Positions 1-64,000 of a stretch of DNA of 64,000 bases are shown here, in pieces; positions within the stretch are counted from its first letter, which is position 1; every line of letters starts with the position of its first letter. Both the position numbers and the translations under genes were made by a program. The DNA comes from Lineus longissimus. Its lineage: Eukaryota > Nemertea > Pilidiophora > Heteronemertea > Lineidae. The notes below the pieces were generated by a model. That model made no database searches. It was not told the origin of the DNA and worked only from the letters and a program-made list of their open reading frames with translations. Where the stretch lies: contig NC_088319.1 in NCBI RefSeq assembly GCF_910592395.1, positions 1,488,001-1,552,000 of the forward strand, written 5' to 3'.

Positions 1-839
1 GTTTCATTTAATTAAAAAAATTTCTACAGTGATTTCTTTATGTTTATACCTTAATGGTAATATTAAGCCATCATAATGAGCATAACATACCACAAACAAA
101 AGCAGTGCACAATTTCCAAACTGCACGGAAAACATTTTGCCATCATCTGTGTTTTTTTTCTGAGGCCTTCTATGAAAGACAATCGTAGAGTGCATTATAA
201 ATAACTAAGCAGCCTGAAATCTGTGTAACAATAGTTCTATTTCTGCTAATCCAATATTGGCACTACTATCTTGAGGCTGGCGTGATGGTGTCGTGGCTTA
301 AAATACCCGAGCTCTTATGGGGCTGAATGCTGTGGGTGAAACGTTAACACTTCCAGCACCATCCGACGTAGATCTATGTCAATTTTCTGGTCAAAGATAC
401 CCCCTTTCAGCTGCTTATATGTTCTCTAAACGTTTTAATGTTGAAATAAAACCAACGCCATCTTTAGGGGGATGTAGGAACGGAATCATTTTCTGCATAA
501 AAACCCAGTATACATCGTAAAGTTATTCTGACTTCGAGAATTTTTTAGGGGTCTGGGTGATGCTGACAAGGGGTCGTTTTGGTTACTTTTTGTCGCTTTT
601 CAAGACAAAAAAAGAAATACCACTATTTTGCCGCTTTCACACAGGCAATGTGGCCAGTCACCATGGCCACACTGATGACTTGCATGGGAATTAATCCAAC
701 GCCTGTGAAAATGGTAGAGTTTCCCTTTCACCACTCTAGCGGAGACTAAGCTCAGAATGGAGCTATCGTTACAGTTTTCTGGCAATAATTCATTTGCACA
801 CCCGGTTTCTAATTTGCGGGATTAATCTACTTTTTTCAG

Positions 840-891
840 ATGATGATCATAATTGGTGTTATAGTTGCCATAATCGTTATAATCATAGTTG
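840..891 (+). CDS. Candidate 52-nt transmembrane exon, copy A
   Basis: A pyrimidine-rich acceptor (ctacttttttcag) is followed by 52 nt that read MMIIIGVIVAIIVIIIV plus one extra base and stop at a good donor (gttg|gtaagg). The segment is long and hydrophobic enough to span a membrane once. The exon begins with ATG directly after the acceptor, so it could hold the start codon or simply an in-frame Met. It is matched in length, phase and donor sequence by a second exon 1.6 kb downstream (2452-2503). I do not recognise the family. The upstream part of the gene, if any, is not evident. The exon call rests on splice sites and composition, not on homology. Confidence 0.45.
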
Positions 892-2019
892 GTAAGGACA
901 CCAGACCTAGTACACTCATGTAGCGCCCTCTATAAGAGTGTTACTGTGTATACTAGCGTCGTTAAACCTTCGATATTTTCATTTCTGTCATCAGAATGAT
1001 ATACGTCGTGACATTTTGGTCGCACAATTTCTTTTCTTATCGAAACTTTTTTTACCATGCTCATCAGAATTTCTGAAATTGCCGGGTGGAAATGCTAGTG
1101 TTTGCTCCTATTCTCAGGTGGCGCTAGTGGTGAGTTCATACACTTATGCAACTATCAATGTGCGTCTAACCTGGCTGTAATGGATGGCCTTATGAGTGGC
1201 ACCACCTGTGTAACGGTATGTAAACTACCATTTCCATCTGGCCGCTTTCTAAAACAAGTTCATGGACAGACCTAGCCGTCAGGCGTAGGAAAGTTCATGA
1301 GAAAATAATTTCAGTAAATTTTGATGAGCGTTTTATGGCTGCACCTCTTTAGTCATCTGCTTGTGTCTTTGCATTGTTTTTATTCCCGACTTTCTGCTAG
1401 AAATGTTTCTAAACTGATTCTAAGAATGTGCATTTTCCTCAAATTCCATTTCAAGTCCATGGCTATAATTTCGGTATACTGTGAGATAAGAGAGACCCCT
1501 ATTGGCGACTGTGTGTAACTTAAATCTGACCTGCCTGTTTTTCGCTGGAGTCTCCCTTTAAGACAAGGTGTGTTTGCAGAAGATTTCATCAGAAGTTTTG
1601 GTGATTTCCCAAAAATGCCAAATACATGATTTCATCAAAATTCAACCGACCTATTTCCAAATTTGAACCAGAGCGGAAAGTCGGGAAGCATCATTGCCCG
1701 TTACACTTGTAAGATGGCGACCGAGGAACGAACGGAGTATAGTTCTAATATGAAACAAACGTCCTTTATGGACCAAAATTATGGTGCATCAGGATTAGGT
1801 TAAGTACAAATTGGGGTGTTCATCTTCGGTTGCCTATGTTAGCCATGTTCTGTGCATAACTAACTTTCCTTTGCAGTGAAGTGTAAGTATTGACATGCAC
1901 ACTACATGGTCCTTTGTGCCCACCATGAACGTTAACACGTTTTCTTTGACAAGCCTTGGCCCTTCCCATCACCCCTGCCCCTAATTGCGTACAGGTGCAG
2001 TAGCGGCACCCTGATGCCA

Positions 2020-2347
2020 TTAACTCTTTCGCTACCCCAGCCGGTACATACCGGTACCGTGCATTACCTACTACAAGCCCGCAGTAATCCATTGGCATTG
2101 TGCTAAATTTCTCCTGAGTTCTATCGTTCAACCTCGTCCCCATATGTCTATGGTTGGTTATGCCAAAAAATACAGATGGCAGCACTGCACTCAATTCAAT
2201 GCATACCTCGTCCCTAAGATTTGGTAATGCGACCTATTTTACAATGAAACGTTTCCTAAACCAAGTATGGATCTGGGCTGCCGGTCTGTACCGGGTGCTG
2301 GCCAGGGGTACGGTAACTTTTAAAAACCTGTGGTTGCGAAAGAGTTA
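2020..2347. mobile_element. MITE-like element with TAACTCTTTCGC termini, copy 1
   Basis: The ends are inverted: ttaactctttcgctacc on the left and ggttgcgaaagagtta on the right, about 328 bp apart. A related, more diverged copy lies at 15202-15481 and shares internal text such as 'accgggtgc', 'ctcaatgca' and the right end gtagcgaaag. It has no coding capacity. It sits between the two candidate transmembrane exons. Confidence 0.55.
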
Positions 2348-2451
2348 GCGGGGCAGGCCAAGGCATGCCTGACCTTCACTCTCTATAGTCATGTCACCAT
2401 TTTCTTGCACGTTTTCACTATGTTATATTGCACTTTTTGTTTCGTTTACAG

Positions 2452-2503
2452 ATGTGGGCGATCCTTATAGCTGTTATTTTAGTGATTATTATTATAATTG
2501 TTG
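2452..2503 (+). CDS. Candidate 52-nt transmembrane exon, copy B
   Basis: An acceptor (tttcgtttacag) is followed by MWAILIAVILVIIIIIV plus one base, then the donor gttg|gtaagt. The exon has the same length, the same start with ATG after AG, the same phase-1 end and the same gttg|gtaag donor context as the exon at 840-891, although the DNA has diverged. This pattern fits tandem exon duplication, with either mutually exclusive use or two tandem small genes. The other two reading frames either hit a stop or lack hydrophobic character. The protein family is unknown. Confidence 0.5.
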
Positions 2504-5446
2504 GTAAGTGATAGAACGTTCCATTTTTCTGTTCCGAAGCAGCAAAAAAAAAACAACAAAAAACAACAACAAAAAACAACAACAAAAACAGGGACGCAGT
2601 GCCCGTCAAGCCTGTGAATAAGCCAATCGATACTCTTTTCTGTGTCAGACTGTGATTAAACAATGTGGTTGGTTGAAATTCGAATCAGAATTTACCGATT
2701 TTCACCCAGTTTATAGGCATTCATCAAATCCAAGATGGCCTTTGAAATCCAACATGGCTGACAAATTCACAATATTGAATTTTGCTCATTGGCTTTGTTG
2801 TTAGATTTTGCTGCAAGACAGGTTTAATTCATTGATTTGCTTCACAAGTTGCTTGGGGATTGATCCTTAAATTTGGTAGAATCGTCAGTGGTCAGGGTTT
2901 CTGCCAGGATTAAATTTGAGGGGAGCAAAAAAAAAAAAAAATTTCTAAAAAAAATTTTTTCTTAAAAAGAGTATATGACCCCTCTTGAGACGTTTTTTGG
3001 CCCTGAAACCGCTACAATTGGCTCCCAATTGCTCTTATTTTACACATCAAATCATGAAAATTACTTATTTCACTGTAAAACAAACTTTAGTGCTCATAAT
3101 TAATGAAATATTTTAGGGGGATGAATCCCCCCATCCCCCCCTCTGGAGGAAACCCTGGTGGTTGTCAAAGGGGTTTTACTGAGCAGAACTACTTGGTGTT
3201 GATTCCCATCTAAAAAAATATAGAGCCTCATAGCCTACTGGTTATCAGTACTGGAATTTCAAAAACTTAGCATCTGTCACATTAAAGGATCAATTCCCTG
3301 CAATGTTAGTTAATTAATAATCTTGTTAATTAGTTAGTTAATTAGTAATGTTCGATATTGACTCTTATTAACTATTGAATGTAGATTGAGTCACCATGAC
3401 ATTACATGCACCACTAACATTGTCATATGGAATTTGCAGAATTCTTCTCAACAATATTGATCCAAAATCAAAATGTTGCATCTAATTTTGGTTACGTTTT
3501 CAGTCCAAAGTGATTCTCTGCAAATTTGAATTTAATTTTAACCCATTGTTTAACAAGTTAGTTTTTTCTTGCGATAACTTGCATAAAAGCTCATAATTGA
3601 TAATATATGTGTCCGCATAAAAATAATTTAATAAGACTTTTCAGGATCTTAATAGCCCCTCATGTCGTGTTCGATTTAACATTTGAAAACATTTCAGAAT
3701 TGTTGATGTTCTGTTTCTGATATTCCCAATACTCTGTAATTCAATGTAAATCTGCCTAACCCCCCCCCCCCCCCACCCCTCTATCCTGACCCAATTTTAT
3801 GGTTTTAAATGAATGGGAAATAGTGCAGTATCATCAAAAAACTCGATTCATCCATTTTTCCATTTCTAGAAAAATTGCCGCGAGGGTTTTGGTTTTAACT
3901 GAAAATGCATTAGAGAATTGGAAACGTTGGACATTTTTGATCCATTTTTTATTTCGAAAATTTCACTGCTGGCCCGAATAGATGGATATTTGGAGAGAGA
4001 TCAGTCATCATTGTCCAATGGTATGGTCAGTGCCAAATGTTGGATATGACACTTGATGCAATGACATTTTTCAAGTATATAAAAGAGGCCATCCAAATCG
4101 TTTTGAGAAATATAAGACGCATCCCCCCCCCCGCGCCACATCCATCTGTACCCCCTCCTTATTCTACCTAACTATCTCATGCAGTGGACTCCAACAGACT
4201 TGAGAATTCTGTGCTTCTAATCTAAAACTAGAGGACCTGAACGTAAGAGAATGGAACACTTGTACACATCCTGAAGATTTTCTTGATGTTGAAAGTCGAT
4301 CCTGGCTTTAAAAGAGGTCACCTGACGAACATGTCAAACAAGCAGAACTTTACGAATGTTCCCAATGAGGAACCGGCGTTAAGATAAATGCCAGTGGCGG
4401 CGCCACAATCGATCGTACCTTCTGACGCCATGACGTCATTTTCTGGTCTGTTGACGTCGCATGAGGTCAATCACGGGAAACCATTGCGTACATTTTTGCA
4501 CAGGATTTCAACGACAGAAAACGTGCCCAATAACTGGCATTGCGCATATTTTCCGCAAAATTATCTTAAGAAACTGATAGCTCAATAGATTTAAAACAGG
4601 AAGATGCAAATGTCGCCAAAATCGGTCGAAAATAAGCGATCGTTTTCGGGCTCAGAAATAACATGATAATGCATTGGAAATGGAGAGTTTTGGTATGATC
4701 GATTGCAGCGCCACGCGGCGGATAAATCGCACCGGTTCCTCATTGACACCTAACACCAACATTTACTAGAGCAAGCGAAGGCCAGAGAAACGGAATTCCC
4801 CACCAAGACCTGGATTTCAAGATTTTTGTCTCTCACAAAGATTTACCCACATTCACTTCTCATTAATTTGTAGGCTTGTGACTTGCACTAAGAATTTGGA
4901 CTTTGATGTCTTGAAAATGTCCCTTGGGGAAATGGAGAACTATTAAAGAAGATAGAGCAGAATTGATTCATAACTATACAGGGATCTGGAATTTTGGCAA
5001 TTTTGAAGGCGGTTGCAGAAAAAAATCATGATTTTTTCTTGCATTGGCTACAAATTGTATTAAGTGGCATCACGCAAGGACACTTTACACCCCTCTCAGG
5101 CTCTTTTGAATGTCACCAGAGCATGACAAAGCACAAAGTTTTACACCAAATTGGAATGATCCATTTGTTTATAAAGTGTCAACAGACAAGGATACCTTCC
5201 ACCCCTACTTTAAATGCCAATGGAGCATTACATAGTACAACGTTGGACATTGAATTGGAACGATCCATTTGTGGGGTGGAAAGCAGTGTTCATAATCTCT
5301 TGGCTTTTGCAGATGAACTTTTGAATATATTTTGGGTGAAATAAGATGCTTTTGGAAGTCAGAAACAAACCTTTGAGTATTTCAGACTGTTAACGTCTGC
5401 TGGAGTCTACTGTATTGCATGCGCTTTCCTCTTTCTTCTTTGACAG
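2504..5446. other. Probable intron, AT-rich, no gene seen
   Basis: This stretch holds a CAAAAA-rich low-complexity run (2544-2590), an A-run near 2927, a C-run near 3761-3774 and short C-runs near 4125. The longest open frames (up to 116 codons) lack splice support or recognisable motifs. Confidence 0.4.
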
Positions 5447-5466
5447 TTTGGGCGACTACGAAATAG
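5447..5466 (+). CDS. Candidate short terminal exon 1
   Basis: The acceptor (cctctttcttctttgacag) is strong. In the phase left open by the transmembrane exons (one base, g) the exon adds V-W-A-T-T-K and stops at TAG. The terminal exon at 10477 starts the same way (tttggg) and also reads V-W, so the two may be duplicates. In frame 0 the exon would instead encode a basic 34-residue tail (FGRLRNRAKR...) ending near 5550, and a third frame is also open. The reading frame is therefore uncertain. Confidence 0.3.
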
Positions 5467-6071
5467 GGCCAAACGGTACAGCAGTAATCGTGCAGTGGCG
5501 TACCCTAGTGGTGTTGTACAAGAAACTGTGCAGCAGAATTCCGGGCTTTAAATTACATGATTTTGAGCACTCTCAGATTTCTTAATTTGGGCCTACTGAT
5601 GGCCGAGGTGTGGTTCATCCTTTGGGGTTTCAAGAATTGAATTGAGATGGATGCGTTCTTATCTCATTCTAAATACTGAGGAAGTGACTTTTCTTCAAAC
5701 AAAGATGGAAATCATTCTTCAGCTTAAACAGAACTCGAACTAAAATCTGCACTTTTATCAAGAAGTTAGAGTCCAACGTTTAAATTTGGGCATCCCAATT
5801 TTGGAAGGGACAGTAACTACATTGTGTATTACTGTATTTCTATTTTCCTGGACCACCAGGAATTACAAACGGCGTACCCCTTTAACGGCAGATAAGCTGG
5901 CATGTAATTGAAATGCCTGGTTTTCTTGCGTGTCTGATCAGGTAGCTTTAGCTGTAGACATTGTCTCTTCGGAACTGGTAAACATGTTTTTGTCAACCAG
6001 ACACTGCGAGTTAGGCCAATACCAAGCCGGTAGCCAAGGTATTTGGTTGAAATGACTGTTCCATCTGAGCA

Positions 6072-6335
6072 GTGTTTGGTGAAACCACCAATACCAACAG
6101 TCAGGTGTTTGGTGAAACCACCAATACCAACAGTCAGGTGTTTGGTGAGACCATCAATACCAACAGTCAGGTGTTTGGTGAGACCATCAATACCAACAGT
6201 CAGGTGTTTGGTGAAACCACCAATACCAACAGCAAGGTGTTTGGTGAGACCACCAATACCGACAGTCAGGTGTTTGGTGAGACCACCAATACCAACAGCA
6301 AGGTGTTTGATGAGACAACCAGTTCCAATTTCAAC
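6072..6335. repeat. 33-bp minisatellite, eight copies
   Basis: Units start with gtgtttggtg at 6072, 6105, 6138, 6171, 6204, 6237, 6270 and 6303, an exact 33-bp period. Because 33 is a multiple of three, two plus-strand frames and one minus-strand frame stay open and give 11-residue repeats. No splice sites or start context make any of them a convincing gene. It lies in the presumed intron between candidate terminal exons. Confidence 0.9.
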
Positions 6336-7214
6336 ACTCAGAATAGGAAGCAACATGTCCACCAGTTCCAAATGAGTAGCTTTAGACTTAAAGGGAGACT
6401 ATAGGCAGGAGTTGGGTGGGCCAGATCGCGTTACACAGAGTCGCTGATAGATGTCTCTGCTATCTGACAATACATCAGACCTATTCAGGTTTGTACAAGG
6501 AACACCTCACTCGCTAAATGAAACCAATCCCAGTTTGCTGTACATATTTGCCAACTGGGGACTACTGATTTGACGCCTAGTCCCTACCTATATTCCCTCT
6601 TTAACATGCTAAAGGCGGAGTCCTAGATATCACTGATGGCTGTCACTATGTGGCACCACTGTTTCACGCTGTTGCGTTTGCTGTCGCAGAAAATTAGATC
6701 AATCTGTTTCCAGTGCAATCCACTATCGCCCTCTTGAGAGGGGCTCCTGTAACAAGGGACGGCTGATGGCCAGCAGTGTGTACATGTATCCAGGACTCCA
6801 CCTTGAGACTGTGGAGTTCAGTTACAAAGTTATCATTGCTTCAGCCAGAGAGTTGGGGGCTGATCCTCTCTTCTACTTTCGACTGCCAGAGCAAAAAATA
6901 GCAGCCCTCCGAATCGCCAGGATTGTTAGTGAGTTTCAGAATAAAGAAAGAGGGAAAGCTTGTTCCTAAAGTACATACTGTCAGTATCTTTTCAGTTCCC
7001 ACTCCCCCTGGTGGAATCTTTGATAACTATCATACCTGATTGTGAAAATTGTAGTGATTGTCTTTCACGTTTTACTTTGCAGATGCCGAAACAAAAATTG
7101 TCACAAAACTTAAAATCTAAATTCATACTAATTATTCATGAATCATTAATTGATATATGCAAGTTATTCATTCTCAGTATCAATGTGTATAATGGTTCCC
7201 AACGATTTTTGCAG

Positions 7215-7396
7215 TTTATTTCGTCGGAATACCGGGTGGGAAGAGTGCTCCCCCTGCTGTGCAACAACCTGTGGGGCAGCCAAGTGTTGTACCTGGCCAG
7301 GTTCCCGGTCAAGTCGTTCCCGGTCAAGCTGTTCCCGGTCAAGTTCCCCAAGCACCAATTCAACCACCCCCCGCGGGGGATGCAACCCAGGGCTAG
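7215..7396 (+). CDS. Candidate terminal exon 2, proline/glutamine-rich tail
   Basis: The acceptor ends gatttttgcag. In phase 1 (completed by the g from a transmembrane exon) it reads V-YFVGIPGGKSAPPAV followed by a Pro/Gln/Val-rich stretch with repeated VPGQ motifs, and stops at TAG (7394-7396), about 60 residues. Joined to either 52-nt exon it would give a single-pass protein of about 77 residues with a proline-rich tail. Small membrane proteins often have such tails, but I cannot name a family. The VPGQ motif comes from a short internal DNA repeat (gttcccggtcaag). Confidence 0.4.
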
Positions 7397-8845
7397 ATGG
7401 AAACACGTCAAGACAACTAGTGAATTACAAATTTAATCTATTTTCTTTTCTTCTACTTCATGATTTTCAGTGTTATCTTTCACAGTCCAGCTTTCTCAAC
7501 AAAAAAATCCATCTAAACTTGCTAGATCTGCAAAAGAAATCATATGAAAAGTCGTGTAGTTCCCAGCCTGGTGCCCTGAACCTAGTTCTGAACAGTTACT
7601 TCATTTCTCCCCATTATACTGAATAACACAAAAAATATCGTTCACTTTTAATCTTATATTAATCTTTTTTGTGTCGACAAAGTATAAAACATATGAACCT
7701 TAATACATTTTGTAACAAAAGAAGCCATAATTGGTTCCAAGACAAAACTGCAGCAGTATACCTACAACTGAGATGAGCATCTACCATGAACACAGATAAT
7801 GACAAGGATTTTTTTATCGACACCTTTTTGGTTGTTTGCTGTCGCCCTGCGCCCAAACTTGGGTGGCCCGTCATTACTTGTTTTGGCATCTGATGTGTCG
7901 GTGTTTGGTGGTCTGACGGTGTTGTAACAGTGTTTGTGTTCATGTTCGATGGCTTCATTTTCACGTAGTCATTCCTGTCGGCGATGTTTGCGCGACGTGT
8001 TCATTTGGCGCCATCTATTGCAGAAAAATGCAACCGTTCGTCAAAACCTATCGACATGACCATTCATTTCGAAGCTCTCGACGAGCAGGTTTTCATGTCA
8101 CCAGTCTCTTTGTGAATTGTACCTGACAGCCTTTGCAAAGAGCCCCTTTAACAAAGTTACAAAATTCGTTTCGAAACTTTTCTTGTGAGGGCCAAATTCT
8201 GGGTCACTCTTGCCATGTTTGAAAAAAATCAGAATTTGAAAGTAGATCGCGATATACAGAACTCTTATCGGCAGTGCTATTGATCTCCGTCACATTGGAT
8301 GAATATTAAGACTTTGCCCAGTTGCAAAAAATCAAAATGAAAATTTGTAAAGAAAATGCGATTCAGCGTAATAAGTTGTTGAAAGTTGGATGATATTTTT
8401 GTTTTTCATATTCACTTGTGTTATTTCAGATCTTAGTTTCCCGTTTTTTCACAGAGTGCAAGATTATTTACAATTTTTATTTCAGGATCTATCTATAGCT
8501 GTAGTGGATAAGTTGTGCTGTCTGTTGGGGCTGATGAACTTCAATTCTCACATACATCGGACAAATTTTAGAATCTACTGGAAATGCCATAACTATCGGG
8601 GTCAATTTGGGGTATATTTAGCAATAATTCAATAGACCATTCCTCCATAATCGTGCAGCATCTGACAAGATGCCACCGACCATCAGCAAAGGTCTGCTAA
8701 ATATTAATGTCTATTTATACTTATTCAAACGTATACATCAAATGGGAGCAGAGGGTGCTTAATAGTGCTTGGTATGCTTACAATATGTCTCAATCAACTT
8801 ATAACACTTACTTGACAAATCTTAGCCAGTCAACCCACTATGTAC

Positions 8846-9217
8846 AATAGCATTCCGCGAAGATGACGTCACTGCAGCTGCTGCCCTCTATTTCCCCATC
8901 GCTGAATTACAGGCAATGTCGGACAAACATGCGGTTTCGTAATGGATTCAGGCTTTCTAACTAGGGCAGTTAGATTCAATCTGGCACATGTCTGAGTGTT
9001 GGAAATACTACATAATTGTTCTGAATATTTCTCTCTCTGACTCTTATGGTATCATTCATGCTAGAAACAATGCAGGGTCAAAGATAATTGACTTTGAAAT
9101 AAGCTCAAATGCGTAGAAATAAGTGTCGATGTCCGACTGTCACGTGACTCAAACGTCATCAATATCTTATGCAAATGACCTTGTGAGCTATAAATAGTAA
9201 CTTCGCGGGATGCTATT
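8846..9217 (-). mobile_element. 371-bp MITE family 1, copy A (inverted)
   Basis: The ends form an inverted pair, aatagcattccgcgaag on the left and cttcgcgggatgctatt on the right. The interior closely matches the two copies inside the caspase gene (29449-29819 and 32957-33327), in opposite orientation. Shared internal marks are cagcagctgcagtgacgtca, cactcggacatgtgcca and tagctcacaaggtcatttgc. It is non-coding. No clear target-site duplication is visible. Confidence 0.85.
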
Positions 9218-10476
9218 AGGCAGTACACAGGTAGCCACAGGTAGTCAATCATTTCTTTTATGTTCACTGTGGTTCACTTCATCAGCACCCCTACTTTACT
9301 CTCTAAAGGTAATCAGTTCTGATATCTCAGCAAGTCTAGCATTTTGTGTCTCATTCAAAAACCATGATATACTTTGCGTTGAAAGTTTCTCGGTATCTAG
9401 AGAAGATTGAAAGGGCAAGCCCTGTGAAGTCATTTTGAAATCCAGAGACAAGACCACAATTGACTTTTTAAGCCTTTTAGCAGTTAAATTGTCAATGTTT
9501 GACCGCGACGCATCAAATACTGCGTGGGGTTGTGAATCTGAAATTTGATATGATATTCCGGACAGTCGGGCAAGTAAATGGTGAAAAATAAACTGGTAGT
9601 TGACCACGGAAATTTTTTGATAATCGACAAATTAGACAGACATTGATATTTCCACTCTTTTCAGCCAACTGGCAGAAAAATCTCAAAACACGCCCCCCTA
9701 TTACCAAATCAGCAAAATTCGAACTTAATTTTTTCATCAAATAATTTCTTTATATCTGTAGACTTGCCACAACAAATATTTTTTCAATACCTCTCCAAAT
9801 ATGTACTCGAGAGTTAAAAACATGCACTCGTCTAATTGATAGGCCTCGACCCTCCAACCTATGAATATTCATTAGTGGTCTTGTCTCTCCAGTTCATATT
9901 AGCAGTGCAGTGGCCATGGAAAGTGAGGTCTGTGTGATCAAAAAACGGCTTCACCATATACTGCTTTATGCCTTGTACAGAGAGTGTACATTGCATAGAG
10001 CATAATCAGACAACTTTGGGTGAGGTGCACTGTAAACTGTGGTGTGCGATATGCAGAAAAAGGCATCGCAAATCTTGCAAATCTCAAATACGGAGGATGC
10101 CACAACGATTAAATGGCTGATTTGTATTGATTATAACTTACCGTTTTGAATTTCATCCTTCAGATTTTGTTTCTTAACCGCCGTTCAAAATCTTTCCACC
10201 TGATTGCGAAACTTTCTGTGAGAGCGACAATCCTTTAAAATTTGTTTCGACAAATTTTTTCAAAAGGTTCCTCCGACAGGGATATTAATAAAAACGTAAC
10301 TTCCAGGACACTGCGACCAAAATTTCCAAAATGGTGGGCAAATTTTGTGCAGTGATTTATCTGCATGAGTTGTGTGATAATTTGGCTTTTCTACTTTTGT
10401 ACTTCTTTCTGCATGAGATGTTCTCACGCTCCTTGGCTCAATAATACGATTAATTTTCAACCTCATTTCTTTTCAG

Positions 10477-10508
10477 TTTGGGTAGTGACCAGTCAGAAAA
10501 AGGAGTAG
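10477..10508 (+). CDS. Candidate short terminal exon 3
   Basis: The acceptor (ctcatttcttttcag) is followed, in the phase set by the 52-nt transmembrane exons, by V-W-V-V-T-S-Q-K-K-E and TAG. It begins tttggg like the exon at 5447 and reads V-W like it. It would give a transmembrane protein with a very short tail. The short length makes chance occurrence possible. Confidence 0.3.
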
Positions 10509-13500
10509 TCTGGATGGTTTTCCTAGCGCAGATTATAAACACGGACATCTTATTATAAATCTATCAGACCAGCGAGAGCCAAGATTCTTCACATGTGACA
10601 AGCAAGACAGTTCTATATTTAGAAACGAGGGCCACCTGGCTGTGCATCTGGGGACGAGGTTCATTCATGCATTCCTTGTGTAGTATTGTAATGCCGTGAT
10701 GAGGAGTTGATGTTTTAAGACACCGGGGATGAGGTTGGTTTTGCCAAGTTGCAGGCTTCGGAAATAAGGCATTCTCTTTATCTTCTACATGTAAACATGA
10801 TAGGCAAATGTGTAATAGGGCATTGATGTTAAAGTTGTTGTGATGCTATATCAAATCAGAGTCTTTCAATTTATATTGAATTGAAAGACTCTAATCAAAT
10901 ATTGGTTGATTGGGAGCATATCAGGTCAAATGAATTCCGTATCTATATATATGGTTTTCAAAGATTGGTGTTTCAGTTAGAAATCTGAAAAGGCAGGGCA
11001 GAAAAGGGTACTATCTGAAAGTGAAAAGTCCAGGTGTAATGCTCCGCCTGCTGGGAAATGCATTGGCCACTGATAAAAAAGGCAGGGTAATGAGACGCAT
11101 TTGAGAAAAGGCTGGGTGCCATGCCCTGCTAAAACTCAATAGCTAAAACATGATGATTATAAACTAGAACACATGGTGTGGATACTTGAAGTAGCCAACG
11201 TCAGCACTTGCATCATGCTTTACCCGTTGGTACAAAACCGATTAGTTGACGTTTAGCCAGCCCAACATTAGAGAAACAGATTCCTTGCGATTTTCTGCAG
11301 CCCGCATCGTGAATGCATGCTCCCAGAATACTTGGAAGTCGTGCAACTTGGCGAAATCCTCCGTTCATCATTCCAAGTTCTTGAGTACTTATAAAGTTCA
11401 TGCATGTTCTGTATACCCTAGATGAAGCTGTACATAGCCAATAGCCTTAACGAGTATATATTAATCAATTAAGTGAATTATTAATAAGATTGAGCTTGCA
11501 TATCAATTCATCAGACTCTGCATTTGGATCTTTCTAACGAGTGTGCTGATTGTCTCTCCGCCGCATCATCCTTGGGTGTATTTCCTTACAAATGTTTGAG
11601 CAAGACTGAAGGCCTGTCTCCACATCAATGTGTCACGCTGTGTGATGCACTTATGCAAAGGCCTTGTACGTGTTTATACCAACAACAATGCAGTTGCATT
11701 GTTGGCACTTGTCAAATGCCTGTGGGAATGGAACATCAAGTTACGCAGCGTGAAACTCTGATGTTGAGATAGGTCTTTATGCTGGTCATGATTTTGATTG
11801 TGAGCATGCTGTCTACTCAACGTGTTCAAAGGGACAAAGTGAGTAAAGGCCTCCTAGCTCCGAAGAGGTAGGCAAAGTAATTCCGTGGAAATTTAGTGCA
11901 ATATGGAAGGGTGTGGTGTCTGATTGGCAACAATCGGTGTGATTTATTGTCAAAATATACTTTATTCCAAAAGGAAATTATGTGAAAACATGTCAAACAT
12001 TTCTGTCTTGCAAATGCTTTTATCATTGGTCATTGTCTAAACTTTGGATGTTGAGGGCAAAAGGAGAAAAAAATGAATTGCCCCAAGACTTTTGTGGTCA
12101 GATTGGTTCTATATTTCATTTCCACTTGACTGAGAATTGGAATTCATCCGGCCGATGCTTTATGGCAGGATACAGTCTTCCACAGCCTGTGCAATGGAAA
12201 AGTCTGTGTCATGTTCCAGTAAGAATTATGGGATTGCAATCTGCACTTTGCGGGTGGAATTGAGCAAGAACAATCTGTGATACAAAACGTCATATACCAC
12301 AGTTCAGTCATAACGAGTGGGGCTGCCACGGCTGTCTCTGATGGTTTTTTCCCCATCTTGTCCTCACCTCCAAAGTCAAAACCTCGCATTCCCCAGGTGC
12401 ACGACTGGTGTGTTAATGCCATGTTACCCATGATTGTGTATGATCAAATTGTATATCACATGATGCTAAACTTCACATTCAACATTGAAGTTTTGTCATT
12501 GTATAAAGGATGTCACAAAATGAATGAATTCAAAATCCGAATGATTTGACATTCGCGTTTTTCTCTCTGTAATGGTAGTGTGGACGGACGGACAGACGGA
12601 ACTTTGTGTCTGAGGTTTTGTTGGTTTGATGTTCAAAAGATATTTCATGTGCGGGGCAGTTCTGATTGTCTCGTATCATGTCAGAAATGTTTTCAGGTTA
12701 AGATTTGAATCACTCGGCTTCAAAGTGACGTAAAACAGAAAGATGAAGTTTGACATTATTTTCATTCGATATCTTCAAATTGTTCTAAAAGCGCAAATAG
12801 AAAGTCAGGGTGGGAATCAAACTTGAAAAAACACCAGTCTGAATTTCTGTACATTTATTGTATCTTTTGCAGAAATGTTACAGATGTTGTTGTACTGGTG
12901 TGGATGGAATAACAGTTCTGTCGATTTCAAATTATTTCGCGATCGTTTGGAAAGAGCTTTGGTACCGCGGCACGAAGTTCATGTCCGTCTGAAACGCCAC
13001 CTAGTGTTCATGATGATAATTACGTGGAGACGTTCCTTTATCTCCATTGAACATTTTTGTAGTTGTTTTGTAGTTCGTCATTCTGTTCTCTAGCTTTCAT
13101 AAGATATAATGATATTACATTGTATAAATATTATATCTGACACCTATCGTGTCACAGAAAACTCCGTATTTCATCATTATTCTATTTAATAGAATCATGG
13201 AATTGTCACAAAATTTCCAAATTCAAGATGTACTCTCGTTTCTCAGAATTAATTGAAATGAGGCCAAAATTTTGCATTTTGAAGTTCTGTGAGTGTTCAG
13301 GTTCTTAGCTCCTGTCCACCCTAGATTTCGTAATGGGGTTGCCCAATTTAACATTATTTCACTCGTTGGGTTATTCCATTGTCGGAATCCAGGGGAGGCA
13401 AGCTGAATAAACCCATTGTGAGTAAGTGTATAGAATGTTACAAAAAAAGGTCAAAATTCTTGCTGGGATAAAAATACTATAAATCCCATTTTTGCAGTTG

Positions 13501-15201
13501 AGTCGAACGCTGCCAAGGATTTCAACATCTAGATTCCTTCCGAGCTTCATTTTCAATCATACTGCTCGAGGAGTCTTTAATCCTTAACAGTGTTGTTCGA
13601 CTGCATGAGGTGAAAATAGCTTATTGAAAAAAATGGGATCTACAGTATAAGTGTAATATAAATATTAACCATATTGTGTAGTGATCCAGTGTCCTATGTA
13701 AGCACTGGATACTTTGTACAGTTTGTCGTTAGTCTATATAATTAGCAACTCGTTATGGGTTAAAAATGCATGGAATATAATTATCAGTCATGTTAAATTC
13801 TATCCTCACAATATATGCAGGTTATCCATGAATGCACGAGAAAAAAATTCACTTGGGCCATAAGATGGCAGCACTATTGAGACAGCAAACATGAATTTCC
13901 ACTACCATTTGTCGTTGAACAAATTTGCACTTTCTCAGATTGATAACTTGTGAACGTTTCCGAACCTCCATCCCATGGTGAGTAATTGCACAATCTCTGC
14001 GTCCAGTAACTGACTCCGTTTGCGTCCGACCTCTGCGAAAGATGAAACTTCTCTTGTTTTGTAGCTTACCGTTGAAAACAAATCATAAAATAGCTTACAG
14101 TCGAAAAAGATATCATGAGAGGATCTTGGCTGAAAGTAATCGGCGGCCATTTTGAACTTTGGCGGCCATCTTGGAATTGAGGCTGAGCTTTGTAAGATCT
14201 ATGGTTACTCAGGTAGCCTGGTTTCAGAATATCAGAACCAGTTAGAAAACTTTTACCAGAGGTAATTGGTGCCAACCTGAAGAAATGTACTCCTTGGCTT
14301 AGTTTGAAGCTAGGCCTAGGTACTGGGCTTGTGCTATTTACTCACTGTGTTCATTTCTATTATTTACACACCTGTGCTAGTTGTATTCTTGTGTACAAAA
14401 CGTGTTGTCCATTTCATGCCCCGAAAACAAGCAATTTTCGTCGCTGCAACTGCATCCATGATTGCCTCCAACAGAAATCTCTCACTTGTAATAGTCATTG
14501 CAGATACCTGCGACAAGGCTCGGTGATTGCATTATATCAGGCACTTTACTATGAAAATGCACTGGCTACTACAGCCAAGATTCACCATAATGGATTCCAT
14601 CACACTTATTATTAGTAAATTATTTAATGGTTAGTTATTACTACTTGTGATTTGTTGAGTTTGAATTTGAATTTGAATGCCGTGCTATTAGATGCTACTA
14701 TACGCAATGACCTTTGTGATAATATATGAAAGTGTATGCCTGGTGTTGACTTTTTGTTGCAATATTCGAGAAATCTTCGTTTTGAAAATAATCCCTCGGT
14801 GTTTTGTGGGTTGTCTTTGGAGTTGCTGATCGGGAGTTGGTTGTTCAGTCGTAACCATAGCAACCTAATGCACAGGTTTCAGACCTTATCAATGATGACA
14901 AAATGGCAAAAAGGCTGTATCCATGAGCATTCATTGCAAATTGCAACGTTAAACGGCGATGTGGGTCAGACCTTGAGCTCTATTTCAGCCGAACTATGAC
15001 AAACCATTGACGTCACAGCAAAGTTTTATTTCTGCCTTGTCTCGAGCCGTGTGTGTAACCCCTGCCTCCACCCCCACCCAAAAAGAACTATTCCAATATC
15101 ACATTCCAAGCGTGTTGCAATTGTTGCGTGCATACAGCTCAATTTGATGAATATATAAAATCAAATTATTCTAAGAATGGGTGACTTGTACGCACACGTC
15201 C
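10509..15201. other. Gene-poor stretch
   Basis: No recognisable coding region is seen. It contains one perfect hairpin (10858-10892) and several acceptor-like sites with short open frames, for example at 12872, none with a recognisable product. It may be intronic or intergenic. Confidence 0.4.
10858..10892. repeat. Perfect 14-bp stem hairpin
   Basis: agagtctttcaatt is followed by a 7-nt loop and aattgaaagactct, a perfect inverted repeat. No coding or known regulatory context is evident. Confidence 0.8.
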
Positions 15202-15481
15202 TTAACTCTCACAACCGCACCCTGTATATACTAAGTCTGTAGGCCCTGCGTAATACTGGCCCGCAGTTCTCCGTACTACTAAATGTTCCCTAAGTTCTAT
15301 CATTCGACTGATTGGTTGGTTACACCTGGTTAAAAACAAGATGGCTGCACCGCACTCGACTCAATGCACAGCTATGTAACTTACCCTAAACCTAGTTGGG
15401 ATCCAGGATACCGGGTCTTTACCGGGTGCAGGCCGGGGGGTGCGGTACACTGCAAAAATCCTGTGGTAGCGAAAGGTTTAA
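15202..15481. mobile_element. MITE-like element, TAACTCTTTCGC family, copy 2
   Basis: This is a diverged relative of the element at 2020-2347. The left end is ttaactctcac and the right end is ggtagcgaaaggttta. It shares the internal 'accgggtgcaggcc' and 'ctcaatgca' segments. A fragment with the sequence around 'cttgtttttac..gtgtaaccaacc' also appears near 58200. Confidence 0.5.
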
Positions 15482-18172
15482 TGAATTTATGTTGTCACAC
15501 CAGATACGACTAAGATTTGTCCACGCTCTGACACTGTTCGCGCCTGCATTTATCTTGCTTGTGTGCTTTGAAAAATATTCACCATACATGACCCACTTTG
15601 GCATCTGATGTACGGTTTTACTATTACTTGTCCTCAGCAGTAACAATTTTCAGTTTCGTTCCTTGTGTATATTATACCTTGACCATAATTGTACATTTTA
15701 GTTTGCACAATACTTAACACTCCAGTGATAAATGTCCTGAATTAATAACACACAGTCTGCTTGCATCACTAAACCCGGCCTAGTCACCACACTGGACAAC
15801 TCTAACAAAAGTCCTACACAGTTTAATAGTAATGACACAATGTATTTTCGTCTTAACTTTTTAACTGGAATCCCACTAGGGACATTCATTGATGAGCCCA
15901 TTGCAATTTGTAATTTATAATGATGTCCTGTCCCCAGTATTTGGAAGCTTACTAAGTTTACTATTAAAAAGTTTTAAAACAGCACCTAGTGAATAAGCTG
16001 AACCTGGTTTTAAGAGCGTACAGTAGCTATATTTCATCTCCTAACTTTAGAAGCAGTTCATGTACTACATGTAGTCTACACGGTACACAAGCATACAGAG
16101 CTATACTATAGAGCACAACCATTCCAATTCATGAATTTTGTTATCCAATGGGATGAATCGAAAACTAAGTGTCGGACGCGACAGATTTTCTTTTGTCGTA
16201 CCCACCAGACAACAAAATATGATATAGCTTTGTAAGCCCAACCAGACAACAGGATCTAGAGTTTTATGTCTAGTCTGGGCTTTATATATAGCTTTGTATG
16301 CCCAACTGACAGCAGAATATAGCTCTGTATGTCCAGCTGGACAATGGAATATAGCTTTGTTTGTCCGGTTGGATGACAGAGTATACCTCTGTATGCTTGT
16401 TGACGGTGGTTTACAGAACTATGCATGTAAGAATTGGATTGTAACGGGTATTCCCATCATTATTCGTCATCAACATCAAATGCATACCTCGTAAATGAAG
16501 TTGTAGGTTATATTATATTGTCAATGTGTTAGATTTACATTGTACAGCAGTCTTATTGTCCAGAATACTTTAAAATGCACTGGCAGTAATTCAACATGTC
16601 TTGAATGGGCTTGTTTTGAGAGGAGCTTGAATTGGCTTGACGTGGTGGGGCCTTCCCTCAAAAGAGGAGTGAAGTTTATGAATAATTTATGTTACCATTA
16701 GGTGAGGTAAGTAATTTTTGCCAACAGTCTACAGGACGTTTCAAAACAATCGCACCTAAGCAATATTTGGAATTGGAATCAGTTTCAGTCAATTGAAACT
16801 TGGAGAAGGTTTGACTGAGGCATGTTGAAATGTTGCCGGTAGCAACTTAGCTGGTTATGTCACAATATTATTGGTAAAATTTCAAATTTTGAATTGATGT
16901 TTGACGCGTGTTTCAAAGGTTGTCATTCCATCATTGCATTGTTTAGTGAGCCCCCTGTAGGACTTGTATAAAGTGTACCTTAGTTTGTAGTGGAAGTATG
17001 TCAATGTATATAATAAAGGAGGTGTAAAAGAAAATGACGCTTGCATCCTTTAATCCCCCCCAGACCAGGAGCATGGATGAAAAAGTGTGCCAGCTCGGGC
17101 CCCGTTGCAGATTGCAGTCACTACTGCCAGACATGGCCTTTGACATGAGGTGGAAGACGTGATCTCTCCAGTGTCTCCTGCCTGGTCAAGTCAGCCGGAC
17201 ATAGTCGCAACTCTCTTCTGTGGCGACATCATCGCTTCAGGCAGATACTATCCAGACGTCGTCGGAGAATCTTGGTTGGTGCATCGCTTCAGGCAGATAC
17301 AATCCAGACATCATCGGAGAATCTTGGTTGGTGCTCTGTCTCTCCAGGTAGCTGTGCAGAGGCATGGACAAATCACTTCTATCCTGGCACCGTCGCAGTA
17401 CCATGGTTGGTGACCTTGTCTCTCCAGGCAGCTGTGTAGACAGCCACAACCATGGTCAGAGACTTCTCCATAGTATTAAGTAGAGACATAGTCCAGATAG
17501 TCACAACTGCCTACCTGGGATGAAGGCAGGGTCACTAAAGGCTGATGCGTAGTTATTGTCCTCACAATTGAAAGTGAACACAGCCAAACTTAAACAATCT
17601 AATTTATTCAAAATAAAAATTTCTATATACACAGACATCAACAGCACAGGAAAAGGACAAATGTAAACACATTGTCCACTAGTGCCCTCTTTTAGGGAAT
17701 AATACAAACACATTGTCAAGAAACAGTATATTAGAGACCCAAGTCATTTTTCCTTTATGGCTGTTCATTTAGTACATATATGTACGCACAATTTTCAGAT
17801 TTTTCAGGAGCAGGTATACATATGTCTGCGACATCATATTGTAGAGGTCTTAAAAACCTATTTCATAGAAAGACAAATATTTCGTCATTTTTGCACCACA
17901 GTTGCTTTTTGTTGTCCGGTGTCTTTTGTTTTCTGAATGATTTTTAAAACCAGAGACCTGTGATTTGGCACACAGCTAACTATGTTGTATGTGTGCACCC
18001 AGGAAGACCACCATGACTATTTCAATTTGTACACAACAATGGCAACGCATTGGCCATCTGACTTTGACCACACCACAAGAGTGCCGATCTTATAAGATTT
18101 ATCACAAAATCACAGGAAATTTGATGGCACAGTCCATGGCACAAGTTATATCGGCAAAATGATTATGATATT
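15482..18172. other. Intergenic stretch with decayed tandem repeats
   Basis: No gene is recognised. A degenerate repeat of about 38 bp (atatagctttgta...cccaac) runs from about 16205 to 16400. A second one (gcttcaggcagatac...gagaatcttggttggtg, then ctctccaggcagctgtg) covers about 17150-17470. The stretch next to 18172 is probably the 3' UTR of the downstream minus-strand galactosyltransferase gene. Confidence 0.5.
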
Positions 18173-19231
18173 TCATTTCAACTCTTTCGGTTTATCTGAG
18201 TTGACTTTTGAATCTTGCCTCTTGCAACATTTAGATGGAAGGGCATTCCAGTCGTAGACGTAAGATTCAAATATGTGCTCTTCCTTTTTACACAATTTAG
18301 ATATTTTTAACAAATTCTCATGTTTTTCTTTCATATCCTCAATACTTTGTTTATGTGCGAGTAACAAGTCATTACTACAACCTCTGGTTTTGTACTCTGT
18401 ATCAAACCGCTGGTCGTGAAGTTTCGTGATTTCCAACGGGCCAAGCCAAGCCCCGATTGAAACATCTTCACTTTTGTATTTTTTAAAATATTTTTGGTTA
18501 GCTACGATGAAATGTACAAGCCCAGCTGACAGGACATAACCGCCCCCGCGGGCGTACGGAAGGTACCTATCACATAGATTCCAATCCGGTTCTTTCCATG
18601 GACCAGACTTTTTGACGCGGGCATCGCCAGTGAAATATCCCCAATAGAGTGCGCCGTCCTCCTTGTGTCGAGTTTTTAGCTCATCATAAACATCTTGGAC
18701 CCGCACAAACGTGTCATCGTCAACTTTCAGCACAAATTTACAGTTTACATTCATGTCCAACCAAGTAAAAGCATCCACGACTTTAGCCGTCAGTCTCTCA
18801 TATGCGTCCTGAGTATCTTTTAGCAGCAGCATGTCATGGAATTCATGATCTTCTTGATTTAGTTCTGCAAATTTCTCAGGAGTTAAATGTTTGGTGCCGA
18901 CTACAAATAAACACTTGATATTGTGCGGAACTGAGGACAACCACGTCTGGCGTATAGTTTCCCGTCTGGCTTTATTGTCTGGCCCTGTAATGATCATGAT
19001 AACCAGGAATGACACATCGCGATCATTCTCTAACGGATTTTTGAAGAATCGCGCATCTCTTTTATGAGCTGCGTCATGATCTTTGTGCATGTAATGGGCC
19101 GGACTGGCTGGCTGGCTACAGATCGATATGAACAGGATCCCAATCAGGCAGAGGAAGATACCGCCCACCAGAATCTTTGTGGCATGCCGATTAAGACGGC
19201 GCTGGACACTTGGCTTTACTATTCCCTCCAT
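18173..19231 (-). CDS. B3GALT6: Beta-1,3-galactosyltransferase 6 (GAG linker galactosyltransferase II)
   Basis: This 352-residue single-exon ORF encodes a Golgi type II membrane enzyme of glycosyltransferase family 31. B3GALT6 adds the third sugar (the second galactose) of the Xyl-Gal-Gal-GlcA linker that carries heparan and chondroitin sulfate. What is seen: a short basic cytoplasmic N-terminus, a signal-anchor helix at about residues 20-38, RRETIRQTWL at about 89-98, the metal-binding DDD motif in LKVDDDTF (171-173), YLPYARGGGYVLSA (about 223-236), EDVSIGAWLG (255-264), and a C-terminus with the SYVYDWNALPSKCC motif typical of B3GALT6 rather than B3GALT1-5. The length is close to the usual 330 or so residues, and the human gene is also intronless. 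The Met is followed by a basic stretch and the anchor, which supports this start. It diverges head-to-head from UBE2J2. Confidence 0.95.
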   Translation of the reverse strand: MEGIVKPSVQRRLNRHATKILVGGIFLCLIGILFISICSQPASPAHYMHKDHDAAHKRDARFFKNPLENDRDVSFLVIMIITGPDNKARRETIRQTWLSSVPHNIKCLFVVGTKHLTPEKFAELNQEDHEFHDMLLLKDTQDAYERLTAKVVDAFTWLDMNVNCKFVLKVDDDTFVRVQDVYDELKTRHKEDGALYWGYFTGDARVKKSGPWKEPDWNLCDRYLPYARGGGYVLSAGLVHFIVANQKYFKKYKSEDVSIGAWLGPLEITKLHDQRFDTEYKTRGCSNDLLLAHKQSIEDMKEKHENLLKISKLCKKEEHIFESYVYDWNALPSKCCKRQDSKVNSDKPKELK

Positions 19232-19310
19232 CGTACGGTAGTCGAAATCTGCAATTAAGGATATCGATTAACTTAAGAAAGATACAATATGAATGTAGTG
19301 GTATCAGGCT

Positions 19311-20337
19311 GTTTCGCTACATTGCCAGTTCGCTACCAGTCGTTTCGCTACATGTGGCGGTCGTTTCGCTACATGGTAGGTCGTTTCGCTACATGGGTGG
19401 AGTCGTTTCGCTACATGATGGGTAAGGTCGTTTCGCTACATGGAGGACGTTTCGCTACATGGGTGGAGTCATTATTTTTTCAAGTTTGTGCTAAACTCCG
19501 GGCTAAATATTTGTTGTGAATTTAGGGAAAAAATGCTCGAGTACTACAATCAAGATGTACAGACCGGGGGAGCTGGCGGTACGTACCCATAAGTCTTTGC
19601 GGTAGTCTCGCGCGTACCGGATATAACCCATCAAGCTTTTCTCCTTCAGAGAAATACTGCGTTGCGCTCAACTGCCAATTATGCATTAGTCTGGTGGACA
19701 CGAGGTTGGCCTTTAACTTGCTTGAAATCGAAAATTTGGACAACACACGTGTACTACAGCGCAAACGGCAGCATTCTGACATATAGAAACATGTGGTCTG
19801 ATTCTATTTTTACTTGTCATTTAGTGATCACGCGTCCAACCTCGTATGCAGGGTAATGTGGCTTTCTCATTGGTCGAACGTTAATTTTGTTCACAGCCTT
19901 ATAAGGCACTTGAGCGCAACGCAGTATTTCTCTGAAGGAGAAAAGCTTGATGGGTTATATCCGGTACGCGCGAGACTACCGCAAAGACTTATGGGTACGT
20001 ACCGCCAGCTCCCCCGGTCTGTACATCTTGATTGTAGTATACTCGAGCATTTTTTCCCTAAATTCACAACAAATATTTAGCCCGGAGTTTAGCACAAACT
20101 TGAAAAAAAAAAGACTCCACCCATGTAGCGAAACGACCTACGATGTAGCGAAATTACCTACATCCATGTAGCGAAACGACTCCACCCATGTAGCGAAACG
20201 TCCTCCATGTAGCGAAACGACCGTACCCATCATGTAGCGAAACGATTCCACCCATGTAGCGAAACGACCTACCATGTAGCGAAACGACCGCCACATGTAG
20301 CGAAACGACTGGTAGCGAACTGGCAATGTAGCGAAAC
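19311..20337. mobile_element. Foldback element with arms of tandem GTTTCGCTACATG repeats
   Basis: A left arm (19311-19671) and a right arm (about 19910-20337) are inverted copies of each other around a loop of about 238 nt. The outer part of each arm is a tandem run of GTTTCGCTACATG-type units: seven exact GTTTCGCTAC cores on the left, nine GTAGCGAAA cores on the right, plus one variant in each. The inner parts match as longer unique text, for example gagaaatactgcgttgcgct and its inverse, and tcaagatgtacagaccgggg. It has no transposase. The right arm carries about two more tandem units than the left. Target-site duplications are not clear. The left end lies about 80 bp upstream of the B3GALT6 start codon. 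Confidence 0.9.
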
Positions 20338-21057
20338 GACAGTAAACCAATGTAGTTACCAGCACAGTGGGCTGTTTGAGTGGCACTGCAGTGACTTCCT
20401 CCGCCTCGTGTAAAAAGGTCTATACGACTACAATTAGACAATGGACCCAAATGGAGAAAAAGACAGTGGACAGATTTTTCAATGACTACATCTCCAAATC
20501 TCGTGTCCCGGTAGACTGTAATTTTACCAGTGCCTACCCGACCCAACAAATGAAATTACCAAAAAAACAAATATAAATTCACCATTTCAGTGCACATTTT
20601 GGCTTCTCAATCATTCATTTCTGCAAATAACATCAATACTAACACATAGTTGCTTACTTTAAAATGTGCTTTGTCTATTCACCACAAAATAGTTTTGACT
20701 TTCACAACAGAAAGCACTTTTATTTACATTTTTAGAGCAAACTTTTGCTTTTTTTGGAAAACATGGTGGCTGCCATGTTTTTGATATTAGGACTTGCAGC
20801 TTTGTAGAAGTGCCATTCGTCAATAATGACAAAAATATTTTAACAATTTATTCCGATAATTGAAAAATTGTTTGTTTCAAAAGAAGGAATACAAGATCGA
20901 AATGTATCATTATTATATGTTTTTAGAAACGTACCTAATTTATTAATCTTATTTTTTTCTTCTCCTTCCGCCTATTTACACGTTCACTTCCTGTTTTTCT
21001 TGCGAAATTTTACGAAAATTTTGGAAATGTTTCTTCGGTTTTCCCGACTATATATGT
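20338..21057. other. Intergenic DNA between B3GALT6 and UBE2J2
   Basis: This is AT-rich sequence without a supported ORF. Together with the foldback element it separates two divergent genes and so must contain or flank their promoters. Confidence 0.5.
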
Positions 21058-21065
21058 TATAAAAG
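21058..21065 (+). promoter_or_regulatory. Possible TATA box of UBE2J2
   Basis: TATAAAAG lies 365 bp upstream of the UBE2J2 ATG, within tatatatgttataaaagcc. A donor-like site (gaagact|gtaagtt, donor at 21350) and the acceptor at 21421-21422 suggest a non-coding first exon of roughly 250 nt and a 73-nt intron. This is inferred from sequence alone. Confidence 0.3.
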
Positions 21066-21422
21066 CCGGTTGCCGGTACATGGATATATGTAGTTGAAGT
21101 ACTCCTAACGACCATTTCGAAGAATCGCAGAACAACTTCAAGGAAGGTCGGATTGTTTGATTTTTCAATCTGAACAACTGCTGTTCACAAACCCTGGTCG
21201 CCCTTATTTCGACAGTCCCCTAACAGCCCAAAAACTCTGTCATCCTAAATAGGTCGCACCTGGATTAAAATACATTGTTGGATTCATAGACTTGAACAGA
21301 TTCACTTTGCAAATCTTAAGCCTGGTGAAAAAGCCATGACTTGAAGACTGTAAGTTAGGTTAAGGTTGAATTGTCATTTGAAAGTGAAACTACTTTTTTG
21401 AATCGGACTGTTTTTTCTTCAG

Positions 21423-23628
21423 ATGGCGAGTAAGCGGACCAACACGACAGCCACTGCCCGGCTACGACAGGACTATGTTCGTATCATGAAGGATCCCGTC
21501 CCATACATCACGGCAGAACCTCTGCCATCAAATATCCTGGAGTGGCACTACGTCGTCAGTGGCCCAGAGAACTCGCCATACGAGGGTGGTCTTTACCACG
21601 GGAAGCTTGTCTTCCCCCGAGAGTTTCCTTTCAAACCTCCGAGTATCTATATGGTAACACCGAATGGAAGGTTCAAATGTAACACTCGGTAAGACAGACT
21701 GCTTAGAGAAGTCCGTGCATTCTCACAGTACTGAAATTGACAAAAGAAAACAACCAGAATGATGATGGTTTGCCAAAGAAGAATTCGGGGGTCATAGATA
21801 ATAGTAATATTATAATGAGCTATCCATACATGTTGGCATTGTTGCACTAAATCCGTTTCCGTTTCAATCTCTCGAAGCCATTCATAATCATATCTACATG
21901 GTTATCTTTTGTTTCGCGTGAGAAGCAAAATTGGTCTCAGCAAAAATACTAATGATACAGTTAACTCTGCATGATAGCAAGAGGACCAGAGGTTTCAACA
22001 AACTGTTTTTCTATTGTTACAGGCTCTGTCTCTCGATCAGTGATTTCCACCCAGATACCTGGAACCCGGCCTGGTCCGTGTCAACCATCCTCACTGGTTT
22101 ACTCAGCTTCATGGTATGTAAAGACTTGGTCAGTGGGAAAAATCGGCCGAACGTTGGTGGGTGTTGCCTGAAATTGCAGCCCACCACAGCCATAACTGCA
22201 CCTGTATCTACAACTGCTATAGAAGTCTTGATCAATTTCTAATTCCTTTTCAGCTTGAAAAAAGTCCCACTCTAGGAAGTATCGAGACGTCTGATTATAC
22301 AGTAAGTATTAAAATATTTGCAAAAATATAAGTCATCTGTAACTTGTATAGCACCAAGGCCAGCAGACTTAACTCGGCCCAATATTATTATACAGAGGCA
22401 TAAATTATGTAACACATTTTGCTCCTTTCAGAAAAGACAATTGGCAACCCAAAGTCTGGAATACAACTTGAGAAATAAAACATTCTATGAACTATTCCCA
22501 ACCATAGTGGAGGTGAGTGATAGCAAAATATCAATTGATGTCTGTTATCGTGGAATTTTCGAAGTCTTTAAAATGAGGCCAGACATTTTCTTCTTCTTGT
22601 TCTTCAGCTCTGCATTTTGAGTAGTAATTAACTGGGAGCAATGCTACAAAGCGTTATTCGCGTACCGCTATGGTAAATTGCCAGTTTGGGGTACTGGCCG
22701 AGTGACTCTGACTTCTACATTTTGCAGTGCCCCATTTTCATTGCATAAAATAGTAATAAATATTTTTGATATTTTTGACGTGGCAATGCGATGAGATGCG
22801 ACCAGCTTAATTGGCTTGTGTGACCGTTGTGAAGGCTCAAAAGTCTTCGCTTGATCTCTTAAACCGTGTGAGGTGTTGGAACTGACGTCAAGACGCAGTG
22901 GTTGACGTGATGCTGGCCCCATTTATGACGTCATGGCTTTGAGACGGACATGACGTCATGCTCCTAGGGAGCATGGCGGCAAAGTTGCGCGGAATGGCGG
23001 GGAGGCGCGCCATGTGGGTTATGCCAGGGGTGGTGTGAACGGTTTCGCAGGAGTTGCTCATCAGACACTTATAAAGGCGATATTGATCAAGATGGGTTGG
23101 CCCTGCAGAGGCCTGTTCTTTTAAAATAGTAATAAATAGTACATGTATTGCCGGCTTCCCCGCAGTAGCTATTTGCTGCTTTTAAGCAGTAGCAAGTGTG
23201 ATTTCGAGATGTTTTTGTGTGGGACAGTTGGCTGCAGCTCATCGACTCATCCTTGTTGAAGCTTGGCTTGGCCAGGATGCATTTGTCAGCTCACACTGCA
23301 ACGGAACCAGTCTTCACTACCAAAAATGTTGGTGTGGTAAGGATAACAGTCTTGAAAAACGTCCAGTATAACTTTCAATTGCTCTGATCACTCATTTCAG
23401 GATATTAAAAAAGTTCTGGCGCAGCGGAAAGCAGAATTAGTTGCTGCTGTCGGAAGGAACAGTCAAGCGGGATTGAACCGGAATACCAATGGATCCAGCC
23501 AGATTCAGGAGGGGATTCCACAACCCCAGGGCTTCATGGCCAGCACGTTAACAAACATCATTGTGATCGCGGGCTTTGCGGCATTCGCTTGGTCTGTCAA
23601 GTATGTTTTGAAAAGTATAGTTGAATGA
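21423..23628 (+). CDS. UBE2J2: Ubiquitin-conjugating enzyme E2 J2 (five coding exons)
   Basis: UBE2J2 (Ubc6 family) is a tail-anchored ER E2 enzyme that passes ubiquitin to substrates in ER-associated degradation. Coding exons are 21423-21688, 22023-22113, 22254-22301, 22432-22512 and 23401-23628. All have AG/GT borders and compatible phases and give 237 residues (human about 259). What is seen: the UBC fold with [48 protein letters not shown] and GRFKCNTR; the catalytic Cys in [16 protein letters not shown] (about C91); [19 protein letters not shown]; a low-complexity linker; and a C-terminal membrane anchor ([18 protein letters not shown]) just before the stop. The catalytic Cys is encoded at the start of exon 2. 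The ATG follows directly on an acceptor, which implies an upstream non-coding exon. The linker is shorter than in vertebrates. Confidence 0.96.
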
Positions 23629-25789
23629 GGTAGGACCCGGGAGTGAGAAATGGACTAGACTGAAATTGAGTGATATATTGACTGGACTAATGTCGGGCGA
23701 AATATAACCTGGCCTACAGTGGGGGGGTAATATAAACTTGGCTTTAGTCGATTGATACAGAGTGAACGATAGTCGAGTGATTACAGACCAAACGATAGTC
23801 TAATCTGATACAGACTGGACTAATGTGTGGATTTTATATAAATTTATTTGTTATTAAAAGTCTCTAAGAATATCTTTGGTGCAAAGTAGGCTATATGCAT
23901 GTGGGGAAGGTTTGTGTTCTTATCTAGCTTGGACTAATGTGGAAGTAGCGTGGTCTTATTATTCTGAACAGATCGCGAAACATTGTTATTATATTCCGTG
24001 CCTGTTCTCTTGGGGAGTAACTTGCTTTTACTGCGGTGTATTGGTTTTTCTCTAAGGAGGGTACAGGCTGGGTTCGAGACAGAAATTGATGCCTGCCTTT
24101 GCCACTTGGCAGGCATGGAAGTTGCAATGACGTAGACCTTCCTTCTCATAACAGTACGGCCACATTTAACTTTTACATGATTTATCTTAAGTTGTATAGG
24201 CAATGCTGTACTTTAAAAACAAGATAACGGCCGCAAAGAGATTTCATATTCTCAATGAAAAATAATGAAAAAAATTCTTTTTGAAAATATTTTGAAGGGG
24301 TTGGGATTTCATTTTGCTTGTATTCTCACCGTGTTTTCTAAATGGGGCGTTATTGGCCCAATAACCTCAGTTTGTATGGTTGGCTTTTTTCTGTCTGTAT
24401 ATCAAAATACTGCGGGGTTATTGTCTGGGTCTATGGCTGTTTGGGTGGAGGGGGCATATAGCTGGAGATCCATGGAGCTGTAAAGGGGCCAGATGACAAT
24501 CCACTTTCAAATTAAATTAGGAGGGGGGTCTTGGAACTTTGGGAACTCAAAAAATGGCTCGTCTCCATTGATCATGTAAAGGGGGGGGGCTTAGATATGA
24601 TTGTTAGATATATCTGCCAAACTTCTTTGAGTCACGGTCAGCCTTTGTTATAAACAACTTCATGTCTGTCAAAATTTCTGTGTTTAAGTTTTCTGTATTA
24701 GATTAAGCGACATCTAATGTTATACTCGGCGAAGTTTGACCACGCCAGTACTTTGTGTGAGAATCTGGGAAGAGGGGTTAACACAGGGGAGTAAACATGA
24801 AACATGGACTCCAGTCATTCGTTCAAAAAGGGACAAACTACTTTCAAACCTCAACATGACCCCAGTTTCGGCCATACCCTTGTTGACAAACTGATTCTTG
24901 CCTCCAGGTAAACATTCAATCTAATGTCCATGCTTGCTGGTATGGACTCCATGTCTCTCATTGCCTGGATACTAGTATGGGCCAGGCCCAGGTCAATTTC
25001 AAACAGGTATTGTGTCCAGGTAGGAAGTGAAATTCAACCATGCCACGCAATGTACATGTAATTACACTTCTACCTGAGGAGGAGTCTTTGTTTGTAAACA
25101 ATGGTATGCTCGAGACTGGCAGGTTGAAGTTGTGAACTACATAATCATCTATGACACTCTGCCCTTGTACATATTTAGGGATTCTGTGTACAGAGAAATA
25201 TGAAAGATAATCCCATTTCAATTATGCTGAATATTGTATATTTTTAAATGCAAGTAAATAAACACGTTCAGTTGTTATGTTAAGTGTTAGTTACTTTCTT
25301 TGTCGGCCTGAACTACTCAGTGATATAACGAATCAATGGTTATGTGTTGCAGTCATAATATCATATATACATCATATCAGGGTTGGTGCGCCCCTTGGCA
25401 TTTTTGCCATTTGAAATGCTGTACATGAGTGGCGAATGGCTAAAGATTTTGCAAACTCAATTTGAATTGCCATGATTTGGCGAGAGAGTAATAGTGTTGT
25501 GCGAAAATTGATCAAAGTCTATCAAAATCAACTTCAACACCAAATGCACCAAGGAACGATCGTTAGTCAGTCAAACTTTATCATATTTGCGGGCGGCCGC
25601 GCTATCACACGTGGTTGCTATCGTCTGCATTGTAGTTCTACCCGTTGCCGCTAGTTATTTTTGTGGCGCTGCTGGTCGCCATACGCATACATTATCGGCT
25701 AGTTTCGCGCTCACCTCGTTGCCATGGAGTCTCCGGTCACGGGTTCCTCGAATCGTTCGTTGATTTGCGCAATTGCTAGTCTCAGTACT

Positions 25790-25905
25790 GGCGGGCCGCG
25801 AATTTTTTTCCTGAACCTTTCGGGCAATACAGTGTACATTTGTACACAGGTTCTCAGCCAATCAGAATCCGATAAATCTGTGTCGTCATTGGGGCGTCAT
25901 CATGA
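25790..25905 (+). mobile_element. SINE-like repeat, 5' part only
   Basis: The segment gggccgcgaatttttttc..tgtacatttgtacacagg...cagccaatcagaatccgataaat matches the start of the full copies at 26390-26660, 27915-28130 and 43082-43342. It stops before the tRNA-like region. Confidence 0.6.
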
Positions 25906-26389
25906 AACCGCTTAGTAGAACTTGCCATTATTTCAATAGATATTTCTGTAAAATGATGCTTCAATAACGCTGTTCTCAGATCTCCAGCTGTTCTTTCTTG
26001 TGACATGCCTGATGATATTCCTGGTGATGAAATATATGTATTAGTAATGTAGTTTATTTCTGGTGTGTTCACTGCTGCAATAATTCAAATCCTAAAAATC
26101 TTTGCTTGTATTGTTTTGTGCTTGTTACTCAAATTTGAAGCATACAATATCAAAATATACTGGAGGAAGACCATACACACGAGGCAGTATCGAAAGACAA
26201 GTCTCATTGCAGAGAAACATATTCATACTGGAGGAAGACCATTCACATGAGACAAGTCTCATTGTATATTCATACTAAATATGATATCTGAAGGACTATC
26301 CCTTGGATCTTGGAGATGGGCTATTGTTATTGTCCTTTCTGTAGGTATGTTGCAGGCAGCATAACTCAAATATCTAAAATCTAAATAAC

Positions 26390-26660
26390 AAGGGAAAAGA
26401 AAAAACGCATTATAAAAATGAAATATTAAGAAAAAAAAGAAAAAGAATAATGTTGTCCACAACCGAATTGGAACTCGCGACCTTTGGATCGAACATTGTA
26501 TTCTGCCATTTCTGACGAGCGCTCTACCAACTGCTCTAAAGTTTCTAAGACTTCTGACGTCATGTATTTGTCGAAATCTGATTGGTTGAAAGTCCCTGTA
26601 CAAATGTACACTATAGTGCCCCAAAGGTTCATGAGAAAAAAATTCGCGTCCGGGCATATT
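26390..26660 (-). mobile_element. tRNA-derived SINE-like element, copy 1
   Basis: Read on the minus strand it has a conserved head (tgtacatttgtacagggact, ccaatcaga, tgacgtcagaag), then a tRNA-like body with an A box (tagagcagttggtagagcg) and a B box (ggtcgcgagttccaattc, slightly mutated), then an A/T-rich tail. The intervening sequence is too long for a functional tRNA. Confidence 0.8.
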
Positions 26661-27189
26661 GTATTCTGTCGGATTATGCTATAAATGGTTCTGTACTAGA
26701 TGCCATTACCGCCAATAGCCCTAGATTAAAGTGAGTGATAGAATGTTTGGTTCCGGACATTCTATCCCCGGCTGTAGAAATTCCCAGAAAAAGTTATAAA
26801 TTCTACTCTTATAATTTATTGTTCATAAAGATATTAAAAACGAGATCGTGGTATTTGTCATCCTCTTCTTCTCGGTGACCCTTGACGTCGCCAATTTGAT
26901 TGGCCCATCATAAACTTATGGAACGACACTTTATTAGACGGCGTTCCGTCCTCTCAATAGATAGGAATCCGCGGCGCCGAGTACATGGGCAGTGTCTAAA
27001 ATCACATACAACAGACCCACATACCCACATGCCAATTTTTTCCTGGTGGCAATCCAATGACGGTTGTAGCTTTTTCTTCACAACTTGAAATATCGACAAA
27101 TTTCACCTTCAACTAAAGCGGAAGACTTCCCTTTTACAGTACGCCCTCTAAGATTCAAATATCACCATATCCCCCTTTATATCGACAGA

Positions 27190-27870
27190 TATTCCCATTT
27201 GGCAGTGTACCTCCTGTTTCACCAGCAATAGGTTGTGAGAGACTGAGGACAACGTCAAGAAAGACAGGGGACCAAATTTTATCAGTGGACTATTTCACCT
27301 GCTACACCAGACAACGGTTGTGATCGACCAAGGACAGTACCTCCTGCTTTACCAGCCAGGTTGTGAGAGATGGGGCAACATCGTAAAGGACAAGGGACCA
27401 TTCTGTAGAAATGAGTGGGCTATTTCACCTGTAACACTTGACACAGTTTGTAAAGGCTCCTGTTTCAGCTGCTGTTGTGAGAGACGGGGACCACCAGGTT
27501 GTAAAAGACATTTGGTCAAGTTTTGAACGATGGGGGTACTCCTCCTGCTACACCAGCCACGACCTGTGAAAGTCAGGGGACCACGGTGTGAAAATCAGCT
27601 GTTATACCTCCTACCAACTGCTGTGAAAGACCAGGGGCTACTCAGATACCTCCTGGTCACCAAGCTGCGAACGGTGGGAGACCTAGTTGTGGGAGACAGG
27701 ACATTTCAGTTGTGCGAGACAGGCGACAAGATTGTGAAAGACAGAGGATTATCCCTCCTGCTACACCATCAACAAGTTGTGAACGACAGAGGCGGGACAG
27801 AGGACGATGCGACTTACAACAACAGCCACAATGGAATTCAATACCAGGAGAACTTAGTTCTCCTGTAACA
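27190..27870. repeat. Degenerate tandem repeat (ctcctgctacaccag...gttgtgagagac)
   Basis: The phrases 'acctcctg(c/t)t..accagc', 'ggttgtgagaga', 'aggggacca' and 'tatttcacctg' recur irregularly. The unit has diverged beyond a clean period. Open frames here are by-products of the repeat and lack gene features. Confidence 0.55.
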
Positions 27871-27914
27871 CCGGCAGGTTGGGAACCTGTCATTCCTGAC
27901 TTGCGGCTAAGCGG

Positions 27915-28130
27915 CTTGCGAATTTTTTTACATTTTACATTTGTACAGGGACTTTCAGCCAATCAGATTTAAACAAATACATGACGTCGGACGTCTTAGA
28001 AACATTAGCGCAGTTGGTAGAGCGCTCGTCAGAAATGACAGAATAATATGATGTTCGATCCAAAGGTCGCGAGTTCGAATCCGGTTGTGGACAACATTAT
28101 TCTTTTTCTTTTTACTATATATTTTATTTC
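27915..28130 (+). mobile_element. tRNA-derived SINE-like element, copy 2
   Basis: It has the head tgtacagggactttcagcca, then atgacgtcggacgtcttag, A-box-like ttagcgcagttggtagagcg, B-box-like gagttcgaatcc, then an AT-rich tail (attattctttttcttttt). The A and B boxes are RNA polymerase III promoter elements typical of tRNA-derived SINEs. Confidence 0.8.
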
Positions 28131-28549
28131 AACAACTTCTGATCATTTGGCCAACCCTTGCAATGCCATTGTGATTCGCCAAACAAAGGATTAAAAAGTC
28201 GAAGTCCCCACCAGAAAGCAATCTGCCAAGACACTGTCGCCATCTAAAAGCAATTATTGAAACTAAATGTTCTGAAGTTGTAGTGTGTCAATCTAGCAAT
28301 AGATGGCTCTAGATTACTTCCTTATTTTTCTGAAAATTACAAGGTATAAAAATGCCATATTTCTACTCTGACAGGCTACAATAATCGCAATGTTATTGTT
28401 TACATACTAGTTCTAGTTTACTGCTCGCGCCGGCCAAGATTTTGTCGAAATCAAAATTTGTTTTCTGTAAGAATATTGGTTTTTCTTCCTCCATTCATTT
28501 CACTTTCAATTTCTGTTTGGTAGGCTTGGCCTAACATGATCATTTGGTG

Positions 28550-31500
28550 ATGGATACCGACCAGCGGAATATTCTCAAGGTGTTCCGGCCCAAGTTCGTA
28601 CGAGACGTCGACCAGATTGATGATTTGATCGATAATTTGGAAGCCAACAGTGTATTGGCCGATTCCACCATCGAGTCTATCAAGGTAACAATATATGAAA
28701 AGTGGACTTTGATAATCCCTGTAGGGGGCAGTGTCAGTGAGTCAAGTACCTTCCATGCGGGCCCCTCGTACGGTGCGAACAGCATAATGACAGTGCCAAC
28801 AGCTGATGACGTCAGACACTAACGAGCTAATTAACACAGCCATCCTTTATTGACAGAATCAGCTGTACACAATATTTTAACATACAGTTAATAGTAGAAC
28901 CTCTCTATTAAGGACACCCTTGGGACGGACAAATGCTATCGTTAGAGAGGTGTCCTGATTAGAGAGGTCAAATTGAATAGAAACAACAAACTTGGGACTA
29001 AAACTAGTGTCCTTAATAGAGAGGTTGTTCTTAATAATAATAGCGAGATGTCCGCTAAGAGAGGTTCCTCTGTATTTGTCATTTGCAGGACACAAATGGG
29101 CGACAAGAAAAAGCCAGAAAAATTCTCGATCATCTTGTACGTCGGCCTTCCCCGGACTTCGATAAATTCTACCAGTGTTTGATTTTAAGTGACAATGCCG
29201 ATCTTGCCGATAAACTAAAGCCGGAGTGTGCGCCATGCAAACGAATCCCTAAGAAGTCGTCGGCGCCCTCTGCATCCAAACTACCGTATCCGATTCAGCA
29301 TGTCGATGAACATGACAAGGGCGGAAGCGTTCGGCTGAAGTTTGGCGAGATGCCATCACAAGCAGCTGAAGAGAGCTTGATCGAGGAGGATGAGTTACCT
29401 GAAAGTATGTTACATCGAAGATCTGATGCAGATTTTCATCCTGATTTCAATAGCATTCCGCGAAGTTACTATTTATAGCTCACAAGGTCATTTGCATAAG
29501 ATATTGATGACGTTTTAGTCACGTGACAGTCGGTCATCGACACTTATTTTTACGCATTTGAGCTTATTTCCAAGTCAATTGTCTTTGACCCTGCATTGTT
29601 CTTAGCATGAATGATACCATAGAGTCAGAGAGAAAAATATTAAGAACAATTATGTAGTATTTTCAACACTCGGACATGTGCCAGGTTGAATCTAACTGCC
29701 CTAGTTAGAAAGCCTGAATCCTTTACGAAACGGCATGTTTGTCCGACATTGCCTGTAATTCAGCGATGGGGAAATAGAGGGCAGCAGCTGCAGTGACGTC
29801 ATCTTCGCGGAATGCTATTTACTATCTTATAAACTATGATTTGGTGCCTTGCAACTCAGTCAAGCTTTGATTTTGAATACCAGTGTAGTATGGGTCCAAG
29901 GAATTTGCAAATTATCATACCCCGCCCCCCAATAAAATCACCAGTTGGTGAAATCAAAATATCAGTCGTCAGTTCTGAGATATCACATAAAGGCATTCAA
30001 TGGCTAGGCATTTGGGATGTTGCCCCCCCCCTCCAAATGTCGTGCACTTTGCCAATAAACTTAAGGACTGCCAAAACCATCGACAGTTTTAGGAGTTTAC
30101 TAAAGTTCCTTTTCTATCAGTGACAATTCTTCAGTGTTAGAAATTTCAAGTGTGACTCTGACTTTGGGACGCTCTAAAGGTCATGTCATTCATTTCCAAG
30201 TCAAACAAAATTCTATTGATTATTATTGTCATTCCTTGTTCTAGCAGTAACATACATGGCATGGTAAGATATTTCACTGAATAACATTGTTTTTCAGAGT
30301 GGCCTGATCCAAACCGATCCATTCTCGACCTCGTCATAAAAAAAGTAGAGGCTGCCAACATGAAGACTCTGTTCGCTCATCAAAAGTCAACAGAGGTAAG
30401 TAACAAACAATCAAAAGTCAACAGAGGTAAGTAACAAACAATCAAAAGTCAACAGAGGTAAGTAACAAACAATCAAAAGTCAACAGAGGTAAGTAACAAA
30501 CAATCAAAAGTCAACAGAGGTAAGTAACAAACAATCAAAAGTCAACAGAGGTAAGTAACAAACAATCAAAAGTCAACAGAGGTAAGTAACAAACAATCAA
30601 AAGTCAACAGAGGTAAGTAACAAACAATCAAAAGTCAACAGAGGTAAGTAACAAACAATCAAAAGTCAACAGAGGTAAGGAACAAACAATCAAAAGTCAA
30701 CAGAGGTAAGTAACAAACAATCAAAAGTCAACAGAGGTAAGTAACAAACAATCAAAAGTCAACAGAGGTTAGTAACACACAATCAAAAGTCAACAGAGGT
30801 AAGTAACAAACAATCAAAAGTCAACAGAGGTAAGTAACAAACAATCAAAAGTCAACAGAGGTAAGTAACAAACAATCAAAAGTCAACAGAGGTAAGTAAC
30901 AAACAATCAAAAGTCAACAGAGGTAAGTAACAAATAATCAAAAGTCAACAGAGGTAAGTAACAAACAATCAAAAGTCAACAGAGGTAAGTAACAAACAAT
31001 CAAAAGTCAACAGAGGTAAGTAACAAACAATCAAAAGTCAACAGAGGTAAGTAACAAACAATCAAAAGTCAACAGAGGTAAGTAACAAACAATCAAAAGT
31101 CAACAGAGGTAAGTAACAAACAATCAAAAGTCAACAGAGGTAAGTAACAAACAATCAAAAGTCAACAGAGGTAAGTAACAAACAATCAAAAGTCAACAGA
31201 GGTAAGTAACAAACATTCAAAAGTCAACAGAGGTTAGTAACACACAATCAAAAGTCAACAGAGGTAAGTAACAAACAATCAAAAGTCAACAGAGGTAAGT
31301 AACAAACAATCAAAAGTCAACAGAGGTAAGTAACAAACAATCAAAAGTCAACAGAGGTAAGTAACAAACAATCAAAAGTCAACAGAGGTAAGTAACAAAC
31401 AATCAAAAGTCAACAGAGGTAAGTAACAAACAATCAAAAGTCAACAGAGGTTAGTAACACACAATCAAAAGTCAACAGAGGTAAGTAACACACAATCAAA

Positions 31501-34500
31501 AGTCAACAGAGGTAAGTAACAAACAATCAAAAGTCAACAGAGGTAAGTAACAAACAATCAAAAGTCAACAGAGGTAAGTAACAAACAATCAAAAGTCAAC
31601 AGAGGTAAGTAACAAACAATCAAAAGTCAACAGAGATAAGTAACAAACAATCCAATTAATATCATGGAGATTTTTTAAAGGAGTTCACCGTTTGTATTTT
31701 GAATCATCGGTCAGGAAAATAGAAATGCAGTTATACACAATGTCGCAGAGCAGTTATGTGCAAATGTCTTCCAACATCAAATGCTCTGCTACAAACTTTC
31801 TGACCTTTTAGTTTAAGGGCTACAAAATGACGTCGAACCCTCGCGGTCGGGCGATAATTATCAACAACACGAAGTTCAAGACATTAGGTGAAAGAACGGG
31901 TAATGACGCTGACGTTTTTGCACTCAAGCAGTTACTCATACCTCTGAAGTTCGCAACGATTGATTGGAACAATTACTCATATGAGGTAAGGGACTAAAAT
32001 TTAAAGGCAAAGGCTGTGTGGTTTTATTGTATTTTCTCGTGGGTCAGGTAAATAGAGATAAACACTGCAGTGGTGCAGTAATTGTGCATGCAAATCGCTG
32101 TAACTTGGTAATGTCAGCGTTTGTATGTCGATCATTATAACAGTAATGTTGAAATTGACATGCAGTATGGATTTCCACGATTGAAAATTTTCTGTGTTTG
32201 TCCCTCCTTGTGGTTTTTTTTTTTTTTTTTTTTTATATAATTTTTATTTTCAAAAGTATCACACAATACAGAATATCATACAGCAATACAAAACAGGTAC
32301 GTGTACATTTGAATTTTTTTTTTTTTTTTTTTTTTTAAACATAGACACCGTTCCCCCCTCCCCCTCCCCCCCTACGCTCCTTGTGGTCTTATTACAACAA
32401 TATCTCCATCCAATCTCATCATCTTAAAGCTGCAGAATTTCATGCCAATCCATCGTCATTGTGCGTATATCCATCTTTCTTTAGAGGAGACTTTAGCACT
32501 GATATTCACCGCCATTAAAGGGAACTGAAACCGCCAAGCCAGTTCGTATGACCTCGTTTTCATTTCCCGCGTATCGGGTAATCAGAACGAGGCATGAATG
32601 AAACATGGCGCCTAGCTGTCAATCATTGAGTGACGTCACTACTATGGAATTTACTACGAAAACTAATGAATGAAAGATTGCATGACTCACGTGATTCTCA
32701 CATGACTCTCAATAATAACAAATTGAACTGCGCATGCTCGGGCACTGGGGGCGGAGCTACAAATCTGAACTCGAATAGGAAGTTGGAAGTTTGACTTTCT
32801 CAGGTGGTGAAAGTCGAAAAGTTGAATAAATCGCTCGGCGGTTCCAGTTCCCTTTAAGTCAGCATGCAGAATTTGTGCGATCTGAATTTCGGAGAAGGGG
32901 AGCGGGGTCTGGTAAATTTTACAAATTTGACAACTTGTTTCGTTCAATACAATCCCAATAGCATCCCGCGAAGTTACTATTTATAGCTCACAAGGTCATT
33001 TGCATAAGATATTGATGACGTTTTAGTCACGTGACAGTCGGACATCGACACTTATTTCTACGCATTCTAGCTTATTTCAAAGTCAATTATCTTTGACCCT
33101 GCATTGTTTTTAGCATGAATGATACCCTAGAGTCAGAGAGAGAAATATTCAGAACAATTATGTAGTATTTCCAACACTCGGACATGTGCCAGATTGAATC
33201 TAACTGCCCTAGTTAGAAAGCCTGAATCCATTACGAAACCGCATGTTTGTCCGACATTGCCTGTAATTCAGCAATGGGGAAATAGAGGGCAGCAGCTGCA
33301 GTGACGTCATCTTCGCGGAATGCTATTGCAGCTTGTAAATCAATCCCTCCTTCTTTTCAGAGATTGAAAAGACAGTTGGAAACTGAATCGAGAAATGGTC
33401 AACACTGGGACGCCAGTGCGTTCATCTTGATTGTCCTAAGTCACGGAGTCCGCGGTGCAATCAAAACGGTTGATGAGGAGGACTTCAAAGTCGACGACAT
33501 CATGGAATGTTTCAACCGCGATAACTGCCCAGCATTGGTCGGGAAACCAAAGATGTTTTTTATACAAGCTTGCCAGGGAAGTGAGTAGGAGAAAATTATT
33601 TGATGTCAAGTGTTACTCCAGACAAGCAAGGAGTCCAAGTTGTTGCCAATTCAGCCAGTTGGTGCCTATTTTGATGACAGCCCCTTCGAAACTCAACTAA
33701 GCCATTGAGATACCAGGGCATTGCTAGATCAGGGAATTTCACAGAAATGGCGAGATCCAGCTGTGATGACGCAAACCAGAATGTAAGAAATAATAAAGAC
33801 TAGTCTTTATATATTCTTGCTACGGGTATATTCTTCTTGAAGAAGATGAATTTACTAGTTGCAAGAATTATAATGATAAATACCAGTAAATAATTACTAG
33901 TGAATTGTTTCTGCCTTCCAGCTACTCATGACAAGGGTGAAATGACCGACTCCGGCTCGGATGATTTGCCGACAGGAGTCGAAAATATCCAGATCTCTCA
34001 GGGAGAGAATATGACGGACGCAGGTGCGGAGAAGGTACCACTGTATAGCGACATGATCATCGTCAACGCAACCACGCCCAGTAAGTTCTCTTCATCTTTC
34101 ACAGTATTTCATTCGTCGTACATTTCGGGCAGCTCAAGTTCAGTCACTGTCACCTTGATATACATTCAGAAAAGAATTCATCCCTAATGAATCTTTGATA
34201 CAGACTATAAGTCCAATTCTAGGCCCACAAAGGGGAATATGAGAAGATTTGGGTGCATGACTAAATGCATGGCCTATCCAATAAATGAGAGTATATTAAG
34301 AATTGGGTAGAGTTAGTCAGAGCCAGTCCCCTTTGTGGGCCTAGAATTGGACTTAGAAAAATTTAGAGGGAAACCATTTAACTGTGAACTTCCTGTCTAT
34401 GTTAGGCGACGATAAGGAAGACCCTTCAAATTTCATCCAATTTTACCAGAACAAACTTTCTCCAAACATACCCTTGGGACTTTTTGGATATCTGAGATCA

Positions 34501-35760
34501 ATCCAAATAATATCGGGGAGGTTTTTTCTTCTGGTAATCAAGTCCCTCATTCGATAACTCTTAATGCATTACTGATAAACAAGCTGATGAAGCTCATTGA
34601 TTCATGAAAATGTCTGATCTGTCATTATTTTCGTCATGTTTTTGTTCCAGACTTCGTATCTTGGCGTTCTGAGAATGGCACATGGTTTATTCAAGCAATC
34701 GTTGATGTCTTTGCAAAATTTTCTCACAAGGAGCATCTCGGGGACCTACTCCTTAAGGTAAGCAGTCCCCCCCCCCTCAAGTCCGTCTGATGGGGTCAGG
34801 ACAAATCACATGTTAACCCCTTTTGGCTGTGGACGCTATTTTGACCAGCAGCCGCCCAGTCCTGAGCAGTGGCTAGTGTAATAGTTGCGACCTATAAGAA
34901 CAGAAAAGCCAATTTCGAAATATTTGCAACCTTGGAACGGTTGACCATAGGCACCACTATTTTGGCCAGAACTTGAAGCAATTGGAACCCTTTGAAAGCA
35001 AATTGAATGTCAATTTCAAGGGTGGGATTCTGTTCTTTGTTTAACAGAGAACGGCCTCCCGGGTTTCAAATGGGCATTCACCTCATTTTATAGGAGTTCT
35101 AATTGCTTTTCAAGGATTTCAAGTCCTAGCCAAAATGATGGTGCCTATGGTCAATTCTTATAGCTCATCATCACTTCAGTGGTCCTGAAAAAGTGTAAAT
35201 TAAATGATATACATGTAAGCCTACCGGCTCAATTGTTCAAAGTATTATGTTCTCCTGTGCCTCTCACAAATGAATGAATGAATATAAGAATTTCTATAGC
35301 GCCTGAATTAAAAGAAAAACTTAAATTCTCAGGCGCTTTACAAAGCAAAACACTCTCTGAAAAGGTGTTGTTTCAGGAGAGTTTTGAAAATGTCTATGGA
35401 ACCAGCAAGCCTGATGTTGGAAGGTAGCTGGTTCCATAGAACCGGTGATGACTTGTAAAAAGAACGGTCACCAAAGGTTTTGCACTTAGTGCGAGGGACC
35501 ACCAAAGTTGGAGCAATAACAGAGCGGAGATGGTAGGTGGAATGGTGCCACAGACCCCACTTCAACAATATGTTAACTGTAACATTCATCCTGTCCATTT
35601 TCAGGTAATGAACCTTGTAGCACGAGGACAAACGCGTGCATCGGGCAAAGTCCAGATCTCGAGTATAAGTTTCGAGACGCTGCGAGACAAAGTTTACTTC
35701 TTCCCGGGATTGCCGGAGCAGGAACTAGGAGGGAGCGGGCGTCTCTTGCTCTTGGACTGA
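28550..35760 (+). CDS. CARD-containing initiator-type caspase (eight coding exons)
   Basis: A cysteine protease that cleaves after Asp, of caspase-9/-2-like architecture. Coding exons are 28550-28684, 29089-29404, 30298-30395, 31812-31985, 33361-33580, 33922-34080, 34651-34757 and 35605-35760. All junctions are GT-AG with matching phases, giving 454 residues. What is seen: an N-terminal CARD-like domain (exons 1-2, about residues 1-95), a charged linker, and a p20 domain with PRGRAIIINN (Arg for the P1 Asp), ERTGNDADV, the catalytic His in VLSHG (H269) and the catalytic Cys in FFIQACQG (C312). An acidic inter-subunit linker (exon 6) with several Asp that could be cleaved follows, then a p10 domain with PLYSDMIIVNATTP, FVSWRSENGTWFIQ and LRDKVYFFPGL. 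QACQG replaces the commoner QACRG; vertebrate caspase-8/-10 also have Gln there. All catalytic parts are intact. Introns are loaded with transposons and a splice-donor minisatellite. Confidence 0.95.
28894..29072. mobile_element. Palindromic MITE with CTCTCTATTAAGGACA termini, caspase intron 1
   Basis: The left end gtagaacctctctattaagg and the inverse near the right end (gtccgctaagagaggttcc), with an internal inverse copy (gtccttaatagagaggttg), form a foldback structure. The same termini occur at 51512-51645. It ends 16 bp before the exon 2 acceptor border. Confidence 0.65.
29449..29819 (+). mobile_element. 371-bp MITE family 1, copy B (caspase intron 2)
   Basis: The termini are perfect inverted repeats of at least 17 bp (aatagcattccgcgaag and cttcgcggaatgctatt). 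It is nearly identical to copy C in intron 4 and lies in the same orientation. It starts 44 bp after the exon 2 donor. Confidence 0.9.
29836..30123 (+). mobile_element. Decayed LINE reverse-transcriptase C-terminal relic
   Basis: The open frame contains IIIPRPP...GI and a LPINLRTAKTIDSFRSLLK segment. This resembles the extreme C-terminus of non-LTR retrotransposon polymerases, where 'LWN.LP..IR...S...FK..LK' is usual. The middle is interrupted by frame damage. It is a fragment only. Confidence 0.5.
30381..31651 (+). repeat. 31-bp minisatellite of the caspase exon 3 splice donor, 41 copies
   Basis: Forty-one uninterrupted units of exactly 31 bp (1,271 bp, no indels by coordinate arithmetic). 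The first unit consists of the last 15 nt of caspase exon 3 (caaaagtcaacagag) and the first 16 nt of intron 3 (gtaagtaacaaacaat). Every unit therefore repeats the exon end and a consensus 5' splice site, cagag|gtaagt. A gttagt...cacac variant appears in units 13, 28 and 35, and one unit has gtaagg. The last unit reads cagag|ataagt and has lost the GT. Confidence 0.97.
32213..32336. repeat. Two poly-T tracts in caspase intron 4
   Basis: T-runs of about 20 nt occur at about 32213-32234 and 32314-32335, with AT-rich sequence between them. They could be old poly(A) tails of minus-strand retroelement copies; no body is recognisable. Confidence 0.5.
32515..32857. mobile_element. MITE with TTAA ends (caspase intron 4)
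   Basis: The left end ttaaagggaactgaaaccgc and the right end gcggttccagttccctttaa are inverted with few mismatches. TTAA at both borders is the target-site choice of piggyBac- and Kolobok-type transposases. About 343 bp, non-coding. Confidence 0.8.
32957..33327 (+). mobile_element. 371-bp MITE family 1, copy C (caspase intron 4)
   Basis: It matches copy B closely and in the same orientation. The left terminus has one change (aatagcatcccgcgaag). Its right end is only 33 bp from the first base of catalytic exon 5, so it probably lies at or near the branch-point region of that intron. Confidence 0.9.
34208..34355. mobile_element. 148-bp MITE with perfect 29-bp inverted termini (caspase intron 6)
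   Basis: The outer 29 bp, beginning taagtccaattctaggccca, are repeated perfectly in inverse at the right end (...tgggcctagaattggactta). It is non-coding. Confidence 0.85.
35270..35580 (-). mobile_element. 5'-truncated L2-like LINE tail (caspase intron 7)
   Basis: On the minus strand an open frame ends with PTLVVPRTKCKTFGDRSFY, SSPVLWNQLPSNIR and IFKTLLKQHLF. This is the conserved C-terminus of CR1/L2-clade reverse transcriptases, and the stop follows near 35338. The 3' UTR carries a ggcgct...agcgcc-type pairing and ends in an attcattcattcatt microsatellite tail, as L2-type elements do. It nearly abuts the last caspase exon (35605). Confidence 0.8.
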
Positions 35761-36699
35761 AATGTTTAAGACTGTTGTTTATTTTGACTGTTCATCGAAA
35801 ACTTGTGACTGGTGACTCGGGTGTTGTGACAAGCACTCAGAAATGCAACCATATCACGCTGCGTTCAGGACTTACAGGACTTACTGTAGTCACCTGTATT
35901 AAGAGCTCGAATTGATTCCAAGATTCTGACAATGGTGGCTCATTGCTGCTTCATATTCTCTATTGATTCAGAAAGCGCTGGTCTTGTGAAAGTGACAACA
36001 CTATAAAAAATTGTACTTTTGATACGTAATAATGTAATATTTATACATGTAAATGAATGATAATGATGTATGATAATGAGTAATATTATACCTTAATTAG
36101 AATCGTTGGTACAGGCTTTAATTTTATCATACTGACAGGTTAACCAACACTTTTATATTCCGTGGTCCTGGATGTGCCCGAGTCCATGTTAAGCCGCATA
36201 TCTGTAGACTAACAGCTAGTGGTTGTTCCCGTCTCTATGTTTCTTGTGCGTGACACTCACAAAATCAGGTGCCCCCATCGGTTGGACCAGAGAGCATGTT
36301 TTGGAAACAATGCCTCAGGTGCACAAATGATGGACATGCTGTCTTTAGTCCCTCGGCAGTTGTGAGAGCAGCACATTCTATGAGAAACCGTTTGAGATGC
36401 AAAAAAACCCCTGGCTGGAGTGGAGGATGTTACAACTCTTTTACCACGGGCAACATCGGGAGCCTGTCTTTGGTAAAGATCACATTCGACTGTCCTGACC
36501 AGACCTGGTCATAGAGCAGCCATGATCCTTTAGTATTTGACGAAATATATCGCGGATGGTCAAAGGCACATTCTTGATAGAAAGACACAAAAGTATTTCG
36601 ATGGCTGTATCCCACCACTGCCAATTAAGTAGGGGATGACCAAGTAAGGTTTGCTATGGACAGCAAGACGGTGGATGAGCCTGGCCATTTACGATCAAG

Positions 36700-37080
36700 C
36701 TGTGACTTTCTCATCTCTCAGCTGCTATCTGACTGTACCCTTGAAGACAGGCTCATGTATCTTACTTGGCTACTCAATTAGTAGCTTACTTGGTGTAGCT
36801 TATGGACCTGGGGTCCCTCATGTACCTTGGACAACATCAGGGTCCTTCTGCCTCTGGTGGGGTATCTGTCCATCCCACTGTACTCTTGAAGACCATACTT
36901 GAAGTAGCTTGCTTACCGGGGGCGTTCTGCTTTCGGTGGAGGTTCGACCCCAGGGAGCTCATGTACCTGAGGCAGGGGCTGCCCAGGGAGTCTAATCTGA
37001 AGTAGCTGTACCTAGAACAACATCAGGACCTTCTGCCTTTGATACAGAGCCCTTATCTCACTGTACACCTGAAGACAGGC
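36700..37080. repeat. Degenerate tandem repeat
   Basis: The phrases 'ctgtac.cttgaaga', 'catgtacct', 'acaacatcagg.ccttctgcct' and 'gaagtagct' recur without a clean period. It resembles other decayed tandem blocks in this window. Confidence 0.5.
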
Positions 37081-39001
37081 ACAACTTGGCCGAAGGAACA
37101 TATAAAACTGCCTTCGATTCGCGCTGCCTGCGACTGCTAATTACTAATAGTTTATATTCTTGTCCTTGGCGGTTGTGACGGCTCCTGGTTGGGTTTGCAG
37201 CATGTCATTTCTTATTTTTACATTTATAATTTTTGACTCTGTAGCCCAATATATCATGTTTGAAGTCAATTTGGATTGGATTTTGAGCCTTTCACTCGGC
37301 ACTCAACCAAGAATCAAAACCCCAGCCCACCCGCTTGTCACAGTCTGCCATACACCCTGGCGATTGGTCGTCACAACCTGGTCAGACTTAACAAGAACTA
37401 TAAAGTTGTCAAAAGCTCTCCTGTATCACTTGAACTCGGCTGTACAAGACAAGTTTTGCCTCAAACGCTGACATTTTCTCCTTCAGTTAGGGTCTTCTAG
37501 CACGCCAGCGTCCATTAACCCCGGTGTGTGCCAAAACCAGCTTTGAACAACCTAAATAAAGTAATTGGTTGTCACAACCTGTCAGTCGAACCAGGAGGAA
37601 ATTGACAATATGGCATCGCCCCCTCCCCGAAACAGAAAAGTGACTGTCGCAGGTCCTTGCCTACACTTCCGACGCAGTAAACTAGACACATATGCAGCGC
37701 ATTTCGTCATCCAGGTTGTCCTTCCTCGGGCGACAGGACGCAGCCTTAGCCGGTCCACTACGCTGCGTCAGTAGTCAGTAGACCGGACTCGCGCTCCCAC
37801 TCGAACGGAGGGGCAGTTTAAGATGGAACTGTCATTTTTCTTCGGACTGACGTCTGGCTTGTGTACCGAACGACGAGAGCCCAAATCATTTGGTAAGGTA
37901 TATTCATTGACCTGTCAGCTTTAAGTCGTGAGCATTTCCGTGAATGGGTCAATAAAAACTTGATTGAAGAATTGAGGCATCAGTTACAATAAATGGACAT
38001 TATTTCGTCACCTCTCATTGTGTGACTTTAATAAGAAGAAAGCCAAGCTGTTGTGTTGCGATAATCCTTGGTCGCGTTTCAGTCCTGTGATGTAATCAGT
38101 GTTGTACTACACGACTCGAACAGGGGAGTGGGCACGACAGACCGGTTTTGGGAACGAAAGTGTTCAGTTGTGTCGAAGCCAAGATAAGGCACATGTTCCA
38201 AGGTCGAAGCGCTGGTTCAACATTGGTACGTCTCAAACCCTCCTTTCTCTTTACCTCCTCCTTCCCAACTTTTGCGACCTGAGTGTTTGCTACCCAATGT
38301 ACAATCTTATCTTGTCTTTTTCTTTCTTTACAGACACCAGATATGTTGTCCTGCCAATTGCTCAACCGCCGCTGCCATAAACCAGTCTATCACAGGATAT
38401 ATACGACGTCAACACCATCATGGTGAGTTATTTTTCTCAACTCGAATCATCACAAAACTTCTTATGAAACGTTTCATCATTGCAGCAGTGGCGGATCCAG
38501 AAATTTGGGAAAGAAACGTGTGGGGGGAGGGGCACACTCAACACGTCAGAAGGCCTAAGCCGACTTCGAACAATGCCAAGAGACACGGCGATCCTTTGTT
38601 CAAGGTGAAACGCATGGCTGGTCAGTGCCAAAACAAACTTCTTCGGATTCGTCTTCCTGAAAACGGGGGGGGGGGGGTCTTGTAGAAATCTTTGCTTCCT
38701 GGGGAGAGCCGTCCTGAACATTCATTTCTCTGACAAAAAGGGGATAACTCATGCCACTGCTCTGTCCTGAATCGGCTTTCCACACTCAGCTTAGCTGACC
38801 TTTGAAAGGAGGACACTGTTAGCCTATCTCCTATCGATGGTACCAGGTCGTCTCGGTGGCGGCAGCACAATGAAATGAGACGCTCAGTCATGTCTGCCAT
38901 GTTTAATGACGTCACATGCCACCAAATTTGGGCCATTTTAAAAAGACCCTTTCCCAGGCAACGTTTGTTCACCATGGGATAAAAGTAAAAATATACAAGC
39001 T

Positions 39002-39308
39002 TATTCAACCAATTTACTTGAAGTTGTCCATGTGTTCCAGTGTTCATGATATTTTGAGTGGTAAGCTTACGCTGTATCTGTGAAAAGGCCTTTTCAAAAT
39101 CGCCGACATTTATTTTCGTCTGTAAACGGTCTATCGGCGCTTGTTGCTCGACCGTCTCAGAAGTTTACAAAATCAATGGATGCCAATTATTATTATTATT
39201 CAACCAATCATTATTCAACCAATTTACTTGAAGTTGTCCATGTGTTCCAGTTTTCATAATATTTTGAGTGGTAAACTTACGCTGTCTGTGAAAAGGCCTT
39301 TTCGAAAT
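39002..39308 (+). repeat. Direct duplication of about 98 bp
   Basis: The segments 39002-39100 and 39211-39308 are near-identical (ttattcaaccaatttacttg ... gaaaaggccttttc). They are separated by about 110 bp containing a short ATT run. Confidence 0.85.
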
Positions 39309-40571
39309 ACAGAATAGCCGGGACAGTAGTAGCTCTGTACATTATGTACACTCTGTCCCTCTGTACATTATGTACACATTCCTATCATTTAGCACAGAGT
39401 GGCTATTCTGCAGTTGCTCCACTCTGCCATAGTTGTCATCAAGTATCAATACTTCTTGTCATGTCAATACGTTTTCTTTCAGAAGCCCGGCCGATGTCCC
39501 CCTGAACCTTAAAGAAATGGTTGGGTTTGGTCAAGGGACTGGTATTGGATCTGATATATTATCATAATTGTCACACCTTTTCACTAAATATGAGATCTTG
39601 AAAACTGCTTGGCATTACTCCTTGTGTAACCCAAAGTTATGACGCCTGTCTAAAAAATTGGTACTTGATACCTTATGGTGAAGGATGAGCCAGTTATTTT
39701 CGAGTTTGTACTTTGGGTGCATCTCGTTCCTCGGGTTGCATTGCGCCCGCGACCCCATAGGAGTTCCTGGTCTTGTCTCTTCGCCCCCAACCCCGATAAA
39801 CTCTTTGTACCGTGAACGAATGCTCATCAGGTCGACAGAAATTTGACGACGTAAATCCATCCATATTAACTGGCGCTGCGGCTGCGCTCAATAGACTCCG
39901 TTGGGGAGTCTGAGCCTGATAGGGTGTACCAGTCCAGCCGGTTATGTACGGTTGGTATGCTCTATGATATGGATCTCCAGCCACCTGTCAGCTAGGGGCA
40001 GACCCCAGTGTCTCAACCCTGGGTCTCAGAGGCGGTAACTTCTAGTCAGGCAGCGCGCTATGTCTGGTTAGACGACATGGGTTACCAGGGCATCCACAGC
40101 CAATATGGTTTGCACATGGAGGTCATCGCGACCGACTTGTGAGGGGGAAGAAGTGATGTCCATGGCGGTTTCAAATTGATCTGACGACCCCCGCGTCTTT
40201 GGACTGGAGGGGTTCATGTGGCCAAATCCTGTCAGCTAAATCCTATCGTTAGCATCGTCTGCGGTACATGGAAACCCAGGGCCTGGAACCCTTTTTGGCT
40301 TCAAGTTGGTTTAATTTCCCCGAGGATTTCAATTATGATATATATATTTAGATCCACAGGTATAGTCAGTACATGTGGCGACTCGCCACATGTACATTTT
40401 AAAAGTTTTTTTCGAACATTGTAAATAGTTATGACAATAAATTTCCTCTTTGGACGTGTTTTTCTTTACCAGAATGACAATCAAAAAGATTGTCACTGGA
40501 GAATTTCCCCGTCCCCACCCCAGCCCTAGAATAATATACAGACTAAACGAAAAATATAGATGATAGCATCA

Positions 40572-40800
40572 TTGGACTGTACTGGTAATATAGGTCAGTC
40601 ACGAAGAATAGAATATGTTTTGGACTGTACTGGTAATAGAGGTCAGTCACGAAAAATAAAATATATATTGGACTGTACTGGTAATATAGGTCAGTCACGA
40701 AGAATAGAATAAGTTTTGGACTGTACTGGTAATAGAGGTCAGTCACGAAGAATAGAATATATATTGGACTGTACTGGTAATAGAGGTCAGTCACGAAAAT
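40572..40800. repeat. 48-bp minisatellite, about 4.8 copies
   Basis: ggactgtactggtaata begins at 40574, 40622, 40670, 40718 and 40766, an exact 48-bp period. Being a multiple of three it leaves a minus-strand frame open (16-residue repeat FVTDLYYQYSP..), but no gene structure supports translation. Confidence 0.92.
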
Positions 40801-41272
40801 ATCTGGAAGTCTGTGCCCCATTGTTGACGAATATAATATCGTGAGGACTTTATAAATAGTCACGGTCCCTGGCCCCTCCCCCATAAAATCATTAGCAAGG
40901 TCACTGCCAGGCAAAAGCTTCAGTATTATTACTGTATAAACATGTCTTCAACATTATAAACGGCCCTATTTGTGGGGTTACATTGGGTTCTTGCTGGGGT
41001 AATGATGTCCATGTCCGATTCTGCGTTTTGTGGACTTGTAAATCAGTCCAGCAGTGACGGTGCGTTTTGTGGACATGTAAGTCTGTCCAGCAGTACCAAG
41101 TTTCACCCCAGCAATTACCAATAAGACCTGCGCGTGACCTTAAAGTCAGTTCATGATAAGCAATCCATGCGGACTACTATGCCAGTATCGAGTCAAGACG
41201 AGCGATGGGTGCATTAGAAGAAAGAACCTTGCAAAGAGGAGCTGGAACTGTCAGTCCAGCTCTCGCTAATGA

Positions 41273-41322
41273 AACAATGGGCGATTTAAAAGACGTCTCC
41301 TGAAGAGAAATCGCCCATTGTT
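41273..41322. repeat. Hairpin with 15-bp perfect stem
   Basis: aacaatgggcgattt and aaatcgcccattgtt flank a 20-nt loop. No known function. Confidence 0.75.
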
Positions 41323-43081
41323 GACCGAAGCAGCATTCGAATTGTTTCCAACTTTTTCAGGTGAATTGCTCGATCTCGTGTGGTTTCGCTGTCCCGTCCT
41401 GAGAAACGAACCAACGCGACAGTTGGGGGGCAAGCTCTCCTGATCGCCAGACCGTATTCTGTGAAGCAGGACTTGGTACACAGTTGCCCATCCGTGAGTT
41501 TGAGAGCAGTATCTTCCGGATGCCAGGTTTGTGGAACACAATTGAGGTGAATATGGTAGAACACGATCAACTGGCTATACCGATAATGAAATGAGGCTTA
41601 TGTTTAGACGAACTCGAGGCAGGTTGACCACTATTACCAAACATGAGAAAATGCTAAAAAATACTTTCATTTTTAAAAGTGTGTATATTTTGGCTTGGAA
41701 TTCTAACTCTTCATCTTTCTTTTTCAGGCCGGGAAACCAGATCGAGGAACAGTTCAGTCACAACGGAATGTACCACACTCTTGCTGTAATTTATGACCTC
41801 ATAACATTTTAATAAATTGTTACTCTTTTGTTTCATGTGAACCTTTGCCAAAAAGTGCTTATTCCCCACTGTGCTGAAATGAATTACGCCAGGAGGAATA
41901 CCTCCTGATAACGCTTACGTACTTGCAGACCCAGAATATTGCTATTTCTTGTTACGCTTTCAATGTGGCAATTTATGTTCTGTTTGGTGATGTTTGTTAC
42001 GTGAAAACAACCTATCTAATTCACAGTACAAGGTGCAGGAGCAATGGAGTTATTTGTTTGTGTGGTCGCCTCGATCACAGCAAAAAAGTCTCTACATTGC
42101 ATTTGTGCCACATTTAATTACTCAAAATAATGCACGGATGCGCGTTATTGACATTCATTTGTTTCCAAGAGGAATTTATTTGTAGTAGATCGATATCATC
42201 ACTCTGAAGGCCGAGTTTTCTCAAATATCTCTATAGTTATTTTTTTCTTCAGGCAGGCCTAAATGTATATTAATTTAAGGCCTAGAGAACGTTGTAGGCT
42301 AGGATATTATTAATTTTATAGGCCCATATCAGTTTTGAGAATAATTTCCTCTTGAAGACAATAAGCGTCAAGCATGTCCAGTCTTTGTAGCATTTTGAAT
42401 GAGCGGACTTGGATGAAATTTGAAAGCTCTATTCGTGTTTATGCCATTGTTTTTGTCAGCAATCGGTTCTTGCCACATTCAAAGCGGTCAACGTTGTCAT
42501 TGTGTTTTTGCCATTTGCCTACCCCATCCCGGCTCCCTCCTTATCGACACTGCCGCGCACCACCCTCCACCCCATACCCCGCTTCTGATCCCTGGGCCCC
42601 ATTGCTCAAGCGGCGTTAGCAGTAACGTAACGCTTAGTTGAGCTAATGCTGGTGTTTGTCTCCAAGCCGATTGAGCAACCGGGCATAATATGTTAATATT
42701 ATGTATGTATTTTAGAATGATTTATTTTGATGCCGATGCCGATGCAAAATGTAATGTCATCATTTTTCTCAAAACTTTACACGTTTGAATAAGTTGCCGC
42801 CGTGGGAAATCCGAGAAAGCCATAAAGTGAAATGTGACGCTGTCCGCTTTAATACGTATAACAAGCTACGGTCGGGCTTTACTGATTTCGCGCGCCGGCC
42901 GCTCATTCAAAGTTGCCAAATAAAAGTTGCCATATCATTCGCCTTTGTCTCTTGTCCTTCGAGCGTGGATGGGGGACACTCTTGCGAAGTTTTTGCACTT
43001 ATCCTGTAACTTTGCGTCCCATTTGAATCCAGAATGAGATAGCCGACTTGTATGTCCGGGTCTAAGCAGTTATCTGAACAA

Positions 43082-43342
43082 GGGAAAAGAAACGCATTAT
43101 AAAAATAAAATATAAAGAAAAAAAGAAAATGAAAAGTTTTGTCCACAACCGGATTCGAACTCGCGACCTTTGGATCGAACATCGTATTCTGCCATTTCTG
43201 ACGAGCGCTCCACCAACTGCTCTAAAGTTTCTAAGACTTCTGACGTCATGTATTTGTCGAAATCTGATTGGCTAAAAGTCCCTGTACAAATGTACACTAT
43301 AGTGCCCAAAAGCTTCGGGAAAAAAATTCGCTGGCGGGCCGT
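43082..43342 (-). mobile_element. tRNA-derived SINE-like element, copy 3
   Basis: On the minus strand it carries the same head (tgtacatttgtacagggact, ccaatcagatttcgac), A-box-like and B-box-like (gagttcgaatccggttg) sequences, and tail (aaaataaaatataaag reversed) as copies 1 and 2. It is flanked by the same ttcccttg at the tail end as copy 1. Confidence 0.82.
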
Positions 43343-44145
43343 GTTCTGACATGTGTTGAATAAGGCCTACTCTTTGATAACACTCGTCACCCGGGACTCG
43401 TGACAAGTTATCCAAATCGGGCTTCCATGCACATGGCAAACGCGGCGATGAATTTCGTGGAAAACCTATTTCAACAAAAGGCCCGCGGGCTTCGAAAAAC
43501 CCCGGGGAAAATAACAAGGAAGTCTCTTAGTCATGAGGGGACTTTGTAGGCCAAGTGGCGCAGTTCAGGGCACAATCAGATGAGCAGAGGAAGTCTGGTA
43601 GCTTGATGCCACCGGGAGACAGAAAATTTGTTAGCTCAGAAGTAAGGGAGAAGTTAATTTTGCTACAGGAACCCGCCCGCCACCGGTAAGTTCAATTGCG
43701 CTTTTCCCTCGAGTCTTGTTTTTGTGGGCTGTGAATATGACATCGCCCGTCGCTGTCTCTTCAATAAGAGCCGAGGTGAGCCCAACATTATCCTGCTTTA
43801 ACTCCGGAGGCAGTCCGTTATTTGTCTTGAGGACTACAGTGCACTCCGTAGGAGTACAATCTTACCTCTGAAACGAAACTGTTCCTTGGCTAATTAAGGT
43901 GTTCAACATAAATTGTCCATGAAGGGCCCGAGATGGACATATCAAACTTCCAGCGGTATTGCCTCTGTAGCCTTTGACGCTCGTTGTCTGGAAGCTGAGA
44001 AATATCAATACATGAGCATGTAAGGGTCGGATGATCGATGGAAATGAAGGAATTCGATGTACTGTATTTACTGTGTCGACGCAAACTACCTATCTTATGT
44101 GTAACAGACCTATGTCGCGGCTCAACAGGCTCAATAGCACCACAC

Positions 44146-44378
44146 GGGTGAGATGAATAAAGACTTAGCAAAAGCTTTTATCTATAACTCCATGTACATT
44201 TACACTGGGCCTTTCAGTACTAAAGCACTCGCTAGACTTTATTCACATCAGCCAATGGGTGATATGAATAAAGACGAGCAAATGCTTTTATCTAAAACTC
44301 CATGTACATTTACACCAGACCTTTCTGTACAAAATTGAAGTAAAAGCATTTGCTAGACTTTATTCCTATCAGCCAATG
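44146..44378 (+). repeat. Tandem duplication, 111-bp unit with internal inverted arms
   Basis: Two copies start gggtga(g/t)atgaataaagac. Within each, gaataaag near the start pairs with ctttattc near the end, so each unit can fold on itself. Confidence 0.7.
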
Positions 44379-45165
44379 TGTCGAAGACTCCTCTTATTGG
44401 GTTAGATATTAAGTTGGAATTCCCGAAATACAATTATAGATACATGTCGGCCAACCATAACTTCACATCGTCATAATCTGTTGAAAGTTTCAAAACTAGG
44501 TCAAATCGTGCTCTATCTCGATATCGATAAACCTATGCTGATCATTGTTGTAATAAATGCGTCAGCGGGGAATTATTTCATGTATAGCCAAATGGCAGGC
44601 ATGGCCTATCTGTTCATTGAAAATGTCAGGAGGGAAAACCCAATTTTGTGTCCTAGATCAGCATGAAGGGAAATGCGAGTCATCTCGTGCTTAGGGAATA
44701 CCAATACCGGGTATCATGTCTTTTTATTTCAAATGTTGAACAGAAGATAAATTTAAAGGGGCATGTTTCTGGCAGTATGCTGTGTTTTCCATACGATAAT
44801 GTCATCCAGTTTGGCTGTGACTCCTCAAAAGTGCCGTTGAAAGTCACTAAACTGTATGCAATTTAATTGAAACTTCCACCCAGCAAACTGCGCATGCGAG
44901 TTGCCCAAAACTGACAAAGACCGAAGTGAGGCTGGTGAAAACGATCCTATTCCAACATGTAAAGGCCCTATACCCCACCCAAATGCCCAAATGTCATAAT
45001 GATATTAGATTGACTCCCATGCATGTAGTTCATTTCTCAATCGTCTCTCCTTCATGTACAGGGCAACAAGATGTGGCCGGTCCACTGCGTCCGGAGTGTA
45101 AATAGTGTGTGCTAAACATATTTTTATCTTCTTATTCAGGCTGACCATACCAGTCCGGTTAAAAA

Positions 45166-47294
45166 ATGAGGCCGCACTTGTTTATTCTTTTGGCTTTTTG
45201 TGTGGGATTCGTTGCTGTTACTGGGAAACCCCTGCCGAAGAACGAGAAAGTTAAAAATGGTAAGTCTCTGGGGCTTCGGAATCCTGTCCACTGTGCACAG
45301 CATAAGACTCTGGTTTCACAAACAGTTAGACGCTTGTGTCGTGCCCATATAATTTAAATACATGCCAATACCTGGACCGAAACTCTCCCATCAGGACGGT
45401 TCCCAGGATACTAGTAGCGTAGTTTTTTTCTTTCTATTTTCAAGCGTAACATTTTCAGTTGGCCGAGAGAGGCAGAAGAGGGATTTGCCCACGGTCAAAA
45501 GCTGGGGAAGCTTGAGAGTAGCGGGGCGGGAGAGAGCGCTAACCATGGCCTTGGCCTTTACACCGTGAACATGTGCACGCCATCACTTGCCTTTTAGGCA
45601 TGTTAGGGGGGATGGGAGTTATGGGGCCCTACACCAGGAGATGGGTCTCCCACGCTTCTCGGACCAATAGATCGATAACTTTAAACTTTGGTCCATTCAT
45701 TTCAGATATTGAACAAAGTAACCCATCAGTGCATGGAATAACGAGCGATTACGATGTCCAACTTGCAAACCTGCTAATTAACCCGTCAGAAAGTCCAGAT
45801 GGACATTCACTTAACCGCCGCACAGCACATGGTTTTGGTGCAGACGACGAACCTTCGTTGCACCATCCAACACAAGTTTCTGGAGATAACGAACCTTCGT
45901 TGGGCCACCATCCAACACAGGTTTCTGCAGAGAACGAACCTTCGTTGCACCATCCAACACAGGTTTCTGGAGACGATGAACCGTCGTTGGGCCACCATCC
46001 AACACAGGTTTCTGGAGAGGACGAACCTTCGTTGCACCATCCAACACAGGTTTCTGGAGACGATGAACCGTCCTTAGGCCTCCATCCAACACAGGTTTCT
46101 GGAGAGGACGAACCTTCGTTGCACCATCCAACACAGGTTTCTGGAGACGATGAACCGTCCTTGGGCCTCCATCCAACACAGGTTTCTGGAGAGGACGAAC
46201 CTTCGTTGCACCATCCAACACAGGTTTCTGGAGACGATGAACCGTCGTTGCACCATCCTACGCAGGTTTCTGGAGATGACGAACCTTCGTTGGGCCACCA
46301 TCTAACACAGGTTTCTGGAGAGGATGAACCTTCGTTGCACCATCCAACACAGGTTTCTGGAGACGATGAACCGTCCTTGGGCCACCATCCAACACAGGTT
46401 TCTGGAGACGACGAACCTTCGTTGCACCATCAAACACAGGTTTCTGGAGACCATGAACCGTCGTTGGGCCTCCATCCGACACATGTTTCTGGAGACGACG
46501 AACCGTTGTCGCACCATCCAACACAGGTTTCTGGAGACGATGAACCGTCGTTGGGCCTCCATCCAACACAGGTTTCTGGAGACGACGAACCTTCGTTGCA
46601 CCATCCAACACAGGTTTCTGGAGACGATGAACCGTCATTGCACCATCCGACACAGGTTTCTGGAGAGGACGAACCGTCGGTGCACCATCTGACACAGGTT
46701 TCTGGAGAGGACGAACCTTCGTTGCACCATCCAACACAGGTTTCTGGAGACGATGAACCGTCGTTGGGCCTCCATCCTACACAGGTTTCTGGAGACGACG
46801 GACCTTCGTTGCATCATCCAACACAGGTTTCTGGAGACGACGAACCATTGTTGCACCATCCCACACAGGTTTCTGGAGAGAATGAACCGTCGTTGCACCT
46901 TCCAAGACCAGTTTCTTTGCTCATTGTTCATTCAAGACAACGCTCTGGAGACGAGGAAAGTGTCTTGAACAGCAGGACTCGGAATTCGAAAGGATATGAC
47001 TCGATCATCAGGGAGAATCTCCCCAGTGCAGCAGACGATGGCACTCCTTTGCTGAACAGCAGTTCGCCAGTATCAAGAACGTCAGTGATTGTGTACGCAA
47101 ACTTGACAGAAGATATACAGCCATCTAGCCATCCAGCCACACGAGATCATCTGACGAATGCGGAACCTAATCTGACATTACTGATCTCTGTGTCTTTCGT
47201 CAGTCTAACTGCTGTAATTCTCATCTGCCTTTTCCTCTTGTCGTCCCGCAACAGAAAAGACAAAGGTGACCAGTTAAGCATTGTAGACGTTTAA
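45166..47294 (+). CDS. Repeat-rich type I membrane protein (two coding exons)
   Basis: Unrecognised family. Coding exons are 45166-45259 and 45706-47294 (phase 1 junction, donor aaaaatg|gtaagt, acceptor ttcatttcag), giving 560 residues. What is seen: a signal peptide (MRPHLFILLAFCVGFVAVTG); a short ectodomain with the dibasic NRR; 25 tandem units of 14 or 15 residues (residues 77-435) with consensus G-D/E-D-E-P-S-L-(G)-H/L-H-P-T-Q-V-S; a Ser/Thr-rich region; a transmembrane helix (about 521-543); and a 17-residue basic cytoplasmic tail ending SIVDV. The start is supported by an upstream acceptor (45139/45140) and the signal peptide. The protein is probably a cell-surface stalk or mucin-like protein; Ser/Thr in each unit could be O-glycosylated. 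Unit number is likely to vary between alleles. An alternative acceptor at about 45460 stays open only about 34 codons. Confidence 0.8.
45840..46916 (+). repeat. Coding minisatellite, 42/45-bp units, 25 copies
   Basis: It encodes the 25 peptide units of the membrane protein. Nine units are 45 bp (an extra Gly codon after Leu) and sixteen are 42 bp. The two types often alternate, giving an 87-bp higher-order period in the first half. Long open frames on the minus strand here are by-products. Confidence 0.95.
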
Positions 47295-48414
47295 TGCTGC
47301 TACATGCCTGTTTTGTGGCTTTGCCATGGAAATCAGGTGTTGATGTTCGCCTCTCTGGCCTAGACTCCAATTAATGCACTCCATTTCGTCATCCTGATCG
47401 TCCTTCCTCGACAGCGAGGCTGGTCCACTGCATCCGGAGTGTTCTCTCGCCCTGCACAACATGATGATACAATACGACACGATGGTTTCTGTCAAGTGCG
47501 AGTGAAAGTGTTGTGTCACTAAGGGCTACGCTGGCGGGAGCCCCGGCTCCTGGAAGGTACAACCAAACCAGACTGATCTTAGGCAAGTATGCAACCAAGC
47601 ATACAACCTAGCATTGGTGATGACGCTTTGAGCATCTGCCGGGCGGCTATATATGGGCCAACAACTCATTCCGTCGCTTTACAACGTTAGAGAAACGAGA
47701 ACTGGCACTGGACACAGGGCTGGAGAAGCGAACATCAACCTGTGATTTCCCGAGGATGGTTTTATAGTGTACGTTTTCGTACAACTTCTGGTGCTGCTCA
47801 GGCCTAACTAAGGTCTTCAAAAGTAATTCCTTTTATCGTACACATATAAACATACCAGTAGTGTTAATATAGTATTTTTTGTATTTACAAACGTTATTGT
47901 TATCTTGCATTTTCTATTCAGATAGGCCTCATCGGCTACATGTATTAGTATTATTGTCATTAATTCATAAGATTATAAAGATAAATTAATGCAAGTTTTT
48001 GTAGTTACTCATTTCCAGTTATCAGACTTCTTTGTCTTCACGAATTAACCTTGAGCCAGACGCACGCCTCCCCCCCCCCCCCCCCCCACCCTGCGGTATT
48101 ACATAAAAAACTTGGAAATTGATCATGAATGTTAAGAAAACACCAGAGAATTGTGATGAGAAATTCAGTGCACGCCCCCTATCTTCTCGGCTCTTGGCCG
48201 ATCCGCCCCTGATCCGCCCCCCCCCCCCCCCCGATCATTCCCTGCCCCAGCCCACACTCGAGGCACAACCAGCACCGTCTATCATGTCCATTGATGAAAA
48301 TATAAGTACTCATGTCTTTGTGCAACATCTGCCTTTGAACAGGACTGTGGATTGTGCTGCCACCTTAAGAGATTCCGGGTAGCGAATTTTCTTCACAGTA
48401 CCTAATAAAAACAT

Positions 48415-48966
48415 GTGGACAATACCAACAAACCATACACCATATCCTCCAAGACTGAGCTCTGTTTGAAGCGTGATGGAGGCCGGGAAGACCTGGCCTG
48501 GCTGGTAGATCAGAAGTTGGAGAAGGAGCTTGGGGTAGAAGATGGAAGCCTGGGTCGTATGGTCATCCACGGACCTAAGAATTTTATGCTGTATAGTCGA
48601 CCGCAAAGAACGAGCTATGCGATGTTCAGAGCCCGTGTGGTCACTACTGTTCGGGCAGCAGGCGGTATGTCAGTACAGTCCATACACCTCCAAGCAGCTG
48701 GAAACGACGCCTGTGAACTCTGTGCCATTAGCTTTCTGGAGGGACACCGTGAGGTACCCTCTACCTTCTCTCGGGCGCTGGACTCCCCACATTTGATTGC
48801 CACAGGATGTCAGCGTCTGGGTCATTCACCGTGGGTTCACTGGAAAGACATGGAATGGAACAATCAAACACTAGTATTGTCGGGACAAGAAAAGACTTGC
48901 ACTCTTTGCAGAAAAACTGTAAACTTATACACATACTTCTGTTTCTGCTTTTTGAGACCGAGATGA
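48415..48966 (+). other. Unassigned open frame, 183 codons
   Basis: An uninterrupted frame with mixed composition and no low-complexity bias. It has no ATG until well inside (about 48559), no clear splice sites and no family I recognise. Four Cys and several Trp occur late in the frame. It could be an exon, a decayed transposon frame or chance. Confidence 0.2.
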
Positions 48967-49299
48967 TCGCAACATAAGGTAAATCACAGAGGATTCACTG
49001 CAATGAGGGAGAAAGGTACAATCAAACAAACTGGCAAGTTCAGGTGGCACTACAACCTACCATGCTATACACCCAAGAAGAACCTTTTGATCACATTCTT
49101 TGCTATGCAGGGCGTATTGATACCATGGGCTAACATCGGCCGCTTTAAAATGTTCACTGATCCGCCTTAATTGAAGGACGTGGTAACTATTATATTGCTC
49201 TCCCTGCCTGCATAGCAGCGTACTCTTGTCACAGGCTTGTCCGCAGTTTGCAGTCCGCAGTCTTCAAGGGAGCAATGAGACCGAATCTCAACCAAAAGC

Positions 49300-49660
49300 A
49301 GCTGGTCCTGATGTTGCCCGCGTATATGGATCCCGAGTACATGGGTTGTATCTAGTACATGCCAAGCTTATGTGTTGTATATCAGGCACAAATCCCAAGT
49401 TTATGGGTTGTATCAGATACATCTCAAGTTAAGTGGTTGTATCAGGCACATGAGTTGCCACACTGGCCAGATTAAGCTCGTCTTCAAGAGTACAGTCAGA
49501 CAGAACTTCTACCAAAGGCAGATGGGTCCTGATGTTGTCCCAGGTACACGACATCTTAAGTACATGTGTTGTATCAGGTACATCCGAAGTTTATCAGGTA
49601 CATGGGTTATCACAATGGCCAGGTTGGCACAGTCAGACAGAACTTCTACCAAAGGCAGAT
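49300..49660. repeat. Degenerate tandem repeat (gtacatg.gttgtatcaggtacat)
   Basis: Phrases such as 'gggttgtatcag.tacat', 'aagttta' and 'cagacagaacttctaccaaaggcaga' recur. The last occurs twice, near 49497 and 49633. Confidence 0.6.
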
Positions 49661-51511
49661 GGGCCATAGGTGTCCCTGCAGGTTCACAGGCTGTATCAGC
49701 CCGGGAGGCTACAAACCACATTGAGAAAACTCTCCCAATGTCACATTGGAGACCGAGGTCTCAGTGGTGTTAAAGGGGCATGTGGGGCACTGCGAGTCCT
49801 TGCTCGTTCTGGTAAAGATTGTCTCATCCTTGCAGCTTTTGGAGACGGTCGTCTTCAGGAGGGACAACATAGAGGAGCCTGTCCTCACTTATGACTGCAC
49901 TCCTTGCTTTGTCTCTAGTTTCTGAAGCGTTTGATTCAGGCAACATGTTCTGCTAATCAACCATAGCTGTGCGCATGTCCAGTCGTAAAAGAAGGAAACA
50001 TCAGGACCGATGTTCACTGCCGGTAAGTCGGCATGAGAACATGTTTGATCAAATTCAGTCTTGGAGACTACCACTGCACTGCCTTGATAACGAAAGACAC
50101 ATTGATGATTGATATGTTGATGAAGCAGGAATACTTCCAAGAAAGTGGTTCCCGCGTTCTTTCACTAGTCAAAAACACCAGGAATTTTGATGAAAAATGC
50201 AGTGCACGCCCCCTATTTTTCCGGCGACTGTATCCGCCCCTGGTGTAGGTTTTTATAACTATCAAGGCTTGCAGGTTGATCTCAAATAGCGCGTTCGATT
50301 TCTAGCGCCGCGCTTCGGTAAGCATCGGATCTCGCGCCTTGAGGCGCATGCCCAGTATGAATCGAGCCCGAACGCTCTCGCGCCAGGCCCGAGTAACTTT
50401 AGGGTAAAGTAGCGTCCAAAAGAATGACCAGACACACTCTACCGGATGTGCGTTAATTACAAAAACGACTCACTAACCTTATCGAACAATTTTTTTACAT
50501 CCAAATAAAAATTTCTTCCAAAAGCTATTCTATTTTGGTCGAAAAAGTGCAGTCTGATGCAGTTAACACATTTCGTGAATTTCGCGATTACAGGATCGTT
50601 TGCCAGCTTTCTCAAAGGTCACGTGCGGCGGCCATTTTATGTCTAAGTAACCCGCTCGCAGGGTCGCTCATTTCGGCCTTTGCACTGGCGCTTACTCTCG
50701 CTAGTAATCGAACACGCTATAAAAACTCCATTGCTCTGCCTCGCAAGGGAGCAGTTCCATGGAGGCCCAGGACTGAAAATTGAAGAATATAACCAATTTG
50801 GACTGATAGAACATACATGTAGAATACAAAACAAGCACAATATTTTTATGTTAAAATAGAACTTGAATTTATTTTCAAACAGTGCTAAATGCAAACACAC
50901 TAAATGCGAACCAACAAACTAGGCCTACATGTACATGATCATGTATATTCAAGAACAATTTTTCCCAATTTTTGTTCCTTGCCTCATGAAAAGGACTAAT
51001 ACCGAACTGGAGTAATTGGTTGTCTAACCAAAACACTGCAAGGGTAGAGCTAGAAGTAGGCAAACCTGAGCCACCTCGACAAAATGACAGCTCTACTCCA
51101 ACCCTCGTCAAGTTCAATATCGATTTCCATTCTGATACAACTCTAAAATTGTGATATAATTTGTTTGTAGACAATTTCAAATGCAGATCCTCGTTATCAC
51201 TAAGATGCACCAAAGCTGTGGTAATTTATAAATGGCCAAGTCCCAAATTGGTGCTAGGAGGACAAAGTCACAACCAGAAGACTGGAATAAAATCACTTTC
51301 AGTTCATTTGTTGATGCTTAAACAACAAAACCTATGACAAATTCAGAGTCTAAATGCAACTTACAAAACATTTGAAGAAAGTATGTTCATGTTTATGTTA
51401 ACGACATTGGATATCTAGAAACAGCAAGGACACATTTACACATGTACATAAGTGATCTTAAAATTTAGCCATCAACAATCACTTGAACTGACAACTATGC
51501 AGCACGGTGCT

Positions 51512-51645
51512 GTAGGACACCCTCTCTATTAAGGACAGTGATTCTGGTCCCTGCATTATTTCTCCACAATTGACCTCTGTAGTCAGGAAACCTCTTTACA
51601 GCATTACCAGTCCTAAGGGTTTCCTTAATAGAGTGGTTCTACTAC
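51512..51645. mobile_element. Palindromic MITE with CTCTCTATTAAGGACA termini
   Basis: The left end gtaggacaccctctctattaag and the right end ccttaatagagtggttctactac are inverted. It belongs to the same family as 28894-29072. Confidence 0.7.
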
Positions 51646-53339
51646 ACCATAAAATCGTGAGTTATACAGACTCGTGCACACGTTTTTTTCAAATAATTTA
51701 ATAAGATAATGATTGCGGACAAATACTTAACCTTAACTGATTCATTATTGTTGTCTCATATAATATACAGCAGATGAATATTGCACAGCAGATGAATATT
51801 GCACAGCAGATGCATCAAAAGGCTCAATTGCAGAATCCCTGACAAATGTCAAAATGAAACGGCCAGGGGCCATTGTGCTCACCGTATACATCTTTTAGTA
51901 GGCAGGATCATGCTTAGTTTAGAGGTGAATATGGTGAACACAATCAGGCATGAAGACTTTTTTTAGATGTGTATTGATGTCAAGTAATAAGACAGGGCAG
52001 TATATATAAGTTTATGATCCAACCAATAATTGTCTATGACATCAACAAGATCAATATCGTGTGATTGCTAAGAGTCCCTGCAATAAAAAATTCATCGAAA
52101 AAAAGTCATTAATAAGCAAGATATTGCACGTCCTACTTTTTCAGTTTTGACCCCCTGGTGGCCAAATCAAGAATCAGATGAGGCCAAAATTCGGTGTCAG
52201 AGATTATCTGATGTAGGGGGTTACATGTACCAACTTTCAAGTTCATAGCTTCAGCAGTTAAGAAACGTGCCATAGTTACACTCTAATGGCCAATTTACGC
52301 CATTTGACCTCTGTGACCTAGAAAAGGAGGTCAAATCCAAAAATCGTAGGACATGTGGTGTATCCTTGCTAGAAGTCCCTGCCATAAAAATTTTATCGAA
52401 AACAATTCACTCAAATAAGCAAGATATTGCACTTCTTCCTTTTTCCATTATGGCCCCCTGGTGGCCGAATAAAGAATCAGATCAGGCCAAAATTCGGCAT
52501 CAAAGGTTATCTGATGTAGGGGGTTATATGCACCAAGTTTCAAGTTCATAGCTTTACTGGTTAAGAAACGTGCCATAGTTTACACTCCAACGGCCAATTT
52601 ACGCCATATGACCTCTGTGACCTTGAAAAGTAGGTCAAATTGAAAACCCGTAAGACATGTGATGTATTCTTCCTAAGAGTACCTACCATAAACATTTTAT
52701 CGAAAACAAGTCACTTATAAGCGAGATATCACACTTTTTAGATATCCACTTTTGGCCCCCTGGTGGCAAAGTTGAGAATCAGATCAAACTGAAATTCAGC
52801 ACCAGAGGCTATGTGATATAGGGGGTTATATGTACTAAGTTTCAAGTTCATAGCTTTAGTGGTTAAGAAACGTGCCATAGTTTACACTCTAACGGCCAAT
52901 TTCGCCATATGACCTCTGTGAACTTGAAAAGTAGGTCAAATTAAAAACCCGTATGATATAAGATGTATATTTGCTATGAGTACCTACAACACAAGTTTCA
53001 TCGAAAACAAGTCACTAATAAGCGAGATATCACACTTTTTAGATATCGACATTTGGCCCCCTGGTGGCCAAGTTGAGAATCAGATCGGACCGAAATTCAG
53101 TGTCAGAGGTCACCTGACCTAGGGGGTGCTGTGTACAAAGTTTTTAAGTTCATAGCCCTAGCGGTTAAGAAACGTGCCACTGTTTTTTAAATAGGATACG
53201 ACGACGGACGATGGACGACGACGACGGACGACGGACACTGCGGTATTACATAAGACTCCCCTACAGTGAGCCAAAAATCAAGAAAATGTAAGATACAAGT
53301 CAGAAAAGACAAAAGGGAAAAGATAAAAAATAATAAAAT

Positions 53340-53410
53340 AAAAAAATATTTTTGGCCGTCCCTGACCGGGGTTTGAACTCACGACCTTTGGATTGCCACA
53401 ACACGAAAAA
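53340..53410 (-). mobile_element. tRNA 3'-half-like fragment inside satellite spacer 1
   Basis: On the minus strand: ggcaatccaaaggtcgtgag, ttcaaaccccggtcaggg, gacggccaaaaatatt. The ggtcgtgagttcaaacc part is B-box-like. The same fragment recurs at about 54480-54555 in the second spacer, so it has been amplified with the satellite. Confidence 0.55.
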
Positions 53411-54479
53411 CACAAAACATGCAATTTCGGCCATATCTGTGTCTGCGTTGTGACCTCTGTGACCTCGACAAGTAGGTCAAATTATAAACCCATATGATAT
53501 ATGATGTATCCTTGCTATGAGTACCTACCACAAAAGTTTTATCGAAAACAAGTCATCAATAAGCGAGATATCACACTTTTTAGATATCCACATTCGACCC
53601 CCTGGTGGCCAAATTGAGAATCAGATCGGACCGATATTCAGCACAGGAGGTTATCTGATATAGGGGGTTATATGTACCAAGTTTCAAGTTCATAGCTGTG
53701 GCGGTTGAGAAACGTGCCATAGTTACGCTGAAACAGCCAATTTATGCCATTTGACCTCTGCAACCATGAAAAGTAGGTCAAATTAAAAAATTGTACGATA
53801 TATGATGTATCCTTGCTATGAGTACCCACCACGAAAGTTTTATTGAAAACAAGTTATTGATAAGCGAATTATCACACTTTTTAGGTATCCACATTCGGCC
53901 CCCTGGTGGCCAAGTTGAGAATCAGATCAGACTGAAATTCAGCACCAGAGGTTATCTGGTATAGGGGGTTATATGTATTAAATTTCAAGTTCATAGCTGT
54001 GGAGGTTGAAAAACGTGCCATAGTTACACTGAAACAGCCAATTTATGCCATTTGACCTCTGTGACCTTGAAAAGTAGGTCAAATTAAAAACCCGTATGAT
54101 ATATGATGTATCCTTGCTATGAGTACCTACCACAAAAATTTTATTCCAAACAAGTCATTAATAAGCGAGATATCACACTTTTTAGATATCTACATTCGGC
54201 CCCCTGGTGGCCAAATTAAGAATCAGATCGGACCGAAATTTAGTGTCACAGGTCATCTGACCAAGGGAGTCCTGTGTACAAAGTTACAAGTTCATAGGCT
54301 TAGCGGTTAAGAAACGTGCCACTGTTTTTGAAACAGGATACGACGACGACGACGGACGACGACAGACGACGACGGACGACGGACACTGCGGTATCGTAAA
54401 GACTCCCCTACGGTGAGCCAAAAATCAAGAAAATGTAAGGTACAAGTCAGAAAAGACAAAAGTGAAAAGATAAAAAAAA

Positions 54480-54555
54480 TAATAAAATAAAAAAAATATT
54501 TTTGGCCGTCCTTGACCGGGGTTTGAACTCACGACCTTTGGATTGCCACAACACG
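54480..54555 (-). mobile_element. tRNA 3'-half-like fragment inside satellite spacer 2
   Basis: This is the copy of the fragment at 53340-53410, carried by the 1,146-bp higher-order repeat. It has the same ggtcgtgagttcaaacc core on the minus strand. Confidence 0.55.
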
Positions 54556-55565
54556 AAAAACACGAAACATGCAATTTCGGCCATATCTGTGTCTGCGTTG
54601 TGACCTCTGTGACCTTGACAAGTAGGTCAAATTAAAAACCCATATGATATATGATGTATCCTTGCTATGAGTACCTACCACAAAAGTTTTATCGAAAACA
54701 AGTCATCAAGCGAGATATCACACTTTTTAGATATCCACATTCGACCCCCTGGTGGCCAAATTGAGAATCAGATCGGACCGATATTCAGCACAAGACGTTA
54801 TCTGATATAGGGGGTTATATGTACCAAGTTTCAAGTTCATAGCTGTGGCGGTTGAGAAACGTGCCATAGTTACACTGAAACAGCCAATTTATGCCATTTG
54901 ACCTCTGCAACCTTGAAAAGTAGGTCAAATTAAAAACCCGTACGATATATGATGTATCCTTGCTATTAGTACCCACCACGAAAGTTTTATTGAAAACAAG
55001 TTATTGATAAGCGAATTATCACACTTTTTAGGTATCCACATTCGGCCCCCTGGTGGCCAAGTTGAGAATCAGATCAGACCGAAATTCAGCACCAGAGGTT
55101 ATCTGGTATAGGGGGTTATATGTACTAAGTTTCAAGTTCATAGCTGTGGAGGTTGAAAAACGTGCCATAGTTACACTGAAACAGCCAATTTACGCCATTT
55201 GACCTCTGTGACCTTGAAAAGTAGGTCAAATTAAAAACCCGTATGATATATGATGTACCCTTGCTATGAGTACCTACCACAAAAATTTCATTCCAAACAA
55301 GTTATTAATAAGCGAGATATCACACTTTTTAGATATCTACATTCGGCCCCCTGGTGGCCAAATTAAGAATCAGATCGGACCGAAATTTAGTGTCACAGGT
55401 CATCTGACCAAGGGAGTCCTGTGTACAAAGTTACAAGTTCATAGGCTTAGCGGTTAAGAAACGTGCCACTGTTTTTGAAACAGGATACGACGACGACGGA
55501 CGACGACGGACGACGACGGACGACGGACACTGCGGTGTTGTATAGACTCCCCTACGGTGAGCCAA

Positions 55566-56309
55566 AAAGGCCGCCACTAAAAAAAAGGTTCTATAGCTAA
55601 CCCTTACCAAAACCTCTCGTTGAAGCATTTGTCAGGGATTCTGCAATCAAGCCCATCAAAATAATTTAGGCACAAAAATATCACCACATAAGCTTACTCT
55701 ATACAATAGATGAAGGTGACGGAACAACTTCTAAAGTTCTCTGGTTGTTCCATGTACCGAGTAAAAGGGCAAAGAACCAAGCAAATAATCAAATCTTTTG
55801 TATATACCAAACCAAATTTCCATCGAACGTTAAACTTGAGCCTTTCAGTGATTAAGACACATGCCGCTTTTCTCTTGGGCCCACTATCGACCGATTTTCT
55901 AACTTCTACCTGACAACTTTCACAACAAACTTCAATGTACCATGCCCCAAAACATATCAACGACCTTTTTCTCTTTTCGGTTTAGTTTCCATGCTATCCC
56001 CTGACCCATGATTGACAGATGTCTAAACAACAATGCCAAAAAAACCATGACAACTTTTACAACAACAACAAACAGCTTTTTTATATACAATGCCCCAAAA
56101 CAGGCATACTAGTCTGAAGCAAGACTTCACGCTTTTCCTGCCCACTTCGCCTACAGCTTAGGTGAACCCCCAGCCTCGGCCTATTTTCAAGTTTTCACAT
56201 TTTCCCGCCCACTTCCTCATGTCCGCTTCCTCCATCCAGCCTTTGCACTCCGGACACAGTGGACCAGCCTTGTCCTTCACCCTACTGCGACCCTTTTCAA
56301 CCCCCAGCC
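55566..56309. other. No gene seen
   Basis: AT-rich sequence between the satellite and the broken coding remnant. The end resembles decayed tandem repeats (cctgcccacttcg, cccagcctcggcc, ttcccgcccacttcc). Confidence 0.4.
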
Positions 56310-57020
56310 TTAACCTCTCCTCATGTCCTCACGATTTTCCCTTACCCGCGCTCTCTTTGGTTTAGACTCCCCACTCTCCCGAGCCTCAACACGACCAGAT
56401 GTCTCTCTTTTCCTCCCTGATCTTCGTTTAGCTTTTGGCTCCTCATCATTCACAGTAGACGCGCCATCAGCAGAATCAGATATTGCACCTTTCCTTCCAC
56501 ACCTCCCCTTGGGTTTCCCCAACTCCCTCTCCTCTATCCTTGAAGAAGACCTCTCCTCCACATCAGGCTCTGCTCAGGCTCTGAGATTGCAATGGACTTT
56601 TGCCTGAACAGCATCATCATCACCATCATCACTCCAATCATCATCATCGCTAAAGACATCCCTCAGACTCGTCGCCCCAATCAGCATCGTTATTTTTATT
56701 GTCGACGTAAACATCTGAATCTGAATCACTTTCCCCATCATTGTCATCCACGGCACTGGCAACAGACACATTAACCTCCTGTTCAACGCTCCCATCAGTA
56801 TTATCAAATTCAGAATCAGCTGTCTCATCACCATCAGAATCTAACGAGTCCTCACTCAAATCTCTAATTCTAGTTCCTTATCAATCTCTTCAGCAGCAGG
56901 GGTCATCTGCCCAATTCCCTCCTCACCAGCACCCATATCTGCGTCACAAACAATTCTACGAATCTTCTCAAGACTACCAATAATAGGATGCTCCGCCTTT
57001 ACCAGAGCTTGAGATTCCAC
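56310..57020 (-). pseudogene. Broken acidic/basic coding remnant
   Basis: Read on the minus strand, one frame gives LVKAEHPIIGSLEKIRRIV and a Glu-rich stretch ending ELELEI-stop. Shifting frame near 56865 gives LSEDSLDSDGDETADSEF and a long Asp/Ser run to a stop at 56650. Another shift near 56665 gives DVFSDDDDWSDDGDDD, a stop at 56574, and then in the same frame a Lys/Arg/Glu-rich segment with repeated RSGRKRE-like motifs to 56310. The amino-acid character continues across all breaks, which points to a decayed gene with two frameshifts and a stop. The EDSL.SD.DE motif resembles the linker of the zinc-finger gene at 58351-60072. No zinc fingers remain. Sequencing error or unrecognised small introns are alternatives. 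Confidence 0.45.
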
Positions 57021-57048
57021 CTATACCATATACATGTATTGTCTTTGT

Positions 57049-57420
57049 GCAACTGGTTCCCTAAATGGCTGAACTTGGATATCACCCACCAGTAGAGATC
57101 CAGGTTGTCCCTTCTCCTGAAGGCCGATGTCAAATGCTTCCAGTCCTGGCTGTGCATTGTGTTTGGCAACCTCTGCCTCACACTGAGGTTCTGCTTTATC
57201 AAGATAGGGTCTTAGAGCAAGAGAGAGGCCTAGTGCAACTGGCTCCCTAAATGGCTGAACTTGGATATCACCCACCAGTAGAGATCCAGGTTGCCCTTCT
57301 CCCTGCTACAAACTGAGTTTCATGTTTTTCAATGTCTCCTCGTGGCAACAGGTTCAGGGAATAGTTGAACTTGGAAATTGTCCTCAGGGAGAGATCTGGA
57401 GGCGTTTGGTAAGAATCAGG
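57049..57420. repeat. 180-bp tandem duplication, decayed
   Basis: gcaactgg.tccctaaatggctgaacttgg starts near 57049 and again near 57229. A third, more diverged form (gcaacaggttcagggaatagttgaacttgg) begins near 57344. The minus-strand frame across it (LVGDIQVQPFREPVA twice) joins in frame, through one stop, with the broken remnant next to it. Confidence 0.65.
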
Positions 57421-57857
57421 ATAAAGTTGCCTTTTCTCACTGGAAGTAGAAGAAATTTGGAAGAACTCTTATTATCCATTTTCTCCGAATTTCCTATTTG
57501 AGGTTTGTACCTGACTGAAAAGTAGGGCCTATGAATGACTGAACTATCCGGGTTAGTAAAAAATTCTGTTATTTTCTTGTCACTTTGTAAATACTCCCAA
57601 CAGAAGGATGTTAGACAATACAGAACAATGTTATTCATTAGAATGGAACTGCAAAGAACAAATCAAACTGAAAAGTTGAACAAGGTGTTGTATAGGTCAG
57701 TGACAGGAACAAATTGCTTAAGAGAGGTGCACACTACAGGAGATGAGAGAAGGTCCTTGAGAGGGACAGGGGCTGCTTGCACTGGTGGACAGAAATATCA
57801 GTCTCCCAACTGACCAAAGTTGCTGGAGATCCACACGTGGGAATATAGTCAGCGTAA

Positions 57858-58026
57858 TTACCGAATGATGATGATGATGATGATGATGATTTGACGGGTC
57901 TAGTTGCATTCTGTGGATGATAGTTGCATTCTGTAGATGATACAGAATGCAACTAGACCTGTCAAATCATCAGAATGCAACTAGACCCTTCAAATCATCA
58001 TCATCATCATCATCATCATTCGGTAA
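57858..58026. mobile_element. Foldback hairpin element with (ATG)n/(CAT)n arms
   Basis: ttaccgaatgatgatgatg...tttgacgggtctagttgcattctg is inverted at the other end as cagaatgcaactagaccc.tcaaatcatcatc...attcggtaa. The middle holds extra inverted and direct copies of the gttgcattctg core. About 169 bp, no coding capacity. Confidence 0.85.
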
Positions 58027-58350
58027 CTAGCTGATGATAAGGGCATGGGCCCATGCTCATCCCAGGAATTTTGGATGTCACTCCTCCAAATAATATCAAT
58101 TGAGATGCCTATGTGCAGCATACTAAAGTTGTAGGGTCAGAATCGGATACTGATAGTACTTACTGGCCCAATATCAGGTATGTGCAAGGTCTTTAGTGCT
58201 GCCATCTTGTTTTTACCCGTGTAACCAACCTGGAACTTAAAGGGGCTGTGGTGAATTATAGGACTGAGAAAACTTTTGGCAGTATCACAGCGGGCCATGA
58301 ATAGGAGCATCAGTCAAGTCTCATATCTCATTTCCTTGCTTTCCGCCCCG

Positions 58351-60072
58351 CTATCCAGTTGAGCTACCAGCTTCAGGCGAACATAAAATTGCATGTTTTC
58401 GGAGATGCCAGTTCATGGCATTACGTTGCCTTGCGCTATAGTCACAATGCGGGCACTTTATCGGTTTCTCATCCGAATGAATACGTGCATGAACCTGCAT
58501 CGCGTTTTTCGTTTTGAACATTTTCTCACACCCAGCAAACTCGCATTCAAATTTGCGCAAGTGCTTATGAGTTTCATCCACATGCCTGAGCATTCGACAA
58601 TTTGTCATAAAACTCTTGTTACATCCGTCATAAGTACAGGCCCATTTCTTAACTCTCAGATGGTGAAAAGTCACATGCGTTCTCCGGTTTTTACTGCTTG
58701 GGAAGATTTTGTCGCAGCCAGGAAAAGTGCATGGCAACTTTTTGGGATGCATCTTTTCAATATGTTTTTCCATAGACCAACCTCTATGGAACATCTCATC
58801 ACATTGCTTGCATTTCTTTTTTGGCAGATTCTGATTATGGACAGTGACGCAATGATAATGAAGACGGTAAGCCAGCGTAAAGCTCTTACCACACTCCTCA
58901 CACAGGTACCGCCGACACTGCATGAGATGATTCTCGTTACGATGCTCCCTCATGATGCGTTGACATTCCACCATGTTCTGGCGTATTTCTACCTCATTTT
59001 CAAAGTTACAATATTCACAGAACACGGCTTTAGTGTGTGCTTTAACATGATTGGCTGTGTTGAATCCATTGCAAATCTTGCAAAACTTATTTTTCTCTCG
59101 CCACGAATATGGCACCTTTTTACCACATCTATTTTGCCTTATGGCCCGATCGTCGTTCTCCACAGCCCGAGTGCTTAAGCTATCTGTCACCCCATCTGAA
59201 TTATCCAAATCAGAAATTTCAGTTCTGACATCAGGAACCCAATCTTCATCCGAACCTTTAGTTTTGGTCTCTTGGGCCTCATCCCAATCGGAAGTCAAAG
59301 AGTCCTCACCCAAATCTTCAAACTTGACATCGTGTATTCCCATTCGAGTTTCCGTTGTAAGCAATCCAAGATGCTCCTTTTCAAGATGGTTTCCAGGCAC
59401 TGAACCCACAGGAGGATTAGGCAGCGCCACAGACCTTGGCTGCACGGCATACTGGTTCTTCTGTCCCATCTTCGCTCCACTCCAAACCCATCCCCCTTGA
59501 AGGCGGTCTGCAGATCCAGATTCACCTTGAAGAGGTGGTGCAACAAATTGAGTACCATCACATGCCCAAGACTGTTTCTCTTGATGATGACATGGTACAG
59601 GCAGTGGCGCTGACAGGCCATCCACCTGGGTGGCTGGGCACACTGATAAACCAACAAGATTAGTACCGTCCCCCGGGAATGTGACTGGCCCAAGCTGTCC
59701 CACTGATTTAGTATCGTAAGGAACCATGGGTGCTTGGGTCGGATTGTTACCCTGTGCTACAGAATCTACAAATTCAGATTTTACGTCACTGTATAAAAGT
59801 CTTTCAGGTTTTGACTCCATCTGACTGTGTCTTTGTACTTTCGCACGCTGGTCCGTCAATTGAGCATCACAGGCATCACCAAGCGTCTGCTGTGCAAGAA
59901 CAAGAACATCCCTCCCCATCTCTTCCAACTGATGACCCTCCTCCCCCACATTTGGACTCTGTTTAGTTTCAAAGAAAAACGATGAAAGCCTTTGCTCAGA
60001 CCATTCATTGTCCTCTCTTGCTTTTTTACCCGACGTTTCAGAAGATTTTCGTGAATCACTGAATTTCCCCAT
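58351..60072 (-). CDS. C2H2 zinc-finger protein, paralog 1
   Basis: Probable nuclear DNA-binding protein of 573 residues from the chosen Met (context gtcgccATGg, a strong start). The frame stays open upstream to 60234, but an acceptor (ctatttccag, exon border 60181) suggests that the upstream part is 5' UTR or a short coding extension. What is seen: a long acidic, low-complexity N-terminal two-thirds, then about 240 C-terminal residues with eight C2H2-type fingers. Three have the longer C-x4-C form (FPGC, YDGC, FAGC), and the last reads KCPHCDYSARQRNAMNWHLRKH. The first finger is shortened: CKIC is followed by only seven residues before HVKAH, where the paralog has the normal twelve. The second is an irregular long finger. 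A tandem paralog lies upstream at 61738-63147. Target and function are unknown. Confidence 0.85.
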   Translation of the reverse strand: MGKFSDSRKSSETSGKKAREDNEWSEQRLSSFFFETKQSPNVGEEGHQLEEMGRDVLVLAQQTLGDACDAQLTDQRAKVQRHSQMESKPERLLYSDVKSEFVDSVAQGNNPTQAPMVPYDTKSVGQLGPVTFPGDGTNLVGLSVCPATQVDGLSAPLPVPCHHQEKQSWACDGTQFVAPPLQGESGSADRLQGGWVWSGAKMGQKNQYAVQPRSVALPNPPVGSVPGNHLEKEHLGLLTTETRMGIHDVKFEDLGEDSLTSDWDEAQETKTKGSDEDWVPDVRTEISDLDNSDGVTDSLSTRAVENDDRAIRQNRCGKKVPYSWREKNKFCKICNGFNTANHVKAHTKAVFCEYCNFENEVEIRQNMVECQRIMREHRNENHLMQCRRYLCEECGKSFTLAYRLHYHCVTVHNQNLPKKKCKQCDEMFHRGWSMEKHIEKMHPKKLPCTFPGCDKIFPSSKNRRTHVTFHHLRVKKWACTYDGCNKSFMTNCRMLRHVDETHKHLRKFECEFAGCEKMFKTKNAMQVHARIHSDEKPIKCPHCDYSARQRNAMNWHLRKHAILCSPEAGSSTG

Positions 60073-60529
60073 GGCGACGGAACACTTCTTGGTATATTGT
60101 CGGCTTTCCCTCTCGCCATGGTATGCTATAATTTCTCCCAGGGAACCAGGACCGACATGCTCACAAAGTTCCTTTATATCACTGGAAATAGAAAAAAATT
60201 GCAAAACTTTAATCCTTGCAATTTCAGGTATCACAATTTCTTTGACGATTCAAAAGATATGGTCAATCTACAAGAAAAGTAAAATCTTTTGGTGTCAATA
60301 AACAAACAACAAATTGCTTGCCCCCAGCCAAGGGACGAGATCCTGGAGTGCAATACTTCCAACGCTGCTCAAAGTGAAGCTTCCAAAGGAAGTAAAAGGT
60401 TTGGGTTCTGCAACTTAAAAACACTGAGCTATCAAAGCACAACATAGATATATATTTGCCAAAAACAGAGTTCTCAAATGAAAGCATCACTAATAATCAT
60501 CAAATGAAATTAGTACAGAAAAATCAAGT

Positions 60530-60600
60530 TGCCTTGGCTGAGATTCAAACCAATGATCCTTGGATTGCCCGAGTCCACTGCCATCCTGACAATATCAGGC
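60530..60600 (-). mobile_element. Possible tRNA-like SINE fragment
   Basis: On the minus strand: ggcaatccaaggatcattgg, tttgaatctcagccaaggc. The ggtttgaatctc part is B-box-like, and the layout resembles the tRNA-like fragments in the satellite spacers. It lies between the two zinc-finger genes. Confidence 0.35.
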
Positions 60601-60949
60601 CTTTTTACTCGATACATACTTACTCCCTAAACAGAAACATGTGTAAGGAGAAGTCGTGTTGTAGGCCCTGTTGGCAAGAGGATGGTCCACTGCTCTTTTA
60701 TTGGCTCCGAAGTCACTATCCAGGGAGCCAGTGAACAGGTATACAGCCCAAAAGGGGGTCACCTGTACCAGTGGTACTAAGGTCATGCACTACCAGGACT
60801 CCCCTGTCTGGCAAATGGTTTTGCCCATCTGGTGTACTGGCCTTTACTTTTTTAGGCTTCAGTGCACATATCAAATTTGACCTCTTTGACATAGATGCAT
60901 GGAAGAAGTACCAGAAATCCTAAAATGGCATAGATACATGTATGTATTG

Positions 60950-61066
60950 TGATGTCCTCAGCAGCACCATGCATGGTTGAAATTATGACTTAAAACTATT
61001 GTCTTTGTGATGTCCTCAGCAGCACCATGCATGGTTGAAATGATGACTTAAAACTATTATCTTTGT
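60950..61066 (+). repeat. 58-bp tandem duplication
   Basis: gatgtcctcagcagcaccat...gacttaaaactatt(g/a)tctttgt occurs twice in a row, starting at 60951 and 61009. It lies between the two zinc-finger genes. Confidence 0.9.
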
Positions 61067-61422
61067 TCATCCTTTTATTAAATCTGATAAAATATGTGTG
61101 AAGTACAGATTGATATACATGAAGTGCAGATGGCTACAGATTTACACTAGAATATGTAAGTAAAATCATTTGATAACAGAATGAGGGTAATTTCAGTAAA
61201 CCTAGTCAAAACGGTGGTGATTCTGTCGTCAGTGCGTTTCCAATTTTCTCCCATAACTAAAGTTACTAAGACTCGTGAACATTTGTACATCGACCTGATA
61301 ATTTCTGAACCTCACATTCAGCAACAATGGCAATCAGACCACAACTCTGTCAGTCTGTGGTTTCAATGTACATGTACTGCTGTTTCAGTGAATAATACAT
61401 TTGTCAATAGGCCCTTTGCCAG

Positions 61423-61590
61423 ATACGCCGGTACCACCTAGGGTCAGCAAAACAAACCATCTTTACAATGATCTTTAAGGTAAAAGATGCCAGACAATAA
61501 CTCGAGAGGCATTGCCTGGCGTCACTGACCGTAAAGACCTACAATTGTAAAGATAGTTTGTTTTGCCGACCCTAGGTGGTACAGGCGTAT
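61423..61590. mobile_element. 168-bp MITE with long inverted termini
   Basis: atacgccggtaccacctagg at the left is inverted at the right as cctaggtggtacaggcgtat. The arms continue inward for about 45 bp with gcaaaacaaac...atctttacaat. It lies just downstream of the 3' end of zinc-finger paralog 2. Confidence 0.85.
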
Positions 61591-61737
61591 ATTTAGAATA
61601 GAAACTGATACCATATTGTTGGCATACAATGTGCTCTACCCATGCAGTGTTTTGTGAGACAACCAATGCCTCCGTTTGGTATCAATTCCTAAAAGTCATC
61701 TTATTATTTGTAGAGCCCAGACGGACCCTCTCTCAGC

Positions 61738-63147
61738 TCAAGGCGCATGTTTCTTCATGTGCCAGTTCATTGAGTTGCGTTGATTCGCCCGATAGTCACA
61801 GTGCGGGCATTTTAAAGGTTTGTCGTTCGAATGGATGCGCTTGTGAACTCTCAGGTTATAAGCGGAACAGAACACCCTGGTACAGCCTGAAAAATTGCAC
61901 TGAAATTCACGTAGCTGTAAATGGACTTGGCGAATGTGGCTTTGTAAATGACCAGTTTGGACAAACCTCGCATTGCAACCTTCGTGCTCGCAAATGAACT
62001 TTCTGACTTTAAGGTGAACACAGCGCATGTGATTCTGCAGCCCGGCAGTCGTAGCAAAGACTTTCTCACAGCCGTCGCTAGAACACGGGATATTCTTCGG
62101 ATGAAATCTTGCCATGTGTGTCACTATCCCTCTCCGTGTCGGAAACTCAGCGTCACATTTTGGACATTTTTTTCTCAACGCTGCATTGTCAAAGTTATGG
62201 ATTTCAACTTTATGGAGGTTTAACCCCTTCTGATCAGTAAGGCCACGCCCACATATGTCACAGAGATATTTCTGGAAATGTTCCGGGTGCATGTCCTTAC
62301 GATGTGCCTTCATGGTCGTACGGCGTTCATTTGGGTCAGTCATTACTTCCGGATTGATTGCAAAGTCACAGTAAGTACAATGTAATGCCTGTTTGTGTTT
62401 TTTCACATGGAGTTTATGTTTTTGAGCAGATGTGAATATCTTCGGGCAGATTGCGCAAGCTATTTCAACATGGTCAGCATCACCAAAATCAAGTTGAACT
62501 GATTTCTTTTTCGCAACGTTATCTGGACAATCTGACAATTTACGACAACCACTTTTCCTTTTTGGCATTTCTTTGCCACCAGTCTTCAAATTACCGGCAC
62601 TAGACTGATCACAGGTCTGGTCTTTAACTCTCCATTCAACGATTTCATGCAGATCTCTCATTACTGTGTCCATTTTATTTTTCTGCTCAGAGAGACCATC
62701 TGAGGCAGACGCACCACAAAACTGGCGCCCCACCGTATATTTCAAATCTGGGTGTCCTATTACATCAGAATCCACATACACACCAGTTGTAGCTTTATGG
62801 CCAGCACCAGTCTCTGTCACTGGTATTGCTCGACTTTGTCCACCGAGTCCTTCAGTGTAAAAACTGGACTCAGGATTCTCTTGGACAAGTCCAAACACAT
62901 CAACAAGATCAACCACTTCCTTTTTCACAAAAGAAGTCCCAGTCAAAAAACTGTCATATTCCGCAATGTTCGAGGGTTCTGCCAAGTTTTCATGCGTATC
63001 ATTTTCACTTCTCAAGATGCTGTAAGATCCGTCATATTCATCTGGATGTCCTGCACCACTCGACGTGCGATCATATTCCTGGCCCCGAGTGTGACGGTCG
63101 ATCAGCTCGGCATTTTCAAGCTCGCCTGTGGCCCGCCCGGCAAACAT
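61738..63147 (-). CDS. C2H2 zinc-finger protein, paralog 2
   Basis: Probable nuclear DNA-binding protein of 469 residues from the Met at 63147 (context gtgaccATGt). The frame is open to 63207, but an acceptor (ctatttccag, border 63175) suggests that the exon begins just upstream of this Met. What is seen: an acidic N-terminal half with a KKEVVDLVDVFGLVQ segment, a basic patch (PKRKSGCRKL), then eight C2H2-type fingers in the last 245 or so residues. They include CAICPKIF..H...H, three C-x4-C fingers, and a final KCPHCDYRANQRNSMNWHMKKH almost identical to paralog 1. All key Cys and His are present except that the second finger is irregular, as in paralog 1. It arose with paralog 1 by tandem duplication. 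Confidence 0.87.
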   Translation of the reverse strand: MFAGRATGELENAELIDRHTRGQEYDRTSSGAGHPDEYDGSYSILRSENDTHENLAEPSNIAEYDSFLTGTSFVKKEVVDLVDVFGLVQENPESSFYTEGLGGQSRAIPVTETGAGHKATTGVYVDSDVIGHPDLKYTVGRQFCGASASDGLSEQKNKMDTVMRDLHEIVEWRVKDQTCDQSSAGNLKTGGKEMPKRKSGCRKLSDCPDNVAKKKSVQLDFGDADHVEIACAICPKIFTSAQKHKLHVKKHKQALHCTYCDFAINPEVMTDPNERRTTMKAHRKDMHPEHFQKYLCDICGRGLTDQKGLNLHKVEIHNFDNAALRKKCPKCDAEFPTRRGIVTHMARFHPKNIPCSSDGCEKVFATTAGLQNHMRCVHLKVRKFICEHEGCNARFVQTGHLQSHIRQVHLQLREFQCNFSGCTRVFCSAYNLRVHKRIHSNDKPLKCPHCDYRANQRNSMNWHMKKHAP

Positions 63148-63239
63148 GGTCACATCTCGGGGGAACTCCCCGCCACTGGAAATAGAGAACAAGCCATTCA
63201 ATTTCAAGGCTTAATCATCAATCTTTCTAGGCGTCAAGT

Positions 63240-63357
63240 GGTTTGACATTTTTGGTTGTCATGGCGTCTGATTGTCCATCTGCTGCTTGTCCTGGTATCC
63301 CGCGCCATTCTGGCCAATATGGTGATAGCCGCCACCTCTGGGGCTAGTTTCTCTCCA
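63240..63357 (-). pseudogene. Fragment of a further zinc-finger-type first exon
   Basis: The plus-strand sequence CACTGGAAATAGA (minus: tctatttccag|tg), which forms the acceptor of both zinc-finger genes, occurs a third time here (border 63357). It is followed by an open frame of about 40 codons with basic composition (MARDTRTSSRWTIRR) ending before 63240. It may be a leftover of another tandem copy or a 5' UTR exon of paralog 2. Confidence 0.35.
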
Positions 63358-63389
63358 CTGGAAATAGATGACTCACCACATGACCCTGG

Positions 63390-64000
63390 ACGTTTTATAC
63401 CATGTGGTTTTTATAGTTCAATGCTTTAGTCATAAGTGGTATAGTGATTCAAGATAGGTGCATGTATGAATCTGAAAGCTAAGGAGACATATTCTTCATG
63501 ATCAATTCACTGGTTATACATGGTTTGCATTGTCATTGAACGCTGCATAAGGGATCTGAAAGCCAAAGCAAATGTTTCGTGATAACTTCCATTTGTTTCG
63601 AATCTATACTTTTACTCAAACTTCAATCACATTTTTCTCAAAATGGCTATAATGGTTATCTTTTTATGGAGTCAAATTTTTCAGCCACAAGATCTGTATT
63701 CATTGGTTTCATATGAGTAAATTACAAACTACGTACATAATACGTAGTGTCTTACTTGACAGTTTTGAACAATCTTAGCACAATACACTCATGTACATTA
63801 CAAGTGATAAATTCCTGTAGGTTCAACACGTTCAAACTGTAAGTAAGGGAAGACACTGAGTTTAAAGAAAAGGAAATATTGTATAACATAAAAAACTGAT
63901 TATAGTTTATAATGTTTGTAATGTCCAACACAAATGTCATATCATTTTGGATATAATATATATTTGTTTATTGCATCTTCACACAATCTACCCAAGTTGT
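63390..64000. other. No gene seen at right edge
   Basis: AT-rich sequence without a supported ORF or a clear repeat. The upstream promoter of zinc-finger paralog 2 may lie here. Confidence 0.4.

Follow-up and report, generated by a model that had tools for sequence, protein, structure and literature searches.

The window, a 64,000 nt stretch of the Lineus longissimus genome (C12:1488001-1552000), contains a predicted CARD-caspase gene in which the end of exon 3 runs into a long tandem array (Table 1). The seven exons of the model are free of stop codons when exon 3 is ended at its own 5' splice site (donor 1), and splicing of this donor to the acceptor before exon 4 joins the two exons in phase 0. 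Exons 4 and 5 match Peptidase_C14 at 28.1 and 61.2 bits, against a curated cut-off of 21.4, and the sequences SHG and QACQG, which are taken here to be the caspase motifs, are retained. The two halves of the CARD on exons 1 and 2 score 12.3 and 17.9 bits, below the cut-off of 23.9, and exon 3 has no Pfam match. Among 45 homologues, the top match is to a gastropod protein labelled CARD and C14, with 33% identity over the whole query.

The array begins 17 nt upstream of the end of exon 3. Tandem Repeats Finder gives it a period of 31, 41.1 copies, 98% matches and 0% indels, and this, together with a unit-by-unit split, bears out the prediction of 41 in-register copies of a 31 bp unit. Each unit straddles the border of exon 3 and intron 3, having ATCAAAAGTCAACAGAG on the exon side and GTAAGTAACAAACA on the intron side, with the starting point of the unit being an arbitrary choice. 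Register and make-up are those originally predicted, and the exonic homology was measured as 17 nt. According to the gene model, copy 1 would be the working exon 3/intron 3 border and all other copies would be part of intron 3.

Table 1. Features of the caspase locus (positions in the window) and of the other donor arrays found at apparent exon ends (contig:position).
Feature	Position	Strand	Characteristics
CARD-caspase gene model	28550..34757	+	Seven exons, GT/AG borders, in frame; 3' end provisional
Exons of the predicted model	28550-28684, 29089-29404, 30298-30395, 31812-31985, 33361-33580, 33922-34080, 34651-34757	+	
Exon 3, 98 nt	30298..30395	+	GT/AG borders, open frame; final 17 nt shared with copy 1 as its exonic portion
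Predicted RNA hairpin	30367..30395	+	True exon border falls at the end of its 3' arm, AACAGAG
Minisatellite, 41 x 31 bp	30379..31652	+	Per unit, 17 nt from the end of exon 3 and 14 nt from the start of intron 3
True 5' splice site (donor 1)	30396..30401	+	GTAAGT; sole unit end keeping the frame open
Intron 3, 1416 nt	30396..31811	+	Extends 159 nt beyond the array
Unit 41	31619..31649	+	Donor destroyed, reads GAGATAAGT, without GT
Exon 4	31812..31985	+	Peptidase_C14 match
SMG1-like exon	C1:108880		Unit of 28 bp; five donors; exonic homology limited to 4 nt
CCDC93-like exon	C16:63505		40-42 bp unit; CCDC93_N, E 5.1e-39
Apparent exon	C11:18785791		40 bp unit; no Pfam match
HOPS-type exon	C3:20731488		26 CAGGGTRAGT sites in the locus; from the looser search
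Proline-rich open frame	C1:22603693		Three 21-bp copies; no Pfam match; from the looser search

Most of the units (34 out of 41) are identical, and the remaining seven carry six different types of substitution. The exact donor CAGAG/GTAAGT (CAGAGGTAAGT) is present in 36 of the 41 units when the true donor is counted. The forty intact consensus donors that had been proposed to follow the true one are in fact 35 exact donors, four altered donors that keep their GT, and one that is dead, so that GT is kept in 40 of the 41 units. The donor of unit 10 reads GTAAGG, while those of units 13, 28 and 35 read GTTAGT, each with a second, linked change. These linked variants, together with the homogeneity of the array, resemble what is seen in a minisatellite that is turning over. 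The 41 in-register copies cannot have arisen by chance.

Two 16-nt pieces and one 10-nt piece of the unit are absent from the rest of the window on both strands. In a DNA search of the genome (391,118,348 bases in 30 contigs) with positions 30300-31800 as the query, in which simple repeats were skipped and 40 of 800 first-look candidates were scored, the window itself and 40 matches were found. All 40 fall in the intron tail (query positions 1365-1467), which is a dispersed repeat unrelated to the array.

The copy number is read from the assembly, and an error in the array or in this number is unlikely in the extreme. The variant units break the monotony of the repeat, and other arrays of this kind are found in the genome. 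Assembly tnLinLong1.1 is described as built from PacBio HiFi reads at approximately 79-fold, with shearing to 12-20 kb (PMC8593623); a wrong 1.27-kb array is not expected because the reads are about ten times its length.

Predicted consequences of using the additional donors

The 41 unit borders were taken in turn as the end of exon 3 in the caspase model, and the other exons were then joined on. Only the first border leaves an open frame. The inclusion of one extra unit leads to a stop at codon 194, and the other 39 borders, including that of the GT-less unit, lead to one at codon 195, which lies in the second unit. Retention of intron 3 also ends at codon 195. Use of the copies would therefore merely truncate the protein, and every alternative product would consist of the CARD and a linker and lack the catalytic domain.

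When pairing with the U1 5' end is modelled as a simple duplex, the exon 3 donor scores -12.3 and is the strongest of the seven in the gene model, the others ranging from -4.2 to -10.1. The exact copies in the array are equal to donor 1 in strength. Of two competing donors in DOK7 intron 4, the intron-proximal one is reported to be preferred (PMC5585400). Intron retention has been associated with a cryptic donor lying 86 nt from a genuine one (PMC8706089). It is conceivable that donor 1 has to compete with the 35 exact extra copies, or that these bind U1 without leading to splicing. Part of the transcripts would then end after the CARD or retain intron 3, with the length of the array setting the caspase dose and the short product possibly acting as a CARD-only inhibitor. 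The uniform truncation from all 40 other unit ends and from intron retention would suit such a role. Similar arrays are nevertheless present in unrelated genes, mutation does not spare the donors, and the tandem repeats over exon-intron borders known as 'mirages' in amphioxus are reported to leave splicing normal (PMC3087553, PMC3902484). A regulatory role of this kind is unlikely.

The same truncations could instead be harmful. Any mis-splicing of intron 3 would truncate the protein, and the forty additional donor-like sites in it might lower or abolish caspase expression in this individual, with the gene heading to loss. Set against this are the seven stop-free exons, the retention of SHG and QACQG, and the comparable arrays in SMG1- and CCDC93-like genes, which together make a damaging expansion highly improbable.

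The array contains no acceptor-like site: its longest pyrimidine run is 3, and neither CTRAY nor AWTAAA is present. The best pyrimidine share before an AG is 42%, compared with 58-84% at the six acceptors of the gene model. No exons would be made by the array because it has no acceptor of its own. A recursive splicing ladder, or a series of new exons, was considered and rejected, there being no acceptor before the donors.

The missing acceptor signals also bear on the origin of the intron. Intron gain through tandem duplication of AGGT (the Rogers model) has been published both as a model and with cases (PMC4974935), and each intact unit reads AGAG/GT, with an AG adjoining the donor. It is barely credible that the array created intron 3 in this manner, as it has no pyrimidine tract or CTRAY motif, and elsewhere on this chromosome a divergent caspase relative, 31-38% identical, carries an acceptor some two codons away from the corresponding position. 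Intron 3 is probably older than the array because of the position of this acceptor. No array precedes the matching acceptor of this nearest caspase relative in the stretch examined.

Selection and RNA folding

Half of the substitution types (3 out of 6) hit GTAAGT, which occupies 6 of the 31 unit positions. The donor positions are thus unprotected from mutation, in a test on six events that has little power. Selection on the donors of the array was rejected, the substitutions not sparing them.

The RNA of the array does not fold better than its shuffles (z 0.59, with 152 of 200 shuffles folding as well). A hairpin is predicted at the end of exon 3 (-10.3 kcal/mol, z -2.65, matched by 3 of 200 shuffles), this being a post hoc find with a z of only -1.01 across the whole exon. 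It is missing from the single array copy tested and marks donor 1, which it could hinder as easily as help. A more elaborate form of the regulatory proposal makes use of it: dozens of equal, truncating donors would be set against a hairpin-marked true donor, and slippage would heritably tune, from one individual or somatic lineage to another, both the caspase dose and the CARD-only inhibitor. Such a length-variable rheostat is very unlikely.

Other donor arrays in the genome

A stricter search for three AGGTRAGT motifs with gaps of 2-32 nt, with a reversed pattern as the built-in control, identified 58 places, which were grouped into 14 loci, compared with 78 places for the control. The caspase array is the top locus, with 26 of the 58 places. 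A looser search for GGTRAGT identified 442 places, compared with 274 in the control. Many of these, among those listed (C1 to part of C4), are accounted for by a dispersed 16-bp satellite. The excess of the looser search and the predicted hairpin on donor 1 were both also counted against a neutral reading of the array. Genome-wide enrichment of donor arrays was rejected, given the 58 against 78 places of the stricter search and the share of the satellite in the listed places of the looser one.

Upstream DNA was read at 11 of the 14 loci, the exceptions being C4:10223721, C4:25296898 and C6:6641314. Four of the 11 are located at an exon end and the other seven have no convincing exon. With those from the listed loci of the looser search that were read, at least five donor arrays besides that of the caspase are found at apparent exon ends, in SMG1-, CCDC93- and VPS39-like genes and in two unnamed open reading frames. 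The SMG1-like assignment has a Pfam SMG1 match of E 8.6e-19 when two open stretches are joined by eye, the border stretch by itself reaching only E 0.1. For the HOPS-type exon, Pfam TPR_Vps41 is matched over the next exons (E 1.7e-6, 27.9 against a cut-off of 27), with no PDB match; the gene is called VPS39-like here. At these non-caspase loci the translation covered the read-through past the first donor, which reaches a stop after 1 nt in the SMG1-like gene, 29 in the VPS39-like gene, 72 at the C11 locus, 96 at the C1 locus at 22.6 Mb, and 207 in the CCDC93-like gene.

The amplified donor cluster on a real exon-intron border, as originally predicted, is upheld, whereas its description as unusual is not supported in view of the amphioxus mirages and of the five further arrays. 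The array is nothing special to a cell-death protease because arrays are also present at the SMG1-, CCDC93- and VPS39-like genes. Uniqueness of the caspase array was rejected on the same evidence of other donor arrays at exon ends.

Origin and significance of the array

The array is best seen, with a probability of about 0.78, as a neutral, mirage-type intronic minisatellite born by slippage, with donor 1 in use. A 31-bp segment that by happenstance included the exon 3/intron 3 border would have been duplicated through replication slippage or unequal exchange, perhaps aided by the ATC at both ends. The duplicate would then have expanded and been homogenised to 41 copies, all of which, except the first, would be intron sequence. 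Use of donor 1 is suggested because it outranks the other donors of the model in strength, gives an exon of normal length from its acceptor, and alone yields the full-length protein. The array would be effectively neutral, with at most some mis-splicing to mRNAs encoding no more than the CARD and linker. Neutral slippage would explain the position of the array, its homogeneity, the unprotected donors and the recurrence in unrelated genes.

Against the neutral reading, the modelled equality of the copies with donor 1, taken with the preference at DOK7, would predict trouble. The array is probably harmless, and normal splicing together with instability of its length may be expected. Sequestration of U1 by the array, or tuning of the caspase, is possible but unsupported.

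The caspase array is genuine, large and regular, and exemplifies a class of repeat that is already known. With its 41 copies, it brings minisatellites of the mirage type, described in amphioxus, into a further animal phylum. It is not claimed as the first border array outside amphioxus; human border cases have already been published. The array offers a natural experiment in which the spliceosome would choose the right donor among dozens that are near-identical and 21-42 nt apart, and one genome, with SMG1- and CCDC93-like genes among the further examples, holds several such arrays.

Comparison with known systems

Several published systems share features with the array. Earthworm metallothionein minisatellites are intronic and do not span a border. 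Decoy or pseudo-5' splice sites resemble the array in placing extra strong donors near a real one; in PMC8706089 these are one or a few sites assayed in reporters, whereas the caspase has dozens of near-identical donors and no acceptor. Intron gain through AGGT duplication (PMC4974935) likewise involves a tandem duplication bearing an AG beside a GT, but the caspase unit is without acceptor signals and the intron is apparently older than the array.

Internal minisatellites in human segmental duplications are described as modifying exon-intron structure, with units of about 30 bp and 4 units on average (PMC2812944). Unit size is similar in the two cases and some of the human repeats lie at exon-intron borders. 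Some of them create novel introns, of which there is no sign in the caspase.

The closest likeness is to the amphioxus mirages, which were named in Adh3 and are also present in TnC and the globins BflGb6 and BflGb9, with similar imperfect repeats in PGBD5 (PMC3087553, PMC3902484). As in a mirage, the caspase unit spans an exon-intron border, the copies keep their splice signals, and the coding sequence would be continuous with the copies treated as intron. The differences are the host, which is a nemertean and not a cephalochordate, and the number of copies, 41 compared with the 3-6 units given for BflGb6 haplotypes. At the level of sequence the caspase array has the features of a mirage.

Donor arrays and dispersed repeats elsewhere in the genome

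Tandem repeats carrying a 5' splice site motif are also found at other loci of the genome, placed at apparent exon ends. The array in the gene that we take to be VPS39-like contains 26 CAGGGTRAGT sites and shows internal repetition of a higher-order block. In the CCDC93-like gene, the initial units are 42 bp long and are read in frame. In-frame reading is likewise seen in the short array of the proline-rich open frame, the unit there being a multiple of three. SMG1 is the NMD kinase, and extra donors are present in the SMG1-like gene itself.

A 16 bp satellite, GGTGAGTAGGCGAAAT, is dispersed over several chromosomes (e.g. C1:11750277 and C3:12345984) and contains a donor-like motif; counts of donor arrays are inflated by it. 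The tail of caspase intron 3 (31664–31766) matches a repeat that is scattered over many chromosomes, the longer matches being 81–90% identical.

Features of the window and of other loci
Feature	Position	Strand	Unit	Copies	Location
Predicted exonic hairpin	30367–30395				ends at the true donor (donor 1)
Coding minisatellite	45842–46916		~42 bp	25	within a 583-codon open frame
Three tandem arrays	52065–53179, 53451–54321, 54601–55468 (overall 52065–55468)		301 bp
Donor array (L065)	C3:20730500–20733700	minus	28 bp		apparent exon end, presumed VPS39-like gene
Donor array (L086)	C16:63505–64480	minus	40–42 bp		apparent end of CCDC93-like exon
Donor array (L035)	C1:108880	plus	28 bp	5 donors	apparent end of SMG1-like exon
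Short array (L043)	C1:22603693	plus	21 bp	3	end of proline-rich open frame

Other features of the window

The predicted hairpin at the caspase exon 3 border is missing in the one array copy tested. Such a structure, if formed as modelled, may mask or mark donor 1. Translation of the open frame around the coding minisatellite gives a recurring GDDEPSLHHPTQVS-like peptide, and short ACG-rich repeats lie between the three arrays of the 301 bp unit.
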